A model generated the notes under the pieces. The model was not told the DNA's origin. It saw only the letters and a list, made by a program, of their open reading frames with translations, and did not search any database. A stretch of DNA of 64,000 nt from Alphaproteobacteria bacterium (GTDB taxonomy: Bacteria > Pseudomonadota > Alphaproteobacteria > UBA9219 > RGZA01), in NCBI GenBank assembly GCA_033762625.1, contig JANRLI010000003.1, forward strand, positions 62,001 to 126,000, in the 5' to 3' direction. Each line of letters opens with the position of its first letter. Position 1 is the stretch's first letter. The position numbers were made by a program, and so were the translations under genes. Below are positions 1-64,000 of the stretch, piece after piece.

Positions 1-273
1 CACATTTTTAAAGTAATATTTGTGAGCGTTCAGCGCTTTAACCGTTTCATTGGCGTGTTGCCCGCCCATGGTCACGATATAAGCCGTGGCATTGCGTAAA
101 TCAGGACTAATCCGCACTTCGGTTACTGTGATAATGCTGCGCGGCAAATCGGCTGGCCAAGGGTAGTCACCATCTTGAAACGATGCGGCAAGCGCATGGC
201 GCAATTCTTCACCAACGCGAAGCTGGCGGGGGGAACGGCCTGAAGACCCTGTTGGGGTTTTGAATTTTGACAT
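1..273 (-). CDS. rbfA: Ribosome-binding factor A, 3' part outside the window
   Basis: The first 91 codons of RbfA, a cold-shock-related factor that binds the 30S subunit and helps mature the 5' end of 16S rRNA. The ATG lies at 271-273 and the frame stays open to base 1, so the C-terminus is missing. The visible protein starts MSKFKTPTGSSGRSPRQLRV and continues with the family pattern VGEELRHAL, ITVTEVRISPDLRNATAYIV and HANETVKALNAH. The gene starts 12 bp after the infB stop on the same strand, the usual infB-rbfA order, so it is probably co-transcribed. It lacks a reported full-length frame only because it is cut by the window edge. Identification is from sequence pattern and synteny. Confidence 0.9.
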   Translation of the reverse strand, partial: MSKFKTPTGSSGRSPRQLRVGEELRHALAASFQDGDYPWPADLPRSIITVTEVRISPDLRNATAYIVTMGGQHANETVKALNAHKYYFKNV

Positions 274-285
274 GATATGTATGAA

Positions 286-2949
286 CTAGAGTTGGCGTGC
301 CACTTCTTCAACTTCGAAGCATTCAATCTGATCACCTTCTTGAATGTTATCGTAGTTTTCAAAGGCCATACCGCATTCATAGCCTTCGCGCACTTCCTTG
401 ACTTCGTCCTTCATGCGCTTAAGGGTCTTGAGCATACCTTCATGGATAACCACGCTGTCACGCAGCAAGCGAACCTTCGCGCCGCGCTTAACGATACCTT
501 CGGTAACCTTACAGCCTGCAACCTTACCGGCTTTGGTGATGTTGAAGACTTGAAGGATGGAAGCATAGCCAAGGAACTTCTCGCGCAGATCAGGGGCGAG
601 GAGGCCGGAGAGCATGCCCTTCACGTCATCCAAGATGTTATAGATGATGGAATAGTAACGGATATCAACCGCATCACGTTTGGCCAAATCACGGGCTTGC
701 GGGTTTGCGCGCACGTTAAAGCCAATGATAAGCGCATTAGATGCTTTCGCCAAAATCACATCGGATTCTGAGATTGCACCTACTGTCGCATCAAGAACCT
801 TCACCTTCACTTCGGTGCTGTCGCCGGCAAGTTTATCCAGCGCGCCGCGAATAGCTTCAACCGAGCCCTGCACGTCACCTTTGATAAGCACTGGAACTTC
901 CTTTGCCACACCTTCACGGATGTTGGTGAACATTTCTTCCAAGGAAGACTTGGTCGCGCTGGCCACTTGTTTGGAAGCCAGTTTGCGGCGTTTACGGAAA
1001 TCGGTGATTTCACGTGCGCGCGCTTCGCTTGCAACTACCACAAAGTCATCGCCGGCTAATGGCACACCGCCAAGACCCAATACTTCAACCGGCTGCGCTG
1101 GCATCGCTTCATCAAGGTTCTTGCCATGGTCATTCACAATTGCGCGAACGCGGCCTTGTTCAATGCCTGATACAACAATATCACCGGTGCGCAAAGTGCC
1201 CTGTTGCACAAGAATGGTTGCAACCGCGCCGCGGCCCTTATCCATCTGCGCTTCAATCACCACGCCTTTGCAGGTGCGGTTGGGGTTTGCCTTCAAATCC
1301 AATACTTCAGCTTGGAGGAGAACGGTTTCAAGAAGCTTATCAAGGTTTTTGCCCGTCTTAGCGGATACTTCCACAGACAGCGTTTCGCCGCCCATTTCTT
1401 CAACCTGTACGTCATATTGCAAAAGGCCCTGGCGAACGCGGTTGGCATCTGCGGTTGGCAAATCTGCCTTGTTGATGGCAACGATGATAGGAACATTCGC
1501 AGCCTTGGCATGCGTAATCGCTTCCACGGTTTGCGGCATTACGCCGTCATTGGCAGCAACAACCAGAATAACGATGTCAGTTACGTTTGCACCGCGTGCA
1601 CGCATTTCGGTAAAGGCGGCGTGGCCCGGTGTATCGATGAAGGTGATTTTACCCTTTGGAATTTCGACCTGATACGCACCAATGTGCTGGGTAATACCGC
1701 CGCTTTCACGTGCAACCACATTGGTTTTACGGATTGCATCGAGCAACGAGGTTTTACCGTGGTCAACGTGGCCCATAATGGTCACGACAGGGGCGCGCGG
1801 CAGCAAATCTTCAGCTTTTTCTGCTGTTTGCTGATCAAGGCCGATTTCAACGTCAGCTTCGGCAACACGGGTGTAGCGGTGACCGAATTCCGATGCCACG
1901 AGTTCCGCGGTATCAGCATCAATCGTCTGGGTAATGGTTGCCATCACCCCAAGCTTCATCAATGATTTGATTACATCGCCCGCGCGTTCGGCCATGCGGT
2001 TGGCAAGTTCCTGAACGGTGATAAATTCAGGGATAACAATGTCGCGAACAATTTTGACTTGTTCCTTGCTCATCATCTGACGCATTTGCTTTTCGCGTGC
2101 ACGGCGTGCGGATGCGAGTGAGCGCGTACGCTGCATCACTTCAACTTCGCCATCTGCCCCCGAAAGCTGGATTTGCGAAAGCATAACTTTACCGCTGTTG
2201 CGGCCTTTACCTGTATTCGTGTCACGTTTGGTTGGTGCGGCAGCGGGCGCAGCTACCTTGCCAGCTGTGCGGCGTTTATTGGCGCGTGGCGCATCATCTT
2301 CATCATCATCCGATGTGCGTTTCATGCCTTTTGGCAGGATTTGAGCGCGTTGAGGTTCTTCTTTCTTGCGCTTGCTTTCTTCTTCGATGCGCTTGGCTTC
2401 AATATCTTTGGCCTGCTGCTTTTCAAATTCCTGAATTTGACGCAGTTCTTCCAGTTCGCGGGCACGAAGCGTATCAGCCGACATACCGGATGATTTTTCG
2501 CGGGTAACAATATCGCCTGGGCGCGGGCCGGTTTGGGCAGTTGGCGGCGCATTGCGCATTTCTTCTTCGCGCTGTTTCTCATCATCAATTGCGCCGCGAA
2601 GGGCTTGAACGCGGGCCGCGCGTTCTTCATTGGTGAGGGTACGGATAACCGCGCTGCGTGAACGCCCTTGTTCGCTTAGCCCCACCAGTGTCTGGCCATT
2701 TGACGTGGTGGATGTGGTGGTTGGCGCAGTAGATGTTTGCGCTGGCTTCGTTTCGCCAGGAGCCGGGTCACGCTTGCGCTTGATTTCTACAGCAACGGTT
2801 TTGCTGCGACCATGCGTGAAACTCTGTTTAACAGTACCTACAACCGCAGCCGGTTCAACAGGAGCAGCGGTACCCTTGAGTTGAAGCTTGCCGCCAAGGC
2901 TGAGCTTCTTTCCTTCTTTAGGTTTTTCGTCTTTGGCTTCGTTGCTCAT
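286..2949 (-). CDS. infB: Translation initiation factor IF-2
   Basis: An 887-residue IF-2, the GTPase that brings fMet-tRNA to the 30S subunit and promotes subunit joining. The first ~300 residues are a charged, low-complexity N-terminal region rich in Lys, Glu, Ala and Thr. An IF2_N-like segment follows ([20 protein letters not shown], about 305-360). The G domain has G1 GHVDHGKT (393-400), G3 DTPGH (439-443), G4 NKAD (493-496) and an SAKTG G5-like motif near 530. The C-terminal half carries the usual beta-barrel and fMet-tRNA-binding domains. Length is normal for alphaproteobacteria. The ATG at 2947-2949 is preceded by an A-rich stretch without a clear Shine-Dalgarno sequence. Only 66 bp separate it from nusA, with no room for ylxR. 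The operon order rimP-nusA-infB-rbfA is standard. Confidence 0.97.
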
Positions 2950-3015
2950 TTTCTGTTTTTTGCTTTCGGTTAGGTTACATGGCGTTAAACATCGTTTGCG
3001 GGTTGTGCTGTGCGA

Positions 3016-4515
3016 TTACTTCTTCACTTCACCGTTTTCATCAAACCAGTGTGCGCGCGCAGCCATAATGATGTCATTCGCTTGACGTTCGTTCAGGTTG
3101 GTTTCGCCAACCAGTTCACGAAGTTCATCGCTAGCCAAATCTGCCAAGTCATCGCGGGTTTTAACGCCGCCTTCGCCCAGCTTGACCTTCATTTCAAGGG
3201 TCAGGCCGTTTAAAGACAGCAGGCTTTCATCAATACCCAGTTCTTTGATGCGTGCATTCATTTGTTCCGCCTTTTCGGTTAGCCAGTTCTTGGCGCGGCT
3301 TTGCAATTCAGCGGCAACATCGGCATCAAAGCCTTCGATGCTGGCGAGTTCGCCATCGGGTGCTTCGGCGATGTGTTCCACTTTCGTGTAGCCTTCGGCA
3401 ACCAGCAAATGCGCAATCACATCATCCACATCGAGTGCTTCGATGAAGAGGGTGGAGCGAACACGCAATTCTTCCTGACGGCGTTCGGATTCTTCTTTTT
3501 CGGTCAGGATATCAATTGCCCAACCGGTGAGCATGGATGCCAAACGCACGTTTTGACCACGGCGGCCAATGGCTTGTGACAATTGTTCATCGGGTACCAC
3601 AACTTCGATGCGTTGGTTTTCTTCATCGAGCACAACTTTGGAAACTTCGGCAGGTGCCAATGAGTTCACCACAAAGGTAGCGGGTTCAGGTGACCAGGGG
3701 ATGATGTCGATCTTTTCGCCGCCCAGTTCAGCAACAACGGCTTGAACACGGCTGCCGCGCATACCAACGCATGCACCCACAGGGTCAATGGAATTATCGT
3801 TTGAAATCACGGCAATCTTTGCACGGCTGCCGGGGTCACGGGCTACAGACTTAATTTCAATCACGCCGTCATAGATTTCTGGAACTTCAGCAGTAAATAG
3901 TTTTGCCATGAACAATGGATGCGTACGTGACAAGAAAATTTGCGGGCCGCGTGTTTCTTCGCGCACGTCGTAGATGTATGCGCGTACACGGTCACCATTC
4001 TTGAGATGTTCGCGTGGCAGTAATTCATCGCGGCGAACAACCGCTTCCGCGCGGCCAAGGTCAACGGTCACATTGCCGAATTCAACACGCTTCACGATAC
4101 CGTTTACCACTTCACCGATACGGTCACGGTATTCGCGGAATTGACGTGCGCGTTCTGCGTCACGAACCTTTTGCACGATAACCTGCTTTGCGGTCTGCGC
4201 GGCGATACGTCCAAAATCAATCGGGGGAAGGGTATCAACGAGGTAATCGCCAACCTTGACGTCTTGCTTAATCTTGCGGGCTGCATCGACCAAAATCTGG
4301 GTAAATTCGTTCTCGATCGCTTCGGCAACCTGCAAATAGCGCATCAGCTGGATTTCACCTGTTTTGCGGTCGATGCTGGCGCGGATATCATGTTCGGCGC
4401 CGTATTTGGAGCGGCCAGCCTTTTGAATGGCCTGTTCCATTGCTGCCAATACTTCATCGCGGTCGATGCTTTTTTCACGTGCTACGGCATCGGCTACTTG
4501 CAAAATCTCGGTCAT
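3016..4515 (-). CDS. nusA: Transcription termination/antitermination factor NusA
   Basis: A 499-residue NusA, an RNA-polymerase-binding factor that modulates pausing, termination and antitermination. The N-terminal RNAP-binding domain ([20 protein letters not shown]) is followed by an S1 domain (about 130-200, [20 protein letters not shown]). Two KH domains follow (about 205-345, with [14 protein letters not shown] and [13 protein letters not shown]). The C-terminal repeats are of the alphaproteobacterial type ([32 protein letters not shown]). The ATG at 4513-4515 has a good ribosome site (AGAGGAT) 6 bp upstream. It lies 47 bp after rimP and is probably in the same transcript. No truncation or missing motif is apparent. 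Confidence 0.97.
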
Positions 4516-4562
4516 CGTTATCCTCTTTCGTTACTTCAACTAACTAATCTAAAATTTTGTTT

Positions 4563-5090
4563 CTAAACGGTTTCTCGTTGTTCGCTGTTCTTTAGTGCTG
4601 CTTTCATCAACGCATCATTCATCACCAGTTTGGCTTGATCGATGGTATCAAAAGGCAGGGTTACCTTAGCTGGCGCTTCGCCTTTTTTCTCAGGCATGAT
4701 TTCGATGGCGACATCTTTGCCTTCAACGCCAAGTACAATCCCACGGAAATTACGGCGGCCATCGCGTGGTGCGGCCAGCTGAACCTTTGCTTCAAATCCA
4801 GCAAAACGCTGGAAATCCTTGAGGCGGGTTAATGGGCGGTCAATCCCGGGGGAGCTAACTTCAAGGCTGTAAGCCGATGAAATAGGATCTGCCACATCCA
4901 ATTGCGCAGAAACAGTGTGGCTGATGGTTTCGCAATCATCCACGGTTATGGTCGCGCCATCTTGACGTTCGGCCATGATTTGCAGCGTTTGATTAGCCTT
5001 GCCGCCGGAGATATGCACGCGCACCAACTCATACCCCATGGATTCTAGGGTGGGTGTAATAAGCTCTGCAATTTTATCCGTTACAGCCAT
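4563..5090 (-). CDS. rimP: Ribosome maturation factor RimP
   Basis: A 175-residue RimP, needed for maturation of the 30S subunit. The N-terminal domain has ELITPTLESMGYELVRVHIS and the DDCETISHTVSAQLD and YSLEVSSPGIDRPLTRLKDF motifs typical of the family. The C-terminal part is the SH3-like domain. The frame can be extended to a TTG at 5117 (nine more residues), but the ATG at 5088-5090 gives the usual MAVTDKIAELI N-terminus and has GAGAA upstream, so I chose it. It is the first gene of the rimP-nusA-infB-rbfA run. A terminator-like hairpin lies just upstream at 5119-5147. Confidence 0.94.
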   Translation of the reverse strand: MAVTDKIAELITPTLESMGYELVRVHISGGKANQTLQIMAERQDGATITVDDCETISHTVSAQLDVADPISSAYSLEVSSPGIDRPLTRLKDFQRFAGFEAKVQLAAPRDGRRNFRGIVLGVEGKDVAIEIMPEKKGEAPAKVTLPFDTIDQAKLVMNDALMKAALKNSEQRETV

Positions 5091-5118
5091 GTCGTTTCTC
5101 AAAAACCGTTTAGGCAAT

Positions 5119-5147
5119 AAAAAAGGCGGGCTCTTTTGAAGCCCACC
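5119..5147 (-). terminator. Rho-independent terminator-like hairpin upstream of rimP
   Basis: Read on the minus strand, an 8-bp arm GGTGGGCT and AGCCCGCC (one G-T wobble) enclose a 7-nt loop and are followed by six T residues. It could end the transcript of the hypothetical gene at 5325-5705 or act as an attenuator in the rimP operon leader. The remaining gap (5148-5324) holds only short A/T-rich sequence and a small CCGC/GCGG inverted repeat near 5285-5297. I see no gene in it. Confidence 0.6.
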
Positions 5148-5324
5148 TCATCATTTCTATGACGGGTATTTATATGTTGAAGCGACAATATCAGGCACTT
5201 ATGCCATTTGCAAGAGGGGATGTGCAGTTTAACCCCTTGAACTACTGGGTATTTCATCATTTTTGGCTGTTTTTTTGCTGATTCCGCAAAATGCGGCCAT
5301 CACCAGAAATATTTTTTATTTTTC

Positions 5325-5705
5325 TTATGCAACCTGCGGAACCTCTGGCTGTGTACGGGCAGCCATGCGCAGCGGATAATAGGGCGTGCGGTTGGTATTA
5401 TATTTCGAATAGACAGTCCACGTTAAATCACCCGTTTCAGGATCGGTGGTCAGGTTGATGCCCTTTGCGCCATGTTCATTCGTGGCATTGGCCAGTGTTG
5501 CCTGGATAAGAAGGCCGCGCGTTGCGGGGTTATCAAAAAATGCCAGAAATTTTTGGGATGCTTCATTACGGCCTGTTGCTTTTGAATAATCGCCGCCAGG
5601 CACATCAATGATAATCTGGTCTTTGCGTTCGCATAAATTCAGCGCCGCGATATGCACCGCAAGACCGTCGTTATAATCACTGCTTTTTATGGCTTGTTCA
5701 CTCAT
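5325..5705 (-). CDS. Hypothetical protein, 126 aa
   Basis: I do not recognise this protein. It is soluble, with no signal peptide or membrane segment, and begins MSEQAIKSSDYNDGLAVHIA. It contains IIIDVPGGDYSKATGRNEAS and a TDPETGDLTWTVYSKYNT stretch that looks like paired beta strands. The ATG at 5703-5705 lies 54 bp before the trmB stop on the same strand, and base usage matches the neighbours. It interrupts the usual trmB-rimP adjacency of alphaproteobacteria. A terminator-like hairpin lies downstream. It is likely a real lineage-specific gene, but its function is unknown. Confidence 0.65.
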   Translation of the reverse strand: MSEQAIKSSDYNDGLAVHIAALNLCERKDQIIIDVPGGDYSKATGRNEASQKFLAFFDNPATRGLLIQATLANATNEHGAKGINLTTDPETGDLTWTVYSKYNTNRTPYYPLRMAARTQPEVPQVA

Positions 5706-5759
5706 GCCAAAACCGTATCAGGTTTTTTTGAGGAGCGGATTCAGGTTTTTAGTTTCAGC

Positions 5760-6458
5760 CTATTTGCGAATAAAAACGTAGTATTCCGGGCCCTTCCAGT
5801 TGGGGCGTTTTTTGGCGAGTTCCTTAATTTCATAGCGCGTGGCGGGCCAGTCATTCAGCCGTGTTTTGCGCATGCCGTTTTCGGTATCAGGTGCAGGCAT
5901 AAAATCAGCCGTAGCGCGCATATGTTCCAGCATATATTCCTGCAGCGTTGGATCATCACTTGCCACGCGCAATTGCGCGCCGGATTTCATGATGCGCGCA
6001 AGCTTGGGAAGGTTTTCCGGGCCGATGAAACGGCGATTGGCATGACGGTTTTTTGGCCAAGGATCAGGGAATAAAACAAAAACGCGTGAAATGGAATGTT
6101 CAGGTAGTGCGTCGATGATGATGCGCGCGTCATCATCCCAGACACGAATGTTTTCAATTTTGCCTTCATCGATGTGTTTTAAAAGACTGGCGACCGCATT
6201 CACATAAGGTTCGCAGCCGATCATACCGATATGCGGGTTCTCTTTTGCTTGCCATGCCAGATGTTCACCGCCGCCAAAGCCAACTTCGAGCCAGATGTCT
6301 TTGCCAGCAAAATAGTCAGCAGGATTTGGTTGTTGTTCCAGATTAATCTCGATCCGTGGCAACAGCGTTTGCATCAATGCTGTCTTGCCCGTGCGAAGCG
6401 GGCGGCCTTTGCGCCGCCCGTGTAATATATAACTAGCCTTTTCGAAGAAGGGCGGCAT
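5760..6458 (-). CDS. trmB: tRNA (guanine-N7-)-methyltransferase TrmB
   Basis: A 232-residue class I SAM-dependent methyltransferase that makes m7G46 in the variable loop of tRNAs. The SAM-binding motif LEVGFGGGEHLAWQA lies near residues 57-70. The family signature FPDPWPKNRHANRRFI lies near 128-143, and the C-terminal GPEYYVFIRK end is typical. The ATG at 6456-6458 lies 2 bp after the metK stop, so translation is probably coupled to metK. This places a SAM-consuming tRNA enzyme directly behind SAM synthetase, an arrangement conserved in alphaproteobacteria. Length is normal. Confidence 0.95.
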   Translation of the reverse strand: MPPFFEKASYILHGRRKGRPLRTGKTALMQTLLPRIEINLEQQPNPADYFAGKDIWLEVGFGGGEHLAWQAKENPHIGMIGCEPYVNAVASLLKHIDEGKIENIRVWDDDARIIIDALPEHSISRVFVLFPDPWPKNRHANRRFIGPENLPKLARIMKSGAQLRVASDDPTLQEYMLEHMRATADFMPAPDTENGMRKTRLNDWPATRYEIKELAKKRPNWKGPEYYVFIRK

Positions 6459-6460
6459 TC

Positions 6461-7627
6461 TTAAAGTTTGAAGGCACGCTTCAAATCTGCTGCGATGTCG
6501 GTCTTTTCCCAGCTGAATGAACCATCTTCGCCTGGGGTGCGGCCAAAGTGGCCATAGGCAGCAGTCTTTGCATAAATCGGACGGTTGAGGTTTAAGTATT
6601 CGCGGATACGGCGCGGGGTGAGCGGTACGATTTCCTGTAATACTTTGGAAATTTGTGCTTCATCCGCCTTACCTGTGCCATGCGTATTGATGTAAACCGC
6701 AATCGGGTGGGATACGCCAATCGCGTAAGCAATTTGAATGGTGCATTTATCAGCTAATCCCGCAGCAACCACATTCTTTGCCAGATAACGTGCAACATAA
6801 GCAGCGGAACGATCCACCTTGGTGGGATCCTTACCGGAGAATGCACCGCCGCCATGGGGCGCTGCGCCGCCATAGGTATCAACGATAATTTTACGGCCTG
6901 TTAAACCTGTATCACCATCCGGGCCGCCAATCACGAAGCGACCAGTTGGATTGACGTAGAAATTCTTGTCATCACACATCCAGCCTTCGGGCAGCACTTT
7001 TTCAACATAAGGGCGGACGAGCTGGCGAACCGTATCGGTATCTACCTTTTCACTGTGCTGGTGGGATACCACGATGGAGTGTGCACGCACCGGTTTACCA
7101 TCAACATATTCCAATGTTACTTGGCTTTTTGCATCAGGACCAAGCTGCGGTAATTTACCGGAATGACGGGCATCGGAAAGGCCGCGCAGAATATTATGTG
7201 CATACATAATCGGCGCAGGCATGAGCTCCGGTGTTTCATTGCACGCATAACCGAACATGATGCCTTGGTCGCCTGCGCCTTCATCTTTATTGTCTTTTGC
7301 GTCAACGCCTACGGCGATGTCTTCGGATTGGGCATGAACCAGCACATCGATATTCACCCATTGCCAGTGGAAGCCACGTTGTGCGTAACCAATGTCGCGG
7401 ATGGCTTCGCGTGCGACGGTTTGCATATCAAGTGGCGTAACACTTTCTGGCCCGCGAACTTCGCCCGCCAAGGTTACATGGTTGGTGGTCGCCAATGTTT
7501 CAACGGCGATGCGTGAATAAGGGTCTGCCTTAAGTAGCAAATCAACGATGGTATCGGAAATGCGGTCGCACACCTTATCGGGGTGGCCTTCGGAAACAGA
7601 TTCACTGGTAAAGAGATAGTTTTTCAT
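6461..7627 (-). CDS. metK: S-adenosylmethionine synthetase
   Basis: A 388-residue MetK that makes SAM from methionine and ATP. Family signatures are [14 protein letters not shown] (about 11-24), [12 protein letters not shown] (about 117-128) and [19 protein letters not shown] (about 260-278). The last contains the phosphate-binding loop. The ATG at 7625-7627 leads the metK-trmB pair. The 107-bp leader contains a weak promoter candidate (7682-7709). I could not match the leader to the SAM-II or SAM/SAH riboswitch layouts that I know. The upstream neighbour is an XRE regulator, as in other alphaproteobacteria. Confidence 0.97.
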
Positions 7628-7681
7628 TTGCGTTGAATGCTCAAAAGGAAGGGAAGGTAGAAAAAAGGTAGCAGGGCGCTG

Positions 7682-7709
7682 ATATTAGAAAACCCAGCTA
7701 AAAGCGCAA
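7682..7709 (-). promoter_or_regulatory. Possible sigma-70 promoter for metK-trmB
   Basis: On the minus strand, TTGCGC (7704-7709) and TAATAT (7682-7687) are separated by 16 bp and lie about 55 bp upstream of the metK ATG. Both hexamers match consensus only in part, so this is tentative. Confidence 0.25.
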
Positions 7710-7734
7710 GGGAAAGAATGTAATGGCGCGGAGC

Positions 7735-8175
7735 TTATGCTTCATCCGACATGGCGCGGATCAAATCGAGGATTTTTTTGCGTTTCTTGGGGTCCTCGAT
7801 ACGGTAATAAGAGCGCACCAAATCGGCCGTTTCACGGCTTGCCATGTCGATTTTTGCGGCGTCATCCAACCCATCAATCGCATCTTGACCAGATTCTCCC
7901 ATGCCGGGAACGGATGGCTGTTCGATGTCTAATTGTTCAAAAAAATAATTCACAGGAACTTTTAGTGCCTGCGCGATTTCATGTAACCGGCTCGCGCTGA
8001 TACGGTTAGCGCCATGTTCATATTTTTGTACCTGCTGGAAGGTAAGGCCGACAAGGCTGGCCAATTTTTCCTGTGTCAAATTCAGGCTTAGACGGCGCAT
8101 ACGCAACCGATTGCCTACATGCAAATCGGTTGGGTGAATATCATTATGCTGATCTTGGCGCAGCGGCGAAGCCAT
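7735..8175 (-). CDS. XRE-family transcriptional regulator, PraR/PhrR-like
   Basis: A 146-residue DNA-binding protein. An HTH_XRE domain covers about 20-75 (GNRLRMRRLSLNLTQEKLAS, then GLTFQQVQKYEHGANRISAS). The acidic C-terminal tail ends PKKRKKILDLIRAMSDEA. The domain plan and the metK/lnt neighbourhood match the PraR/PhrR regulators of rhizobia, which act in stress, quorum-sensing or surface-attachment control. That assignment is inference from family and position. The gene lies between lnt and metK on the same strand. Its upstream region has repeated GTATGCAA elements that could be an autoregulatory operator. Confidence 0.85.
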   Translation of the reverse strand: MASPLRQDQHNDIHPTDLHVGNRLRMRRLSLNLTQEKLASLVGLTFQQVQKYEHGANRISASRLHEIAQALKVPVNYFFEQLDIEQPSVPGMGESGQDAIDGLDDAAKIDMASRETADLVRSYYRIEDPKKRKKILDLIRAMSDEA

Positions 8176-8213
8176 AAAACTAAAACCTGTTTTAAAAAAA
8201 CTTGGTTACGATT

Positions 8214-8272
8214 GTATGCAATTGTGAGATACACAAAACATATATTCGTATGCAACCGTAATTGCAACGAAT
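8214..8272. promoter_or_regulatory. Candidate operator upstream of the XRE gene
   Basis: Two exact GTATGCAA copies (8214-8221 and 8248-8255) start 34 bp apart and are followed by TTGCAACGAA (8262-8271). The second copy and the TTGCAACGAA element form an imperfect inverted repeat with TTCGT/ACGAA ends. They lie 40-95 bp upstream of the XRE start, where an autorepressor would bind. This is seen in sequence only; the function is inferred. Confidence 0.35.
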
Positions 8273-8305
8273 TAGCAAGGTTTAAATTATTTTCGCGAAA
8301 GATGT

Positions 8306-9817
8306 TTAAAAGAAGTGCTGAAGTTTTGTGAAATATGGTGCGGTTTCCAAAGCTTTGGGTAATGCGCTATCGATAATACCACTTTTATTCAAATCGAGTG
8401 ATGTGATGATGCGCCCCAGCGGGTCAACCACGGCGCTAACGCCGGAATTGGCAACACGGATAAGCGGAATGCCTTCTTCAATTGCACGCACCCGTGCCAT
8501 GGCAAGATGCTGGTATGGGCCAGAAGTATTGCCAAACCATGCGTCGTTGGTTACTTGTAGCAATAGTTGAGGCCTGTCATTCTCATCAACCAATTGTCCG
8601 CTGAAAATCGCTTCATAACAAATCATTGTACTAAAGGGTGGCAGACCTGGCGCGCGTAATGTTTTGGCGCCTGTACCCGGCGTGAAATCCCCGCTGCCAA
8701 TTACATCGACAGCTACTGGAACGGTTTGCAGAATGTTGCGTAAAGGAACGAACTCCCCGAAGGGAACAAGGTGTGATTTATCATAGCTGCCGATAATGCT
8801 TCCTTTATCATTCATGACAACCAGTGAATTGAAATATTTGCGCTGCCCGTTTTCAATCACACGTGACGCGCTGCCTGTTAAAATCGCACCGCCCTTTGGT
8901 ACCACGGGTTTAAGCTCAAGCCGCGCTGCTGCATCTTCATTCAAGAAAAACGGCGATGCAGTTTCTGGCCATATAATATGAGTAATAGGCTTCTCGGCAG
9001 GCTGCGCCGACATGCGGATGATTTTAGCAAGCGCAGCAACGCGCTGATCATGGGTTTTGCGTTCGCTTTGTTCAATCGCAGGCTGAACAAGCCGCAACAT
9101 GACCTTGTCATGATAGATGGTTTGGTTGGTTTCAAGACGTTGCACGCCCCATAGAGCTAGGCCTGAAAATACCATGCCGATAGCGGTTAGCGTGATGATG
9201 GCCGGTTTATCAAGTGGCTTGAAAACGAAACTGAATGACGCCGCCGCCAAAAGCGTGAGCAAGGTAAGACCTTTAATTCCAAACAGACTTGCGCTTTGAA
9301 TAATCGGCAATGTATCTGCCCAGATATAGCCGAATAAATTCCATGGAAAACCGCCCCAAAGCCAGCCGCGATTATGTTCGCATAGCGCGAGGACAACGCA
9401 CAGTGCGATGAGGTGAATAACCGGTTTGGTGCGCAGCCGATAAACCGCGCAACATGCGGCACCAAAAATCAAGCCAAGATAGGCGGGAAGCGCCAGCAGA
9501 GAAAATGGCAGAACCCATAGATAGCGTGTAATGTCGATGAAGAGTGATGCTGAAATCCAGTAAAGCCCCGCAAGATGAAATCCGACCGCCCAGCACCAGG
9601 CAGCGATAAAACATTGTTTCAGGCTAGTGGTAGAAATAAGCAGCGTTACAAAGCCGCCAAATCCAACAAAAAACAGGATCGGCCATGAAAGGGGCGGCAG
9701 CGCGAAGGCGCTTAGGGTGCCAAGCGCAACGCATAAACTATTTTTATGAAGAGGGCGAAGCTGCGTGAGCTTAGTTACAAACTGATAGAACGTATCGATA
9801 TTAAAAAAAGTTGGCAC
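8306..9817 (-). CDS. lnt: Apolipoprotein N-acyltransferase
   Basis: A 503-residue inner-membrane enzyme that adds the third acyl chain to bacterial lipoproteins. The N-terminal ~230 residues hold several hydrophobic segments. The C-terminal half is a nitrilase-like domain with the catalytic Glu (IIWPETASPFF), Lys (SYDKSHLVPFGEFVPLR) and Cys (TMICYEAIFSG). The start is a GTG at 9815-9817, one base after the corC stop, so corC-lnt is translationally close. The protein is normal in length. The corC-lnt-XRE-metK order is conserved in alphaproteobacteria. Confidence 0.95.
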   Translation of the reverse strand: MPTFFNIDTFYQFVTKLTQLRPLHKNSLCVALGTLSAFALPPLSWPILFFVGFGGFVTLLISTTSLKQCFIAAWCWAVGFHLAGLYWISASLFIDITRYLWVLPFSLLALPAYLGLIFGAACCAVYRLRTKPVIHLIALCVVLALCEHNRGWLWGGFPWNLFGYIWADTLPIIQSASLFGIKGLTLLTLLAAASFSFVFKPLDKPAIITLTAIGMVFSGLALWGVQRLETNQTIYHDKVMLRLVQPAIEQSERKTHDQRVAALAKIIRMSAQPAEKPITHIIWPETASPFFLNEDAAARLELKPVVPKGGAILTGSASRVIENGQRKYFNSLVVMNDKGSIIGSYDKSHLVPFGEFVPLRNILQTVPVAVDVIGSGDFTPGTGAKTLRAPGLPPFSTMICYEAIFSGQLVDENDRPQLLLQVTNDAWFGNTSGPYQHLAMARVRAIEEGIPLIRVANSGVSAVVDPLGRIITSLDLNKSGIIDSALPKALETAPYFTKLQHFF

Positions 9818-9818
9818 G

Positions 9819-10781
9819 CTACACGCTTGCCTTTAGTGGTGCAGTAGCGTTATCTAACACGTTTTCGTTTTTGGGCAGATTGTGCACACGAAGACGTTTG
9901 ATGCGCCGCGTATCTGCATCGAGCACTTCAAACGAAATACCTGATGCATGGCGAAGGGTTTCACCTTTCAATGGCACGCGGCCAGCAAGCGTGAAGACCA
10001 GACCGCCTAGCGTATCAATCGCCTGACGTTCATCTTCTTTCAATATATTACCAATTTGTTCTTCAAATGCATCAACGGGCATGCGTGCATCAACCACGAT
10101 GCTGCCATCTGCCCTGCGTTGCAATTGAATGACGTTGGCGGGATCATCATGTTCATCGTCAATATCGCCAACAATTTCTTCAACCACATCTTCAATCGTG
10201 ACAAGGCCATCAATTCCGCCGAATTCATCAACAACTAATGCCATATGCTGGCGTTTTTGTCGCATTTGCAACAAAAGGCGCGTTACCGGCATGGAAGGCG
10301 GAACGAATAGCAGTTTGCGCAAAATATCAGGAATCAAAACCGGTTTTTCATCAACAAGACCTGCAGTTACATCCTTGATGTGTACAAATCCGATGACATC
10401 ATCCAGCGTTTTACGAAAAACAGGCACGCGGCTATGCCCGCTTTTGGCCATGACCGCCGCCAGTTTTTTTAGCGGGGTTGTTTCGTCAGCCGCGAAAATA
10501 TCGGCGCGCGGTATCATAATATCAGAAACCCGGCGATCGCGTGCATTCAGCAAATTGGTAAGCAGTTCTTTTTCGCCGGTATTGGAACCCGGAGCGCCTT
10601 CCGGTTCCTCCATAATTTCTTCGACGGCTTCAATAATCGCTACTTCTTCACGCTTTTTGGAAATGAAGGAGCGAATGCTCTCAAATGCGTTGCCTAGCCA
10701 AGACGGCTGTGTTTCGTCGGCGTCGGGCGGTGTTTGAGGGGTTGGAGAAGGGGAAGAATTAGGCGAATTACCATCAATCAT
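9819..10781 (-). CDS. corC: CBS-domain hemolysin/CorC-family protein
   Basis: A 320-residue cytoplasmic protein of the CorC/TlyC type. It has a CBS-domain pair (about 75-200, with VSDIMIPRADIFAADE and SGHSRVPVFRKTLDDVIGFV) and VVDEFGGIDGLVTIEDVVEE. The C-terminal CorC_HlyC transporter-associated domain covers about 225-305 (DTLGGLVFTLAGRVPLKGE). It lacks the N-terminal DUF21 membrane domain, as in CorC. The family is linked to magnesium/cobalt efflux or membrane functions; hemolysin is a historical name. ATG at 10779-10781, 2 bp after ybeY. Part of the miaB-ybeY-corC-lnt run. Confidence 0.9.
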   Translation of the reverse strand: MIDGNSPNSSPSPTPQTPPDADETQPSWLGNAFESIRSFISKKREEVAIIEAVEEIMEEPEGAPGSNTGEKELLTNLLNARDRRVSDIMIPRADIFAADETTPLKKLAAVMAKSGHSRVPVFRKTLDDVIGFVHIKDVTAGLVDEKPVLIPDILRKLLFVPPSMPVTRLLLQMRQKRQHMALVVDEFGGIDGLVTIEDVVEEIVGDIDDEHDDPANVIQLQRRADGSIVVDARMPVDAFEEQIGNILKEDERQAIDTLGGLVFTLAGRVPLKGETLRHASGISFEVLDADTRRIKRLRVHNLPKNENVLDNATAPLKASV

Positions 10782-10783
10782 AT

Positions 10784-11296
10784 TTATTTCTTCTTGCGCT
10801 CTCTTTTTGGCTCATCAATCACGTAAGGGTCGTCAATACCAAGGCCAGCCAGAATAACTTTTTCAAGTGTTTCCATGCGAAGGCTTTCGGTATTGTTCAT
10901 GTGGTCATATCCTAACAGATGCAGGACGCCATGCACAACTAGATGAATAAGATGATGATTTAGTGGCTTTTTTAGCTTTAACGCTTCGCTAACGATAACT
11001 GTTTTGCATAAAATGATATCGCCCAAATAAATCGTTTGTTTTGCAGATGGTTTTAATTTTTTTAACTCTGCGGGTGTGAATTGCGGGAAGGAAAGCACAT
11101 TGGTTGGCTTTTTCTTGCCTCTGAAATCATGGTTCAAAGATTGAATGGTTTTCGCAGGCACAAACGCCAATGCCGCTTCGAAGGATTTTTTATCGAATCC
11201 CAGGTGTTTAGATAATTGCGCAGTAATTTTTTTGAGCTGGGCAGGAGGCAATAATCTTTGGTCGGCGGCCTTTGCATTCAACGTAAGCACAAGCAT
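10784..11296 (-). CDS. ybeY: Endoribonuclease YbeY (16S rRNA maturation)
   Basis: A 170-residue zinc-dependent single-strand endoribonuclease involved in 16S rRNA 3' end maturation and ribosome quality control. The zinc motif H-x3-H-x5-H is complete in HLVVHGVLHLLGYDH. The upstream signature KPTNVLSFPQFTP is also typical. The C-terminus has an extra basic tail (EPKRERKKK). The ATG overlaps the miaB stop by one base (TAATG), so translation is probably coupled. In most alphaproteobacteria phoH lies between miaB and ybeY; it is absent here. Confidence 0.95.
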   Translation of the reverse strand: MLVLTLNAKAADQRLLPPAQLKKITAQLSKHLGFDKKSFEAALAFVPAKTIQSLNHDFRGKKKPTNVLSFPQFTPAELKKLKPSAKQTIYLGDIILCKTVIVSEALKLKKPLNHHLIHLVVHGVLHLLGYDHMNNTESLRMETLEKVILAGLGIDDPYVIDEPKRERKKK

Positions 11297-12666
11297 TAAA
11301 CGATAACCCTTTCAAGGCTATTGGTAGTCACTTTTTCAACCTTTACATTCACGGTTTGACCAAACATGCCTTTTCCATTCTGCACATAGAGTGATTGCAT
11401 GTGCGGGGTGCGGCCCAATAATTGCCCATCCAGCTTGCCATGCCGGTCAAACAGGACGGGAACGGTTTTGCCGATAAATCGTTCATTAAAGCTGCGTTGC
11501 TGTGCGAACAGCAATTCCTGTAATACGGCCAATCGCGCAGTTTTTATATCTTCCGGAATTTGGCCAGCCATCTTTGCGGCGGGTGTGCCGGGCCGCTCGC
11601 TATACTTGAATGAATAAGCCTGCGCGAAATTTACATCGCGGATGAGTTGCAGTGTTGCTTCAAAATCTTTATCGCTTTCGTTGGGGAAGCCCACAATAAA
11701 ATCGGATGAGAAAGCGATATCGGGATTTGCTGCGCGCGTTTTTTCAATAATACGCATGTAATCGTCGCGGGTATGCTTGCGGTTCATCGCTTCCAGCATG
11801 ATATTGCTACCGCTTTGCACTGGCAGGTGCATGAATGGCATCAATTGCGGAATGTCACGGTGCGCCGCGATGAGGGCTTCATCCATATCCTTGGGATGGG
11901 ATGTCGTATAACGGATACGCTGAATATTTAACTTTGCAACGGCTTCAATCAATCGCCCCAAGCCCCAAGTGTCACCGTTTTCTGCTGCGCCGTGATATGC
12001 ATTTACATTTTGGCCAAGCAGCGAAATTTCTTTTGCGCCGCTGTCAATCAGGCGTTGTGCTTCGGCAAGGATAGCGGATACAGGACGTGAATATTCCGCG
12101 CCGCGGGTGTAGGGCACAACACAGAAGGTGCAGAATTTATCGCAGCCTTCCTGCACCGATAAAAATGCCGATGGGCCTTGCCCGGTTGTTTCCATAGGAA
12201 GGTGGTCAAATTTTGATTCAGCCGGAAAATCGGTATCAATCACGCCGCCGCCGATTTGCCCCCCTTTACCGCGTATGGCTTTGGCCACCATTTCCGGCAA
12301 ACGGTGATAGGTTTGCGGTCCAAACACCATATCGACATAAGGTGCGCGCGCCAGAATTTGCTCGCCTTCAGCTTGCGCAACGCATCCTGCCACGGCAATC
12401 ATCTTCGGGCTGGTATCAGCCGCTTCTTTTTGCTGTTTGTGTAAGCGCCCAAGTTCGGAGAATATTTTTTCCGATGCTTTTTCACGGATATGGCAGGTAT
12501 TTAGAATGACTAAATCAGCGCCTTGCGCATCATCGCTTAGGCTAAATCCAAGCGGGCTGAGGAGGTCAGCCATTTTGGTACTGTCATAGACATTCATTTG
12601 ACAGCCCCATGTCATGATATGGAGTTTCTTGTCTTTTTTGATTGATGTTAAAGCGGCTTCTGTCAT
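11296..12666 (-). CDS. miaB: tRNA-2-methylthio-N6-dimethylallyladenosine synthase MiaB
   Basis: A 456-residue radical-SAM methylthiotransferase that converts i6A37 to ms2i6A37 in tRNAs reading UNN codons. The N-terminal UPF0004 domain supplies three cluster cysteines (TWGCQMN, NTCHIREKA, VAGCVAQAEG). The radical SAM domain has CDKFCTFC (C-x3-C-x2-C). A TRAM domain closes the C-terminus (FIGKTVPVLFDRHGK onward). The frame can extend two codons to a TTG at 12672; I chose the ATG at 12664-12666. It starts 10 bp after the acyltransferase stop. Confidence 0.95.
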   Translation of the reverse strand: MTEAALTSIKKDKKLHIMTWGCQMNVYDSTKMADLLSPLGFSLSDDAQGADLVILNTCHIREKASEKIFSELGRLHKQQKEAADTSPKMIAVAGCVAQAEGEQILARAPYVDMVFGPQTYHRLPEMVAKAIRGKGGQIGGGVIDTDFPAESKFDHLPMETTGQGPSAFLSVQEGCDKFCTFCVVPYTRGAEYSRPVSAILAEAQRLIDSGAKEISLLGQNVNAYHGAAENGDTWGLGRLIEAVAKLNIQRIRYTTSHPKDMDEALIAAHRDIPQLMPFMHLPVQSGSNIMLEAMNRKHTRDDYMRIIEKTRAANPDIAFSSDFIVGFPNESDKDFEATLQLIRDVNFAQAYSFKYSERPGTPAAKMAGQIPEDIKTARLAVLQELLFAQQRSFNERFIGKTVPVLFDRHGKLDGQLLGRTPHMQSLYVQNGKGMFGQTVNVKVEKVTTNSLERVIV

Positions 12667-12676
12667 GGACAATGGT

Positions 12677-13486
12677 TTAGCCGACTGCTTTTGACAGCGG
12701 AAGGGTGGTTTTTACGCCTTCATCGTTAAAAATGCCGTATGGCCCATTTTCAACCTGTTTGCGGGCATATTCGCCCAGTTCCTTGCGGTCCTTAAAACGG
12801 CTGGCAAGGAATGGTTCATGGAAAGTAATGCCTACGCGTAGTCCGCTGGTTTTGAACACGGTCCATAAATGCGGCATCAACGTCATATCACCATACCATG
12901 CATAACGGTTTTGAATTCCATTCTTGCCATAACATGCAATCGATACAGGTTGGATCATCACATCAACATCATTCATATCGAGGACAGATTGCATCAGACC
13001 GCTTTTGAAAAATTTTACTTCACTGCCATTGGTGGATGTACCTTCAGGGAATAACACAATATTGCGTTGCTGGCGCATGACATCAATCATCGCAGCGCCT
13101 TGCTCGGCCGTGCCTTTTTTATTGCGGCGATCAATAAATAGAGTGCCTTGTAGCCGTGTTAGATAGCCAAATAAAGGCCAATCGGCCACTTCGGCCTTTG
13201 CCACAAAATAGGTTGGTATCACGCTGGCGATGCTGATGGTGTCTAGGTACGACATGTGATTGCACAAAAATAATGTCGGTACTGTTGTTGACATGGTACC
13301 TTGGGTTTCAATCCTCATGCCCAAAATATATTTCGTGAGTACTTTATGGAAATAGGTAGGTAAAATATTTTGAATGCGTAGTTTAAAAAACTTCACTGTA
13401 ACCTGAATAGGCACACATATCGCAACCCACGTTAAAAAGGCCACGATGCGAAATACACCAAGAAAAGAGAGCAATACTTCTTGCAT
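12677..13486 (-). CDS. 1-acyl-glycerol-phosphate / lyso-ornithine-lipid acyltransferase (PlsC family)
   Basis: A 269-residue membrane-bound acyltransferase. An N-terminal hydrophobic segment (about 5-30) is followed by the PlsC motifs: NHMSYLD (HX4D), the GTLFIDR block and FPEGTST. The ATG overlaps the stop of the OlsB-like gene by one base (TAATG). That coupling to an OlsB homologue suggests it is OlsA, which O-acylates lyso-ornithine lipid. A role as the ordinary phosphatidic-acid-forming PlsC cannot be excluded, and bifunctional enzymes are known. Family assignment is firm; substrate is inferred from the neighbour. Confidence 0.85.
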   Translation of the reverse strand: MQEVLLSFLGVFRIVAFLTWVAICVPIQVTVKFFKLRIQNILPTYFHKVLTKYILGMRIETQGTMSTTVPTLFLCNHMSYLDTISIASVIPTYFVAKAEVADWPLFGYLTRLQGTLFIDRRNKKGTAEQGAAMIDVMRQQRNIVLFPEGTSTNGSEVKFFKSGLMQSVLDMNDVDVMIQPVSIACYGKNGIQNRYAWYGDMTLMPHLWTVFKTSGLRVGITFHEPFLASRFKDRKELGEYARKQVENGPYGIFNDEGVKTTLPLSKAVG

Positions 13487-14322
13487 TAAATAATAGGATC
13501 GCGGTTTTTAAGTTCGTAATGGCGTGAATATTTTTGTGCAATCAAATCAGTTTTCACAATCACGCACACATCGGTCGTATTAAATTGTTCGTCAACCACG
13601 GCGCCATCGCCAACAAAGCCACCAAGGCGCAGATAACCCTTTAACAGCGGTGGTAGCAGGTTTAATGGCGCCATTTGCGCGAGACCTTTTTCAGGATCAA
13701 CGTCGCTGGGGTCCATCAAGCGCATATCCACATAACGGTGTGGCAATGCGGTGGTGCGCAAATATGGCGCAGCAAGATGGTAGTAATAAAGATAGGTGAG
13801 GGGAACTGCGAGTGCTTTCGGGTCTGTGCCTGGCAAGCTTGCACAGCCAAACAAAATATCAATGCCGTAGGATGCGATGTAATCGGCAATACCACGCCAC
13901 AGCAATTGCATGGTGGGGCGGTTACGGAACTCAAAGGCAACGCAGGAGCGACCGACTTCCAGAATTTCACCGGGATAGGCGATGAGACGGGAGATATCAT
14001 ATTCGCTGCTGGAGTAAAAACCACCATGGCGCTGCGCTGCGCCCCGGCGCACCAAACGGTAGGTTCCAATGACGTTAGGAGGCAAATCGCCCGTGCCGTG
14101 ATCAATCACGATCAAATGGTCACAGAATTTATCAAGGCTGTCGAAATCCACTTTGCCTGCTGCCATTTCTGGCGTCGCTTTAGCGCCCATTTCCTCGTAG
14201 AATACCTTATAGCGCAGTTGCTGCGCAGCTAGTACTTCCTTGCTGTCTTGGGCGATGCGCACCTCGAGCCTTCCAAGGCGAAGCCCATGCGGGCCAAGTA
14301 CAGATTGTTCATCAGAGTTCAT
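13486..14322 (-). CDS. olsB: OlsB-like L-ornithine N-alpha-acyltransferase (hemolysin-type GNAT)
   Basis: A 278-residue member of the OlsB/hemolysin acyltransferase family, which transfers a 3-hydroxyacyl group from ACP to ornithine in the first step of ornithine-lipid synthesis. Family signatures run along the length: QQLRYKVFYEEMGAKA, FDSLDKFCDHLIVID, ILEVGRSCVAFEFRNRPTM, DILFGCASLPGTDP and LGGFVGDGAVVDEQFNTTDV. The start ATG (14320-14322) has AGGA 7 bp upstream. The next gene downstream is a PlsC-family acyltransferase overlapping by one base, the expected olsB-olsA arrangement. The ornithine-lipid role is inferred from family and pairing. Confidence 0.85.
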   Translation of the reverse strand: MNSDEQSVLGPHGLRLGRLEVRIAQDSKEVLAAQQLRYKVFYEEMGAKATPEMAAGKVDFDSLDKFCDHLIVIDHGTGDLPPNVIGTYRLVRRGAAQRHGGFYSSSEYDISRLIAYPGEILEVGRSCVAFEFRNRPTMQLLWRGIADYIASYGIDILFGCASLPGTDPKALAVPLTYLYYYHLAAPYLRTTALPHRYVDMRLMDPSDVDPEKGLAQMAPLNLLPPLLKGYLRLGGFVGDGAVVDEQFNTTDVCVIVKTDLIAQKYSRHYELKNRDPII

Positions 14323-14400
14323 TGCTTAATCCTATTTCAGCCGCACATCATAAGTGAAATGCGTTTTAGAAGCAAATCACGGCTTTATTCGGGCATAGGG

Positions 14401-14817
14401 TCAGGATGTGCCTTTGCTTTTCGTGCCAAGGCCAATATCTTTGGCAAGTTTGCTGCGTTCTTTGGCGTAGCTAGGCGCGGTCATGGGATAATCGGAAGGC
14501 AGGTTCCAGCGTTCACGGTACTGTTCCGGTGTCATGTTATAGGATGTTTGCAAATGCCGTTTCAGCATCTTTAGCTTTTTGCCATCTTCCAGACAAATAA
14601 TGTATTCAGGCGTGACCGACTTCTTAATCGCAACAGCCGGTTCTGGTCTGTCAACCGAACTGAGTGTGCTGCTGGTCACGCCATCAAGCCGCAAGAAGCT
14701 GTGATAAACCTGCTGCACCAAATTTGGCAATTCGCTCATCTCAACTTTGTTGTTGGAAACATAGGATGCAACAACATCGGCAACAAGGCGTGCTAAATCG
14801 GGCTTTTGATTAATCAT
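14401..14817 (-). CDS. mucR: MucR/Ros-family transcriptional regulator
   Basis: A 138-residue MucR-type DNA-binding protein, a global regulator of surface polysaccharide, motility and cell-cycle genes in alphaproteobacteria. The conserved start INQKPDLARLVADVVASYVS and the C-terminal zinc-finger-like block (YIICLEDGKKLKMLKRHLQ, then MTPEQYRERWNLP) are clear. The usual second histidine ligand after RHLxT is a serine here (RHLQTSYNM). A TTG start at 14874 would add 19 hydrophobic residues that mimic a signal peptide; the ATG at 14815-14817 gives the family N-terminus and is preferred. It lies 78 bp upstream of olsB on the same strand. Confidence 0.9.
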   Translation of the reverse strand: MINQKPDLARLVADVVASYVSNNKVEMSELPNLVQQVYHSFLRLDGVTSSTLSSVDRPEPAVAIKKSVTPEYIICLEDGKKLKMLKRHLQTSYNMTPEQYRERWNLPSDYPMTAPSYAKERSKLAKDIGLGTKSKGTS

Positions 14818-14885
14818 GAGACTATTTGAAAAAAGTGAGGCGCAGATTAATAGCGCAATTTTTTTCAAAAGCAATCACAAAAAAA

Positions 14886-15389
14886 TTAAGGTGATTTATG
14901 AATGTGTTGAGATGTGGGCAACTTTTTGTTCATCACAAAACCATCAATTGCTTTTTGCGCATGGCCTATTGGCATCTGATAATAGCCAATTCGTTTTGAA
15001 ACAATTTCAAACCCATGCGATAGATAAAAATCAATTGCGGCTTGGTTGGTCACCATCACTTCCAAAAAAATATTCTGCGGCATTTGCTGTGTGATGAATG
15101 TGTTCAATAGCTGTGATGCAACGCCGTTGCGGCGCGCATCAGGCAGTACGGCAAGGGTTAGGATTTCGCCTTCGCCGGCTACATTTCGTGCGATGATAAA
15201 GCCAACGGGCGCCTGATTAATACTTATGCCAAAGGCTTTGGTAAGCGGCTGATCCAGCAGCCCTTTAATGGCGCTGGCGCTCCAGCGTTGTGGTGCATCA
15301 AAGCTTTGGGCATGGACGTGTGCCATCCATGCGCTGTCAGCTGCACTGAGTTCGCTAACTTCAAACGATATGCTTGGGGATGTTGACAT
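14886..15389 (-). CDS. rimI: Ribosomal-protein-alanine N-acetyltransferase-like GNAT
   Basis: A 167-residue GNAT acetyltransferase. The acetyl-CoA-binding motif is ILTLAVLPDARRNGVASQLL, followed by FLEVMVTNQAAIDFYLSHGF and VSKRIGYYQ, as in RimI. RimI acetylates the N-terminus of protein S18 and related substrates. The start is set to the ATG at 15387-15389, inside the end of tsaB, giving a 29-base overlap; an ATG two codons upstream (15395) is also possible. The tsaB-rimI pair is conserved widely, which supports the assignment. The C-terminal tail (KLPTSQHIHKSP) is longer than in E. coli RimI. Confidence 0.85.
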   Translation of the reverse strand: MSTSPSISFEVSELSAADSAWMAHVHAQSFDAPQRWSASAIKGLLDQPLTKAFGISINQAPVGFIIARNVAGEGEILTLAVLPDARRNGVASQLLNTFITQQMPQNIFLEVMVTNQAAIDFYLSHGFEIVSKRIGYYQMPIGHAQKAIDGFVMNKKLPTSQHIHKSP

Positions 15390-16014
15390 CAGCATCACGC
15401 AGATAAAGAGGTTGCGGCGGCATATCAGCATTGCCAGTCTCTTGTTCAACAAGCTCGCAAAGGTTTTTCATGAAATCGCTATCCGACAAATCAACCATAT
15501 TGGCTTTTAATTCGGCTTTTAATTGCACAAGCGCCGCCGCGCCATTTCCAGTTATCGCATATGATACATCGCTCGGAAGGCTGTTTACCAAATTTTGCGC
15601 GGTGCTTAAAAAATAATCGCTTAGCTTTCCGTTTTTCAACCATGCGCAGAACAAATCTTCACGCTTGGACTCGCGGATAATCAGAACGGGCGCTGGTTGT
15701 TGGTTTAAGGCACGTGCAATAACCTTGAAATGATCAAAGCCATAAGCCTGTTTTCCACTCCCCAGCGCAAGCCCGCGAATAAAGGCAAGCCCAACGCGTA
15801 GGCCCGTAAAGCTGCCGGGGCCAATTGCGATGCCAAACCGGTCAATATCATTTACGTTAAGATTGTTTTCTTTCAGTAGTTCTTGAGTGAGCGGAGCAAG
15901 AATTTTGGCTTGGTCACGTTGCGTTTGAATTATGTTTTCAGATGCAAGCTTGCCATCAATTCGCAAGGTGACTGCGCAGCAATCGCCGCCTGTATCAATG
16001 GCCAGAATGTTCAT
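15361..16014 (-). CDS. tsaB: tRNA threonylcarbamoyladenosine synthesis protein TsaB
   Basis: A 217-residue actin-like-fold protein of the TsaB (YeaZ) family, which partners TsaD and TsaE in t6A37 synthesis. The start MNILAIDTGGDCCAVTL and the block IGPGSFTGLRVGLAFIRGLA (about 65-85) are diagnostic. Its C-terminal half is shorter and less conserved than in TsaD, as expected. It overlaps rimI at its 3' end. Length is normal. Confidence 0.93.
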   Translation of the reverse strand: MNILAIDTGGDCCAVTLRIDGKLASENIIQTQRDQAKILAPLTQELLKENNLNVNDIDRFGIAIGPGSFTGLRVGLAFIRGLALGSGKQAYGFDHFKVIARALNQQPAPVLIIRESKREDLFCAWLKNGKLSDYFLSTAQNLVNSLPSDVSYAITGNGAAALVQLKAELKANMVDLSDSDFMKNLCELVEQETGNADMPPQPLYLRDADVNIPKHIV

Positions 16015-16028
16015 TGCGTTTTGAGAAA

Positions 16029-16634
16029 TTATTGGCCATTCGGAAATTCCGGATTATCAAGACCCGCAGCGCGGATGGTTTTAAACGCGTCGGTATAAGT
16101 CAGCAATGTTTTTAGGCTGAAATCAATGCGGCGGCGAATATAGCCATCGTTTTTATCAGCTTCTGTTGGGCCATTTAGTACATCATTCACTGTTTGCACC
16201 AGAACATGATCGGGTGTGTACACAATTCGCGTATTCTTATACCCGCTGGTGCGGAGTTCATTATTGGGATACGAACCGCCACGCCCAGCCGAGACAGCAA
16301 CAATCATTGCAGGTTTGTGGCCCATATCCTTGGGACTACCATGCAGCATGAAGTTCTTTAAACCGGGGGGCACCATGCCAGCCCATTCAGGCGATACGAT
16401 CACAAAACCATCTGCTTTTTGTACGCGCGGTGAGAAGGGTTGCCATGCTGCGGCTTTACCTGGCACATATCCACCATCGCCATCCCACATGGGCAAAGGG
16501 TTTTCAAAAAGGTCTAGAACATCGGTGGTAACGGATGCATCCAATTTTGCAATTGCTCCAGCAATGTAATCGGAAACTTTACGGGATTGGGATTTTGGGC
16601 GGTGTGATCCGCAGACGATAAGAATATGGCTCAT
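16029..16634 (-). CDS. NADPH-dependent FMN reductase-family flavoprotein
   Basis: A 201-residue flavodoxin-like protein of the NADPH-dependent FMN reductase superfamily. The FMN phosphate-binding motif is ILIVCGSHRPKSQSRKVSDY at the N-terminus. The flavin-ring loop SPEWAGMVPPGLKNFMLHGS (about 81-100) resembles the SPEYNxSxPGxLKNAIDW motif. The exact substrate (quinone, chromate, azo dye or flavin) cannot be told. Its ATG overlaps the stop of the NifU-like gene (ATGA), so the two are translationally coupled. That pairing with an Fe-S scaffold may point to a redox role, which is inference. Confidence 0.8.
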   Translation of the reverse strand: MSHILIVCGSHRPKSQSRKVSDYIAGAIAKLDASVTTDVLDLFENPLPMWDGDGGYVPGKAAAWQPFSPRVQKADGFVIVSPEWAGMVPPGLKNFMLHGSPKDMGHKPAMIVAVSAGRGGSYPNNELRTSGYKNTRIVYTPDHVLVQTVNDVLNGPTEADKNDGYIRRRIDFSLKTLLTYTDAFKTIRAAGLDNPEFPNGQ

Positions 16635-17185
16635 GCGACTTGTCTCACTTCCTTTACTTCAGGGATATAGTGTTTAAGCATATTCTCAATACCTGACTTC
16701 AGCGTGGCGGTAGATGAAGGGCAGCCTGCGCAGGAGCCCTGCAAATTCAGATACACAATACCTTCTTCAAAGCGATTGAAGGTAATATCGCCGCCATCTT
16801 GGGCGACCGCAGGGCGCACGCGTGTTTCGATTAATTCGCGGATCTGCTTGATAACGTCGCTGTCATTTTCAGTGGGTGTTACGGCAGCCGGAGGCGCATC
16901 ACTGTTCATCGTAGGAAGGCCGGATAAAAAGAAATCCATAATGGCGGCAAGCACATGGGGTTTCATGATGGACCAGTCTTTATCCGCCTTTTTAGTGATG
17001 GTAATGAAGTCGGAACCTAAAAAAACGCCTGCAACACCTTCTACTGCAAATAATCCCTTGGCTAGCGGGGATGCTGCCGCTTTATCCGCGCTGGTGAAGT
17101 CAGCAACGCCGGATGCCAGTACAGTTTGGCTAGGCAAAAATTTCAAAGTTGCGGGGTTAGGTGTTTGTTCGGTTTGAATGAACAT
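16631..17185 (-). CDS. NifU-type Fe-S cluster scaffold protein (Nfu)
   Basis: A 184-residue Nfu protein with an N-terminal Nfu_N domain (MFIQTEQTPNPATLKFLP and GVAGVFLGSDFITITKKADK) and a C-terminal NifU domain. The latter carries the cluster-binding CxxC in LQGSCAGCPSSTATLK. It carries and delivers Fe-S clusters. The reading frame can be extended to 17242, but the ATG at 17183-17185 has a GGAGA ribosome site and gives the conserved N-terminus. Length matches alphaproteobacterial and mitochondrial NFU1. It is followed directly by the flavin reductase (ATGA overlap). Confidence 0.93.
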   Translation of the reverse strand: MFIQTEQTPNPATLKFLPSQTVLASGVADFTSADKAAASPLAKGLFAVEGVAGVFLGSDFITITKKADKDWSIMKPHVLAAIMDFFLSGLPTMNSDAPPAAVTPTENDSDVIKQIRELIETRVRPAVAQDGGDITFNRFEEGIVYLNLQGSCAGCPSSTATLKSGIENMLKHYIPEVKEVRQVA

Positions 17186-17260
17186 GGTTTCTCCATCGAT
17201 GAACTCTGCCAGTAAAGTGGTGCTAACTGCATCAGGCGTCAAGCGGCTTTGATGGGCTTT

Positions 17261-18394
17261 TTACTTATTCTTTATGTGACCGCACTCAATACTAAAAAAC
17301 TGTGCGTTTTGCTTGAAAGCACTGAAAAAACTATCATCCGTGCCGGTAAGCCATGCCTGACTGCCAAGAGAGAGAAGCTGCCGGGCCAAGGCATCCCTGC
17401 GCATTTCATCAAGATGCGCGGTAATATCATCAAGCAAGATTAGCGGTATGGATTGATGAATAGCTGAAAGTAAACGTGCCTGAGCTAGCACCAGACTAAT
17501 CAATAATGCTTTTTGTTCACCCGTTGAACACAAATGCGCGGGCATGTTTTTGGTCACATGATGCACTTCCAAGTCGGAACGGTGCGTTCCGGTCGTGGTG
17601 ATACCGCTTGCAGCATCCATTTCACGGTTTTGCTTCAACATGGTTTTGAAAAGTGCTTCGGCGTCCAAAGCATCATGGCTTTCCAGATATTTTTCAAGAA
17701 AACCGTTAACAGTAACAGAAACGCGCGGGAAGGGATGGGGGTCATCATTCAAATGATGACAAATATGTTGTACCCAATCATTTCGCGCGGCGGCAATTGC
17801 AATGCCATCTTGTGCCATGCTGGTTTCCAATGCATTTAGCCATGCATCCTCCGTCACGTTATCGCGCAGCAGCCTTGCGCGTGAACGCATCGCTTCCTCG
17901 TATTTATTGATACGTGTCGAGTGTGCGGGGTCTAACGCAAAAACAAGACGGTCGGCAAAACGGCGACGTTCACCCGCGCTTTCGGCGAGTAGTCTGTCCA
18001 TTTCCGGTGTCAGCCAAACAACATTCGCGTGGTCGGCAAGCGCGGTCTGACTTTTTGCTGTTTTGCCATCAATCCGTAAGAGTCTTCGTTCTTTTTCAGG
18101 GGTGCTTTCCGGATCGCGCCCCATGCCGATATTTACGTTGCCTTGTTTGCCGTTTAGTTCAAAAAAAGCGGACCATGGTTTGCCATCCGGCATATGGGTG
18201 TTGTGAAGTTCGGCAATGGCCGCACGGCGCAGGCCCCGGCCTGGGCTTAATAAACTAATTGCTTCCAGAATATTTGTTTTGCCCGCGCCATTTTCGCCAA
18301 CCAGAATGACGGGCGCCACGTTCAATTCAAGATTGAGAGTATCGTAATTACGAAAAGCTTCGAGATGGAGGCGGTGGATTGCCTGCGCCGTCAT
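17261..18394 (-). CDS. recF: DNA replication and repair protein RecF
   Basis: A 377-residue SMC-like ATPase that helps load RecA at gapped DNA. Walker A is GENGAGKTNI near residues 33-42, the signature region is LCSTGEQKALLISLVLAQA, and Walker B is IPLILLDDITAHLD. LRLHLEAFRNYDTL-like sequence near the N-terminus is typical. The gene starts 5 bp after the dnaN stop on the same strand. The dnaA-(osmC)-dnaN-recF order is close to the classical dnaA-dnaN-recF arrangement. Confidence 0.95.
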   Translation of the reverse strand: MTAQAIHRLHLEAFRNYDTLNLELNVAPVILVGENGAGKTNILEAISLLSPGRGLRRAAIAELHNTHMPDGKPWSAFFELNGKQGNVNIGMGRDPESTPEKERRLLRIDGKTAKSQTALADHANVVWLTPEMDRLLAESAGERRRFADRLVFALDPAHSTRINKYEEAMRSRARLLRDNVTEDAWLNALETSMAQDGIAIAAARNDWVQHICHHLNDDPHPFPRVSVTVNGFLEKYLESHDALDAEALFKTMLKQNREMDAASGITTTGTHRSDLEVHHVTKNMPAHLCSTGEQKALLISLVLAQARLLSAIHQSIPLILLDDITAHLDEMRRDALARQLLSLGSQAWLTGTDDSFFSAFKQNAQFFSIECGHIKNK

Positions 18395-18399
18395 TCGCC

Positions 18400-19521
18400 T
18401 TAAACACGCATCGGCATCAGCACATAAAGTGCGCTGGCATCCGACACATCTTGAACGATGGTAGGAGATGCTGCATCGGCCATGCTGAACCGCGCCCCTT
18501 CGCCTTCAATTTGTGAAAGGATGTCGAGCAGATAGCGGGCATTGAACCCGATTTCAATTGCTTCACCCTTATAGGAAACTTCCAGTTCTTCAACCGCGCT
18601 GCCAGCTTCGGGACTGCTTGCAGAAAGGGTGAGAAGGTTTTTCGAGAGGGCGATTTTGATCGCGCGGGATTTTTCAGATGAAATGGTCGCAACGCGGTCA
18701 ACCGCATTGGCTAATACTTTGGCAGGAACTTCCAGAACCTTGTCATTACCTGTTGGAATAACGCGCTCGTAATCAGGGAAGGTTCCGTCAATCAGCTTGG
18801 AGGTCATCACCACATTATCAAAGCTGACACGTGCCTTGCTGGCGGAAAGGGCGATGGTAATGTCCGCTGTCGTTTCATCCAGTAGTTTGCGGATTTCAGC
18901 AACAGCTTTACGCGGCAGAATAACGCCAGACATAGCGCCCGCTTCACGCGGAGCAGGCATTTCCAGACGTGCCAAGCGATGACCATCGGTTGCAACAGCG
19001 CGCAGCACCGCCAAATCACCTTTGGTCTTGGTGGTATGGATGTATATACCGTTTAAATAATAACGCGTTTCTTCGACCGACATCGCAAAGCGTGTACGGT
19101 CAATCAATGTTTTGAAATCGGCAGATGATAGGGTGAAGCGATGTTGTAAATCGCCTTCCGACATGGTCGGGAAATCATCAACCGGCAAGCAGCCTAGTTT
19201 GAAGTTGGAGCGACCCGATGACAGCGACATTTGATTGCCGCTATCGGTTGCAGATAATTCCACCTGCGCGCCTTCAGGAAGTTTGCGCACAATGTCGTAA
19301 AGGGTGTGTGCGGGTGCGGTTTTGGAGCCGGGTTTTGAAACTTGCGCCGCGACCTTTTCGGTCATTTCCAAATCCATATCAGTGGCAACAAACGACACAC
19401 CGTCTTTGTCTGCTCGGATAAGGACATTGGCAAGAATGGGGATAGTATTGCGCCGCTCTACCACACTTTGTACGTGACCAAGTGTTTTAAGGAGAACATT
19501 ACGTTCCAGAACAACCTTCAT
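18400..19521 (-). CDS. dnaN: DNA polymerase III sliding clamp, beta subunit
   Basis: A 373-residue beta clamp that holds the replicative polymerase on DNA. The start MKVVLERNVLLKTLGHVQSV and the three repeated clamp folds are clear, with FVATDMDLEM and SVEETRYYLNGIY in the expected places. The end ALYVLMPMRV is the typical C-terminus. The frame extends 17 codons further upstream, but the ATG at 19519-19521 gives the universal N-terminus, so I chose it. It is followed 5 bp later by recF. Confidence 0.96.
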   Translation of the reverse strand: MKVVLERNVLLKTLGHVQSVVERRNTIPILANVLIRADKDGVSFVATDMDLEMTEKVAAQVSKPGSKTAPAHTLYDIVRKLPEGAQVELSATDSGNQMSLSSGRSNFKLGCLPVDDFPTMSEGDLQHRFTLSSADFKTLIDRTRFAMSVEETRYYLNGIYIHTTKTKGDLAVLRAVATDGHRLARLEMPAPREAGAMSGVILPRKAVAEIRKLLDETTADITIALSASKARVSFDNVVMTSKLIDGTFPDYERVIPTGNDKVLEVPAKVLANAVDRVATISSEKSRAIKIALSKNLLTLSASSPEAGSAVEELEVSYKGEAIEIGFNARYLLDILSQIEGEGARFSMADAASPTIVQDVSDASALYVLMPMRV

Positions 19522-19595
19522 GAGGGATCCAATAGAAGAGGAGAGGCGAGAATTACTTCTCTTTCGTAACAAGAGTTTAGCCGATTGGCAAGAGC

Positions 19596-20003
19596 TTATG
19601 CCCAGTTAAAGGTGATGGGCATTTGGACATCAGGGTGCAGGCTTTTATGCACAGGGCAGGCATGGGCTGCATGCTCCAGTTTCTGCCGTGCCTCATCGCT
19701 GACTTTGACGGGAATGGTGATGTGCACGGTCAGCTTGCCGATTTTGCGGGAAGGCAGGGTTGCCATTTCTTTTTCAACCGTGGCGGTAGAACCATCCAGC
19801 GCAATGTCCATTCGCCGTGCCACAATTTCCATGGTGGTAAGGATGCAGGTGCCGAGCGCAGTTGCCACCAAATCAGTTGGCGAAAAGCTGGCCGCCATGC
19901 CCTGATTGTCTTTAGGCGCATCGGTGATGAGCGTTGTGCCCGATGGTTCATGCGTTGCTTCGCAGCGAAGCTGGTTTTTATAGACGATATTGATTTGGAC
20001 CAT
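19596..20003 (-). CDS. OsmC/Ohr-family peroxidase-like protein
   Basis: A 135-residue OsmC-family protein. Both redox cysteines are present: one in LVATALGTCILTTMEI (about 48-63) and the second in HAAHACPVHKSL (about 111-122). Members reduce organic hydroperoxides with thiol cofactors. The family contains OsmC, Ohr and YhfA-like branches; the short, single-domain form here resembles the YhfA/OsmC branch. It lies between dnaA and dnaN on the same strand, an unusual interruption of that pair. Confidence 0.88.
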   Translation of the reverse strand: MVQINIVYKNQLRCEATHEPSGTTLITDAPKDNQGMAASFSPTDLVATALGTCILTTMEIVARRMDIALDGSTATVEKEMATLPSRKIGKLTVHITIPVKVSDEARQKLEHAAHACPVHKSLHPDVQMPITFNWA

Positions 20004-20035
20004 TTAAAGCCCCTGATAATGCTTGCTGTTGCAGC

Positions 20036-21484
20036 TTATTGTTGCAATAGGCGTTTCAACAATTCGACGTCTTCCGACAAGGTCGCATCGCCGCCGCGCA
20101 ATTCTTCGATTTTGCGAACTGCGTGAATAACCGTTGTGTGGTCACGGCCGCCGAATTTACGGCCAATTTCCGGCAATGAACGGGTAGTCAGCTGCTTTGC
20201 CAAATACATTGCAACCTGGCGTGGGCGGGCAACAGCACGTGCACGGCGGGGGGAGTGCATATCTGCCAGCTTCACATTGTAGTGTTCTGCGACCTTCTTT
20301 TGAATTTCTTCGATCGTTACGCGGCGTGATGTTGCACGCAGTAAATCCTGAAGCAGTTCTTGGGTGGTTTCCAAGGTGATAGGGCGGCCAATCAGTTGTG
20401 AATGGGCGATGATACGGTTAAGCGCACCTTCGAGTTCACGGACGTTGGAGGTGATGCGGTGGCCCAAGAATTCCAGAACTTTTTCTGGAACCTGGCATTT
20501 CATGGCTTCGGCCTTGGTATGCAAAATGCCCAAACGCAATTCGTAGCTGGTGGGGTGAAGATCAGCGCATAGACCCCAACCCAAGCGTGAGCGAAGACGT
20601 TCTTCGATCTTTTCCAGATCATGCGGGGATTTATCGGCAGACACAATCACCTGACGGTTTTGGTCAACCAATGTATTAAAGGTATGGAAGAATTCTTCCT
20701 GTGTTGAATCCTTGCCGCTGATGAATTGAATATCATCAATCATTAGCACGTCGATGGAGCGGAATTGTTCTTTAAACGCCATCGTATCTTTGAAACGCAG
20801 GGCGCGCACGAACTGATACATGAACTTTTCAGCCGATAAATACATCACGCGGCGGGCAGGATTGCTTTTGCGGATATGCCAAGCGATGGCGTGCATCAAA
20901 TGGGTTTTACCAAGACCAACGCCGCCATACAGGAAAAGCGGGTTGAAGCTGACTTGATTGGCTTCAGCAACGCGGCGCGCAGCGGCGTAAGCGAGTTCGT
21001 TCGGTTTGCCAACAACGAAGCTTTCGAAGGTGAAGCGCGGGTCAAGCGGGGAAGAAATATCGTCGCGGTCACCAGTAAATCCACCAGCGGTGTTTGAAAG
21101 ACCTGAGGATTGAATAGAAGATGGGCGGGAATTTTTATCTTCGCTGCGCAGGGGTAGGACATTGGCGGCAGGGCGAGAAGTTTCAGCGGAGGTTGTGCTG
21201 TTATTGGTGAGGGCGCTTTCTACAGTGACTTGAATTTCTTTGACCGTAGCATCGACTTCCTGAAACAGGGTCTTAAGCTTATCCAGATAATGGGTATCGA
21301 CCCAATCCTTCATGAAGCGGGTTGGCAGCGTAAGATGGGTTTCAGCGCCCCAATGCTTGCAGGACAAGGGTTCCAGCCAGCGTTTGAAAATGGTCTCACC
21401 AAATTGCTCGCGGATTTTACCCTTTACCATCTCCCATGATGGTGAAGCGGAAACGGAGCTTGGTGATTTAAACGATGACGACAT
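20036..21484 (-). CDS. dnaA: Chromosomal replication initiator DnaA
   Basis: A 482-residue DnaA. Domain I is at the N-terminus ([20 protein letters not shown]), followed by a Ser/Thr-rich linker of about 100-145. The AAA+ domain III has Walker [15 protein letters not shown] and Walker [21 protein letters not shown]. Domain IV contains the DNA-binding signature ([20 protein letters not shown], then [20 protein letters not shown]). The ATG is at 21482-21484. A candidate promoter with a perfect TATAAT lies about 67 bp upstream. The long upstream gap to rpsT may hold replication or cell-cycle control sites. Confidence 0.97.
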
Positions 21485-21550
21485 ATTTTATTTCTTTCAA
21501 CCAAAAGCAAACATAAAGACTAGACCCAACACTGGGTGCAAGCGAGCGTT

Positions 21551-21578
21551 ATTATATTAACGTCTTATTTAATGGCAG
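21551..21578 (-). promoter_or_regulatory. Candidate dnaA promoter with internal palindrome
   Basis: On the minus strand, CTGCCA (21573-21578) and a perfect TATAAT (21551-21556) are 16 bp apart, about 67 bp upstream of the dnaA ATG. The spacer is framed by ATTAA and TTAAT arms (21556-21560 and 21569-21573), a palindrome with an 8-bp centre. The position would suit a regulator that competes with RNA polymerase. TTAA half-sites resemble CtrA sites, but the spacing is not the classical 7. Confidence 0.45.
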
Positions 21579-22187
21579 GGAGCGCGCGACGATACAAAGG
21601 ATGAAAACGGTGATGCATCTTTATGTCCAGCATGCCCCGTCTTGATTAAAGAGAGCGGCAAAAGAATATGCTGAACACGTTGCATCATAGTGACCTCATC
21701 ATAAAATTAAAACGCGAGCTTCCAACGTTGTCCTTAGTTTCCGGCAAGGGGGAACACTTCAAGTGAAGGTCCAAAAGCACAAATTGTAATACGTTTTAAA
21801 TGTTGGTTTCAAATGGTAGCGAAGCGGTGTCGAAGGAGGGAATGTGCTCGAACAAAAAGGGAAGTGATTTTCAGAAATCATTCCAGTCTTTTTGCCTTTT
21901 GAAAAAATAATCAGCATCAAAAATGCGTATTATTTTTTCTGACAAACCGTCTTAACAAAAACACCTTAGACCACTCGAAAGCCAAACCGCAAGGGGAGAA
22001 AAACGAGAACAAAAATTTTTATTCAAAACAGCATTTTTAGAAAAATTTCAGATTGACAGAAAACCAAAAATCTTCATCGGCCTGAGAAATGCACAGCCGT
22101 GACGTTGAAAAAATTTCTGTTGGACTTTTTGATCAGTTTTTCTGCAAATCTTTTTTGCAGGAGCAAAATATTTTTTTATCTATGCAT
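21579..22187. other. Long AT-rich intergenic region upstream of dnaA
   Basis: About 600 bp between the dnaA promoter and the rpsT terminator contain no credible gene. The part from about 21,890 to 22,180 is AT-rich, with A and T runs and a CTGCAA/TTGCAG inverted repeat near 22142-22160. I find no exact DnaA box (TTATNCACA); the closest is TTATGCATA on the minus strand near 22182-22190, with one mismatch. Origin function is therefore unproven. Confidence 0.4.
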
Positions 22188-22217
22188 AAAAAAACACCGC
22201 TGTGAAGCAGCGGTGTT
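22188..22217 (-). terminator. Rho-independent terminator of rpsT
   Basis: A perfect 10-bp stem (AACACCGCTG with CAGCGGTGTT) with a 5-nt loop sits 36 bp downstream of the rpsT stop. On the minus strand it is followed by a T run. On the plus strand it is followed by TTT only, so it works best for rpsT. Confidence 0.85.
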
Positions 22218-22252
22218 TTTAAACGTATTGAATTCTACTTGGACGTGCAAGC

Positions 22253-22522
22253 TTATGCTTGCTTCAATTTCTTTACGCGGGCGGATAGGCGTGACATTTT
22301 GCGTGCAGCACGTTTTTTCGGGATCATGCCTTTGCTTGCTGCGCGCGCGAGTTCTGGTTGTGCTAAACGAAGCGCTTCTTGTGCTGCTTTGTAATCTTTT
22401 TTTGCAACTGCTTCGTCGATTTTGCGCGTTGCAGTGTGTACGCGGGATTTGCGCGCTTTGTTGCGAGCAGTGCGAACGATGGATTGACGTGCGCGTTTCT
22501 CTGCGGATTTATGGGTAGCCAT
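22253..22522 (-). CDS. rpsT: 30S ribosomal protein S20
   Basis: An 89-residue bS20. The start MATHKSAEKRARQSIVRTAR and the Lys/Arg/Ala-rich helical body (KSRVHTATRKIDEAVAKKD, then GMIPKKRAARKMSRLSARV) are typical. It binds 16S rRNA early in 30S assembly. It stands alone with its own promoter (22561-22589) and terminator (22188-22217). The rpsT-dnaA neighbourhood is common in alphaproteobacteria. Confidence 0.96.
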   Translation of the reverse strand: MATHKSAEKRARQSIVRTARNKARKSRVHTATRKIDEAVAKKDYKAAQEALRLAQPELARAASKGMIPKKRAARKMSRLSARVKKLKQA

Positions 22523-22560
22523 TGGTGTCTTTCTTTCAGTTTAACTGGTCAAGACCGTTT

Positions 22561-22589
22561 TGTATAAAGGGGGTGGCCACCGTCGTCAA
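22561..22589 (-). promoter_or_regulatory. Sigma-70-type promoter of rpsT
   Basis: On the minus strand, TTGACG (22584-22589) and TATACA (22561-22566) have an ideal 17-bp spacing and lie about 40 bp upstream of the rpsT ATG. Five of six and four of six consensus positions match. Confidence 0.6.
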
Positions 22590-22637
22590 CAGCTATATGC
22601 GCCTTGGCTTAGCGCAACTATTAATATGAAGTTGGGC

Positions 22638-22666
22638 TTGGCGATTGCTGGCTGTAATGCTACAAG
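22638..22666 (+). promoter_or_regulatory. Candidate promoter of prs
   Basis: TTGGCG (22638-22643) and TACAAG (22661-22666) are spaced 17 bp apart, about 36 bp upstream of the prs ATG. Each hexamer matches four of six consensus bases. Confidence 0.4.
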
Positions 22667-22701
22667 ATGTGCAGTTATCCCACCTATATATATGAGTGCC
22701 C

Positions 22702-23634
22702 ATGAAGCTGATTGCAGGTAATAGTAACCGTGTTCTAGCTGAAGCGATTGCCAGCCATCTGGGTATGGCGCTGACCAAGGCCGTTGTCCGCCGCTTTGCG
22801 GATATGGAAGTATTCGTTGAAATTCTTGAAAATGTGCGCGGCGAAGATGTGTTTGTTATCCAGCCTACGTCATTTCCAACGAATGATAACTTGATGGAAT
22901 TGCTCATTACGATGGATGCGTTAAAGCGTGGCTCTGCCCGCCGCATTACCGCCGTTGTCCCTTATTATGGTTATGCGCGGCAGGATCGCAAGACGGGGCC
23001 GCGTTCACCCATTTCTGCAAAGCTGGTTGCCAACCTTCTAACTGTTGCCGGCGCTGACCGCATGCTGACCATGGATCTGCATGCTGGACAAATTCAGGGC
23101 TTCTTTGATATTCCGCTTGATAATCTTCATGCTGCGCCTGTGTTCATCAAACACATCAAGCAAACGATGAAAGACCAGAATATTGTTGTGGTTTCGCCGG
23201 ATGTTGGCGGCGTGGTTCGTGCGCGTTCGCTCGCAAAACGGATTGATGCTGACCTTGCGATTATTGATAAGCGCCGCGAACAAGCAGGCGTTTCGGAAGT
23301 CATGAACATTATCGGTGAGGTGAAAGGCAAGGCGTGTATCCTTGTGGATGACATTGCCGATAGCGCCGGAACCCTTTGCAACGCTGCCGTCGCGCTAATG
23401 GATGCCGGGGCAAAATCGGTAAAATCCTATATAACTCATGGGGTTCTGTCCGGGGAGGCCGTATCGCGCGTTAATAAATCTCCGCTGGAAAAGCTGGTAA
23501 TTACTGATAGTATCCTCGCCACTCCCGAGGTGAAAGCCTCTGGAAAAATTGAACAACTGAGCGTTGCTCCATTACTTGCTGAAGCCGTGTTGCGCATCAG
23601 CGAGGAGCGTTCCGTTTCCAGCTTGTTCGAATAA
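22702..23634 (+). CDS. prs: Ribose-phosphate pyrophosphokinase (PRPP synthetase)
   Basis: A 310-residue PRPP synthetase, making PRPP from ribose-5-phosphate and ATP for nucleotide, histidine and tryptophan synthesis. The start [20 protein letters not shown], the ATP-site block [20 protein letters not shown] and [20 protein letters not shown] are diagnostic. The PRPP loop [20 protein letters not shown] is intact. The frame also allows a GTG at 22696; I chose the ATG at 22702. The gene is divergent from rpsT across a 179-bp gap with promoters for both. Confidence 0.96.
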
Positions 23635-23725
23635 GAAATCAACTGAGCAATTTTGCAATGTTGGTGCGATACGTGCACCCCTGGAGGTACGGTCGCAAAA
23701 GAAGTGCGTTTAATAGGAGAATAAC

Positions 23726-24460
23726 ATGTCAACGCAAGTTCAAAAAGTAAAAGCAGAAGTACGTGAACGGGCCGGTAAGGGGAATGCTCGTGCGGTGCGT
23801 GCTGAAGGCCGTGTTCCAGCCGTTGTGTACGGTGGTAAGGAAGCGCCTGTGATGATTTCCCTTGAAGAAAAAGTTATCGTTCAGCTAAGCCAGAAGTCGG
23901 GTTTCTTCACCCACCTGATGGACATCGATGCAAACGGCAAGGCTATTCGCGTTATTCCGCGCGATGTGCAGTATGACCCGGTGACAGACCGTGTTGTGCA
24001 CGTTGATTTCTTGCGCGTTACCGCAGGTACATTGGTGCGTGTATTCGTGCCGGTTGTATTCATCAATCAGGATAAGTCACCTGGTTTGAAGCGCGGTGGT
24101 GCATTGAACGTGGTGCAGCATCAAATTCAGCTCAGCTGCTCACCAGAAAAAATCCCTGAAAAAATCACCGTTGATTTGGAAGGCAAGAATATTGGCGATA
24201 CCATCCACTTGGAAGACATCAAGCTTCCAGCAGATGTAACCCCAATTCTTGGCGCGAAAGATACAACGATTGCTTCGGTTGCTGCACCGACTGTTGTTAA
24301 GGAAGAAGAAACAACAACTGCTGCGGCGACAACCGATGCTGCTGCGGCTCCTGCGGCTGGCGCTGCGGGTGCGGCTCCTGCTGCTGCGGCAGCTGGCGCG
24401 AAGCCAGGTGCAGCTCCTGCTGCGGCTCCTGCGGCTGCGAAAGCTCCGGCGAAGAAGTAA
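23726..24460 (+). CDS. rplY: 50S ribosomal protein L25 (CTC form)
   Basis: A 244-residue bL25 of the long CTC/TL5 type that binds 5S rRNA. The N-terminal L25 domain (VREREGKGNARAVRAE-like start, then GRVPAVVYGGKEAP) and C-terminal TL5 beta domain (FLRVTAGTLVRVFVPVVFIN) are present. The last ~55 residues are an Ala/Pro-rich tail ending KAPAKK, a common feature of alphaproteobacterial L25. The ATG has a GGAG ribosome site 6 bp upstream. pth follows after 6 bp, the conserved rplY-pth pair. Confidence 0.95.
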   Translation: MSTQVQKVKAEVRERAGKGNARAVRAEGRVPAVVYGGKEAPVMISLEEKVIVQLSQKSGFFTHLMDIDANGKAIRVIPRDVQYDPVTDRVVHVDFLRVTAGTLVRVFVPVVFINQDKSPGLKRGGALNVVQHQIQLSCSPEKIPEKITVDLEGKNIGDTIHLEDIKLPADVTPILGAKDTTIASVAAPTVVKEEETTTAAATTDAAAAPAAGAAGAAPAAAAAGAKPGAAPAAAPAAAKAPAKK

Positions 24461-24466
24461 CATATC

Positions 24467-25045
24467 ATGTGGCTATTGGTTGGCCTGGGTAACCCTGGTT
24501 CAAAATACCAGCACAATCGTCACAATATCGGCTTCATGGCGGTGGATGAGATCCACCGCCATTTTGCTTTTGGACCTTGGAAGAAGAAATTTCAGGCTGA
24601 AATTGCGGAAGGCAGCATCAAGGGCGTTGAAGAAAAAGTTATTCTGCTTAAGCCCCAAACCTATATGAACTTGTCTGGTGGCAGCGTTCAGGCGGCTGCG
24701 CAGTTTTATAAAATTCCGCTATCCAATATTTTTGTGTTCCATGACGAATTGGATATCGCGCCTGCAAAAGTCAAAATCAAGCAAGGCGGCGGGGCAGGCG
24801 GGCATAACGGCATTAAATCAATTGATGAGCATATGGGCCAGAATTATTGGCGTGTGCGTTTGGGAATTGGCCATCCCGACCCGCAAGCACCCGATAAATC
24901 GGAAATTGTTTCTAATTACGTGTTATCGAATTTTTCCAAGGCCGACTGCGCATTAGTAGAACCACTTTTGGTAAAATGTGCTGAACATGTAGAATTGCTG
25001 TTGGGCGGCAGACATAGCGATTACATCAATAAACTCTTAAGCTGA
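24467..25045 (+). CDS. pth: Peptidyl-tRNA hydrolase
   Basis: A 192-residue Pth that releases tRNA from peptidyl-tRNA drop-off products. The start [20 protein letters not shown] contains the catalytic His of the family (NRHNIGF). [38 protein letters not shown] and [10 protein letters not shown] follow. It lies 6 bp after rplY. Its last 9 bases overlap the convergent deacetylase-like gene. Confidence 0.96.
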
Positions 25046-25930
25046 TGCGCGTGGCGCTGCGCTAGGTGTTTGTCCTATGTGTGTTGGGCGCGGCATGCCC
25101 GCCATAAAGCGGTTATAGGTACTTACGCCAAACCCAAGCCGTTCATTATCTGATTGGTTCCGCGCGATATTCTGATGATCACGCGATGTTAATCGTTCTG
25201 GCTGGGTGCTATACACAACTCTGCCCATTTTCATGAGTTCGCTGACCGTAACGGCTTGATAGCCTTGGCTAGTCATGTATCGGTGAAATTCAGGGAATGT
25301 CTGATTGGTTCGTTGCACTGCATTGATGCTCATATTCGCATGGGCAAGATGGATGCTGCCTTCCATTCGTTCACCGTGATGCAGTTGTGGCCGCATAGTG
25401 CCATCAGCAGTGGCATTCCATTGAATAGGGATTAAGCCGGCATTTCTTACAGCTGCCAGCGATGCTTCATTAAAATGGCCCGATGGAAAGCGGAAAAGGT
25501 TTGCACCCATGCGTCTGTCAAAATCGGTCTGTGATAATTGTCCTTTGTCTCTCATATCTCTCAACAGCGCCTTATAGACTTCGCGCGTTGAGTTGATTTC
25601 ATGTGCCATCGCGCGTGGATTGGATGAAAGCAGAGGAAAGTCTGAATGCGAAAAGCCGTGAAAACCGATTTCAAGATTATTGGCAGCGATAAGACGCCGC
25701 GCCGCATCTGGATGCGCAATCATCCATTCGCCTGTTAAAAAGAATGTCGCCTTTGTTCGGGTCGATATCAGGTTATTAATAAGATTATCAGCAACCCCGA
25801 ATTTCCGCATACAGGTTGCGCAGCAATCGAATGTAGGAGCATAAACTCTGGAAGCGGTGGCAACATGATGTACAACGCCAGTTGGGGCGCTAGCAGCTGT
25901 TGGGATGTTAAAGGGCGGAGTTATTGCCAT
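25037..25930 (-). CDS. NodB-like polysaccharide deacetylase-family protein with altered metal motif
   Basis: A 297-residue protein with the layout of carbohydrate esterase family 4. Motif 1, normally TFDDG, is TFDCC (33-37) followed by another Cys at 40. Motif 2, H-x3-H, is present as HGFSH (91-95), and motif 3, RxPxG, is RFPSG (147-151). The last His motif appears as SIHLAHAN. The first Asp (catalytic base) is kept, but the second (metal ligand) is Cys. The Cys could coordinate metal or the protein may have lost activity. No signal peptide is visible, so it may be cytoplasmic or use another route. Convergent with pth, divergent from ychF. Confidence 0.7.
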
Positions 25931-26021
25931 GTTTAATTATTTAATAAAAAATCAATTTAGCAGATTGCTTTTAACTGTTGATTAATTATGCTGCCGCCCA
26001 CGATAACGTATTGGAGTAGTT

Positions 26022-27128
26022 ATGGGTTTTAATTGTGGAATTGTTGGATTGCCGAATGTCGGAAAGTCCACCTTGTTTAACGCGCTGACCAGTACGCAAG
26101 CAGCTCAAGCAGCGAATTACCCTTTCTGCACGATCGAACCCAATACGGGCCGTGTATCCGTTCCCGATGAACGCATGGAGCAGCTGGCAAAAATTGCAGC
26201 TTCGGTGAAGGTTGTTCCAACCCAGTTGGAATTTGTGGACATCGCCGGATTAGTACGCGGCGCAAGCAAGGGCGAAGGGCTGGGCAATCAGTTTCTTGGT
26301 AATATCCGTGAAGTGGATGCGATCATCCATGTGCTTCGTTGTTTTGAAGATGGCGATATCACCCATGTGGAAGGTTCGGTGGATCCAATCCGCGATGCTG
26401 AAACGGTTGATACCGAATTGATGATTTCCGATATGGATAATCTGGAAAAGCGTTTAACGGCCATCGCCAAGAAAGCCAAAGGCGGCGATATGGAAGCCAA
26501 AACTGCACAGGAAGTGATGGAAGCCGCATTGAAGTTGTTACAAGCCGGTGAACCTGCACGTAAAATGCTTGGCACATTAACGGCAGCGCAAGAACCGCAT
26601 TTCCGTAATCTGCAACTGATTACCGCAAAGCCCGTATTATATGTCTGCAATGTGGAAGAAAGTGCTGCGGCCAACGGCAATGCGCATTCTGCCAAAGTAT
26701 TTGAACGCGCAAAAAATGAAAAAACGCAAGCGGTTGTTATTTCGGCAGCAATTGAAGCAGAAGTTGCACAATTGGGCAGCGATGAAGAAAAGAAAGAATA
26801 TCTAGGCAGTATGGGGTTAACTGAACCCGGTCTGAACCGGATTATTCGTGCGGGCTATGCGCTGCTTAATCTGATTACGTTCTTTACGGTGGGGCCAAAA
26901 GAAACCCACGCATGGACATTGAAGCGTAATTCCAAAGCGCCGCAGGCCGCAGGCGTGATTCATACCGATTTCGAAAAAGGTTTTATCAAGGCCGAAGTGA
27001 TTGACTATGAGAGCTTTGTAAAGCTGGGCGGGGAAGCCGCATGCCGCGATGCAGGAAAACTGCGTATGGAAGGTAAAGATTACATTATGAATGATGGCGA
27101 TATCTGCCATTTCCGCTTTAATGTATAG
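26022..27128 (+). CDS. ychF: Redox-regulated GTPase/ATPase YchF
   Basis: A 368-residue Obg-family P-loop protein. G1 is GLPNVGKSTLFNALTST near residues 8-24, G3 is DIAGLVRGASKGEGLGNQFL near 70-89, and the NVEES region replaces the usual NKxD, in line with the ATP preference known for YchF. A C-terminal TGS domain is present (ITFFTVGPKETHAWTLKRNS). The end NDGDICHFRFNV is diagnostic. The family binds ribosomes and is linked to oxidative stress. Single gene, ATG at 26022. Confidence 0.96.
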   Translation: MGFNCGIVGLPNVGKSTLFNALTSTQAAQAANYPFCTIEPNTGRVSVPDERMEQLAKIAASVKVVPTQLEFVDIAGLVRGASKGEGLGNQFLGNIREVDAIIHVLRCFEDGDITHVEGSVDPIRDAETVDTELMISDMDNLEKRLTAIAKKAKGGDMEAKTAQEVMEAALKLLQAGEPARKMLGTLTAAQEPHFRNLQLITAKPVLYVCNVEESAAANGNAHSAKVFERAKNEKTQAVVISAAIEAEVAQLGSDEEKKEYLGSMGLTEPGLNRIIRAGYALLNLITFFTVGPKETHAWTLKRNSKAPQAAGVIHTDFEKGFIKAEVIDYESFVKLGGEAACRDAGKLRMEGKDYIMNDGDICHFRFNV

Positions 27129-27301
27129 ATATATATGTGGGTAGCCTTTACTTGCCACACGCCTGACATGGCGGGGCCGTAATTTTTTACCATTATTTTT
27201 CTTATAATTTCCATGCGCTCTCTAGTAAAAGCCAGTTTGCCATGCTATTCAAAGCACACTTCTTTTCCCACTACGAAATCTCCCTGAGGAGTTCTGAAAT
27301 C

Positions 27302-27958
27302 ATGGTTCTGTTAAAATCATTTTCCCGCCGCGCGTTTTTTCTAACCTTGGTTGCAGGCTTGATTGCAATTCTAAGTTTTGGCGGTGAAGCCCGCGCTGAC
27401 CAAGCCGATGCTGCCCGCAAATTCATTCAAAACCTTGGTGACAAAGCCATATCAACTTTGGCTGACAAAAGCATAACCCCAGAAGCCGCCGCTAAAACAT
27501 TCCACGACATGCTGGTGAATGATTTCGATTTGGATTTGCTTGGCAAATTTGCCCTTGGCCCATCGGTCTGGAAATCGGCATCGGCAGCGCAGCGTCAGGA
27601 ATATTTGAAGCTATTCGAAAAGCTGGTGGTTCAAATCTATTCCGATCGCTTCAGCCTTTATCATGGTGAAACATGGAAAGTAACCGATGCCAAGGCAGAA
27701 GATGACCGTGATACCTATGTATCAGGCCTTATTATCAAGCCAAACCAATCAGCGCCCGCTGTAAAGGTTGACTGGCGCGTGCGCAATAAAGGTGGCAGAC
27801 AACAGGTAATTGACGTAATTGTTGAAGGCGTCAGCATGACCGTTACCCAGCGTTCCGAATTCTCAGCCGTTATCCAGAAGAGCGGCGGCGACTTTGATGC
27901 ATTCCTTAAAACCTTGCAGGAACGTACCGCGCGCCCACCGGCCGAGCCAAAAGACTAA
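27302..27958 (+). CDS. mlaC: MlaC/Ttg2D-family phospholipid-binding periplasmic protein
   Basis: A 218-residue periplasmic protein of the MlaC (Tol_Tol_Ttg2) family, which shuttles phospholipids between outer and inner membranes. The N-terminus is a signal peptide with a twin-arginine-like SRRAFFL (8-14), a hydrophobic core and a likely cut after ARA (residue 32). The body has VNDFDLDLLGKFALGPSVWK, QEYLKLFEKLVVQIYSDRF and VDVIVEGVSMTVTQRSEF-like blocks. The ATG at 27302 has GAGGAG upstream, so I prefer it over the longer frame from 27242. No mlaA, B, D, E or F lies nearby. A terminator follows directly. Confidence 0.88.
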   Translation: MVLLKSFSRRAFFLTLVAGLIAILSFGGEARADQADAARKFIQNLGDKAISTLADKSITPEAAAKTFHDMLVNDFDLDLLGKFALGPSVWKSASAAQRQEYLKLFEKLVVQIYSDRFSLYHGETWKVTDAKAEDDRDTYVSGLIIKPNQSAPAVKVDWRVRNKGGRQQVIDVIVEGVSMTVTQRSEFSAVIQKSGGDFDAFLKTLQERTARPPAEPKD

Positions 27959-27987
27959 GCCGCACGGTCAGATAATTTAAGTTTTAA

Positions 27988-28026
27988 AGGGGCTGCCCGC
28001 GCAAAATCGGGTGGCCTCTTTTTTTT
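27988..28026 (+). terminator. Rho-independent terminator of mlaC
   Basis: A 12-bp stem with wobbles (AGGGGCTGCCCG pairing with CGGGTGGCCTCT) and an 8-nt loop is followed by a run of T residues, 30 bp after the mlaC stop. Confidence 0.8.
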
Positions 28027-28047
28027 GATTTTTTTTGTGTTTCCTGT

Positions 28048-28127
28048 TTGACTCATAGTCCGAATGCTTGTTAGTCTAGGAATTGGGTCACATTCCCCCA
28101 ACGGAATGCTTCTATTCTGGAAGGAAT
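28048..28127 (+). promoter_or_regulatory. serC promoter candidate and structured leader
   Basis: TTGACT (28048-28053) and TAGTCT (28072-28077) are spaced 18 bp and form a weak promoter candidate. Downstream, alternating GGAAT (28079, 28103, 28123) and ATTCC/ATTC (28092, 28114) elements allow mutually exclusive hairpins. The last GGAAT overlaps the serC ribosome site. A serC leader RNA motif has been described in alphaproteobacteria; I cannot confirm that this is the same structure. Confidence 0.4.
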
Positions 28128-28134
28128 AGCTACA

Positions 28135-29349
28135 ATGTTAGACACGGCGAATACGAACACGAATAAAACTACTATGACGAATGTTAATAAACCGACGCAA
28201 AAGCCAAAGAACCCCGGGTTTTCCTGTGGGCCTACCGCCAAGCGCCCAGGTTGGACATTCGATGCAATCAAGGGCGCATTATTAGGTCGCTCGCACCGCG
28301 CTAAAGAAGCGAAAGTCAAACTCCAGCAAATCATCGACCTGTCACGCGAAACGCTTGGCATACCGGCAGATTATAAAATCGCTATCACTGCTGCCTCCGA
28401 TACAGGCGCGGTTGAACTTGCCATGTGGAACCTTTTGGGTGCGCGCCCAGTTGATGTATTCGCATGGGAAGCATTCGGCAAAGACTGGGTTGTCGATATT
28501 ATTGATGAATTGAAAATTCCAAATGCCCGCAAATTTGTGCCTGCTTATGGCCAATTGCCGGACATGAAGCAGGCTAACCCTGCACATGATATTGTGTTCA
28601 CATGGAACGGTACTGCTTCTGGCGTCAAAGTTCCGAATGCTGACTGGATTAGCGACAGCCGCGAAGGACTGACCATTTGCGATGCGACGTCTGCGGTTTA
28701 TGCCATGCCGCTTCCATGGGAAAAGCTCGATGTCGTGACTTATTCATGGCAAAAAGTTCTGGGCAGTGAAGCTGCGCATGGCATGGTTGTGATGAGCCCA
28801 CGCGCAATCAAGCGCCTTGAAACATACACCCCAAGCTGGCCAATTCCAAAAATCTTCCGCATTACCAAGAAGGGTAAGATCAACGAAGCCTTCTTTACTG
28901 GTGAAGTGATTAACACCCCGTCCATGATGTGCGTTGAGGACGTTCTGGATGCGCTGAACTGGGTTAAATCAATTGGCGGCGCAAAGGGCATGGTTGAACG
29001 CAATCGGGCCAATTACAAAGTTCTTGCCGACTGGATTGAGCGCACCCCATGGGTTGATTTCCTTGCCCAGGATGCGGCAACACGCTCTACCACATCGGTA
29101 TGCTTTGTATTTACCGATCCTGATTATCTGAAGTTGAACGATGAAGGCCGTGCAGCTTTCGCAAAACGTGTCAACGGCCTCCTTGAAAAAGAAGGAGCAG
29201 CTTTGGATGCGAACTCATACCGTGATGCTCCTCCGGGCTTGCGCATTTGGGTTGGCAGCACTGTTGAAACATCCGACATTCAGGCGTTGTTGCCATGGAT
29301 TGACTGGGCATTTGCCACAGCTAAGTCCGAACTTCGCGCTGCTGCTTAA
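28135..29349 (+). CDS. serC: Phosphoserine aminotransferase
   Basis: A 404-residue class V aminotransferase of the alphaproteobacterial SerC type, making phosphoserine from 3-phosphohydroxypyruvate. An N-terminal ~24-residue Asn/Thr/Lys-rich stretch precedes the conserved NPGFSCGPTAKRPGWT. The PLP lysine is in VVTYSWQKVLGSEAAHG (about 200-216). ITAASDTGAVELAMWNLLG and TWNGTASGVKVPNADWI are further signatures. The ATG at 28135 has a GGAAGGA ribosome site. serA follows after 98 bp, so the two successive serine-pathway steps are adjacent. Confidence 0.95.
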   Translation: MLDTANTNTNKTTMTNVNKPTQKPKNPGFSCGPTAKRPGWTFDAIKGALLGRSHRAKEAKVKLQQIIDLSRETLGIPADYKIAITAASDTGAVELAMWNLLGARPVDVFAWEAFGKDWVVDIIDELKIPNARKFVPAYGQLPDMKQANPAHDIVFTWNGTASGVKVPNADWISDSREGLTICDATSAVYAMPLPWEKLDVVTYSWQKVLGSEAAHGMVVMSPRAIKRLETYTPSWPIPKIFRITKKGKINEAFFTGEVINTPSMMCVEDVLDALNWVKSIGGAKGMVERNRANYKVLADWIERTPWVDFLAQDAATRSTTSVCFVFTDPDYLKLNDEGRAAFAKRVNGLLEKEGAALDANSYRDAPPGLRIWVGSTVETSDIQALLPWIDWAFATAKSELRAAA

Positions 29350-29447
29350 AGAACCTGCCAGATAATCATCGGCAGTTTTCTTTGTTTTTCAAAACAACTG
29401 AAAATCTAAATCTACATTAATCACAATCTTAAACCACAGGTGCTCTC

Positions 29448-31049
29448 ATGACTGCTAACGCCAATAAACCAAAGGTACTGATTTCGGATGAACTTTCCCC
29501 CCGCGCTGTTGAAATCTTCAAGGAACGCGGCGTAGATGTCGATGTAAAGACAGGCCTGAAGCCTGATGAATTGAACGCCATCATCAACGACTATGATGGT
29601 CTTGCCATTCGCTCCGCAACCAAGGTGACGAAGGCGATTTTAACAACCGCCAAGCGTTTGAAAGTGGTTGGCCGCGCGGGTATCGGCGTTGATAACGTGG
29701 ATATTCCAGAAGCAACCGGTCGCGGTGTGGTTGTTATGAATACGCCATTTGGCAACTCCATCACCACGGCAGAGCACGCCATTGCGATGATGTTTGCATT
29801 GGCGCGTGAATTGCCAGCAGCGAATGCATCAACCCATGCGGGAAAGTGGGAAAAAAACCGCTTTATGGGTGTGGAATTATTCGGCAAGACCCTTGGCGTG
29901 ATTGGGTGTGGCAACATCGGTTCAATTGTTGCTGACCGCGGCGTTGGTCTCAAGATGAAAGTGGTTGCATTCGACCCTTATCTCTCAGAAGAACGCGCAC
30001 GTGATTTGGGGGTTGAAAAGGTTGAGCTGGATGCGTTGTTCGCACGCGCTGATTTCATCACGCTGCATACCCCGTTAACTGAATCCACCAAAAACATCAT
30101 CGATGCAAAATCTTTGGCGAAGTGCAAGAAGGGTGTCCGCATTATCAATTGCGCACGTGGCGGCCTTGTGAACGAGGCCGATCTTAAGGCTGCGATTGAT
30201 AGCGGGCATTGCGCCGGCGCCGCCTTGGACGTATTTCCGGTAGAACCGGCCAAGGAAAACATCTTCTTTGGCAATGAAAAGGTTATTTGTACCCCGCATC
30301 TTGGCGCATCCACCACCGAAGCGCAGGAAAATGTTGCCCTGCAAATTGCAGAGCAAATGTCCGATTATCTGGTCAGCGGCGCTGTTGTAAACGCGCTGAA
30401 TATGCCATCGCTGTCAGCCGAAGATGCTGTTAAGCTGCGCCCTTATATGCGCCTTGCGGAATTCCTTGGCAGCTATTGTGGTCAAGTGATTGATACTGGC
30501 ATCAAGGAAATCGCGATTGACTATGAAGGTCATGCAGCAAGCCTGAATACCAAGCCGATGACCGCGCTTATTCTCATGTCCATCCTTCGTCCACAATTGG
30601 ACAGCGTGAACATGATTAATGCGCCGGTGGTCGCACGTGAACGTAATATCCAGATTTCGGAAACAAAGCGCGAAGTAAATCGCGATTATCCAACTTTGCT
30701 GCGCATCACCTTGACCACCGAGCAAGGCAAATACAAAATTGCCGGTTCATTGATTGGTGCGGAGCGTCCACGTATTGTAGCGCTTGGTGATTTCAACGTG
30801 GAAGTCGAGCCATCGCCCGTAATGCTGTATGTGCGTAACGAAGATAAGCCAGGTCTTATCGGTCGTTTGGGTACATTCCTTGGTGATAACAAGATTAATA
30901 TCGCAAACTTCAACCTTGGTCGCACAGGCGATCAGGCTTTGGCGTTGATTGCCGTTGATCAGCCTGTTGGTCCTGAATTGATTGAAAAAATCGGCAAGTT
31001 ACAGGGTGTATTAAAGGCGCGCGAATTGAAGTTCGCGCTTGGCAAATAA
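29448..31049 (+). CDS. serA: D-3-phosphoglycerate dehydrogenase
   Basis: A 533-residue SerA, the first enzyme of serine synthesis, oxidising 3-phosphoglycerate with NAD. The nucleotide-binding motif is LGVIGCGNIGSIVADRGVG (about 149-167). The catalytic Arg is in INCARGGLVNEADL and the catalytic His in VICTPHLGASTTEAQEN. The long form contains an intervening substrate-binding-like domain and a C-terminal ACT domain (MLYVRNEDKPGLIGRLGTFL), which in other species gives serine feedback. Start at the ATG 29448. No clear terminator follows. Confidence 0.96.
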   Translation: MTANANKPKVLISDELSPRAVEIFKERGVDVDVKTGLKPDELNAIINDYDGLAIRSATKVTKAILTTAKRLKVVGRAGIGVDNVDIPEATGRGVVVMNTPFGNSITTAEHAIAMMFALARELPAANASTHAGKWEKNRFMGVELFGKTLGVIGCGNIGSIVADRGVGLKMKVVAFDPYLSEERARDLGVEKVELDALFARADFITLHTPLTESTKNIIDAKSLAKCKKGVRIINCARGGLVNEADLKAAIDSGHCAGAALDVFPVEPAKENIFFGNEKVICTPHLGASTTEAQENVALQIAEQMSDYLVSGAVVNALNMPSLSAEDAVKLRPYMRLAEFLGSYCGQVIDTGIKEIAIDYEGHAASLNTKPMTALILMSILRPQLDSVNMINAPVVARERNIQISETKREVNRDYPTLLRITLTTEQGKYKIAGSLIGAERPRIVALGDFNVEVEPSPVMLYVRNEDKPGLIGRLGTFLGDNKINIANFNLGRTGDQALALIAVDQPVGPELIEKIGKLQGVLKARELKFALGK

Positions 31050-31132
31050 ATCTGCTTTGGCTGATTTGTTCATTTCCTAGACACGAATCTGAAAATCCAG
31101 CTTTAATTCAGAAGCAGGACCAGCGATTCACG

Positions 31133-31166
31133 TTTCATGCATCGGCGTAGATGCCAATCCATGAAA
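31133..31166. repeat. Nested inverted repeat between serA and the coiled-coil gene
   Basis: TTTCATG (31133-31139) pairs exactly with CATGAAA (31160-31166), and GCATC (31139-31143) pairs with GATGC (31150-31154) inside it. No T run follows, so it is not a typical terminator. It may be a leader structure or an operator for the gene at 31209. Confidence 0.4.
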
Positions 31167-31208
31167 TGATCGCGGTTAAATGCGGGATTTTTGATAAGTG
31201 GGCTATGT

Positions 31209-31628
31209 ATGAGTTCGAACGCATTAGACAAACTAAGTAAAGTATTGGCACTGGCTGATAGTGGGCATGATGGTGAGGCACTAGCTGCATTACGTGCAGC
31301 ACGCACTATGTTGCACAGTGATGGTCTGAATCTTTCGAACGTATTGCAAACGGCTATTGCTGACCGCCGCCATGAGGTTGTGCAAGTTCGGGGCGGTGTG
31401 GTTGCATCCTTGCAAAAAGAGGTCGTGCAATTGCAGTTCCAGATTGCCAAAATGCAACGCGATTTACGCGAGCAACAAGCAGAAACCCAATATTGGAAAA
31501 AGCATGCCGAAGAAGCAAACCGCAAACTCAAAAAACTGAATGTGGACGCAGATTTGCGCCAACGGCGTCTTGCCGAAGCTGCAGCGAATTTGGCCGAAAT
31601 TGCTAAAGGGTTGGAAGAACAAGGTTAA
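31209..31628 (+). CDS. DUF2786-like / coiled-coil hypothetical protein
   Basis: A 139-residue soluble protein without a signal peptide. The first ~45 residues (DKLSKVLALADSGHDGEALA, then ALRAARTMLHSDGL) resemble the DUF2786 pattern of small helical domains. Residues about 60-139 form a long coiled coil rich in Gln, Lys, Glu and Ala (SLQKEVVQLQFQIAKMQRDL). The ATG at 31209 is preferred over an upstream TTG at 31191. Function unknown. A nested inverted repeat lies upstream. Confidence 0.7.
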   Translation: MSSNALDKLSKVLALADSGHDGEALAALRAARTMLHSDGLNLSNVLQTAIADRRHEVVQVRGGVVASLQKEVVQLQFQIAKMQRDLREQQAETQYWKKHAEEANRKLKKLNVDADLRQRRLAEAAANLAEIAKGLEEQG

Positions 31629-31747
31629 AAGCTAGTAAGGGTGTGTTATCCCGTTTTAATTGTGTCAAAATTGGCTATTCGAACTTTGTTAACCGTTTAA
31701 AAATATACTGGTTTTATTGAAGTTTTCTCTTTTGGCAGGTGTTGGAC

Positions 31748-32122
31748 ATGGTGCGCTTATCGGGTTTTTTTATTGCTGCAATCATGGTGTTTGGTATCAC
31801 CTGTAGTGCAAGTGCATGGGCAGAAACAACTCCTCCTCCGGCAACTCCTCCAGCGGAAACCAAATGCGCACTCGATGAAGCTCCTGTAACAGAAAATGGA
31901 TCTACTGTATGCAAGAAAGTTCCAGCATGCAATGAAAAGGGGGAGGCAATAGCGTATGATACCGCTACCCAGAAATTCATGTGCAGGAAACTGGTGCTGT
32001 GTGATCCAAAGCGTCAGCAGGCTGCCTACATCGATGGCAAAAATGTTTGCATTGATGTTCCCAATTGTGAAGCACAGGGCCGTTCCTATGCGTTTGATGG
32101 AACCAAGATGGTTTGCAAATAG
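31748..32122 (+). CDS. Small secreted cysteine-repeat protein, unknown function
   Basis: A 124-residue predicted exported protein. Residues 1-25 are a signal peptide (FFIAAIMVFGITCSASAWA, cut before ETTPP). A short Pro/Thr linker leads to a domain of four tandem units, each Cys-x(14 to 17)-Cys, joined by exactly five residues each time (KKVPA, RKLVL, IDVPN). The mature part has eight cysteines, suggesting one disulfide per unit in the periplasm or outside. I do not recognise the family. The ATG at 31748 is preferred over a GTG at 31739. A strong hairpin terminator lies downstream. Confidence 0.7.
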   Translation: MVRLSGFFIAAIMVFGITCSASAWAETTPPPATPPAETKCALDEAPVTENGSTVCKKVPACNEKGEAIAYDTATQKFMCRKLVLCDPKRQQAAYIDGKNVCIDVPNCEAQGRSYAFDGTKMVCK

Positions 32123-32136
32123 CCTGCTAAAGATAT

Positions 32137-32170
32137 AAAAAAAGCCGCCTAGTGATAGGCGGCTTTTTTT
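32137..32170. terminator. Bidirectional terminator between the cysteine-repeat gene and gap
   Basis: A perfect 10-bp stem (AAGCCGCCTA with TAGGCGGCTT), extended by A and T runs on both sides, has a 4-nt loop. It can end both the plus-strand gene at 31748 and the minus-strand gap gene, whose stop is 18 bp away. Confidence 0.9.
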
Positions 32171-32187
32171 GTTGATCGGTGCAAGAG

Positions 32188-33195
32188 CTATCCAACCTTA
32201 TGCATCGCAACAGCGGTATCTGCCATGCGGTTGGAGAAGCCCCATTCATTATCGTACCATGTAAGAATACGTACCATATTGCCTTCAATCACCTTGGTTT
32301 CATGCAAGGCAAAAGTGGAAGAGTGGGGATCATGGTTGAAGTCGGTTGATACCAACGGAACATCATAGGTACCCAGAATACCTTTCAAGCTACCTGCGGC
32401 AGCTTTGGAAATAGCATTATTTACTTCCTCTACCGTGGTTGGCTTCTTGGTGATGAACTTGAAATCCACAACCGATACGTTGGCGGTCGGTACGCGGATG
32501 GATGTACCGTCCAGCTTGCCTTTCAATTCCGGCAGAACCTTGCCCACAGCCTTTGCAGCACCAGTAGATGTCGGGATCATGTTCAAGGCTGCGGCGCGTG
32601 CACGTGCATAATCTTTGTGCATGGTATCGACCGTGCGTTGATCGCCCGTATAGGAGTGGATGGTGGTCATGAACCCTTTTTCAATACCGATGGCTTGATG
32701 CAGCACATGGACAACTGGAGCAAGACAGTTCGTTGTGCATGAAGCATTCGAAACCACAGTATGTTCCGGCTTCAGCAAATGATGGTTCACGCCATAGACA
32801 ACCGTAATATCTTCTTCTTCTGCGGGAGCCGAAATCAGCACCTTTTTTGCGCCTGCTGCAATGTGTTTAGCTGCATCTGCGCGCTTTGTGAAAATGCCCG
32901 AGCATTCCAAGGCGATATCAATTTGATGATCTTTCCATGGCAACGCAGCGGGGTCCTTTACGTTCAAAACCTTCACGGGCTTGCCGTTTACGGTCATCAC
33001 ATCGCCCGCAACGGTGACTTCCCCGGGGAAGCGGCCATGCACAGAATCATATTTCAAAAGATGGGCATTGGTTTGTGCATCGGCCAAATCGTTGATGGCA
33101 ACGACTTCAATATCTTTACGGCCGGATTCAAAAATCGCACGAAACACCAGACGGCCGATACGGCCAAAACCATTAATAGCTACGCGAACGGTCAT
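32188..33195 (-). CDS. gap: Glyceraldehyde-3-phosphate dehydrogenase
   Basis: A 335-residue GAPDH of central carbon metabolism. The NAD-binding start is VRVAINGFGRIGRLVFRAIF, and the active-site block SNASCTTNCLAPVVHVLHQA carries the catalytic Cys. YDNEWGFSNRMADTAV near the C-terminus is typical. The gene follows tkt by 39 bp on the same strand, a common tkt-gap pairing, but no pgk or fba follows; the transcript appears to end at the hairpin 32137-32170. Confidence 0.97.
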   Translation of the reverse strand: MTVRVAINGFGRIGRLVFRAIFESGRKDIEVVAINDLADAQTNAHLLKYDSVHGRFPGEVTVAGDVMTVNGKPVKVLNVKDPAALPWKDHQIDIALECSGIFTKRADAAKHIAAGAKKVLISAPAEEEDITVVYGVNHHLLKPEHTVVSNASCTTNCLAPVVHVLHQAIGIEKGFMTTIHSYTGDQRTVDTMHKDYARARAAALNMIPTSTGAAKAVGKVLPELKGKLDGTSIRVPTANVSVVDFKFITKKPTTVEEVNNAISKAAAGSLKGILGTYDVPLVSTDFNHDPHSSTFALHETKVIEGNMVRILTWYDNEWGFSNRMADTAVAMHKVG

Positions 33196-33234
33196 ACCAT
33201 TTATTCCTTAAAGCTTGAGTTTTAAATTGAGCGG

Positions 33235-35247
33235 CTATTTAAGCAAAGTATGGGCTGTGCTGACAATAGCATCATCGGTAATGCCGAAATGCTTGTACAA
33301 CTGGGGTGCTGGCGCTGACTCCCCGAAGCTGTTCATGCCAATAAAGGCATCTTGCGCGCGCAAAAATCTGTCCCAACTCATGCGAATACCTGCTTCAATG
33401 GCAATGCGCGGAACGCTGCCAAGCACGGAATTACGGTAGCTTTCCGATTGCTGATTGAAGATTTCCATGCATGGCATCGAAACAACAACCGCAGAAATGC
33501 CAGCAGATTTAAGTTTATCATAGGCAGCAACGGCAATTGAAAGTTCCGAACCTGTGGAGATAAGCGTGATTTGGCGTTTTGCGCTATCACCGCACAGAAT
33601 ATAAGCTCCCTTGGCCGACAAATTTTCGTCGCCCGCTTCGCTGCGAAGTGTTGGCAAGTTTTGCCGGCACAGCGCAAGCAATGATGGGCCGGTTTTATGC
33701 GCAAGGGCTAGTTCCCAGCATTCCGCTGTTTCAATACTATCGCATGGACGCATGGTCAGAAGGTTTGGAATAGCGCGAAGCGATGACAGATGTTCAACCG
33801 GTTGATGCGTTGGACCGTCTTCGCCCAACCCAATACTGTCGTGCGTCATAATATGAATGACTTGCTGTTTCATCAGCGCGCCAAGGCGAATGGCGGGGCG
33901 CGAATAATCCGCAAATTGCAGGAACGTGCCACTGTAAGGAATGATGCCGCCATGCAGCGCCAAACCATTCATCGCTGCGGCCATGCCGTGTTCACGTACG
34001 CCGTAATGGATATAACGGCCTTTGAAATCCGGCAAAATATTGCCAAAACCTTTGACAAAGGTGTTCACCGAACCCGTTAAGTCGGCGGAACCGCCAACCA
34101 GTTCTGGTACATGGGCTAACAATGCTTCCAGCGTATTGCCAGAGCATACGCGGGTCGCTAGCGTCGGTTTGGTTTCTTTTGCTTTTGTCTTGAATGCCTT
34201 TAATGCATCTTTTGCGGCCTGATTAATATCGCCCTTTATCGCGCTATCGAATGCGGCGCGGTTTGCGGATGCCTGATGGCGCTTTGTCCAGGCTTGGTAT
34301 TCAGCTTGGCACCGCGTGCCAAAATTGCGCCATGCTCCCAATACGTCATCCGGAACTACAAATGCGGGTGATGACCAGCCAAGTTTTTCCCGTGTGCCAG
34401 CAATTTCTTCCGCGCCAAGGGGGGAGCCATGCACACTATGTGTGCCCGATTTTTTCGGCGCGCCAAAGCCAATGATAGTGCGGCATGAAATGATGCTTGG
34501 GCGCGGGTCGCGCTGCGCAGCGCTAATCGCGGCTTCAATCGCGCCATGATCATGACCGTCGCAGCGTAGGGTTTGCCAACCATAGGATTCAAAACGCTTT
34601 GCCGTATCTTCGGTAAAGGCAAGGGATGTCGCGCCATCGATGGAAATGAGGTTATCGTCATATAATACAATGAGTTTGCCGAGCTTCATGTGGCCAGCAA
34701 GTGAACCAGCTTCGTGGCTGATGCCTTCCATCAAATCGCCATCGCCGCACATGACATAGGTGGTGTGGTTGACCAGTTCATCGCCAAAACGGGCATTCAT
34801 CAATCGCTCTGCAATCGCATAGCCAACCGAAGTCGCAATGCCTTGACCCAATGGGCCGGTGGTCATTTCAATGCCTGCGCTTGGCATGACTTCTGGGTGC
34901 CCAGCAGTAATCGCGTGAAGCTGACGGAAATTTTTCAATTCATCCAGCGTCATTTTTTCATAGCCCGTGAGATAGTTCACGGCATACAAAAGCATGGAAC
35001 CATGGCCGCCCGATAAAATGAAACGGTCGCGGTCAGGCCAAGTGGGATCTTTGGGATTAAACTTTAAAAACTTGCCCCACAATACGGCAGCGACATCGGC
35101 CATGCCCATGGGCATGCCGGGGTGCCCCGATTTGGCAGCTTCCACTGCATCCATCGCAAGAACACGAATGGAATTGGCAAGTGTATGAAGGGAAGGGGAT
35201 GACACGGTATTTTGAGACATATTTTTTGGGGCTGTATTGTTTTGCAT
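33235..35247 (-). CDS. tkt: Transketolase
   Basis: A 670-residue thiamine-diphosphate enzyme of the pentose phosphate pathway. The N-terminal signatures are RVLAMDAVEAAKSGHPGMPM and FILSGGHGSMLLYAVNYLTG. The ThDP-binding motif is GDGDLMEGISHEAGSLAGH and the second domain has MTHDSIGLGEDGPTHQPVEH. The first ATG (35245-35247) is used; an internal ATG at codon 10 (MSQNTVSS) is also possible, and neither has a strong ribosome site. It leads the tkt-gap pair. Confidence 0.95.
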   Translation of the reverse strand: MQNNTAPKNMSQNTVSSPSLHTLANSIRVLAMDAVEAAKSGHPGMPMGMADVAAVLWGKFLKFNPKDPTWPDRDRFILSGGHGSMLLYAVNYLTGYEKMTLDELKNFRQLHAITAGHPEVMPSAGIEMTTGPLGQGIATSVGYAIAERLMNARFGDELVNHTTYVMCGDGDLMEGISHEAGSLAGHMKLGKLIVLYDDNLISIDGATSLAFTEDTAKRFESYGWQTLRCDGHDHGAIEAAISAAQRDPRPSIISCRTIIGFGAPKKSGTHSVHGSPLGAEEIAGTREKLGWSSPAFVVPDDVLGAWRNFGTRCQAEYQAWTKRHQASANRAAFDSAIKGDINQAAKDALKAFKTKAKETKPTLATRVCSGNTLEALLAHVPELVGGSADLTGSVNTFVKGFGNILPDFKGRYIHYGVREHGMAAAMNGLALHGGIIPYSGTFLQFADYSRPAIRLGALMKQQVIHIMTHDSIGLGEDGPTHQPVEHLSSLRAIPNLLTMRPCDSIETAECWELALAHKTGPSLLALCRQNLPTLRSEAGDENLSAKGAYILCGDSAKRQITLISTGSELSIAVAAYDKLKSAGISAVVVSMPCMEIFNQQSESYRNSVLGSVPRIAIEAGIRMSWDRFLRAQDAFIGMNSFGESAPAPQLYKHFGITDDAIVSTAHTLLK

Positions 35248-35300
35248 GCATTCTTTTTAGCATGCGAAACCGCTTTGACAAGCACGGCCTTTTTCCCAAT

Positions 35301-35335
35301 AAAAAAGGCCGTATTCCTATTAGAAATACGGCCTT
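35301..35335 (-). terminator. Rho-independent terminator of the ompW-like gene
   Basis: An 11-bp stem (AAGGCCGTATT with AATACGGCCTT) with a 9-nt loop is followed on the minus strand by T residues, 27 bp after the OmpW stop. The neighbouring GGCCTTTTT (35286-35295 region) could form an alternative hairpin with the same A-rich arm. Confidence 0.85.
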
Positions 35336-35361
35336 AATTTTATAATAGAACGGGAATGTTG

Positions 35362-36117
35362 TTAGAACCGGTAGCCAAAACCAAAGCCAACCAGAACGGG
35401 GTTTAAATCAACATTACTTTTCCACGGGCCAACGGTTCCGTTTCCTTTAACATTGGTATCAAGGAACACTTTCTTAACGTCGAAGTTAAGCGACCAGTTG
35501 CCTTGCAACGCAACGTCCATACCCGCCTGGAATGCGTAGCCGAAGCTGTTCTCATACTTGGATTCCGTAATGGTTCCGCCCGCAGCATCTGCGCCATAGA
35601 AAATAGTGTAGTTCACGCCCGCGCCAAAATATGGGCTGAAGCGGCTTTCCGGCATGGGGTGATATTGAACGGTTAGGGTCGGTGGCAATAACCAAACCGT
35701 TCCAACGGGAACATGGGTCGCGCCAGCAACGGCATTCACTTCGTGTTGGGTTGTTGCCAATACCAGTTCCGCAGCAAAGTTCTTGGTAAAGAAGTAGGTT
35801 AAGTCAATTTCAGGAACGAACTCTGAAGACACTTCGGCGTTAAGGCCAAGCGGCGCGCCAGCTGCGCTGGTGATTTCACCACTTTCATCAGTGAATACGC
35901 CTAGACCGCGAAGGCGTATGCCGAAATCACCCGCTTGTTTCGGACGGAAGGCCGGCAGGCCATCATTTGGTTCGATGATAGGGTTGGTGGCAACTGCATC
36001 AACAGGGGAAACAGCCGGCTTTGCAGGGGCTTTGTGGGTTGCAGCGAATGCAGGTGCGGCAGCAAGCGCAATGGCAAGCACTGCGGTTGAAGCGAGAGAG
36101 GTTTTTAATAGAGACAT
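35362..36117 (-). CDS. ompW: OmpW-family outer-membrane protein
   Basis: A 251-residue beta-barrel porin of the OmpW family. A signal peptide covers residues 1-25 (MSLLKTSLASTAVLAIALAA then APAFA). A Pro/Ala-rich linker follows, then the barrel with FGIRLRGLGVFTDESGEI, VPEIDLTYFFTKNFAAELVL and LPPTLTVQYHPMPESRFSPY. The last residue is Phe (FGFGYRF), the usual Bam-recognition end. The ATG at 36115-36117 has AGGAAA upstream and is preferred over the longer frame starting at 36240. In other bacteria OmpW carries small hydrophobic molecules and responds to oxygen or stress. Confidence 0.92.
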   Translation of the reverse strand: MSLLKTSLASTAVLAIALAAAPAFAATHKAPAKPAVSPVDAVATNPIIEPNDGLPAFRPKQAGDFGIRLRGLGVFTDESGEITSAAGAPLGLNAEVSSEFVPEIDLTYFFTKNFAAELVLATTQHEVNAVAGATHVPVGTVWLLPPTLTVQYHPMPESRFSPYFGAGVNYTIFYGADAAGGTITESKYENSFGYAFQAGMDVALQGNWSLNFDVKKVFLDTNVKGNGTVGPWKSNVDLNPVLVGFGFGYRF

Positions 36118-36458
36118 GATGTTTTCCTGAGTGTGGTTAGGGAGCAATCGATGCCCAACCATTCGTACAAACTCATGCAAAGGTCGATGTGACAAAATGT
36201 ACATTTCATGCCTTGTGCGGCTGATGTGGCAGAAAAACAACTTTGCACGCGGCGTTGAACTGTGCGGCCAAACGTCGAATATCGAATAAATATGCTTATT
36301 TGCAGCGTTTTAGGAGGATTAATAAATTCTCCTCCAAATGATATTCACTCTTATAATATTCTCTGCTAACTAGATGCCTTCTGAAAACGGTGCCGTCCTC
36401 CTTCGCCAAGGCTTGGGAGGACAATTTATAGGCTTTGTTGTTTTTAGTTGAATAAATT
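36118..36458. other. Intergenic region upstream of ompW
   Basis: A 341-bp stretch with no credible gene. It contains two short inverted repeats: GGAGGA (36313 region) with TCCTCC about 12 bp later, and GTCCTCC/GGAGGAC arms around 36396-36420. Neither is followed by a strong T run. A promoter for ompW should lie here, but I cannot place it. Confidence 0.5.
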
Positions 36459-36476
36459 GGATGGGTGGCCGAGTGC
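36459..36476 (+). repeat. Truncated copy of the tRNA-Ser 5' end
   Basis: Eighteen bases match the first 18 bases of the tRNA-Ser gene at 36562-36579 with two differences. They cover the acceptor strand and part of the D arm only; no matching 3' half follows. It looks like a remnant of a duplicated tRNA or of a recombination event. Confidence 0.6.
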
Positions 36477-36479
36477 CCC

Positions 36480-36520
36480 GTCAGCGAAGCTGGCATGAAA
36501 AACATGTCAGCGAAGCTGAC
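36480..36520. repeat. Two tandem hairpin palindromes
   Basis: GTCAGCGAAGCTGGC (36480-36494) and GTCAGCGAAGCTGAC (36506-36520) are near-identical and each folds on itself as GTCAGC-GAA-GCTGAC. They are 11 bp apart and lie between the tRNA fragment and the intact tRNA gene. Confidence 0.7.
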
Positions 36521-36561
36521 GAATACTTCAAGCACGAGGTTGCGCGGCAAATGTTTGGTAC

Positions 36562-36651
36562 GGAGGGGTGGCCGAGTGGTTGAAGGCGCACGCCTGGAAA
36601 GTGTGTAAACGGGAAACTGTTTCGTGAGTTCGAATCTCATCCCCTCCGCCA
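36562..36651 (+). tRNA. tRNA-Ser(GGA)
   Basis: A 90-base class II tRNA with encoded CCA end. The acceptor strands GGAGGGG (36562-36568) and CCCCTCC (36641-36647) pair perfectly. The anticodon is GGA at 36596-36598, and the T loop is GTTCGAATC. A long variable arm (about 36605-36622) is typical of tRNA-Ser. It is the only tRNA in the window. Confidence 0.95.
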
Positions 36652-36782
36652 GTTATCATTGATTTGATTCAGTTTTTTGACTCTCACTGAACTTAGCCCA
36701 TCATAATTCCCATCAAATAATTTTTGAAAGTGTGGCAAGATCGCTTAAGTAGTATTAAGACCTCCTTGGTGAAAGTTTTTCC

Positions 36783-37145
36783 ATGACTAATCCAGTACAC
36801 TTACGCGGCGGCGGGATGTTGCAAAGCTTGCGAGATCATGTGGGCTGGAGAGTAAGGCAGCACCAAAATCAAAACGAAACTCTCAGAAGCTTAAAATATC
36901 CCTGCAGCGAAAGCATGCTTAGGGCTTTGCTTGGTGATGGCTCTATTAAATTAGTTTTAGAGTATCTGGGGCTTTTAGTCCTCATATTGATTTACGAGTT
37001 CTTATTAGACCAAAGAGCTTTTTACTTTTTGCCAGATTGGATAAACAATCCTTCCGTAGTAACAAGGTCTATCGTCGGACGCAGTACAACTGGCCAAGTA
37101 CAATATATGGTATATAGAGATAGCGCAGACTTCAAACCAAAGTAG
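36783..37145 (+). CDS. Hypothetical protein with one membrane segment, 120 aa
   Basis: I do not recognise this protein. The N-terminal ~55 residues are basic and polar (MTNPVHLRGGGMLQSLRDHV onward). A hydrophobic segment at about 60-78 (VLEYLGLLVLILIYEFLL) is a likely transmembrane helix. The rest (about 79-120) is polar and ends DSADFKPK. It lies 131 bp after the tRNA-Ser gene and 8 bp before the next small gene on the same strand, so the two may be co-transcribed. Codon use is more AT-rich than in the housekeeping genes, in keeping with a tRNA-adjacent insertion. Confidence 0.55.
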   Translation: MTNPVHLRGGGMLQSLRDHVGWRVRQHQNQNETLRSLKYPCSESMLRALLGDGSIKLVLEYLGLLVLILIYEFLLDQRAFYFLPDWINNPSVVTRSIVGRSTTGQVQYMVYRDSADFKPK

Positions 37146-37153
37146 AGCATAAC

Positions 37154-37570
37154 ATGACTTACTGGAACAATCCCGACTATAGCGCAAGTGGAGCGCCACA
37201 AACTCCATTTACCAGGCCGCTGGAGTATTGCCGAGAGCTATTCATTGAAAATGAAACTCGCTTTATAAGACTTTATGATAAATACTATTTTCAAAAAGAA
37301 GGGATCTGGCTATTCGGGACCGCTCAATTTAAGGAAGAAACTCCGGAGCAACTCAGAGACTTGCTTGGGCTTCCATTCGTTCCAATATATATCTGCGATG
37401 TCTTTGTTAAGCCATCGCGAATACTTATTTACTTTATCTCAGATGCTAATAATCCATCCAAAAAAGGTCAGCTTGTCAGTCAAGCTGAACAAGGACTTAG
37501 ATTTGAAAATGAAAGGCTTTTAAAGCCAAACACTCCAATTCAGCAGCAGCTAGGCAATCAGCCAGAATAA
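37154..37570 (+). CDS. Hypothetical protein, 138 aa
   Basis: I do not recognise this protein. It is soluble, begins MTYWNNPDYSASGAPQTPFT and contains ENETRFIRLYDKYYFQKEGI (about 35-54) and LGLPFVPIYICDVFVKPSRI. The C-terminus is Gln/Pro-rich (NTPIQQQLGNQPE). It starts 8 bp after the preceding gene. The RFIRLYDK motif is also found in the 51-residue protein encoded 88 bp downstream. Layout and length suggest a small accessory protein; similar short two-strand/helix proteins occur as toxin-related or secretion-associated factors, but nothing here shows that. Confidence 0.55.
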   Translation: MTYWNNPDYSASGAPQTPFTRPLEYCRELFIENETRFIRLYDKYYFQKEGIWLFGTAQFKEETPEQLRDLLGLPFVPIYICDVFVKPSRILIYFISDANNPSKKGQLVSQAEQGLRFENERLLKPNTPIQQQLGNQPE

Positions 37571-37658
37571 GTTTTTATTCATAATAATTGGCAATGTGCG
37601 CACGTAGTGCAAAAATCATAATGATAACTGTAAAACAAATATATATTATACTAAGACC

Positions 37659-37814
37659 ATGAAGGATATCGACCCAATCACAGCCATACACATCGTTCTT
37701 GATTATGTCTCTGAGACAGAAGACAGGTTCATTCGTGTATACAATAAAGATACGGAGCCGATGGTTGACTCCGTGCTCCGCCAGGTTTTCAAACATATAA
37801 CCGCACATCGCTAA
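37659..37814 (+). CDS. Small hypothetical protein, 51 aa
   Basis: A short frame from the ATG at 37659 to the TAA at 37812-37814, reading MKDIDPITAIHIVLDYVSET and then EDRFIRVYNKDTEPMVDSVL. The segment TEDRFIRVYNK resembles NETRFIRLYDK of the previous gene, which supports this frame over an 80-codon frame on the opposite strand at 37575-37817. The ribosome site is weak. It may be a related small gene or a degraded copy of the upstream protein. Function unknown. Confidence 0.4.
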   Translation: MKDIDPITAIHIVLDYVSETEDRFIRVYNKDTEPMVDSVLRQVFKHITAHR

Positions 37815-37841
37815 CACCGCGCGATATGTGCCCCTTATCAG

Positions 37842-37853
37842 TCGATTAATCGA
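37842..37853. promoter_or_regulatory. 12-bp palindrome upstream of the oxygenase cluster
   Basis: TCGATTAATCGA is a perfect palindrome, followed directly by a repeat of the half (TCGATTA overlap). It lies 142 bp upstream of the first 2-oxoglutarate oxygenase gene and could be an operator. The rest of the gap (37854-37995) shows no gene. Confidence 0.35.
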
Positions 37854-37995
37854 TTAGCAAGAGATAGTGCGACAGAAAAGATAAGGCTCATATCGAATTT
37901 GCCAAATTGTCGCAGCGGCATTCTGCGCATGGTTTAGCTGTTTATAGAAATGTCATGGTTTTCCCCTTGCTGTCTTTAGCTGGAGAAAATCGTCC

Positions 37996-38625
37996 ATGTC
38001 ATCATTGCTGAATCTAGACGCTTTCGCGCGCACTCCCTTGCAACATATTCCGTACGACCACATAGCGGTTCCCAATTTTGTAAACAAAGAAGCGATTGCG
38101 AATGTCATACGGGATTTTCCAGATTTACAGCAACCTGGAAGCTTTTCGCTCGAAAAAACAGTGTATGGACCATCATTCGACCAATTAATCAAGGAGTTCA
38201 AGCAGCCAGTTGTTGCAGAAATGTTTTCAGATAAATTTGGTGTGGATATTACAAAGCGTCCTTTGGTGGCAACGGTGCGCGGGTTTATGCAAAAAAAAGA
38301 TGGCCGCATTCATACCGATACGGAAAGTAAAATCATCACCATTCTGATTTACATGAATGAAACATGGGATCACGAAGGAGGGCGGCTGCGCATACTGCGT
38401 GATGATCATAATTTAGATAATTATGCGGACGAGATTGCGCCGCTGGCTGGAACATTGTTGGCGTTTCGTCGCAGCGATACATCATGGCATGGCCATAAAC
38501 CGTTCGTAGGCGTGCGCCGTTCTATCCAGTTGAATTGGGTGACCGATGAGGATTTTGTGGACAGGCATTATGGTCGTCATGATTTAAGTGCGACGGTAAA
38601 AAGCATTGCCAGCATGTTTAACTAG
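37996..38625 (+). CDS. 2-oxoglutarate/Fe(II)-dependent oxygenase
   Basis: A 209-residue protein of the prolyl-4-hydroxylase-like 2OG-Fe(II) oxygenase superfamily. The facial triad is complete: H106 and D108 in GRIHTDTESK, H165 in TSWHGHKPF. An Arg follows 9-10 residues later (VRRSIQLNW), the usual 2-oxoglutarate binder. The C-terminus continues DEDFVDRHYGRHDLSATVKS. The substrate is unknown. It is followed after 12 bp by a second oxygenase of similar plan. No signal peptide is seen, so it acts in the cytoplasm. Confidence 0.85.
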   Translation: MSSLLNLDAFARTPLQHIPYDHIAVPNFVNKEAIANVIRDFPDLQQPGSFSLEKTVYGPSFDQLIKEFKQPVVAEMFSDKFGVDITKRPLVATVRGFMQKKDGRIHTDTESKIITILIYMNETWDHEGGRLRILRDDHNLDNYADEIAPLAGTLLAFRRSDTSWHGHKPFVGVRRSIQLNWVTDEDFVDRHYGRHDLSATVKSIASMFN

Positions 38626-38637
38626 GGGAGAAGGCGT

Positions 38638-39348
38638 ATGGCAACCGTAGCCCTGAAAAAAGAGTCCTGTTCTTGCGCTCAACCCGGTGAGGGGAAGCAG
38701 GATATTACTGCACGGCATTTCACCGATGCATTAATCGCAGCCAAGGCAAATGAGCAACCCTATCGGCACTGGTTTTTAAACGATGTGCTGCCATGCTTTT
38801 CGGCCCAGCAGCTGACACAATTGCCGTTCGAAGTAGCGGATATCAGTGATACATATGGCAAGCGCGATAGCCATAACGCATCACGGCATTTTTTTAATCG
38901 GGATGCGCAGCTGTGCTTTCCGGTTTGTCGTGACGTGGCAACAGCGTTTCAATCACCGCGCGTTGTAAATGCAATAGAGAATACATGTGCGGTTAATTTG
39001 CAAGGTTCATCACTGCGTATTGAATATTGTCAAGATAAGGAAGGCTTCTGGCTGGAGCCCCACACCGATATAGGCGTGAAGATATTCACAATGGTGGTTT
39101 ATCTGACCCAAGGGCATTTGGCTGATACCTTAGGAACAGATATTTATGATGAAAGCATGAACCATGTTGGCCGCGCGCCGAGCGCGTTTAATAGCGCGGT
39201 CGTATTCATTCCGGGCGAAAATACATGGCATGGGTTCGAAAAACGCCCGATTCCTGACATTCGGCGCAGCTTGATTGTTAATTACGTCAAACCCGAATGG
39301 CGTGCGCGGCATGAATTATGCTTTCCTGAAAACGCTATAAAGAGCTGA
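38638..39348 (+). CDS. Second 2-oxoglutarate/Fe(II)-dependent oxygenase
   Basis: A 236-residue protein related in layout to its neighbour. The metal triad is H142 and D144 (WLEPHTDIGVK) and H198 (ENTWHGFEKRP), with an Arg (DIRRSLIVNYV) for the co-substrate. Two Cys in CSCAQ near the N-terminus and CFPVCRD further on could have a redox or structural role. It starts 12 bp after the first oxygenase, so both are probably made from one transcript and may act in succession or on the same molecule. Substrate unknown. Confidence 0.8.
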   Translation: MATVALKKESCSCAQPGEGKQDITARHFTDALIAAKANEQPYRHWFLNDVLPCFSAQQLTQLPFEVADISDTYGKRDSHNASRHFFNRDAQLCFPVCRDVATAFQSPRVVNAIENTCAVNLQGSSLRIEYCQDKEGFWLEPHTDIGVKIFTMVVYLTQGHLADTLGTDIYDESMNHVGRAPSAFNSAVVFIPGENTWHGFEKRPIPDIRRSLIVNYVKPEWRARHELCFPENAIKS

Positions 39349-39409
39349 AGTGCAAGCCGGCGCGCAAATAGGGTTTGAGTAGAAGCATGGCGGCATTTAT
39401 ATATGCCCT

Positions 39410-39922
39410 ATGCTTGGTTCGCCGTTCAGATTCGCACCTCTTTCCATCGCTTATTTTTCAATCATCATCGTCGGTGCGACGATTTCATGGTTCACCTTGC
39501 GGTGGATTGGCGTGGACAATCCCGTATGGGCAATTATTAGCGTAGCGTTAGTCAGTGATCCTGATAGTCAAGCTGCTACCACACTGGTAAAGACGCGCGT
39601 TATCAACACGCTTGTCGGATGCTTTATGGGGCTGCTGTGCTTGCTCGTTTTTGGGTACAGTCTTTTTGCAATGTTGGCAACTGTTGGCGTGACCATTTTC
39701 CTTGTCACTTCCTATGCGCATTATCCTGCCAATTGGCGGTTGGCACCGGTAACTGTTATCATCCTGATGGATGCTGCGCGACAAGCCGTAACTTATTCCG
39801 AGCAGATGTATTTTGCTTTGTTACGCGCAGGTGAAATTGCCTTGGGGTGTTGTGTCGCAATCGGCTTGGGATATATATACAAACGACTATTCAAATCCCC
39901 TACACCTGATAAACAGGCATAA
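39410..39922 (+). CDS. FUSC-like (aromatic-acid-exporter-type) membrane protein
   Basis: A 170-residue membrane protein with about four hydrophobic segments (about 12-30, 37-52, 66-98 and 137-158). WAIISVALVSDPDSQAATTL and RVINTLVGCFMGLLCLLVF match the FUSC/ArAE pattern (a Val-Thr/Ser region followed by R-x-x-G-T-xxG). The protein covers a single FUSC membrane half and lacks the cytoplasmic domain of large exporters. A transporter role is plausible by family. Its neighbours are the two oxygenases and a SpeE-like protein. Confidence 0.75.
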   Translation: MLGSPFRFAPLSIAYFSIIIVGATISWFTLRWIGVDNPVWAIISVALVSDPDSQAATTLVKTRVINTLVGCFMGLLCLLVFGYSLFAMLATVGVTIFLVTSYAHYPANWRLAPVTVIILMDAARQAVTYSEQMYFALLRAGEIALGCCVAIGLGYIYKRLFKSPTPDKQA

Positions 39923-39940
39923 GGTGTAGCGGTAACAACG

Positions 39941-40693
39941 ATGGCACTGCTAAAACAATTCAAGACCCCGTTCGGCATTATCCGCATCTCACGCAGCAAG
40001 GATGGGACGTTGTCCTATTATCAGAGTGGGTGTTTTCACAGCCAATCTACGCCACGCGGTATCAGCGTATGCGCCTACGTGCATGTTATGCAACAAATCA
40101 TCCTTCAAACGCGCGTTCAGTTGAAAGCACCCAAACGAGTGTTGATCATTGGTTGCGGCGGAGGCACACTGGCCACGATGTTGATGCGCCGTGGATGCAA
40201 AGTTACGGTGGTCGACATCAACCCGGTCGCTTTTACCATAGCGCGCGATTATTTTTATATGCCCGCAGAAGTGATGTGTGTTGCTGAAAATGGCCTGACA
40301 TATATTCGCACAACCCGCCAACGATTTGATGCAGTGGTGGTTGATGTTTTTGATTCAATGAATAATGTTCCTACCGGGTTCAGAGCAAAAAAGTTTTTTG
40401 CAGCCGCAAAAGCTGTTTTAAGCAGTGGGGGCGTGTTCATTATGAATGTAATTACAAAAAATGATGCAGATAAGTGCGCAAAGCGCATTTCTACAAATGC
40501 AGCGATAGCCGATATGGATATATCCATCTATGATTGGCCGGGACATAAAGATCGCAATACATTGATCGTTGGTGGGTCGTTAAACGGTATTGCAGTGCCG
40601 GATGGAAGTGAACCATCTTATGTCAAAGCAGACATGAAGGGCTTAGTATGCAAGCAGGTAGTAATGCCTAAGAAGTGCCGTTCGATCAGGTAA
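39941..40693 (+). CDS. Spermidine-synthase-like (SpeE-type) methyltransferase-fold protein
   Basis: A 250-residue protein of the polyamine-synthase/methyltransferase fold. The nucleotide-binding motif is VLIIGCGGGTLATMLMRRG, then VTVVDINPVAFTIARDYF with the acidic ribose ligand. FDAVVVDVFDSMNNVPTGF corresponds to the catalytic-Asp region of spermidine synthases. It may therefore be an aminopropyltransferase or a methyltransferase; no speD lies in the window. The N-terminal beta segment (FGIIRISRSKDGTLSYYQSG) also fits the SpeE family. It is the last gene before the cco locus, 122 bp away. Confidence 0.75.
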   Translation: MALLKQFKTPFGIIRISRSKDGTLSYYQSGCFHSQSTPRGISVCAYVHVMQQIILQTRVQLKAPKRVLIIGCGGGTLATMLMRRGCKVTVVDINPVAFTIARDYFYMPAEVMCVAENGLTYIRTTRQRFDAVVVDVFDSMNNVPTGFRAKKFFAAAKAVLSSGGVFIMNVITKNDADKCAKRISTNAAIADMDISIYDWPGHKDRNTLIVGGSLNGIAVPDGSEPSYVKADMKGLVCKQVVMPKKCRSIR

Positions 40694-40747
40694 TCCTACA
40701 ATCAGTACTATTTCAGTCTTTATTCAATAGCCTGTCCTTATGGACGA

Positions 40748-40760
40748 TGACATTATGTCA
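40748..40760. promoter_or_regulatory. 13-bp palindrome in the cco upstream region
   Basis: TGACATTATGTCA is a perfect palindrome around a central T. It lies 55 bp before the first gene of the cco locus. It does not match the FNR/FixK box (TTGAT-N4-ATCAA), which I did not find in this gap. Confidence 0.4.
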
Positions 40761-40796
40761 CAGGAATTTTTATAGCTAGATAGGGCATATTCGGCG

Positions 40797-40809
40797 TGAA
40801 GAATCTTCA
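40797..40809. promoter_or_regulatory. Second 13-bp palindrome directly before the cco locus
   Basis: TGAAGAATCTTCA is a perfect palindrome around a central A, ending 6 bp before the GTG start at 40816. As DNA it could be an operator, and as RNA it could hairpin near the ribosome site. Confidence 0.35.
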
Positions 40810-40815
40810 TAACGA

Positions 40816-41526
40816 GTGCCTGTGACCGACGCAACCATTTGTCATCATGAAATCACGCAGCAAGGCGGATTGATGTTAAGCCTGTTTATGGCGGGCTTGG
40901 CGGGTAGTGTCACGCATTGCACAGGTATGTGTGGACCCTTCATCATGTCATTCACGCCAAGCATTTCCGAAAATAAACTTGAGCGACTGAAAGGTATGTT
41001 GTTACTGCCTTACCATTTGGGGCGTATGACAACCTATGCCTTTTTAGGGGTGATCGCTGCATTATTCGCCAACCGAACTGCACATGCGGTTCCATTGCTT
41101 GGCAACATTTTGCCTGCCGCACTGTTAGCGATCGGAGGGATGTTGTTCTTTTTACAATTCCTTGGGTTTTCCGGGCTTACCGTACAACTGCCTTCACTGC
41201 CACGTGCCATGCAGGCGACGATCACAGATTTAAGCAAGAACCCAAAAGGCTGGCGGGGTTATGTGATGGGTATCATCCTTGGGTTTCTGCCATGCGGCTT
41301 ATTATTATCGGCAGTTTTAATCGCGGCATCTGCCCCGCATTGGTGGATGGCCGGCGCAGGGATGGCGCTCTTCGCGCTGGCGACCATGCCTGCTTTAAAT
41401 GCAGTGGCGATTTTTAAGAACCATATCACATCGAAAAAACCCGAATGGATGAATGGCATCCGTAAAGGTTTGACGCTTGCCAATTCCATTGCCCTTTTTA
41501 TTCTAGCCGGAGTACGCTTATCATGA
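40816..41526 (+). CDS. TauE/SafE-like membrane protein of the cco locus
   Basis: A 236-residue membrane protein with about six hydrophobic segments. The first has [20 protein letters not shown] and a later one [17 protein letters not shown], with the paired HC-x2-MCGP and LPCG motifs of the COG2836 group often found in cco clusters. The Cys pairs suggest a role in copper or thiol handling during oxidase assembly, which is inferred. The start is a GTG at 40816 (or 40822). The stop overlaps the ccoN ATG by four bases (ATGA), so translation is coupled. In most genomes this gene sits after ccoI; here it comes first. Confidence 0.8.
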
Positions 41527-42941
41527 ATACTGTTCCCGTTTCGTATAATGATGAGATTGTAAAGAAATTTGCCATTGCCGCTATGTTCTGGGGGATTGTT
41601 GGCTTTCTGGTAGGCTGCCTTATTGCTGCGCAATTATGCTTTCCGGAAACGATGAACATCGAGCCATGGCTCAATTTTGGCCGCCTTCGTCCAGTTCATA
41701 CATCGGCTGTTATTTTCGCATTTGGCGGCTGTATATTGTTTGCCACCAGCTATTTTGTGGTTCAACGCACCTGTCGGACACGGTTATGGAGTGATTGGCT
41801 ATCGGACTTCACGTTTTGGGGCTATCAACTGGTTATTGTACTTGCTGCCAGTGGTTATGTTCTGGGTATTACCCAAGGCAAAGAATACGCAGAGCCTGAA
41901 TGGTATGTTGATCTATGGCTGACCGTTGTATGGGTTGCTTATCTTGTCAACTTCATGATGACTTTAAAGAACCGCAAGGAGCCGCATATTTATGTGGCGA
42001 ACTGGTTCTATCTTGCATTCATTGTAACGGTTGCAGTGTTACATCTGTTCAACAACATTAACATTCCTGTATCGCTGGGGCAAATCACCAAAAGCTATCC
42101 TGTGCTTTCTGGCGTGCAGGGTGCGTTGGTGCAGTGGTGGTATGGCCATAATGCGGTAGGTTTCTTTTTGACCGCGGGCTTCTTGGGCATGATGTATTAC
42201 TTTGTGCCAAAACGTGCGGACCGTCCGGTGTATTCATACCGTTTGTCTATTCTACACTTCTGGTCGCTCATCTTCATTTATATCTGGGCGGGCCCACATC
42301 ATTTGCATTACACCGCGTTGCCAGATTGGGCGCAAACACTGGGCATGACTTTTTCCATCATGCTGTGGATGCCAAGCTGGGGCGGTATGATCAACGGCAT
42401 CATGACGCTGTCAGGCGCATGGCATAAATTGCGTGATGACCCCGTGCTGCAATTCATGGTCATCGCCATTTCATTCTATGGCATGAGTACTTTTGAAGGT
42501 CCCGTCATGTCGATCAAATCTGTGAATGCGCTTTCGCATTACACCGATTGGACGATTGGTCACGTGCATTCGGGCGCATTGGGCTGGGTTGCATTCATCA
42601 GCTTTGGCGCAATCTATCACTTGGTTCCCGTATTATGGAAAAAAGTTGGCTTGTATTCCATGAATCTTGTTCGTCTCCATTTGTGGATCGCAACAACAGG
42701 TATTGTGCTTTACATTGTTGCGCTCTGGATTGCGGGCATTATGCAAGGCCTGATGTGGCGCGAATATAATGAACTTGGTTTCTTAAGGTACTCGTTCTCC
42801 GAAACGGTGGGAGCGCTATTCCCATATTATGTACTGCGGTTGGTTGGCGGGGTGATGTTCCTCTTTGGTGCGCTGATCATGAGTTACAACCTCTATCGCA
42901 CAATTAAAGACGTTCAGCCCATCGCTGTGAAGCAAGGATAA
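41523..42941 (+). CDS. ccoN: cbb3-type cytochrome c oxidase subunit I
   Basis: A 472-residue catalytic subunit with about 12 membrane helices. Haem and CuB ligands are visible: a low-spin-haem His in [28 protein letters not shown], the CuB pair in [15 protein letters not shown] and the [13 protein letters not shown] block for the other haem ligands. It reduces oxygen to water at low oxygen and pumps protons. It overlaps the TauE-like gene by four bases and is followed after 4 bp by ccoO. Length is typical. Confidence 0.97.
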
Positions 42942-42945
42942 GACT

Positions 42946-43698
42946 ATGTTCAAAAAGCACGAATTCTTCGAAAAAAATTCCTTTGTTCTTCTGGTCGGTA
43001 TCGTGATTATGGTAGCAATTGGCGGATTGGTTGAAATTATTCCGTTGTTTCGTATTGAAACGACGATTGAAAAAGTCGAAGGCATGCGCCCATACACCCC
43101 GCTGGAATTAGCAGGGCAAGATGTATATGTACGGGAAGGGTGCTATGTGTGCCATTCCCAGCAAATCCGCCCATTACGTGACGAAGTGGAACGCTATGGC
43201 CATTACAGCCTTGCTGCGGAAAGTATGTACGATCATCCGTTCCAATGGGGTTCACGTCGCATCGGGCCTGATCTGGCGCGGGTGGGCGGAAAATATTCCG
43301 ATGAGTGGCATGTCGCGCATTTTATCAATCCACGCAGTGTTGTGCCGGAATCGCTTATGCCGCGCTATTCCTTCCTACGCAATACGGACATTAAGGAACG
43401 CTTGAAGCTCATTCATGAAAATATGGAAACGCTGCGTATCACCGGCGTCCCTTATACGGATGAACACATCAAGCATGCCTATGACGATGCACTGGCTCAA
43501 GCCGACCCCGATGGTGATGCCAAAGGGCTGGCAGATCGTTACGGCAATAAGGTTATCAACCGCGATTTCGATGGTCAAAAAGACCGCGTTACCGAAATGG
43601 ATGCGTTGATCGCTTACATGCAGATGCTTGGCACGCTGGTTGATTTTAAGACTTACAACCCCGATTTGGAAATCAAGGATAAGGGAGCAAAACCATAA
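42946..43698 (+). CDS. ccoO: cbb3-type oxidase mono-haem cytochrome c subunit
   Basis: A 250-residue subunit with an N-terminal membrane anchor (about 13-35) and one c-type haem site, CYVCH at 66-70 within [20 protein letters not shown]. The [19 protein letters not shown] and MPRYSFL blocks supply the axial Met region. It takes electrons from CcoP and passes them to CcoN. Its TAA overlaps the ccoQ ATG by one base. Confidence 0.97.
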
Positions 43699-43838
43699 TG
43701 ACCTGGCTCATGGATAATGCACCGCATCTTGCGCTGCTTGGCTTTTTTATATCGTTCATTGTGATTGCAGTGTGGGCTTATTGGCCCGCTAACAAGTCGA
43801 AGTTGCAGGAACGTGCCCAGATCCCGTTTAAGGAGTAA
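43698..43838 (+). CDS. ccoQ: cbb3-type oxidase small subunit CcoQ
   Basis: A 46-residue protein, too short for many gene finders, reading [20 protein letters not shown] and then IVIAVWAYWPANKSKLQERA. It has one membrane helix and the charged tail typical of CcoQ/FixQ, which stabilises the complex. The start overlaps the ccoO stop by one base (TAATG). The ribosome site of ccoP (AAGGAG) lies in its last codons, indicating tight translational coupling. Confidence 0.9.
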   Translation: MTWLMDNAPHLALLGFFISFIVIAVWAYWPANKSKLQERAQIPFKE

Positions 43839-43841
43839 GTT

Positions 43842-44726
43842 ATGTCGGAACAGAATAAGCCAGAAAAAGACAAGTTTTCCGGTGTGGAGACTACGGGGCA
43901 CGAATGGGATGGAATCAAGGAATTGAATAACCCAGCGCCGCGTTGGTGGCTGCTGGTATTCATCATCTGTATCATTTGGTCAATCGGTTACTGGATATTA
44001 TTTCCTGCATGGCCAACCATCGCCGCCAACACCAAGGGTATTCTGGGTTGGAGCACCAAACAGGAATTGTCAGACAATCAGAGGGATTTACAGGCAATCC
44101 GAGGGAAATTTGCAGAGCAGTTAGCTGCCACGCCGTTACAGGATATTGCTAACGACCCTCAGCTTTTCGAATATGCACGGCAGGCAGGTTTGGCATCATT
44201 CAAAACCAATTGCGCGGCATGCCATGGTTCGGGTGCGGCTGGCGGCAACGGTTATCCCAATTTGAATGATGATGACTGGTTGTGGGGCGGCAAGCTGGAC
44301 GATATCTATCACAGTATTAAAGTTGGTATTCGTAGCACGCATAAGGATACACGGTTCTCGCAGATGCCATCCTTCGGCAAGGACGGTGTATTGAAGCCTG
44401 ATGAGATAAAAGATGTAGCCAGTTATGTGGAGCAATTGCACAAGGGCAGCGCGGCAGAAACCAACGAAGCTACCGCACGTGGCGCAAAAATATTTGCCGA
44501 TAACTGCGTGGCATGTCACGGCGCAACAGGAGGAGGGGATCGCAACCAGGGTGCGCCGCGTCTGAATGATGCCATCTGGCTCTATGGTGGCGATAAGAAG
44601 TCGATTATTGCCAGTGTAACCAATGCGCATGCCGGCGTGATGCCAACATGGGAAGGCAGACTTGACGATGATACCATCAAGGCACTTGCGATTTACGTGC
44701 ACTCGCTTGGCGGTGGAGAGAAGTAA
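43842..44726 (+). CDS. ccoP: cbb3-type oxidase di-haem cytochrome c subunit
   Basis: A 294-residue subunit. One membrane anchor (WWLLVFIICIIWSIGYWILF) precedes two cytochrome c domains with haem sites CAACH (124-128) and CVACH (222-226). Met axial-ligand regions follow each (SQMPSFGKDGVL and VMPTWEGRLDDD). It accepts electrons from the bc1 complex or soluble cytochrome c. The AAGGAG ribosome site lies 7 bp upstream of the ATG, in the end of ccoQ. Confidence 0.97.
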   Translation: MSEQNKPEKDKFSGVETTGHEWDGIKELNNPAPRWWLLVFIICIIWSIGYWILFPAWPTIAANTKGILGWSTKQELSDNQRDLQAIRGKFAEQLAATPLQDIANDPQLFEYARQAGLASFKTNCAACHGSGAAGGNGYPNLNDDDWLWGGKLDDIYHSIKVGIRSTHKDTRFSQMPSFGKDGVLKPDEIKDVASYVEQLHKGSAAETNEATARGAKIFADNCVACHGATGGGDRNQGAPRLNDAIWLYGGDKKSIIASVTNAHAGVMPTWEGRLDDDTIKALAIYVHSLGGGEK

Positions 44727-44740
44727 AGCTAGGATAGGTT

Positions 44741-46195
44741 ATGACTGATAAGTCGCTTTCTGAAGCCGATGCCCCGAAGATTAAATTCTTTGAAAAGGCA
44801 CGCCGAATTTATCCAAAGGATATAACCGGCACCTTTCGTCGCCTGAAATGGGCTGTGATGGCAGTGTTGCTAGCAATTTACTACTTCACGCCCTTTATTC
44901 GGTTCGATCGCGGGCCACATGTTCCCAGTCAGGCTATACTGATCGATATGGAAGGGCGTCGCGCCTATTTCTTTATGTTCGAGATATGGTCACAGGAAGT
45001 CTATTATTTTGCGGGTATACTGATATTAGCGGCACTGTTCTTGTTCTTTGCAACATCGCTTTTTGGTCGTGTATGGTGCGGCTATGCTTGTCCGCAAACG
45101 GTGTGGACGGATCTTTTTGTAAAAGTTGAGCATTTTATCCAAGGCGACCATGTCGCACGGCAACGGCTGGATAAAGGACAATGGAACTTCAACAAGATCT
45201 GGCGTAAAGTCGTAACGCACATATTGTGGATCGTTATCGGTGCGGCGACTGGGGGCGCTTGGACGCTCTATTTTACCGATGCACCTACATTGATTGATCA
45301 GATCATCCATTTATCTGTGCCATGGCAAACCCAGATTTGGATTTATGCGTTGACAGCGTCCACATACATCATGGCCGGTTTTGCGCGTGAACAAGTCTGC
45401 GCATATATGTGCCCATATGCCCGTTTCCAGTCGGGCATGTTCGACCGCGGTACGCTTATCATTTCGTACGATAAGGAACGCGGAGAGCCGCGCGGTAGTC
45501 ACAAAAAAGGCGATAGCTGGGATAATCGGGGCGCATGCGTTGATTGCAACGCGTGTGTTCAGGTTTGTCCTGTGGGTATTGATATCCGCAATGGTCTCCA
45601 ATACCAATGCATCGCTTGCGGCCTGTGCATAGATGCCTGCAACGATATCATGGACAAGGTTGGATTACCGGGGAATCTTATCCGCTATGATACCGCGAAT
45701 AATCAAGAGGCACGCGCCGCATGCCACAGCAAGGGCGAAGTATTCAAAGAGAAAAATCATCTTCTTCGTCCACGCACGATTTACTATGTATGTGTGATGA
45801 CGCTCGTCTGTGCCATTATGTTGTACAGCTTGCTGGGACGTGCGCCGTTCACCCTTAATGTACTTCATGAACGCAATCCATTATTCGTGACCCTATCGGA
45901 TGGTTCAGTGCGCAATAGCTACAAGATACACATTTTGAACCGGAATCTGCATGACCAAACTTTTGCGCTTTCCGTGAACGGCGTAGATGTCAAATCCATT
46001 AAAATCCTTGCGGCCACAGAGGTCGAACCGGAAAAGCTTGGCGTTTTGGCCGATAGTGTTGGAGAATTCAGGGTAACAGTGGCAGCTGAATTGCCTTCAA
46101 AAGAAGTCCGGCGTGACATCGAATTCGTTATCCGCAGTACCAGCGATGGTAGCGAAGCACGTACCAAAACCATGTTTATCGGAAAGGCCCAGTAA
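44741..46195 (+). CDS. ccoG: Cytochrome oxidase assembly ferredoxin-like protein CcoG
   Basis: A 484-residue polyferredoxin of the CcoG/FixG type with about five membrane segments. Two 4Fe-4S motifs are present: CVDCNACVQVCPVG and CIACGLCIDACND. The NapH-like CGYACPQTVW and CAYMCPYARFQ pairs lie in the membrane part. A C-terminal immunoglobulin-like domain follows (SYKIHILNRNLHDQTFALSV). It reduces copper or helps mature the oxidase in other species. ccoH starts one base after its stop. Confidence 0.95.
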   Translation: MTDKSLSEADAPKIKFFEKARRIYPKDITGTFRRLKWAVMAVLLAIYYFTPFIRFDRGPHVPSQAILIDMEGRRAYFFMFEIWSQEVYYFAGILILAALFLFFATSLFGRVWCGYACPQTVWTDLFVKVEHFIQGDHVARQRLDKGQWNFNKIWRKVVTHILWIVIGAATGGAWTLYFTDAPTLIDQIIHLSVPWQTQIWIYALTASTYIMAGFAREQVCAYMCPYARFQSGMFDRGTLIISYDKERGEPRGSHKKGDSWDNRGACVDCNACVQVCPVGIDIRNGLQYQCIACGLCIDACNDIMDKVGLPGNLIRYDTANNQEARAACHSKGEVFKEKNHLLRPRTIYYVCVMTLVCAIMLYSLLGRAPFTLNVLHERNPLFVTLSDGSVRNSYKIHILNRNLHDQTFALSVNGVDVKSIKILAATEVEPEKLGVLADSVGEFRVTVAAELPSKEVRRDIEFVIRSTSDGSEARTKTMFIGKAQ

Positions 46196-46196
46196 T

Positions 46197-46685
46197 ATGA
46201 CCGACATTGTCCGCAAACCCATCGATAAGTATATACCATGGTTTTTTGTGTCGTTTTTTGTAGTGCTATCGGGGTTGATGGCTGGTTTTGCATGGCTTGC
46301 AACAAGCACGGAGAGAGGCGTTGTCAGTACCCACGCTTATCAAAACGGTCTTGCTTACAACCGTACGATTGAAAAACAGCGCGCGCAAGACGCTCTTGGC
46401 TGGACCAGCGATTTTAAGATCGAAAAGCAACCGGCGCAAAACGCCCATATCCATTTTAAATTAGTGGATAAAAACAATAAGCCACTGATCCGTGCACAAG
46501 TACAGTTCATGCTTATCCGGCCAACGCAAGCCGGTCACGATATCACTTTGGCATTGAAGGAAGATGCCCCTGGAAGCTATGTTGGTGAGACGCCGGTACC
46601 GCTGAAAGGGTTGTGGGAAGCACGAATTGCCGTGAAATATGGCGAGCTTACATATCAGGCTGGTCAACGCGTCACTTTGGATTAA
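46197..46685 (+). CDS. ccoH: cbb3 oxidase assembly protein CcoH/FixH
   Basis: A 162-residue FixH-family protein with one N-terminal membrane helix (WFFVSFFVVLSGLMAGFAWL) and a periplasmic beta-sandwich-like domain. AYQNGLAYNRTIEKQRAQDA and the closing GLWEARIAVKYGELTYQAGQ are typical. The ORF extends 28 codons upstream inside ccoG, but the ATG at 46197 gives the family start. It acts in CcoN maturation with CcoG, CcoI and CcoS. Spacing to ccoG is one base. Confidence 0.9.
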   Translation: MTDIVRKPIDKYIPWFFVSFFVVLSGLMAGFAWLATSTERGVVSTHAYQNGLAYNRTIEKQRAQDALGWTSDFKIEKQPAQNAHIHFKLVDKNNKPLIRAQVQFMLIRPTQAGHDITLALKEDAPGSYVGETPVPLKGLWEARIAVKYGELTYQAGQRVTLD

Positions 46686-46694
46686 AATCAGTCC

Positions 46695-48875
46695 ATGGCT
46701 GAAACCGTAATTGTCGTACCTGATTTTTCGTCCTTTATCACTCATACGCCTGATGGCGGGCACCGTCTGGGCTTGCTGGTAGGCGGAATGCGCTGTGCGT
46801 CATGCGCCTTTATGATTGAACATCTGCTCGCAAAAGAACCGAATGTGGAAGCGCGGGTGAATGTGACAGAAAAACGTCTCGCACTGTCATGGAAGGGTAA
46901 TTCTGGCCGTTTCAAGGAATTGCTGAAACCAGTACTAGAGCACGGATATACCCTTGCTGTAGGCGATGAAGCCAAAAACAGCGACGAGCAAAAGAAGGAA
47001 GAACGCTTTCTGTTATTGTGCCTTGCAGTAGCTGGGTTTGCGACAGGTAACATCATGCTCCTATCCGTTGGGTTGTGGAGCAGCGATGAAACCACCATGG
47101 GGTTTGCCACCCGCGATGTGATGCACTGGATTTCTGCGATGATTGCATTGCCTGCGGTGTTGTTTGCGGGACAACCATTCTTTAAATCGGCTTGGAATGT
47201 GTTGTCCAAGGGGCACACCAATATGGACGTGCCGATTTCTTTGGCGGTTGTGCTGTCTAGCGCCATGAGTATCGTGCAAACCGGAAATCATGCCGAACAT
47301 GCCTATTTTGATTCTGGCGTTATGTTGCTGTTCTTCCTGCTTATCGGGCGTTATCTCGATATCCGCGCGCGTGGCAAAGCCCGATCGGCTGCGCATGACT
47401 TATTGCTTATGATGTCAGGGGAAGCGACCGTGTTGCGCAACGGTTTGCAAGAACGTATTCCCGTGAAGGATATAAGCGAAGGCATGACGCTGCTCGTTGC
47501 AGCGGGCGAGAAAATCATGGCGGATGGTTCGGTCGTCAGCGGCGTGTCCGAAGCCGACACAGCCTTGCTGACTGGTGAAACCTTGCCGCAATCCTTACAG
47601 CCTGGCGCGTCTGTTTTTGCGGGTATGATTAATCTTTCTGCGCCGATTACGGTAAAAGTTTCAGGTGCGCGTAATGAAACATTATTGTCTGAGATTATCC
47701 ATTTGATGGAGAAGGCCGAACAAGGGCAGGCCAAATATGTCCGTCTTGCGGATAAAATTGCCCGTGCCTATACCCCGTTTGTGCATTTCATGGCGTTGGC
47801 ATCGTTTCTGGGATGGCTATTCATCATGCAGGCGGGATGGACGCATGCATTACTGATTGCGATTAGTGTCCTCATCATCACATGTCCATGTGCACTGGGT
47901 TTGGCTGTGCCTGTAGTGCAGGTGTTGGCTAGCAATTTTCTTTTCCGTAAAGGGGTGCTCGTAAAATCTGCAGATGCGTTGGAACGCATGGCTAGTGTGG
48001 ATACCATTCTATTTGATAAGACTGGCACCTTGACGCTGGGGCATCCTGCACTGACCAATGGCAGTTATGTTGACCGGCACATCCTACAAAAAGCCGCGAG
48101 CCTTGCGCGATACAGTAAGCATCCACTTGCACGTGCCTTGGTTGAATATAATACGCAGCCATTATTTGAGCTGGATGCGCAGGAAATCGTTGGCCAAGGA
48201 CTGGAAGCAACGCTAAACGGCAATCTTTGGCGCTTGGGGCAGGGCGCTTTCTGTCATGCACCAAAAATAGCCGATGATGCGATGGAGATATGGTTTCAGG
48301 AAAATACAAACCCGCCGCAGCGCTTTGTATTCGAAGATGAGCTTCGCCCCGATGCGATTAGCGTGATTACCGCTTTAAAAAAGCAGGGGTATCATATTGC
48401 CATGTTCTCCGGTGACCGCGAGGCCGTCGCAAAGCATATTGGTTCAGTGTTACACATAGATGATGCTCGCGGCGGCATGAACCCGAAAGCAAAACATGAT
48501 GCACTCCAGGAACTAATCAAATCCGGTCACAAGGTTCTGTATGTGGGCGATGGGCTGAATGATGCGGCGGCTTTGTCGGCCGCGACTGTATCCATGTCGC
48601 CCTCTACCGCGATGGATATCACCCAAAACGCTGCATCCATGGTATTTCAGGGGAGCAGGCTTCAGCCGGTTCTTGCCGCTTTATGCGTTGCTAAAAAATC
48701 GAATGCGTTGGTTAAACAGAACTTTATCCTTGCGCTAGCATATAACATTCTTGCTGTTCCGTTGGCGGTTATGGGTTATGTTACCCCATTAATTGCTGCA
48801 CTGGCGATGTCATCCTCCTCGATTTTGGTAATATTGAACGCGCTTCGCTTGCACCAGTTGAAGATAAGAGATTGA
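46695..48875 (+). CDS. ccoI: Copper-translocating P-type ATPase CcoI/FixI
   Basis: A 726-residue heavy-metal P1B-ATPase. A metal-binding GMRCASC motif is at 32-37, the transmembrane CPC at 397-399 (IITCPCALGLAVPVV) and the phosphorylated Asp at 441 (DKTGTLTLGHPAL). A hinge VGDGLNDAAALSAATV follows. About eight membrane helices are visible. It exports copper to the periplasm for the CuB site of CcoN. Spacing to ccoH is 9 bp; ccoS follows after 11 bp. Confidence 0.95.
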   Translation: MAETVIVVPDFSSFITHTPDGGHRLGLLVGGMRCASCAFMIEHLLAKEPNVEARVNVTEKRLALSWKGNSGRFKELLKPVLEHGYTLAVGDEAKNSDEQKKEERFLLLCLAVAGFATGNIMLLSVGLWSSDETTMGFATRDVMHWISAMIALPAVLFAGQPFFKSAWNVLSKGHTNMDVPISLAVVLSSAMSIVQTGNHAEHAYFDSGVMLLFFLLIGRYLDIRARGKARSAAHDLLLMMSGEATVLRNGLQERIPVKDISEGMTLLVAAGEKIMADGSVVSGVSEADTALLTGETLPQSLQPGASVFAGMINLSAPITVKVSGARNETLLSEIIHLMEKAEQGQAKYVRLADKIARAYTPFVHFMALASFLGWLFIMQAGWTHALLIAISVLIITCPCALGLAVPVVQVLASNFLFRKGVLVKSADALERMASVDTILFDKTGTLTLGHPALTNGSYVDRHILQKAASLARYSKHPLARALVEYNTQPLFELDAQEIVGQGLEATLNGNLWRLGQGAFCHAPKIADDAMEIWFQENTNPPQRFVFEDELRPDAISVITALKKQGYHIAMFSGDREAVAKHIGSVLHIDDARGGMNPKAKHDALQELIKSGHKVLYVGDGLNDAAALSAATVSMSPSTAMDITQNAASMVFQGSRLQPVLAALCVAKKSNALVKQNFILALAYNILAVPLAVMGYVTPLIAALAMSSSSILVILNALRLHQLKIRD

Positions 48876-48886
48876 TAGGTAATCCC

Positions 48887-49057
48887 ATGGATATTTTGCT
48901 TTACCTTATCCCAGTGGCACTGTTACTGGGCCTTATCGGGTTGGCAGCGTTTTACTGGTCGTTGAAGTCGGGGCAGTTCGATGATCCCGAGGGTAATGCA
49001 TCACGCATTTTGCACGATGACTTGCAGGAACAACCCCAAGATCGCCACGGTGAATAA
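48887..49057 (+). CDS. ccoS: cbb3 oxidase maturation protein CcoS
   Basis: A 56-residue protein starting MDILLYLIPVALLLGLIGLA. It has one membrane helix and the conserved FYWSLKSGQFDDPEGNASRI motif. It is needed for cofactor insertion into CcoN in other species. The ATG at 48887 is preferred over a TTG at 48872 that overlaps ccoI. Last gene of the locus; a strong hairpin lies 21 bp downstream. Confidence 0.92.
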   Translation: MDILLYLIPVALLLGLIGLAAFYWSLKSGQFDDPEGNASRILHDDLQEQPQDRHGE

Positions 49058-49078
49058 CTCGACGATATAACCAGCAAT

Positions 49079-49109
49079 AAAAAAAGCCGCCTGATAAAGG
49101 CGGCTTTTT
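49079..49109. terminator. Bidirectional terminator after ccoS
   Basis: A perfect 12-bp stem (AAAAAGCCGCCT with AGGCGGCTTTTT) and a 5-nt loop lie between the convergent ccoS and ATP-grasp genes. The stem core is nearly the same as that of the terminator at 32137-32170. Confidence 0.92.
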
Positions 49110-49126
49110 ATTACGTTGTATGTGCA

Positions 49127-50086
49127 CTAAGCAGCTTTTAATTGCTCGGCGCTTTTGCGCAGTTCTGCTTCCAGATAATCCGCCAACTTTTCAATGGCAA
49201 AGATGCCCGCTTCTTTTTCAGCTTGTGGGTTATAGTTCGTGTTAGTGTTGATATCATAGACATAGGTTTTGCCAGAGGCATCACGAATGAATTCAACGCC
49301 TGCAACGCTGATAGAATTTTCAGCAAGGAATGTTTCAAGCTTTGCAACAATCGGGTCATTAAAATCCTTCTGGATTTCAAACAAATTGCCCGCAGATGTC
49401 GTCATGCAGACTTCGCCAGCGGGGGCAGGGGTGTCGATGCGGCATGCTTCGGCGGGGCATAATTCAAAGCCTTGGCTGGTATCCACCTTTACGGCGTATA
49501 CAAACTTGCTGCCAATGAATTCAAGGCGGTGGATGAATGGCTGCGGTGCTTTGATGTATTCTTGCAGCAACATGATGTCATCCATGGAGCTGGTATATTC
49601 AGGATGGTTTAAATAATCTTCCAAAACCTTGAGGGATTGAATGAGCTGGATGCCAATGCCCTTACCGCCACGGTTTGGTTTCAGGATGAATGGCGCTTTG
49701 AATGTTTTGGCTTTTTCCAGGATATCGGCCTTGCCAAAACATGCAACGGCGCGTGGCACATTAATGCCGGCTTTTTGCAGGCGTACATATTGGTCGGCCT
49801 TGCTGATTTCTAAACGTAATACGCTGGATGGATTGATAATGCGGGCGCCATTTACTTCAAGCCACGTTAAAATCGCCGCAGAATAATCCGGAGCATTAGG
49901 ATGATTGCGGGTATAGGAAGATGCGCTGGTTTTGTTGAAATACACACCGGGCGCTGGGGGCTGCGTTAAATCAATGCTGCCGCCATCAAGAAAAATGCTG
50001 GCATGCTTTATGCCGCGCTCATCCAGAACTTTACGGATGGGTGCAAACCATTGTTCGTTTTCGTGTAAAACATAAACTGTGCTCAT
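49127..50086 (-). CDS. ATP-grasp ligase, RimK/glutathione-synthetase-like
   Basis: A 319-residue ATP-grasp enzyme of uncertain substrate. The N-terminal preATP-grasp region begins STVYVLHENEQWFAPIRKVL. The nucleotide-binding Lys and Gly loop are in FILKPNRGGKGIGIQLIQSL (about 132-151). The Mg-binding Asp/Asn block is VYDINTNTNYNPQAEKEAG near the C-terminus. The fold joins a carboxylate to an amine or thiol through an acyl-phosphate. The ATG has a strong ribosome site (AAGGAGAG). It lies 25 bp downstream of the 900-residue protein gene on the same strand, so the two are probably an operon; together they may make and handle one product. Confidence 0.85.
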   Translation of the reverse strand: MSTVYVLHENEQWFAPIRKVLDERGIKHASIFLDGGSIDLTQPPAPGVYFNKTSASSYTRNHPNAPDYSAAILTWLEVNGARIINPSSVLRLEISKADQYVRLQKAGINVPRAVACFGKADILEKAKTFKAPFILKPNRGGKGIGIQLIQSLKVLEDYLNHPEYTSSMDDIMLLQEYIKAPQPFIHRLEFIGSKFVYAVKVDTSQGFELCPAEACRIDTPAPAGEVCMTTSAGNLFEIQKDFNDPIVAKLETFLAENSISVAGVEFIRDASGKTYVYDINTNTNYNPQAEKEAGIFAIEKLADYLEAELRKSAEQLKAA

Positions 50087-50111
50087 ATGCGCTCTCCTTA
50101 TATGGGTATAA

Positions 50112-52814
50112 CTATACTGTTAAACGCGGCGCTGCAACACCGCTGCGATTTTGTGCTGTTAATTGAGGTTTGCTGAGCGCTTCCGCACGCAACGCCGAAA
50201 TAATACCTTGGACATGGTTGATCTGCTCCACAATCAACTTAATGTGCTCAGGATGGAATTCAACAGTCTTGCGTAGGCCACGGCGCGGCGCATCTTCCGA
50301 TGTCATCGCATGTTTGATGCCGGCATAGTGTTCACCGGTCACCAATGGATGGTCCGCAAGATCAAAATTGCGCTGCGCATTCGCCGTTACAGGGCGATGA
50401 GTGCTTTTTGCGAGCTTTAATCCATCTTCATGTGAATAGGCGTATGGTGATTGGCTTTCTTCCCAGTTTGGAACTTCAAATACTTTGCCGCGTTCAGCAA
50501 TGGCAGATAACGCATTTGATGCGCGGGTCAACTGACCTTTCGCTTCAAGGCGTTCAGATGCGCCAACCGAAAGCGTATCGCGATCGCCGATTTGATATTG
50601 AATGCCTTCCATATATAAAGACAGCTCTTCGGCATTACGGACATCACCTAATGCTCTAAGGATATGCACACCATTCTTCAGATTAAGTACAGCAGCCTGT
50701 AATTGTGCGGAGACATTATATAATGGGCCGTATTTATCCGTTTTTTCAGCCAGCGCAGCTTTTGCATCCGCGCGACGTTCGCCATAGATTTCAACGATTT
50801 TACGCTTCACTGCGTCTTGCTCAAATGGCAGGCCTTTAAATTCGCTTTGATCCCACCATGCCTTATAAGCTGCGGCATCACCTTTGCTGAATGCATCATT
50901 ACTTGGGCTACCGCCTTCGAATACGATGCTATTGGAATCCCGTACAAAGCTTTGTCCAATATTCATCGCGCCATTGGCGACAACGCCGCGGATAACGCCT
51001 TCATCGGATAGCAATGTCTTTTCGGCAAAGGTGGATCCTTCAACTTCTGCGCCGTGAAGATGGCTATCTTTAATGATGATTGGCGCAACGCGGCCATCAA
51101 TTAAAGCGGGATGACGTTCTTTGGTAGCGGTATGACCAATCACGTTATCCAAAATGACATGACCATAGGCAGTAAACGGCGCAGCCGATTGTTCGGAAGC
51201 CAAGCTGCCGTTAATAACGGTTACATCAAAACCGATATGCACCGCCCCGCTGAGGTCAACATTGCCAACCAATGTTGCACCGTCATAAACCACGGGAACG
51301 TGCCCAGCAAAGCTGCGTACTTTCGGGCCATCAGCCAAGGTTACAAAGTTTGTACGTTTGGGGTTAAGTACCTGGATCCATGATGGAACTTCACGCTCGC
51401 TAAGGATGCGGTTTGGATCTTCCTTCACCTTAATCACTTTCGCAGCTTCTGGAACATGCTGATAAAGTGCTGCGAATTGACCAAGGCGTTCGCTTAACAG
51501 TGCACGTTCTTGTGCAGTCGCTACAAACGAAACGGAGTCAGCAATATTTACTGGCTTTAATGCCTGATCGATAATGGCGTTGCGATGCACAATGAGATTT
51601 ACATCGTGGGTGATTGTGTTTAACGCGCTTTGTGTATCTGCAATAATGGCGTTGGCATTCAAAAAGGCGTTATTCAATGCCGCATCTTCATTCGCTTTAG
51701 GTTCATAGGCGCCAAGCAAAAACAGCTTTGCTTTAATCAGATTTTGTAAATCTTGCGTATCGTGATTACCGGTTGCAACCAGAATGCGATGTGCGCGGTC
51801 AAGGTGCAGAATTTCGGACTGCAACGGCGCATTATGCCAAACAATATCGCCGAATTGTTTTGCAGCTTCCTGCTGATATGAAACTTGTTTGAGGTGTTGG
51901 GTCTGGTGATAAAACCATAGCCAGTTGGAAAGGGTGGGGCTGTGGAACAGGCTGCGGTTTTGATCCTTGATCCACTGTTTGGCGCCAATTTCAATTAAGG
52001 TGGTGACATCTTGATTGCTGAATGGCGGTAAATGACGCGGGCGGGAGCCAAGACGCCACACACGCTTCAATGTTGTGACCAATGTATCTTTGATGGCTTC
52101 GTATTCCTCGCTGCCTTTATCAAGCGTTGCAAGTTTTGCAGTCTGCGCGTCAATTACATCAAGCTGTTCATCACTTAATGTAATCGGGCGGAACACGATA
52201 TCTTTCGAGCCATTTTTTCCGGCAGTTCCTGCGTAATACGCATCCCAGCCTTGAAGCGGTTCTAATGTTGTTTGGTCAAGCAGAACAGTAGGAAAAATCT
52301 TTACCGGATTGCCGATGTAATAATTATTGGCATGAATTTCCGCGCCCTTTGGCACGTTTACGCCAGGGCCGATATACGCGCCGGGTTGAACAGTGATGCG
52401 CGCATCGGGTGTGCCATTTAAAATCGGTTCAATATTAGCAAACGACCATGCGCCCCATGTCGCATATTTGGAAATGCCGCCATGTGCAAAGCCTGCGCCT
52501 TCTTCCAAAACGCTACCTTCAATTTCGCAATAATCCATAACCATGGATTTGCTTTTCAAAATGCTGGGATGTTGCGCGGTACCGCTTACAAAAGATTTGC
52601 GGCGGATTGTTACATCTTCGGCAATTTGAACATTGCCTTCAAATCGAATTTCGCGTGAAAGCAACTTGCTTAAAATAAAAGGAATATGACCGTCTTTGGC
52701 AATCACCAAAGTACCGGGAGCCTCTTTGAATACAGAGCTTGCTGCGCCATGCGACCATACGCCGTGTAGGTTCGATGGGTTGAATGATTTTTTTAAGTTG
52801 TTTAGTACACTCAT
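50112..52814 (-). CDS. Large uncharacterised protein with beta-helix-like segments, 900 aa
   Basis: I do not recognise this protein. It is soluble with no signal peptide. Residues about 55-120 and 135-175 look like left-handed beta-helix (hexapeptide) repeats, for example ITVQPGAYIGPGVNVPKGAE. A helical region covers about 190-480. A second beta-repeat region lies at about 490-640 (VVYDGATLVGNVDLSGAVHI). A helical C-terminal third follows, ending SGVAAPRLTV. The alternating pattern suggests an acyl- or nucleotidyl-transferase-like scaffold. The ATG at 52812-52814 has GTGGAAG upstream. It leads the two-gene unit with the ATP-grasp ligase. Confidence 0.75.
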   Translation of the reverse strand: MSVLNNLKKSFNPSNLHGVWSHGAASSVFKEAPGTLVIAKDGHIPFILSKLLSREIRFEGNVQIAEDVTIRRKSFVSGTAQHPSILKSKSMVMDYCEIEGSVLEEGAGFAHGGISKYATWGAWSFANIEPILNGTPDARITVQPGAYIGPGVNVPKGAEIHANNYYIGNPVKIFPTVLLDQTTLEPLQGWDAYYAGTAGKNGSKDIVFRPITLSDEQLDVIDAQTAKLATLDKGSEEYEAIKDTLVTTLKRVWRLGSRPRHLPPFSNQDVTTLIEIGAKQWIKDQNRSLFHSPTLSNWLWFYHQTQHLKQVSYQQEAAKQFGDIVWHNAPLQSEILHLDRAHRILVATGNHDTQDLQNLIKAKLFLLGAYEPKANEDAALNNAFLNANAIIADTQSALNTITHDVNLIVHRNAIIDQALKPVNIADSVSFVATAQERALLSERLGQFAALYQHVPEAAKVIKVKEDPNRILSEREVPSWIQVLNPKRTNFVTLADGPKVRSFAGHVPVVYDGATLVGNVDLSGAVHIGFDVTVINGSLASEQSAAPFTAYGHVILDNVIGHTATKERHPALIDGRVAPIIIKDSHLHGAEVEGSTFAEKTLLSDEGVIRGVVANGAMNIGQSFVRDSNSIVFEGGSPSNDAFSKGDAAAYKAWWDQSEFKGLPFEQDAVKRKIVEIYGERRADAKAALAEKTDKYGPLYNVSAQLQAAVLNLKNGVHILRALGDVRNAEELSLYMEGIQYQIGDRDTLSVGASERLEAKGQLTRASNALSAIAERGKVFEVPNWEESQSPYAYSHEDGLKLAKSTHRPVTANAQRNFDLADHPLVTGEHYAGIKHAMTSEDAPRRGLRKTVEFHPEHIKLIVEQINHVQGIISALRAEALSKPQLTAQNRSGVAAPRLTV

Positions 52815-52919
52815 AACGCTTCCACAAAAAATTAAAATTATGTTTGATGCACAAACATAACATCACCATGCAGCGCAACTTGGCGCATTAAATGGATGTG
52901 GGGTTATCTAAAGGAAAAG

Positions 52920-53087
52920 ATGACGCCCATGCTGTACATCACATCTCACAAACAACATGGGCAAATGAAACCCTTTGGGCGAATGAAACCCAGAATGTTA
53001 TTTGGAGGGACTACAGCTGAGCTTGAAAAGGCGTTTCACAAACTGCATTTTCAAATAAGAGGGTTCACAAAATCCCTCCAGCTATAG
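52920..53087 (+). CDS. Possible small protein, 55 aa
   Basis: A frame from the ATG at 52920 with a good ribosome site (AAAGGAAAAG) 1-10 bp upstream, reading MTPMLYITSHKQHGQMKPFG and on to IRGFTKSLQL. It contains an internal repeat GQMKP/GRMKP produced by an 18-bp tandem DNA repeat. It has no similarity that I recognise. The gap 52815-53343 holds no other plausible gene, and this one may be chance. Confidence 0.3.
   Translation: MTPMLYITSHKQHGQMKPFGRMKPRMLFGGTTAELEKAFHKLHFQIRGFTKSLQL
52959..52991. repeat. Tandem 18-bp direct repeat
   Basis: GGGCAAATGAAACCC (52959-52973) and GGGCGAATGAAACCC (52977-52991) differ at one base and repeat with an 18-bp period. A further GGAGGGA/TCCCTCC inverted pair lies around 53003 and 53073. 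Their role is unknown. Confidence 0.65.
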
Positions 53088-53296
53088 CGCTTTAGCACTT
53101 GATAACGCGGTTGCAAGCAAGCCCTCAAATCCCGCGATACTGTTTCAAAGTATGGGATGAATTTAAGGTTGAAAGCATTGATTGTCAACTAGATTAATAG
53201 GGATTAACGCGCCAAAAGCATAGTAATTATTACATCTAAACGCCTGGATATTAAGACATTTCATAAATCGTAATAAAAAAGTCGCCCCGCCTTCCT

Positions 53297-53315
53297 ATAG
53301 TGACTTCCTCACTAT
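53297..53315. repeat. Hairpin downstream of pbpC
   Basis: ATAGTGA (53297-53303) and TCACTAT (53309-53315) form a perfect 7-bp stem with a 5-nt loop, 29 bp after the pbpC stop. On the minus strand a T run appears only 16 bp further on, so a terminator role is uncertain. Confidence 0.45.
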
Positions 53316-53343
53316 GTGACGTTTCTTGCATAAGATTATACAT

Positions 53344-55530
53344 TTATTTGACTTGAAAATGGACTAAGTCGATGGAAAACGTCGTGTTGCTGGTATCTGT
53401 TTCACGTGCTTGAAGTGTGTATGTACCACGTTCAACCGGCCATAAAAATCGTCCGTTCCTTGTGGTCGCTAATGACTTACCGTTTAGCAACCATTCCACA
53501 CTGTTATTTGGCGATGCGCCGTCGCTTACAAATTCAAAAGCCTGTTGTTCGGGTTTGATGCGTGGGTCATATGCGATTTGCAGCCCTTCGGTTGGCCGTA
53601 CCACGTTAATGCCTTTTGCTGTGGGCGCGTGATGTTGATTGGCAGGTTCAGAACCCGCTATAAAATATTCGGTATGCGGGTAGCATGATGTGCCTTTAGA
53701 TAAGGCATCACCTGCTGCGCAGATTTCCTTGCGCACCAGTTTGGGGCTTAAATACAATGGTGAAGCTTTTGTGTGTTCATTCAGTCCTGCAAAAATTCCG
53801 CGCATGACTAGAGCTGGGCCAGTTGAACCAGTCACGCCATCCATCGGCGTTTGATCAAGATTACCAATCCAGACACCCACCAGAAAACGCGAATTAAATC
53901 CAAACACCCAGGCATCGCGGTAATCAGATGATGTGCCTGTTTTTACGGCGGTTTGTACGGGTAAATTCAACACACTGCCGGAGCCGAACTCTCGCCGCCG
54001 AGCAAAGGGGTCGGATAAAATATTTCCAATCAGTGAAGTGGCTTCGGGTGAATAAATACGCTTGTTTTCACGCGCAAAGGGTGGTTGGGGAAGGGGCGTA
54101 AGCGGGCGGAAGATACCGCGATTGGCAATAGCCGCATATGCTTGCATCATTTCATATAAGGTAACTTCGCCATTACCCAAGGCCAATCCTTCCTTATAAA
54201 ATTCAACAGGCTGTGTCAGGCTTTCGAAATGCAACGCGTGAAGCGTATCAAGATAACGCGAAGGCGTAACAAAGCCGATGGTTTCCAGCGCAGGAATGTT
54301 GAGTGAGTTGCCAAGTGCTTCGCGCAATGAAATTTTTCCATAAAATGTACGGCTGTAATTATGAAAGTCATGTAGGCCTGTCCCAATCGCTTCTGCCATT
54401 GGCGCATCATCCAATTCAGTTGCAGGTGACCAGCCCATATCAAGCGCAAGCGCATATAAAAACGGCTTCATTGATGAACCCGGCTGGCGCGGTACGCGTA
54501 CAGCATCAATGTCTTGTCCGGTTGTAGTGTTTGGTCCACTGCCCACAACCCATGCCAAAATTTCGCCTGTGGTGTGGTCAACCACCATTGCTGCGCCGTG
54601 TTGCACATGCTTGCGTGACAAAGCTTTTAAGCGTTCTTCCAGCAGGCTTTGCGCGCGGCTTTGTATTGTGCTATCCAAGGTTGTGGTCAGTTTTCCGTTA
54701 TCACTGACGCGGTAGGGGATGGTTTCGCGGATATAGTTGATAAAATGTGTGGAATTAAGTGGAGGCAGCGCTTGTTCCAAGGTCATACGTGTGGCTTTAA
54801 TCTGCGCTGCGGCATCACTGGTTATTTCATTACGGTTTTGCATGGCATCAGCCAAACGCGCGATGCCGGGTTCAATTGTTTCCTGACTTCTGTATAAATC
54901 CAGCGTGGATGGCGCGCGTGGTAACACGGCAAGGGCAAGCATTTCTTTGTGGGTTAGTGTATCTATATCGCGGTTGAAATAATAGCGCGCAGCTTGCGCA
55001 ATGCCGCGGCGGTTGGCAGCGTATGGAACCTGATTTAAGTAAAATTCCAGTATGTCGCCTTTGCTTGAACTGGCTTCGAGTAGCATGGCTTCAAATCCTT
55101 CGACCCAGCGAGACCAGATGGTACGCGGACGAGGGTGAATAATACGCACAACTTGTTCGGTAATTGTGCTGGCGCCGCGCACAGCTTTGCGCGCACGAAT
55201 ATTTTGCCAGATGGCCTGCATTCGCGCATTCCAATCAACACCATGATGTTCAAAAAAATGCCTGTCTTCGGATGTAACAAATGCTTGCCGCAAGGTTTCG
55301 GGAATATCATGTAGCGCCAGAATTTGCGATGTGTTGTATGCGTTTTGGTATGATATCCCCATAGGCACGCCGTTTCTGTCGTGCACCTGAAACCGCCCCG
55401 CATCGGCGGAGAGATTGCGCAGCGATAAGCTCGGCGTTTGCACATCCAATACAGTTTTGATGATGAGCAAGACAACGCAAAGCGCCAAGCCGCGCAATAT
55501 ATATAGTGTGATGCGTTTTAGCTTTGGCAT
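53344..55530 (-). CDS. pbpC: Penicillin-binding protein 1C
   Basis: A 728-residue bifunctional class A PBP. After a membrane anchor (about 9-28) comes the transglycosylase domain with TSEDRHFFEHHGVDW and STITEQVVRI. The transpeptidase has SxxK in PGSSMKPFLYALALDMG (about 350), SLN in LGNSLNIPALE and KTG in AVKTGTSSDYRDAWV (about 530). A C-terminal BiPBP_C-like domain closes it. The ATG at 55528-55530 lies 7 bp after the alpha-2-macroglobulin stop; a GTG at 55563 would overlap. The pairing with alpha-2-macroglobulin is conserved across proteobacteria and suggests joint envelope defence or repair. Confidence 0.93.
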   Translation of the reverse strand: MPKLKRITLYILRGLALCVVLLIIKTVLDVQTPSLSLRNLSADAGRFQVHDRNGVPMGISYQNAYNTSQILALHDIPETLRQAFVTSEDRHFFEHHGVDWNARMQAIWQNIRARKAVRGASTITEQVVRIIHPRPRTIWSRWVEGFEAMLLEASSSKGDILEFYLNQVPYAANRRGIAQAARYYFNRDIDTLTHKEMLALAVLPRAPSTLDLYRSQETIEPGIARLADAMQNRNEITSDAAAQIKATRMTLEQALPPLNSTHFINYIRETIPYRVSDNGKLTTTLDSTIQSRAQSLLEERLKALSRKHVQHGAAMVVDHTTGEILAWVVGSGPNTTTGQDIDAVRVPRQPGSSMKPFLYALALDMGWSPATELDDAPMAEAIGTGLHDFHNYSRTFYGKISLREALGNSLNIPALETIGFVTPSRYLDTLHALHFESLTQPVEFYKEGLALGNGEVTLYEMMQAYAAIANRGIFRPLTPLPQPPFARENKRIYSPEATSLIGNILSDPFARRREFGSGSVLNLPVQTAVKTGTSSDYRDAWVFGFNSRFLVGVWIGNLDQTPMDGVTGSTGPALVMRGIFAGLNEHTKASPLYLSPKLVRKEICAAGDALSKGTSCYPHTEYFIAGSEPANQHHAPTAKGINVVRPTEGLQIAYDPRIKPEQQAFEFVSDGASPNNSVEWLLNGKSLATTRNGRFLWPVERGTYTLQARETDTSNTTFSIDLVHFQVK

Positions 55531-55537
55531 GACCAGC

Positions 55538-58500
55538 CTATGGTTTGGTTTCTTCCTGCTCACTCACATTCAAACTGAGGCCTTCGGTTTTTCCATACAC
55601 ATCCGGGTCGTACATTTCCGAAGCAAAGGCAGGTAGTGCGCTGAAAGTGCCCGTTGCTATCGCTTGCGCGGCGTATGAGAGGTGATAGTTTCCTGCGTCC
55701 AGATAATCGGAATAGAAGCGTACGCTGTCATGGCGGATTTCCTGATGGTAGAAGCTCCAGCGGCTAACACCAAAATCAATCCAGTCGGAATATTTAAACC
55801 AGAATGAACCGCCGGATGCTTTAAAGTCTGCTTTCTTTGCATCTACTTCCGATGCAGTTGCAAGATCACGGTTTACGGGTTCCAAACCGCCAGGTACGGT
55901 ATCATCAACAACCACGAAATTACGCGCTGCAGGCACGGATATATATAGGTCAACCCGTACCAGCTCACCGCGTTTGATAATGGCAGGCGATTTAAGTAAT
56001 TCCCATTTGCCATTTCGCTCCACACTATATTCACGGGTGATTTCAATGCCGGCATTCGCGGGTTTACTCATTTCCATCGGTAGTGCATAGGCAAGGCGTG
56101 TTGCATAATATAAACGCCCTGTTCCATTGCGCTCAATTTTCAGCGTTGCTTTGCGGCCATCATCGCCGGGTTTAATCGGGCGCTCCAGCGTTGCCGCGGC
56201 ATCGCGCACATCCTTAAACGTCGCTGTGCCCATGGCTTCATTATCAAGGGACGCAGCAACAGTAAATTGCGGCGCGTCCTTTTCATAAACGCGCGCAAAG
56301 TCGATGAGCGCATTCATGCAGAACATATTCTCCTGCGTGTTTTCCCAATGGTCACGGTTTTTGCGGTCTTGGGTAATCGTGCGTACAAGTTTGAATGGCA
56401 CATCGCCCACTAACCCTTCGCCTTCCTTGGTTTCTCCAAAGGCGGTAAAAGCATCTAAGACTGCACAGTTTTCACGAAGCGGGGAGGCGAGGATACGCGT
56501 ATAGCTATCATCCCATGTTTCACTGAATATATATTTGCCGCCGGTCTCGTTCGATGCCGCTAATATCATTTTCGCAACATCAGGCGCGTATTGCATACCG
56601 CCTTTAATGGCCAAAGCTGCTTGCAAGAAATAGCTCTTACCGAACAGCGACATTTTCTTGGCATGGGGCTGGTAACGCTGCAAATCTGCCAAATCGGCTT
56701 TGCCCCGCTGCGCCAACGCTGCCAATGCAACCGCACGAACCGTTGATGTCATTCCTTCAGAATAGAAATCAGGCACGGCGTTATTTTTCAGTAGGTTGCT
56801 TAAGTAAGTGTGCAACTTGTTTTCAACCTGCTCTGGAATGGTATAGCCACTCTTGCGCAGCCAATTAAATGCAATAGCCGTATAGGCACTTAAATAAGGG
56901 TCAACGTACTCATCATTCGCTTGAAAATACGCCATACCACCGTTGGGTGCTTGGAAACTTGCGGCTTGATCAAGCGTTGTTTGCGGTAATTCGGCGCTGC
57001 TATCCCATTTTAGTGTGTCAGGTAAATAGGCTTTCAAATTCTTGTAGTGCGAAGCCATAACCGCCTTACTCAACTTCTGTTCCCAGCACAGATAAGGATA
57101 GTCACGCATATAGCTAAAAGCGCCAGAGATGTTGCCGATAACGGTGGGTGATGCTACGACCGAAACACTTCCCGTATCTGTCAAAATACCTTTCGGGAAA
57201 TCGATGTGTTCTTCGGCGGTGTCTTGTATCGTTGTGCCGTAATTTGCAGCGACATCAAGGCTGCGGCGCTTATTGACGCGTACTTCGTGCACAATACCAT
57301 CGCTGTCTGATGTGTCGCCAGCATTAACCGAGAAGATTAGATTGCCAAAGGGTTTATCGCGGTATTGCGGCAAGATGGATGCCTGAATAGGCATAAACAC
57401 GGTTGTGCGTTTATATGGGCCCAGCGTTACTTTCTTTATTAAATCTTCCACTGGTTTTTCTGTATCCAACGCGCCATCAACATGAATACGAACATCAATC
57501 GTACGTTCCTTATCGGTGCGGTTCATTACGCTAAAGCCTGCGTTGAAATTATCACCCTCCATCAACTGGTTTGGCATAACAGGGCGGATTTCGGTTGGGC
57601 GGTTGACCTTGAAATTTGCATCACTCAAACCAAAACGGTCAGTTGGCGTGGTGGCAATTGCCAGAACGCGCCAACCTGTCAGATTATCGGGAGCATCAAA
57701 GCTCACCGTTGCATTGCCATCTTTATCGGTAACAAGCTGCCCGTTCCAATAGCTTATGAATTTGAAGACGGAGCGCATGCTTAAATCATTGCCGCCATCG
57801 CCGCCGGGGTTTGCGCCTTTTTTCTCAAATTTTTGGCGACCCACAAGCCGCGTGAGGATGCTGTAATTGCGCAAATCAAGGCTCTCTAACTTATAAAAAC
57901 CATCATAGGGGTCGAAATATTCTTTGCCGCCCGCAATCAAATCGAACACAGATTCATCAAGCACGGCAACGGTTAGTTCAACGGGTTCTTTCTTGTCTTT
58001 CATGCGCGGTTCGGCATGAAGCGTGAGGGTGACTTTGTCACGTGGCTTATAAACATCCTTATCGGTTTTGGCAGTAATCGCCATTTCCTTATAAGGATCT
58101 TTTACTGGCACAGTGATGTAACCCATGCGGAAGGTTGGTTTGCCCAAATCCACCTGACCTTCGCCCAGCGGTTTTTCAACGCGCGGTGACATGACCACGA
58201 CCGAAAGATAAAAGCCCGGCAAATAATCCGGTTTAATTTTGAACTCAATGATTGGTGTTGAACCATCTAGGGTTTGTACGAAATGTTCAATCACGCCGTA
58301 GCGTTCAATCGTCACCAACGCCTTTGCGCCAGGATACGGATTTTTAATAAGATAACGTGCGGTATCGCCCACTTTATAATTCGTGCTTTGTGGAACGATG
58401 GTTAGGCTACTGTCATTTTCATCATCCCACACCACATAATCACTTCCGGTTGCGTAGGTATTGAGTGTTGTTGCATGGTCATTACCCTTGCTGTCTTTAA

Positions 58501-61500
58501 TTTTTGCGACAACACGATAAATCCCGGCTTTTGCAGGCGTAAACGTGCAGCTGAGGGCGTCATTTGATGATGTGCCATCACACGCACCCGCCTTTTCCCA
58601 ATCGGTATGATATTCAGTCAGATAGGCGTTCCCGGCGCCCTTTACACGCGCGGCCTTCGTGACTTTATATTCAATGACGATATCAACTTTGGTTCCTTTA
58701 ATCGGATTGCCATGATCATCTACAACGATGTATTGGACGTTTGCAGGTTTGCCAACGGTATAAAGCCATTCGGTTGATTTCAAACCAACGAGCCTGTCAA
58801 CACCGATATAATCCGCATGGGCTTGGCCGGAAACATATTTGCCGCGGTCATCCGCAACCGCGCTTTCCACCATTAGCTTGCCATAGACAATTTTTGGTTT
58901 GCCGGCAGAGAAGTCGAGGTTTAGTTCACCTTTATCACCGACCTTGTCAATTTTCTGGAATAATTGCTGCGTCGTTACTTCGTTTTCATAGCTATCGAAT
59001 TGGAAATCCTTGGCGGTCGGGTTTTTGGATGTAAACGCACTGCTATCCAAAATGGCGGTGATGCGCGCGGATGCATCGGTATATGCGCCACCAGAATGCA
59101 ATTCAGCATGCGTGGTGACTTCCACCTTGTCATCGCTGTGGAATAAATCGCCGTTTAACTGGTTTCTAACCTTGAATGATGCGGGCGTAAAATCGCTCAC
59201 TAGCACCCGCATGGGCACCCATGACTTACCATCATCAATATCTGCTGATGCTTCTTCATCTTCGGGAATAGGTTCATCGCTACCCGGAATAAAGCTCGCG
59301 CTTAGTTTGAATTTATACCAGCCCACTGCGCCTTCCTTTGGAACCGTGAAGGAGCCATCTGTGCCGCCAAACGCTGAAAGCGTAATATCCTTTACATCAT
59401 GCACAATCTTGCCCATCGGGTCGATGACCCGAAGATGATAGCTTTTGGTTGGCGGAGGAATAAAACGGTCATTATCCTGATTACGCACAAATATTTTGTA
59501 TTGAATGGTATCGCCTGCACGGTAAATCCCCTGTGCAGTCGTGCCCCATGCGCGCATGTGTCCATAGCGCTGTTTGTTCGAAGGCCAAATATCCTCGCTG
59601 CCAGATGAACGGTAGTTGTTAATTGCAAAACGTGGGGAGATGGGCAATAATGCCATCTCATCATCTTTTTCAACTTTTAGAAAAAAGCGCTTTTCTTCAT
59701 CCTGATAGCGTTCACTTAACGATAAATCCGGATCAAGGCTGTCGGTGCCCGGCAATAATGCAACGCCGTTGGCATCGGTTATGCCTTTACTGGCAAGGGT
59801 TTTGGCGACATCCAGCGTTGTAAATGCATCTTGGTACATACTTAGCTTTGCGCCAACAATCGGTTCACCCGTAGCAAGGCTGGTGACCCAAGCAAGTGAT
59901 GCAAAATGCCCGAATTTAAAATGCACTTGAAACGGGGTGACTTCGGCAAACAAACGTGGCGGCGTTCCGCCGAGAGACGGCGTAGTGGTCAGATAACCAA
60001 ACATTGCACCGCTTTTACCGCCCAGCATTTCACGAACGCCCAGCGGGGTAGCAAACTGAATATCTTTTACTTCCGGCGTGTTCTTATTGAAACTTAGATT
60101 TGCTTCTGCGCCCTTATTGGTTAGGCGACGATAGGAAAGGGCATAGTTGGTAATGTTATTGATATAGAGTGGTACTTCGCTATCAACGCCTTTTTCCAAA
60201 ACAGCATCACTGTAATCCAATACGTAATTCGGGTTGCGATGATCGGTTGTAAATTTTGATGCGATGGCTGATGTAAGCGGGCGGCCAAAAATATCTTTCA
60301 CATCCATGACATTCGATTGGCCGAATAGTGCAAGCAGCCAATGTCCGATACGTTGGAAGAAGTACAATGTTTCCAAGCGTGTTTTAACAGTATATTCCTG
60401 CGCGGCCTTCAAACCGGGCGGCAACCAGATGTCGTAGGTTTTGTCTTTGCTGTGTGGGCGGCGGAATTGATACCCAATCGTTCCAGAAGTATCGGGCGCT
60501 GCGTCGCCTTCCTCGCTATCCTCTTCTGCGGTTTGTCGCCAGCCGCCAACAGGCGGCGTGAAGGCCAGCATCTTGCCCATCTTGTCGCGGTCAACAGGAA
60601 CCGAGAAGGAAAGATTGACGATTTGCATGGGATTGCATTTGCCATCTGGTGATTGTCCGGGTTCAAAGAATAACGCTTCGCCCGCATTATTCATGCAGCG
60701 AATGCCAAGGAATTTGAATTCAGGATAGGTATCAAACTGCACCACATCGCTTGCCGTAACACCGGGTTCCGGGCCTAGTGCAGAGATTAACCCCGGTTCC
60801 AGTTTCAAATTTACATGCTGGTCTAACCCCAATTCTTTTTCCGGTTGCACGAGCCAGATGCGTCGCGCTTCGCGTCCGCCGCTTTTGCGCAAATCATCAT
60901 CACTCTTTTTCGCTTCTGTTTTTTTGAATACCAGCGCAGCTTTTTCGCCCGGAATGGGCATAATAGTAGGCTGGTCATGGTCTTCTGGATCTGGCGATGC
61001 CTTTAAGCTTACACGTTTGGCTGCATCGCCCACCTCCATATATACATGTGCAGCAACGCTCTCCTGATCGACGGGCTGGTTAAATACCAAGCGCACTACA
61101 GGAAGGCTGGGTGATTTCCATTGATGGAATTCCTTGTAACGGATGTCGGGGCGGTCAGTGATAAAACGATGTTCGACTGTTTTTTCAATTGTCGTGCCGT
61201 CTTCAGCCTTGATGCCGGGCTTTACCTCCATGGTATAATGGGTTGCGCTTTGCAGCGGTGCTTTATCGGATAAATTGCATGCAAGCGCGGATGTATTTAT
61301 CCATCGCCATTCACAGGTTAGTGCGGGTGTGATGATAATGGGGATGTCGGATGATGCGCGTTCCATTTTGCCAATTGGCACAACGGGACGGTTAAATTGC
61401 ACAACAATTTGTTTGCCTGCCGGGACATCATCGCCTTCAGGTGTGATTTTGATAATTTCGAGCGGTTTGGTGGATGGCGTACCGCCAGTATCATACGCAG

Positions 61501-61564
61501 CAAGCAGCGGCGAAGAAAAAAGCACGCTGAAAAGTACAGGGATAAGTAATTGAACTGCGCGCAT
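55538..61564 (-). CDS. Bacterial alpha-2-macroglobulin
   Basis: A 2008-residue secreted protease-trap protein of the YfhM/MagD-like class. The signal peptide is MRAVQLLIPVLFSVLFSSPL (residues 1-23); unlike E. coli YfhM I see no lipobox Cys, so it may be soluble in the periplasm. MG domains and a macroglobulin central domain (LTGWRVLAIATTPTDRFGLS) precede the thioester motif CWEQ at 1493-1496. The thioester is intact, so covalent protease capture is expected. It is larger than the ~1650 residues of E. coli YfhM. pbpC follows after 7 bp. Confidence 0.95.
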   Translation of the reverse strand: MRAVQLLIPVLFSVLFSSPLLAAYDTGGTPSTKPLEIIKITPEGDDVPAGKQIVVQFNRPVVPIGKMERASSDIPIIITPALTCEWRWINTSALACNLSDKAPLQSATHYTMEVKPGIKAEDGTTIEKTVEHRFITDRPDIRYKEFHQWKSPSLPVVRLVFNQPVDQESVAAHVYMEVGDAAKRVSLKASPDPEDHDQPTIMPIPGEKAALVFKKTEAKKSDDDLRKSGGREARRIWLVQPEKELGLDQHVNLKLEPGLISALGPEPGVTASDVVQFDTYPEFKFLGIRCMNNAGEALFFEPGQSPDGKCNPMQIVNLSFSVPVDRDKMGKMLAFTPPVGGWRQTAEEDSEEGDAAPDTSGTIGYQFRRPHSKDKTYDIWLPPGLKAAQEYTVKTRLETLYFFQRIGHWLLALFGQSNVMDVKDIFGRPLTSAIASKFTTDHRNPNYVLDYSDAVLEKGVDSEVPLYINNITNYALSYRRLTNKGAEANLSFNKNTPEVKDIQFATPLGVREMLGGKSGAMFGYLTTTPSLGGTPPRLFAEVTPFQVHFKFGHFASLAWVTSLATGEPIVGAKLSMYQDAFTTLDVAKTLASKGITDANGVALLPGTDSLDPDLSLSERYQDEEKRFFLKVEKDDEMALLPISPRFAINNYRSSGSEDIWPSNKQRYGHMRAWGTTAQGIYRAGDTIQYKIFVRNQDNDRFIPPPTKSYHLRVIDPMGKIVHDVKDITLSAFGGTDGSFTVPKEGAVGWYKFKLSASFIPGSDEPIPEDEEASADIDDGKSWVPMRVLVSDFTPASFKVRNQLNGDLFHSDDKVEVTTHAELHSGGAYTDASARITAILDSSAFTSKNPTAKDFQFDSYENEVTTQQLFQKIDKVGDKGELNLDFSAGKPKIVYGKLMVESAVADDRGKYVSGQAHADYIGVDRLVGLKSTEWLYTVGKPANVQYIVVDDHGNPIKGTKVDIVIEYKVTKAARVKGAGNAYLTEYHTDWEKAGACDGTSSNDALSCTFTPAKAGIYRVVAKIKDSKGNDHATTLNTYATGSDYVVWDDENDSSLTIVPQSTNYKVGDTARYLIKNPYPGAKALVTIERYGVIEHFVQTLDGSTPIIEFKIKPDYLPGFYLSVVVMSPRVEKPLGEGQVDLGKPTFRMGYITVPVKDPYKEMAITAKTDKDVYKPRDKVTLTLHAEPRMKDKKEPVELTVAVLDESVFDLIAGGKEYFDPYDGFYKLESLDLRNYSILTRLVGRQKFEKKGANPGGDGGNDLSMRSVFKFISYWNGQLVTDKDGNATVSFDAPDNLTGWRVLAIATTPTDRFGLSDANFKVNRPTEIRPVMPNQLMEGDNFNAGFSVMNRTDKERTIDVRIHVDGALDTEKPVEDLIKKVTLGPYKRTTVFMPIQASILPQYRDKPFGNLIFSVNAGDTSDSDGIVHEVRVNKRRSLDVAANYGTTIQDTAEEHIDFPKGILTDTGSVSVVASPTVIGNISGAFSYMRDYPYLCWEQKLSKAVMASHYKNLKAYLPDTLKWDSSAELPQTTLDQAASFQAPNGGMAYFQANDEYVDPYLSAYTAIAFNWLRKSGYTIPEQVENKLHTYLSNLLKNNAVPDFYSEGMTSTVRAVALAALAQRGKADLADLQRYQPHAKKMSLFGKSYFLQAALAIKGGMQYAPDVAKMILAASNETGGKYIFSETWDDSYTRILASPLRENCAVLDAFTAFGETKEGEGLVGDVPFKLVRTITQDRKNRDHWENTQENMFCMNALIDFARVYEKDAPQFTVAASLDNEAMGTATFKDVRDAAATLERPIKPGDDGRKATLKIERNGTGRLYYATRLAYALPMEMSKPANAGIEITREYSVERNGKWELLKSPAIIKRGELVRVDLYISVPAARNFVVVDDTVPGGLEPVNRDLATASEVDAKKADFKASGGSFWFKYSDWIDFGVSRWSFYHQEIRHDSVRFYSDYLDAGNYHLSYAAQAIATGTFSALPAFASEMYDPDVYGKTEGLSLNVSEQEETKP

Positions 61565-61657
61565 GGCATGCTCGTATATATAGGGTAAGAACGCGGAGTA
61601 ATCCTAAGGCTGCATAGCGATTAAATGAAGCGTATTAGGGACTTAGCTTAAAATTGA

Positions 61658-61666
61658 TGTGGATAA
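61658..61666 (-). other. Perfect DnaA-box 9-mer
   Basis: TGTGGATAA on the plus strand is TTATCCACA on the minus strand, the exact DnaA-box consensus. It is a single copy in the 110-bp gap between glpK and the alpha-2-macroglobulin gene, and it may be chance. Confidence 0.3.
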
Positions 61667-61674
61667 TATAAGCG

Positions 61675-63165
61675 TTAGCGCTGCGAAATGGTGCGTTGAA
61701 CAGCATCTTTCCAGCCTGACCATTTTTGATTACGCGCACCTTCTTCCATCTTTGGCTCAAAGCGTTTGTCTCGCTGCCAATTTGCCGCAAATTTTTCTAA
61801 ATCCGGCATCAATCCTGCCTTATATCCAGCTAAGTAAGCAGCGCCGCGTGCAGTGGTTTCCATAACAACGGGACGATCAACAGGCGCATTTAAAATATCC
61901 GCAAGAAATTGCATAGTCACTTCGCTTTTGGTCATGCCGCCATCCACGCGCAGAACAGTGTTACTGTTATTCGGCCAATCGGCGTGCATTGCTTCGAGTA
62001 AATCGCGTGTTTGATAACCAACTGCTTCCAATGCTGCACGTGTAATTTCCGGCGCGCCGGAATTGCGCGTAAGACCTGTAATGCTGGCCCTGGCATTTGC
62101 ATCCCACCATGGTGCGCCAAGACCAACAAATGCCGGAACCAGATAGACCTGTTCTGCGCTATTGGCCCTGCTTGCAATTACATCTGCGTCATTGGCATGC
62201 GCGATAATTTTCAATCCATCGCGCAGCCATTGTACCGTTGCGCCTGCCATGAAAATCGAACCTTCCAGCGCATAAGTGCGCTTTCCATTCAATTGGTATG
62301 CGATGGTGGTAAGCAGTTTATTCTTTGATTGAATAGCTTTTTCGCCGGTATTCAATAAAGCAAAACAGCCTGTGCCATAGGTGGCTTTCATCATACCTGC
62401 GGTGAAGCACCCTTGACCAACCGTTGCGGCGTGTTGGTCGCCCGCTATTCCTAAAATGGCAATAGGTGTACCGAATAAATCGGGCGTTGTTGTACCAAAA
62501 TCAGCACAACAATCGCGTACTTCTGGCAAAATGCTCCGAGGAATGTTGAATAGCTTTAAAAGTTCATCATCCCATGTGCCGGTATGAATATTCAGCAGCA
62601 TGGTGCGTGATGCGTTGGTGGCGTCGGTTGCGTGAACCTTGCCGCCGGTTAATCGCCACAATAAAAAACAATCAATCGTGCCAAAAGCAAGCTTGCCCGC
62701 ATTCGCGCCATCGCGCGCGCCAAATACATTATCGAGTATCCATGCAATTTTGGTAGCGGAGAAATAGGGGTCAAGTAGCAAGCCGGTTTTTTTGTTTACT
62801 AACGCTTCGTGTCCTTGCTGACGCAGCGTTTGGCATGCATCTGCCGTGCGCCTGTCTTGCCAAACAATTGCATTATAAATAGGTTTTCCTGTGGTTTTAT
62901 CCCATATTATCGTTGTTTCGCGCTGATTGGTGATGCCAATACCGGCAATCTGCTTGGCTGTGAGATTTGCTTGCAACAGCGCGGCTTTGGTGGTTTCAAC
63001 AACCGTTTTCCAGATTTCTTCTGCGTCATGTTCCACAAAGCCTGGAGCGGGAAAGTGCTGCTTGAACTCTTTTTGTGATGTTGCGATTGGCAAAAGTTCG
63101 GTGTCAAACACAATTGCACGGGATGATGTGGTGCCTTGATCGATTGCTAGGATGACATCGCTCAT
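61675..63165 (-). CDS. glpK: Glycerol kinase
   Basis: A 496-residue FGGY-family kinase that makes glycerol-3-phosphate. The phosphate-binding start is [60 protein letters not shown] and [20 protein letters not shown] are family blocks. Length is typical. The ATG overlaps the glpD stop (ATGA), so glpD-glpK are translationally coupled. No glpF or glpR lies inside the window. Confidence 0.97.
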
Positions 63166-64000
63166 GTTTTTTCACTCATCATAAATTGCGAAAGCTTATT
63201 TTTTTGTTCAGGCGTGAAACGCAGCCCCAATTTACTGCGCAACCATAACACATCATCTGCTGTTTGCGCCCATTCATGTTGCATGAGATAACGAACCTCG
63301 TTTGCCGTCAAATCCGCGCCAAAGCATTCACCCATTTCCGCCATTCGGGTCGCCTTGCCAATAATCATCGATGTGCGTGTGCCATAAGCGCGAACCAAGC
63401 GCCGCGCATGCGTAGGTGTTAAGAAAGCCCATTGTTTACAGGTGTTTTCTACCATTTCTGTGAAGCCGTTCCATGCAAAATCGCCGCCGGGAAGATGTGA
63501 ATGTGCAGTCCACGGTTTTGTTGCGGGGATAAACGGGGCAAGGTGTTCTAGCGCAACTTCCGCAAGATGCCGCGCTGCCGTCAGCTTACCACCATAAACG
63601 GAAAGCAGGGGTGGTTTGGTTGCACCTCCATCCAGTTTCAATAAATAATCACGCGATAAATCCTTGGCTTTCAAGCTGCGGTCATCATATAGCGCGCGGA
63701 TACCTGCAAAGCTCCACACCACATTATGTTTCGTGATGCCGGTTTTGAAATAATCGCTTGCCAATTTGCAGAGGTAGTCAATTTCCTCATCCGAAATTGC
63801 AACCTTGGCCGGATCGCCCGTGACCGTGACATCGGTTGTACCAATAAGTGTAAAATCGGTATGGTAGGGAATAGCAAATACTATTCGCCCATCCGCATGC
63901 TGGAAAATATATGCTTTGTTGTGATTGAACAGCTTGGGTACAACAATATGGCTGCCTTTGATTTGTTTGATGTGATCCTGCGCAATTTCGGGTGGCATCA
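63162..64000 (-). CDS. glpD: Glycerol-3-phosphate dehydrogenase, C-terminal part
   Basis: The last ~279 residues of an FAD-dependent glycerol-3-phosphate dehydrogenase; the N-terminal FAD-binding part lies beyond the right edge. [34 protein letters not shown] and [20 protein letters not shown] are clear family blocks, followed by the DAO_C domain ([20 protein letters not shown]). It oxidises glycerol-3-phosphate to dihydroxyacetone phosphate and feeds electrons to the quinone pool. It is the upstream gene of glpK (ATGA overlap). Confidence 0.95.

Follow-up and report, generated by a model that had tools for sequence, protein, structure and literature searches.

The SAM-II (SAM_alpha) regulon of the Alphaproteobacteria includes metA, metX and metY/metZ, and the targets named in the text of a comparative survey of it are metY, metA, metXW, metXC and hom (PMC4239095). 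The terms "ATP-grasp" and "glutamate ligase" are absent from the main text of that survey, and an ATP-grasp ligase is not among the targets that its text names (PMC4239095). The locus analysed here does have such a ligase, together with a leader that matches the SAM-II regulon in its aptamer core and in its position just after a promoter, and the bacterial order to which the locus belongs uses the same element for met and cys genes. The described enzymes closest to the ligase are RimK, LysX and ArgX, which share with it a fold over the full length at 14-20% identity as well as the ATP-grasp core residues, but from which its family differs by scores under the curated cut-offs and by motifs of its own. 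The second protein of the locus shows a weak likeness to the left-handed beta-helix (LbH, hexapeptide) acyltransferases and the gamma carbonic anhydrases in two separate stretches, and differs from LbH enzymes in its length of 900 residues and its long other segments.

The locus lies in a stretch of 64,000 nucleotides (the window) that is part of a 2.23-Mb alphaproteobacterial assembly, and comprises the following features.

53160 to 53188, minus strand: sigma70-type promoter (TTGACA at 53188-53183, a 17-nt spacer, TAAATT at 53165-53160), read from the sequence
53082 to 53141, minus strand: SAM-II riboswitch aptamer, matched by Rfam RF01726 and RF00521, both below the gathering score
52972 to 53142, minus strand: SAM-II aptamer plus conserved 3' stem in its order-wide form (model R1), with compensatory pair changes
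52880 to 52990, minus strand: extra leader stretch kept at this unit only, with two GGGTTTCATTYGCCC-like hairpins in tandem, from alignment with a second genome
50112 to 52814, minus strand: gene for the 900-aa large protein, an ORF with one homologue found (58% identity)
49127 to 50086, minus strand: gene for a 319-aa ATP-grasp carboxylate-amine ligase (RimK/LysX-like), from Pfam and the AF2 fold
49079 to 49104, minus strand: intrinsic terminator GCCGCC-TTTATCA-GGCGGC-TTTTTTT at the end of the unit, read from the sequence

We consider it probable that the two genes belong to the methionine/SAM regulon as a single operon, in which the ligase serves sulfur metabolism and the large protein acts in the same starvation step. 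A two-gene unit had been proposed in a first-pass annotation of the window, and both ORFs are found there as described, separated by a 25-bp gap in which AAGGAG precedes the ATG of the ligase gene; a strong ribosome site was also pointed out in that annotation. Because the pair is kept in a second genome, both ORFs can be regarded as genuine genes. Upstream, the unit borders on a PBP1C-type gene, and downstream on a gene for a copper-type P-ATPase that runs convergently; in the second genome a hairpin and a T-run are likewise present 3' of the ligase gene.

Within the genus, the window genome (G000) and this second genome (G002) carry both genes in the same order behind a common leader, with different flanks, and both genes are absent from the third genome, G001. 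Beyond these two genomes of one genus the large protein was found neither in 385 genomes of the class nor in any of the 33 order genomes examined. It was also not found in wider genome contigs, phages, plasmids or viral contigs, where the wider genome-contig and viral scans used short patterns that distant relatives would escape; a viral, phage or plasmid origin was set aside, there being no match in those sequences. The large gene was never seen without the ligase gene (two of two genomes), so that the refuting conditions set in the first-pass annotation do not strictly apply, but the reverse does not hold, since in most of its occurrences the ligase lacks the large gene and its family is represented, in this unaccompanied form, in 20 of 289 class genomes (~7%). 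The two are therefore not a general pair, and the large protein is a genus-restricted partner of a more widely distributed ligase. Such a distribution might also mean that the genes are functionally unrelated and have only a starvation-regulated transcript in common, a view favored by the fact that in every other lineage the ligase has no such companion, and by the far faster change of the large protein described below. We think it unlikely nonetheless, given that two genomes of the genus have the pair in an unchanged order behind a shared conserved leader despite their different flanks, and that the third has neither gene.

In the leader, the promoter is followed at once by the SAM-II element. 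The -35 hexamer and its flanks are identical in the second genome, where the -10 hexamer is TACATT. The aptamer of the window scores 32.0 bits against RF01726 (E 3.8e-4 across all Rfam families; gathering score 44) and 24.2 bits against RF00521 (E 0.003; gathering score 36), and contains the SAM-II hallmark blocks GAUUUGA, UUGCAACC and GCUAAAGC. Further sites in the genus, that of the cys operon among them, have aptamers 89-98% identical to it; in the window genome itself, near-identical aptamers precede cysG-cysH-cysJ-cysI (assigned by Pfam) and a gene for a 183-aa protein (u183), and a more divergent SAM-II aptamer on the opposite strand precedes metX. Sites of model R1, which was built from six copies of the element, occur in 22 of these 33 order genomes, and several of them precede metA-, metF- and metE-type genes, names that derive from protein N-termini and that Pfam confirmed for MetA at the G006 site. 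The pairing of the aptamer and the 3' stem is accompanied by many two-sided changes, with 17 pairs as opposed to 4-8 in slid controls and 88% of cells paired as opposed to 24-50%, in an alignment that was fitted to the model and so favors it. A new riboswitch class was considered for the conserved 3' stem and is not needed, since SAM-II elements elsewhere also show a 3' hairpin after GCUAAAGC. From these sequence comparisons we identify the leader element, with good confidence, as a SAM-II riboswitch. In the alignment, the two unit-bearing genomes share 95% identity across the leader core (53136-52987), whereas the DNA of the large gene is 65% identical (local range 51-80%; third codon positions 48%). 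Conservation extends past the riboswitch through positions 52880-52990; at the remaining SAM-II sites of this genus there is a single GGTTTCAT..GCC hairpin.

A transcript that starts at the sigma70 promoter would thus enter the riboswitch immediately. By analogy with SAM-II elements elsewhere, plentiful SAM would turn the operon off and low SAM, arising from a shortage of methionine or sulfur, would turn it on. The products would then be a ligase whose family appears, in many bacteria, to be part of sulfur amino acid metabolism, and a large sulfur-sparing protein with hexapeptide-type beta-helix regions, which most likely acts in the same step, either as an acyltransferase-like enzyme or as the scaffold of the ligase. 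The sub-cut-off score of the aptamer, the many ligase loci with no sulfur gene or riboswitch close by and the features missing from the second genome count against this reading. The last point concerns G002, a 100%-complete genome in which, unlike G000 and G001, there is no match to MetX and no SAM-II site at a cys operon. It may be that G002 has lost de novo methionine synthesis and yet has kept the unit, and the missing metX and cys-operon site indicate that the unit is not linked to that pathway there.

That the second gene encodes an ATP-grasp ligase, as annotated initially, is borne out by its match to Pfam RimK (25.1 bits; cut-off 21) and by an AF2 model of good quality (pLDDT 85) whose nearest folds are LysX, ArgX and RimK, with Z scores of 24-27 (up to 26.9, for LysX/ArgX). 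Membership in the ATP-grasp superfamily does not extend to any of the named NCBIfam families, for all of which the ligase remains far under the curated cut-off: it scores 67.8 bits against the RimK alpha-L-glutamate ligase family TIGR00768 (cut-off 143.4) and 54.4 bits against the LysX/ArgX equivalog TIGR02144 (cut-off 275.6). No small LysW-like gene was seen adjoining the ligase gene. The motifs conserved in its own family are HENxxW, an SxSxxxR block (NRMSASSHTR in most members), LCPA(D/E)xC and YDxNxxTNYN. The fold and these motifs make it most likely that the enzyme joins an amino acid or a similar carboxylate to an amine; for the sugar-linked products that the first-pass annotation had also mentioned, no evidence was found.

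Relatives of the ligase also occur in some other Pseudomonadota, on Pediococcus plasmids and on one Spirosoma plasmid, and have no fixed partner gene. The closest homologue found outside the genus (L012/L029; 51% identity) has no large gene upstream and starts ~70 nt after a SAM_alpha riboswitch that scores 47.9 bits (cut-off 36). Sub-cut-off SAM_alpha matches precede two further ligase genes, one of 28.8 bits ~560 nt upstream, with a possible small gene between (L022), and one of 25.5 bits ~125 nt upstream (L025); the hallmark blocks are visible in the sequence of both. All of these elements are on the sense strand, in three families other than that of the window genome, and 69 kb of ligase loci gave no SAM_alpha match besides these three (E up to 0.5). 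The chance of finding three of three elements on the sense strand and <=600 nt upstream can be put, roughly, at (18 x 600 / 138,500)^3, or ~5e-4. Genes of sulfur metabolism are also found nearby: sulfite reductase adjoins the ligase at L031 and L043, with a SAM_alpha-MetZ a few kb away; a MetZ-type PLP enzyme and OsmC are near it at L034 and L035; it lies between a second Cys/Met PLP enzyme and lipB-lipA at L090-L093; and a TauE-type exporter is near it at L089, a tally of neighbours that was taken at ligase loci alone. The ligase loci of L045, Pediococcus and Spirosoma have amino acid or dicarboxylate transporter neighbours; no T-box or SAM element was found at gathering scores at those of Pediococcus and Spirosoma, and many ligase loci have neither a sulfur gene nor a riboswitch nearby.

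The SAM-II elements upstream in three other families, together with the sulfur-gene neighbours, place the ligase in the methionine/sulfur regulon. So far as we have found, no paper describes it as a member of that regulon, and within an incomplete coverage of the literature no papers link ATP-grasp enzymes with SAM-II or SAM riboswitches. A low-SAM or low-sulfur context for this widespread ATP-grasp family would mean that its reaction can be searched for among the intermediates of methionine and cysteine metabolism.

Proteins made under sulfur shortage are expected to have a low sulfur content. With 0.67% Met+Cys, the large protein is the lowest of 148 proteins sampled from the genome (median 3.3%; binomial P ~3e-8), and its 898-residue counterpart in the second genome contains 6 Met and lacks Cys. 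The second lowest of the 148 is CysG, which is itself SAM-II-controlled. Third lowest, at 1.11%, is a 632-aa FAD/NAD(P)-binding-like protein (L085:272-2170) encoded upstream of a third SAM-II site, and this protein may belong to the same regulon. The first-pass annotation had spoken of a biosynthetic or storage system, a guess made from the ligase alone; the riboswitch, the sulfur neighbours and this composition point more specifically to a methionine/sulfur starvation response.

The large protein also changes unusually fast. It is 58% identical between the two species, for which clear orthologues are mostly 90-98% identical and the ligase 96.8%; an unusual conservation of the ligase was considered and dropped, since its identity falls within the common range and the large protein is the outlier. 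Its dN of 0.33 is about tenfold higher than the 0.013-0.12 of other clear orthologue pairs; a further, doubtful pair (window 39941) has 0.28. Its dS is only 1.4 (0.6-1.1 in the other pairs), and with so large a difference in dN a recent allele swap of the gene is not favored. Such rapid change fits a scaffold or structural protein better than an enzyme. One might go further and see in the large protein a sulfur-free structural or storage protein for times of sulfur shortage, with which the ligase is merely co-regulated; its extreme composition, its rate of change and the lack of homologues found beyond the genus would all suit such a role. We regard this as rather unlikely, in that CysG, an enzyme of the regulon, is nearly as poor in sulfur, so that composition speaks to the timing of a protein's synthesis and not to its function, and in that a specific site is suggested by blocks of 88-92% identity between the two copies (residues 301-337 and 145-169). 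These islands and a C-terminal tail, QLTAQNRxGVAAPxLT, that is 82% conserved as compared to 57% overall, indicate that the large protein still has specific work to do. It offers a clean test case for the recruitment of new sulfur-sparing proteins by starvation regulons.

As had been noted at the outset, the plan of the large protein is not a recognized one: it matches no described family and nothing above any curated cut-off. The two beta-repeat regions proposed for it are plausible, in view of weak but consistent LbH matches of residues ~42-181 to hexapeptide acyltransferases (VioB, E 0.002; 3vnp, E 0.0097) and of residues ~505-652 to gamma carbonic anhydrases (E 0.04-0.1), with tests for a period of six giving borderline results. 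A GlmU-type hexapeptide match has an E value of 0.007, and one conserved block reads GAYIGPGVxVPKGAExHANNYYxGN. Structure prediction, which served the ligase well, gave for the large protein a model from two sequences with a pLDDT of 32, and the two helical regions proposed earlier do appear in this model, which is too poor to be trusted. The helical halves are weakly alike (0/300 and 3/300 shuffles; hhalign E 0.013, probability 3.5%), and the protein may be a duplicated unit of beta-helix plus helices, a suggestive reading at most. The LbH-type matches to acyltransferases, in a genus without MetA, might be taken to mean that the large protein is an O-acyltransferase that replaces an absent homoserine or serine acyltransferase. 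We consider this highly improbable: MetX is present in G000 and G001 and would supply O-acylhomoserine, which weakens the idea of a substitute for the missing MetA, and G001 lacks the large protein altogether.

A different partnership would make the 900-aa protein itself the substrate of the ligase: an amino acid would be added to its C-terminus, much as LysX and ArgX act on LysW and RimK on ribosomal protein S6, and the large protein would be a carrier or tagged scaffold. The nearest folds of the ligase and the conserved tail of the large protein speak for such a modification; yet the ligase family is widespread in genomes that lack the large protein, which implies another ancestral substrate, the likeness to RimK and LysX is one of fold only, and carriers of the LysW type are small and acidic. 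It is thus a distinctly improbable proposal, and we give no better prospects to its evolutionary form, in which a SAM-controlled ligase family of sulfur amino acid metabolism, for which we found no earlier description, gained a giant sulfur-free carrier or assembly platform in one genus and attaches amino acids to this scaffold. If true, a starvation pathway would run on a dedicated scaffold protein.

Further RNA elements were seen in the course of the analysis. A second SAM-II-controlled unit (L085:2309-3265 in G000, L086:1271-2211 in G002) consists of a short, poorly conserved ORF of ~65-70 codons followed by the gene for the 183-aa protein, which has no Pfam match, contains no Cys and is 90% identical between the two species. 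At L067/L107 (G008), a SAM-II element lies just before a succinylglutamate desuccinylase/aspartoacylase-type peptidase-like gene, an unusual target. Within the window, positions 28081-28134 match the serC leader RNA RF00517 at 45.9 bits, above the cut-off, and the 404-aa gene that directly follows should be serC.
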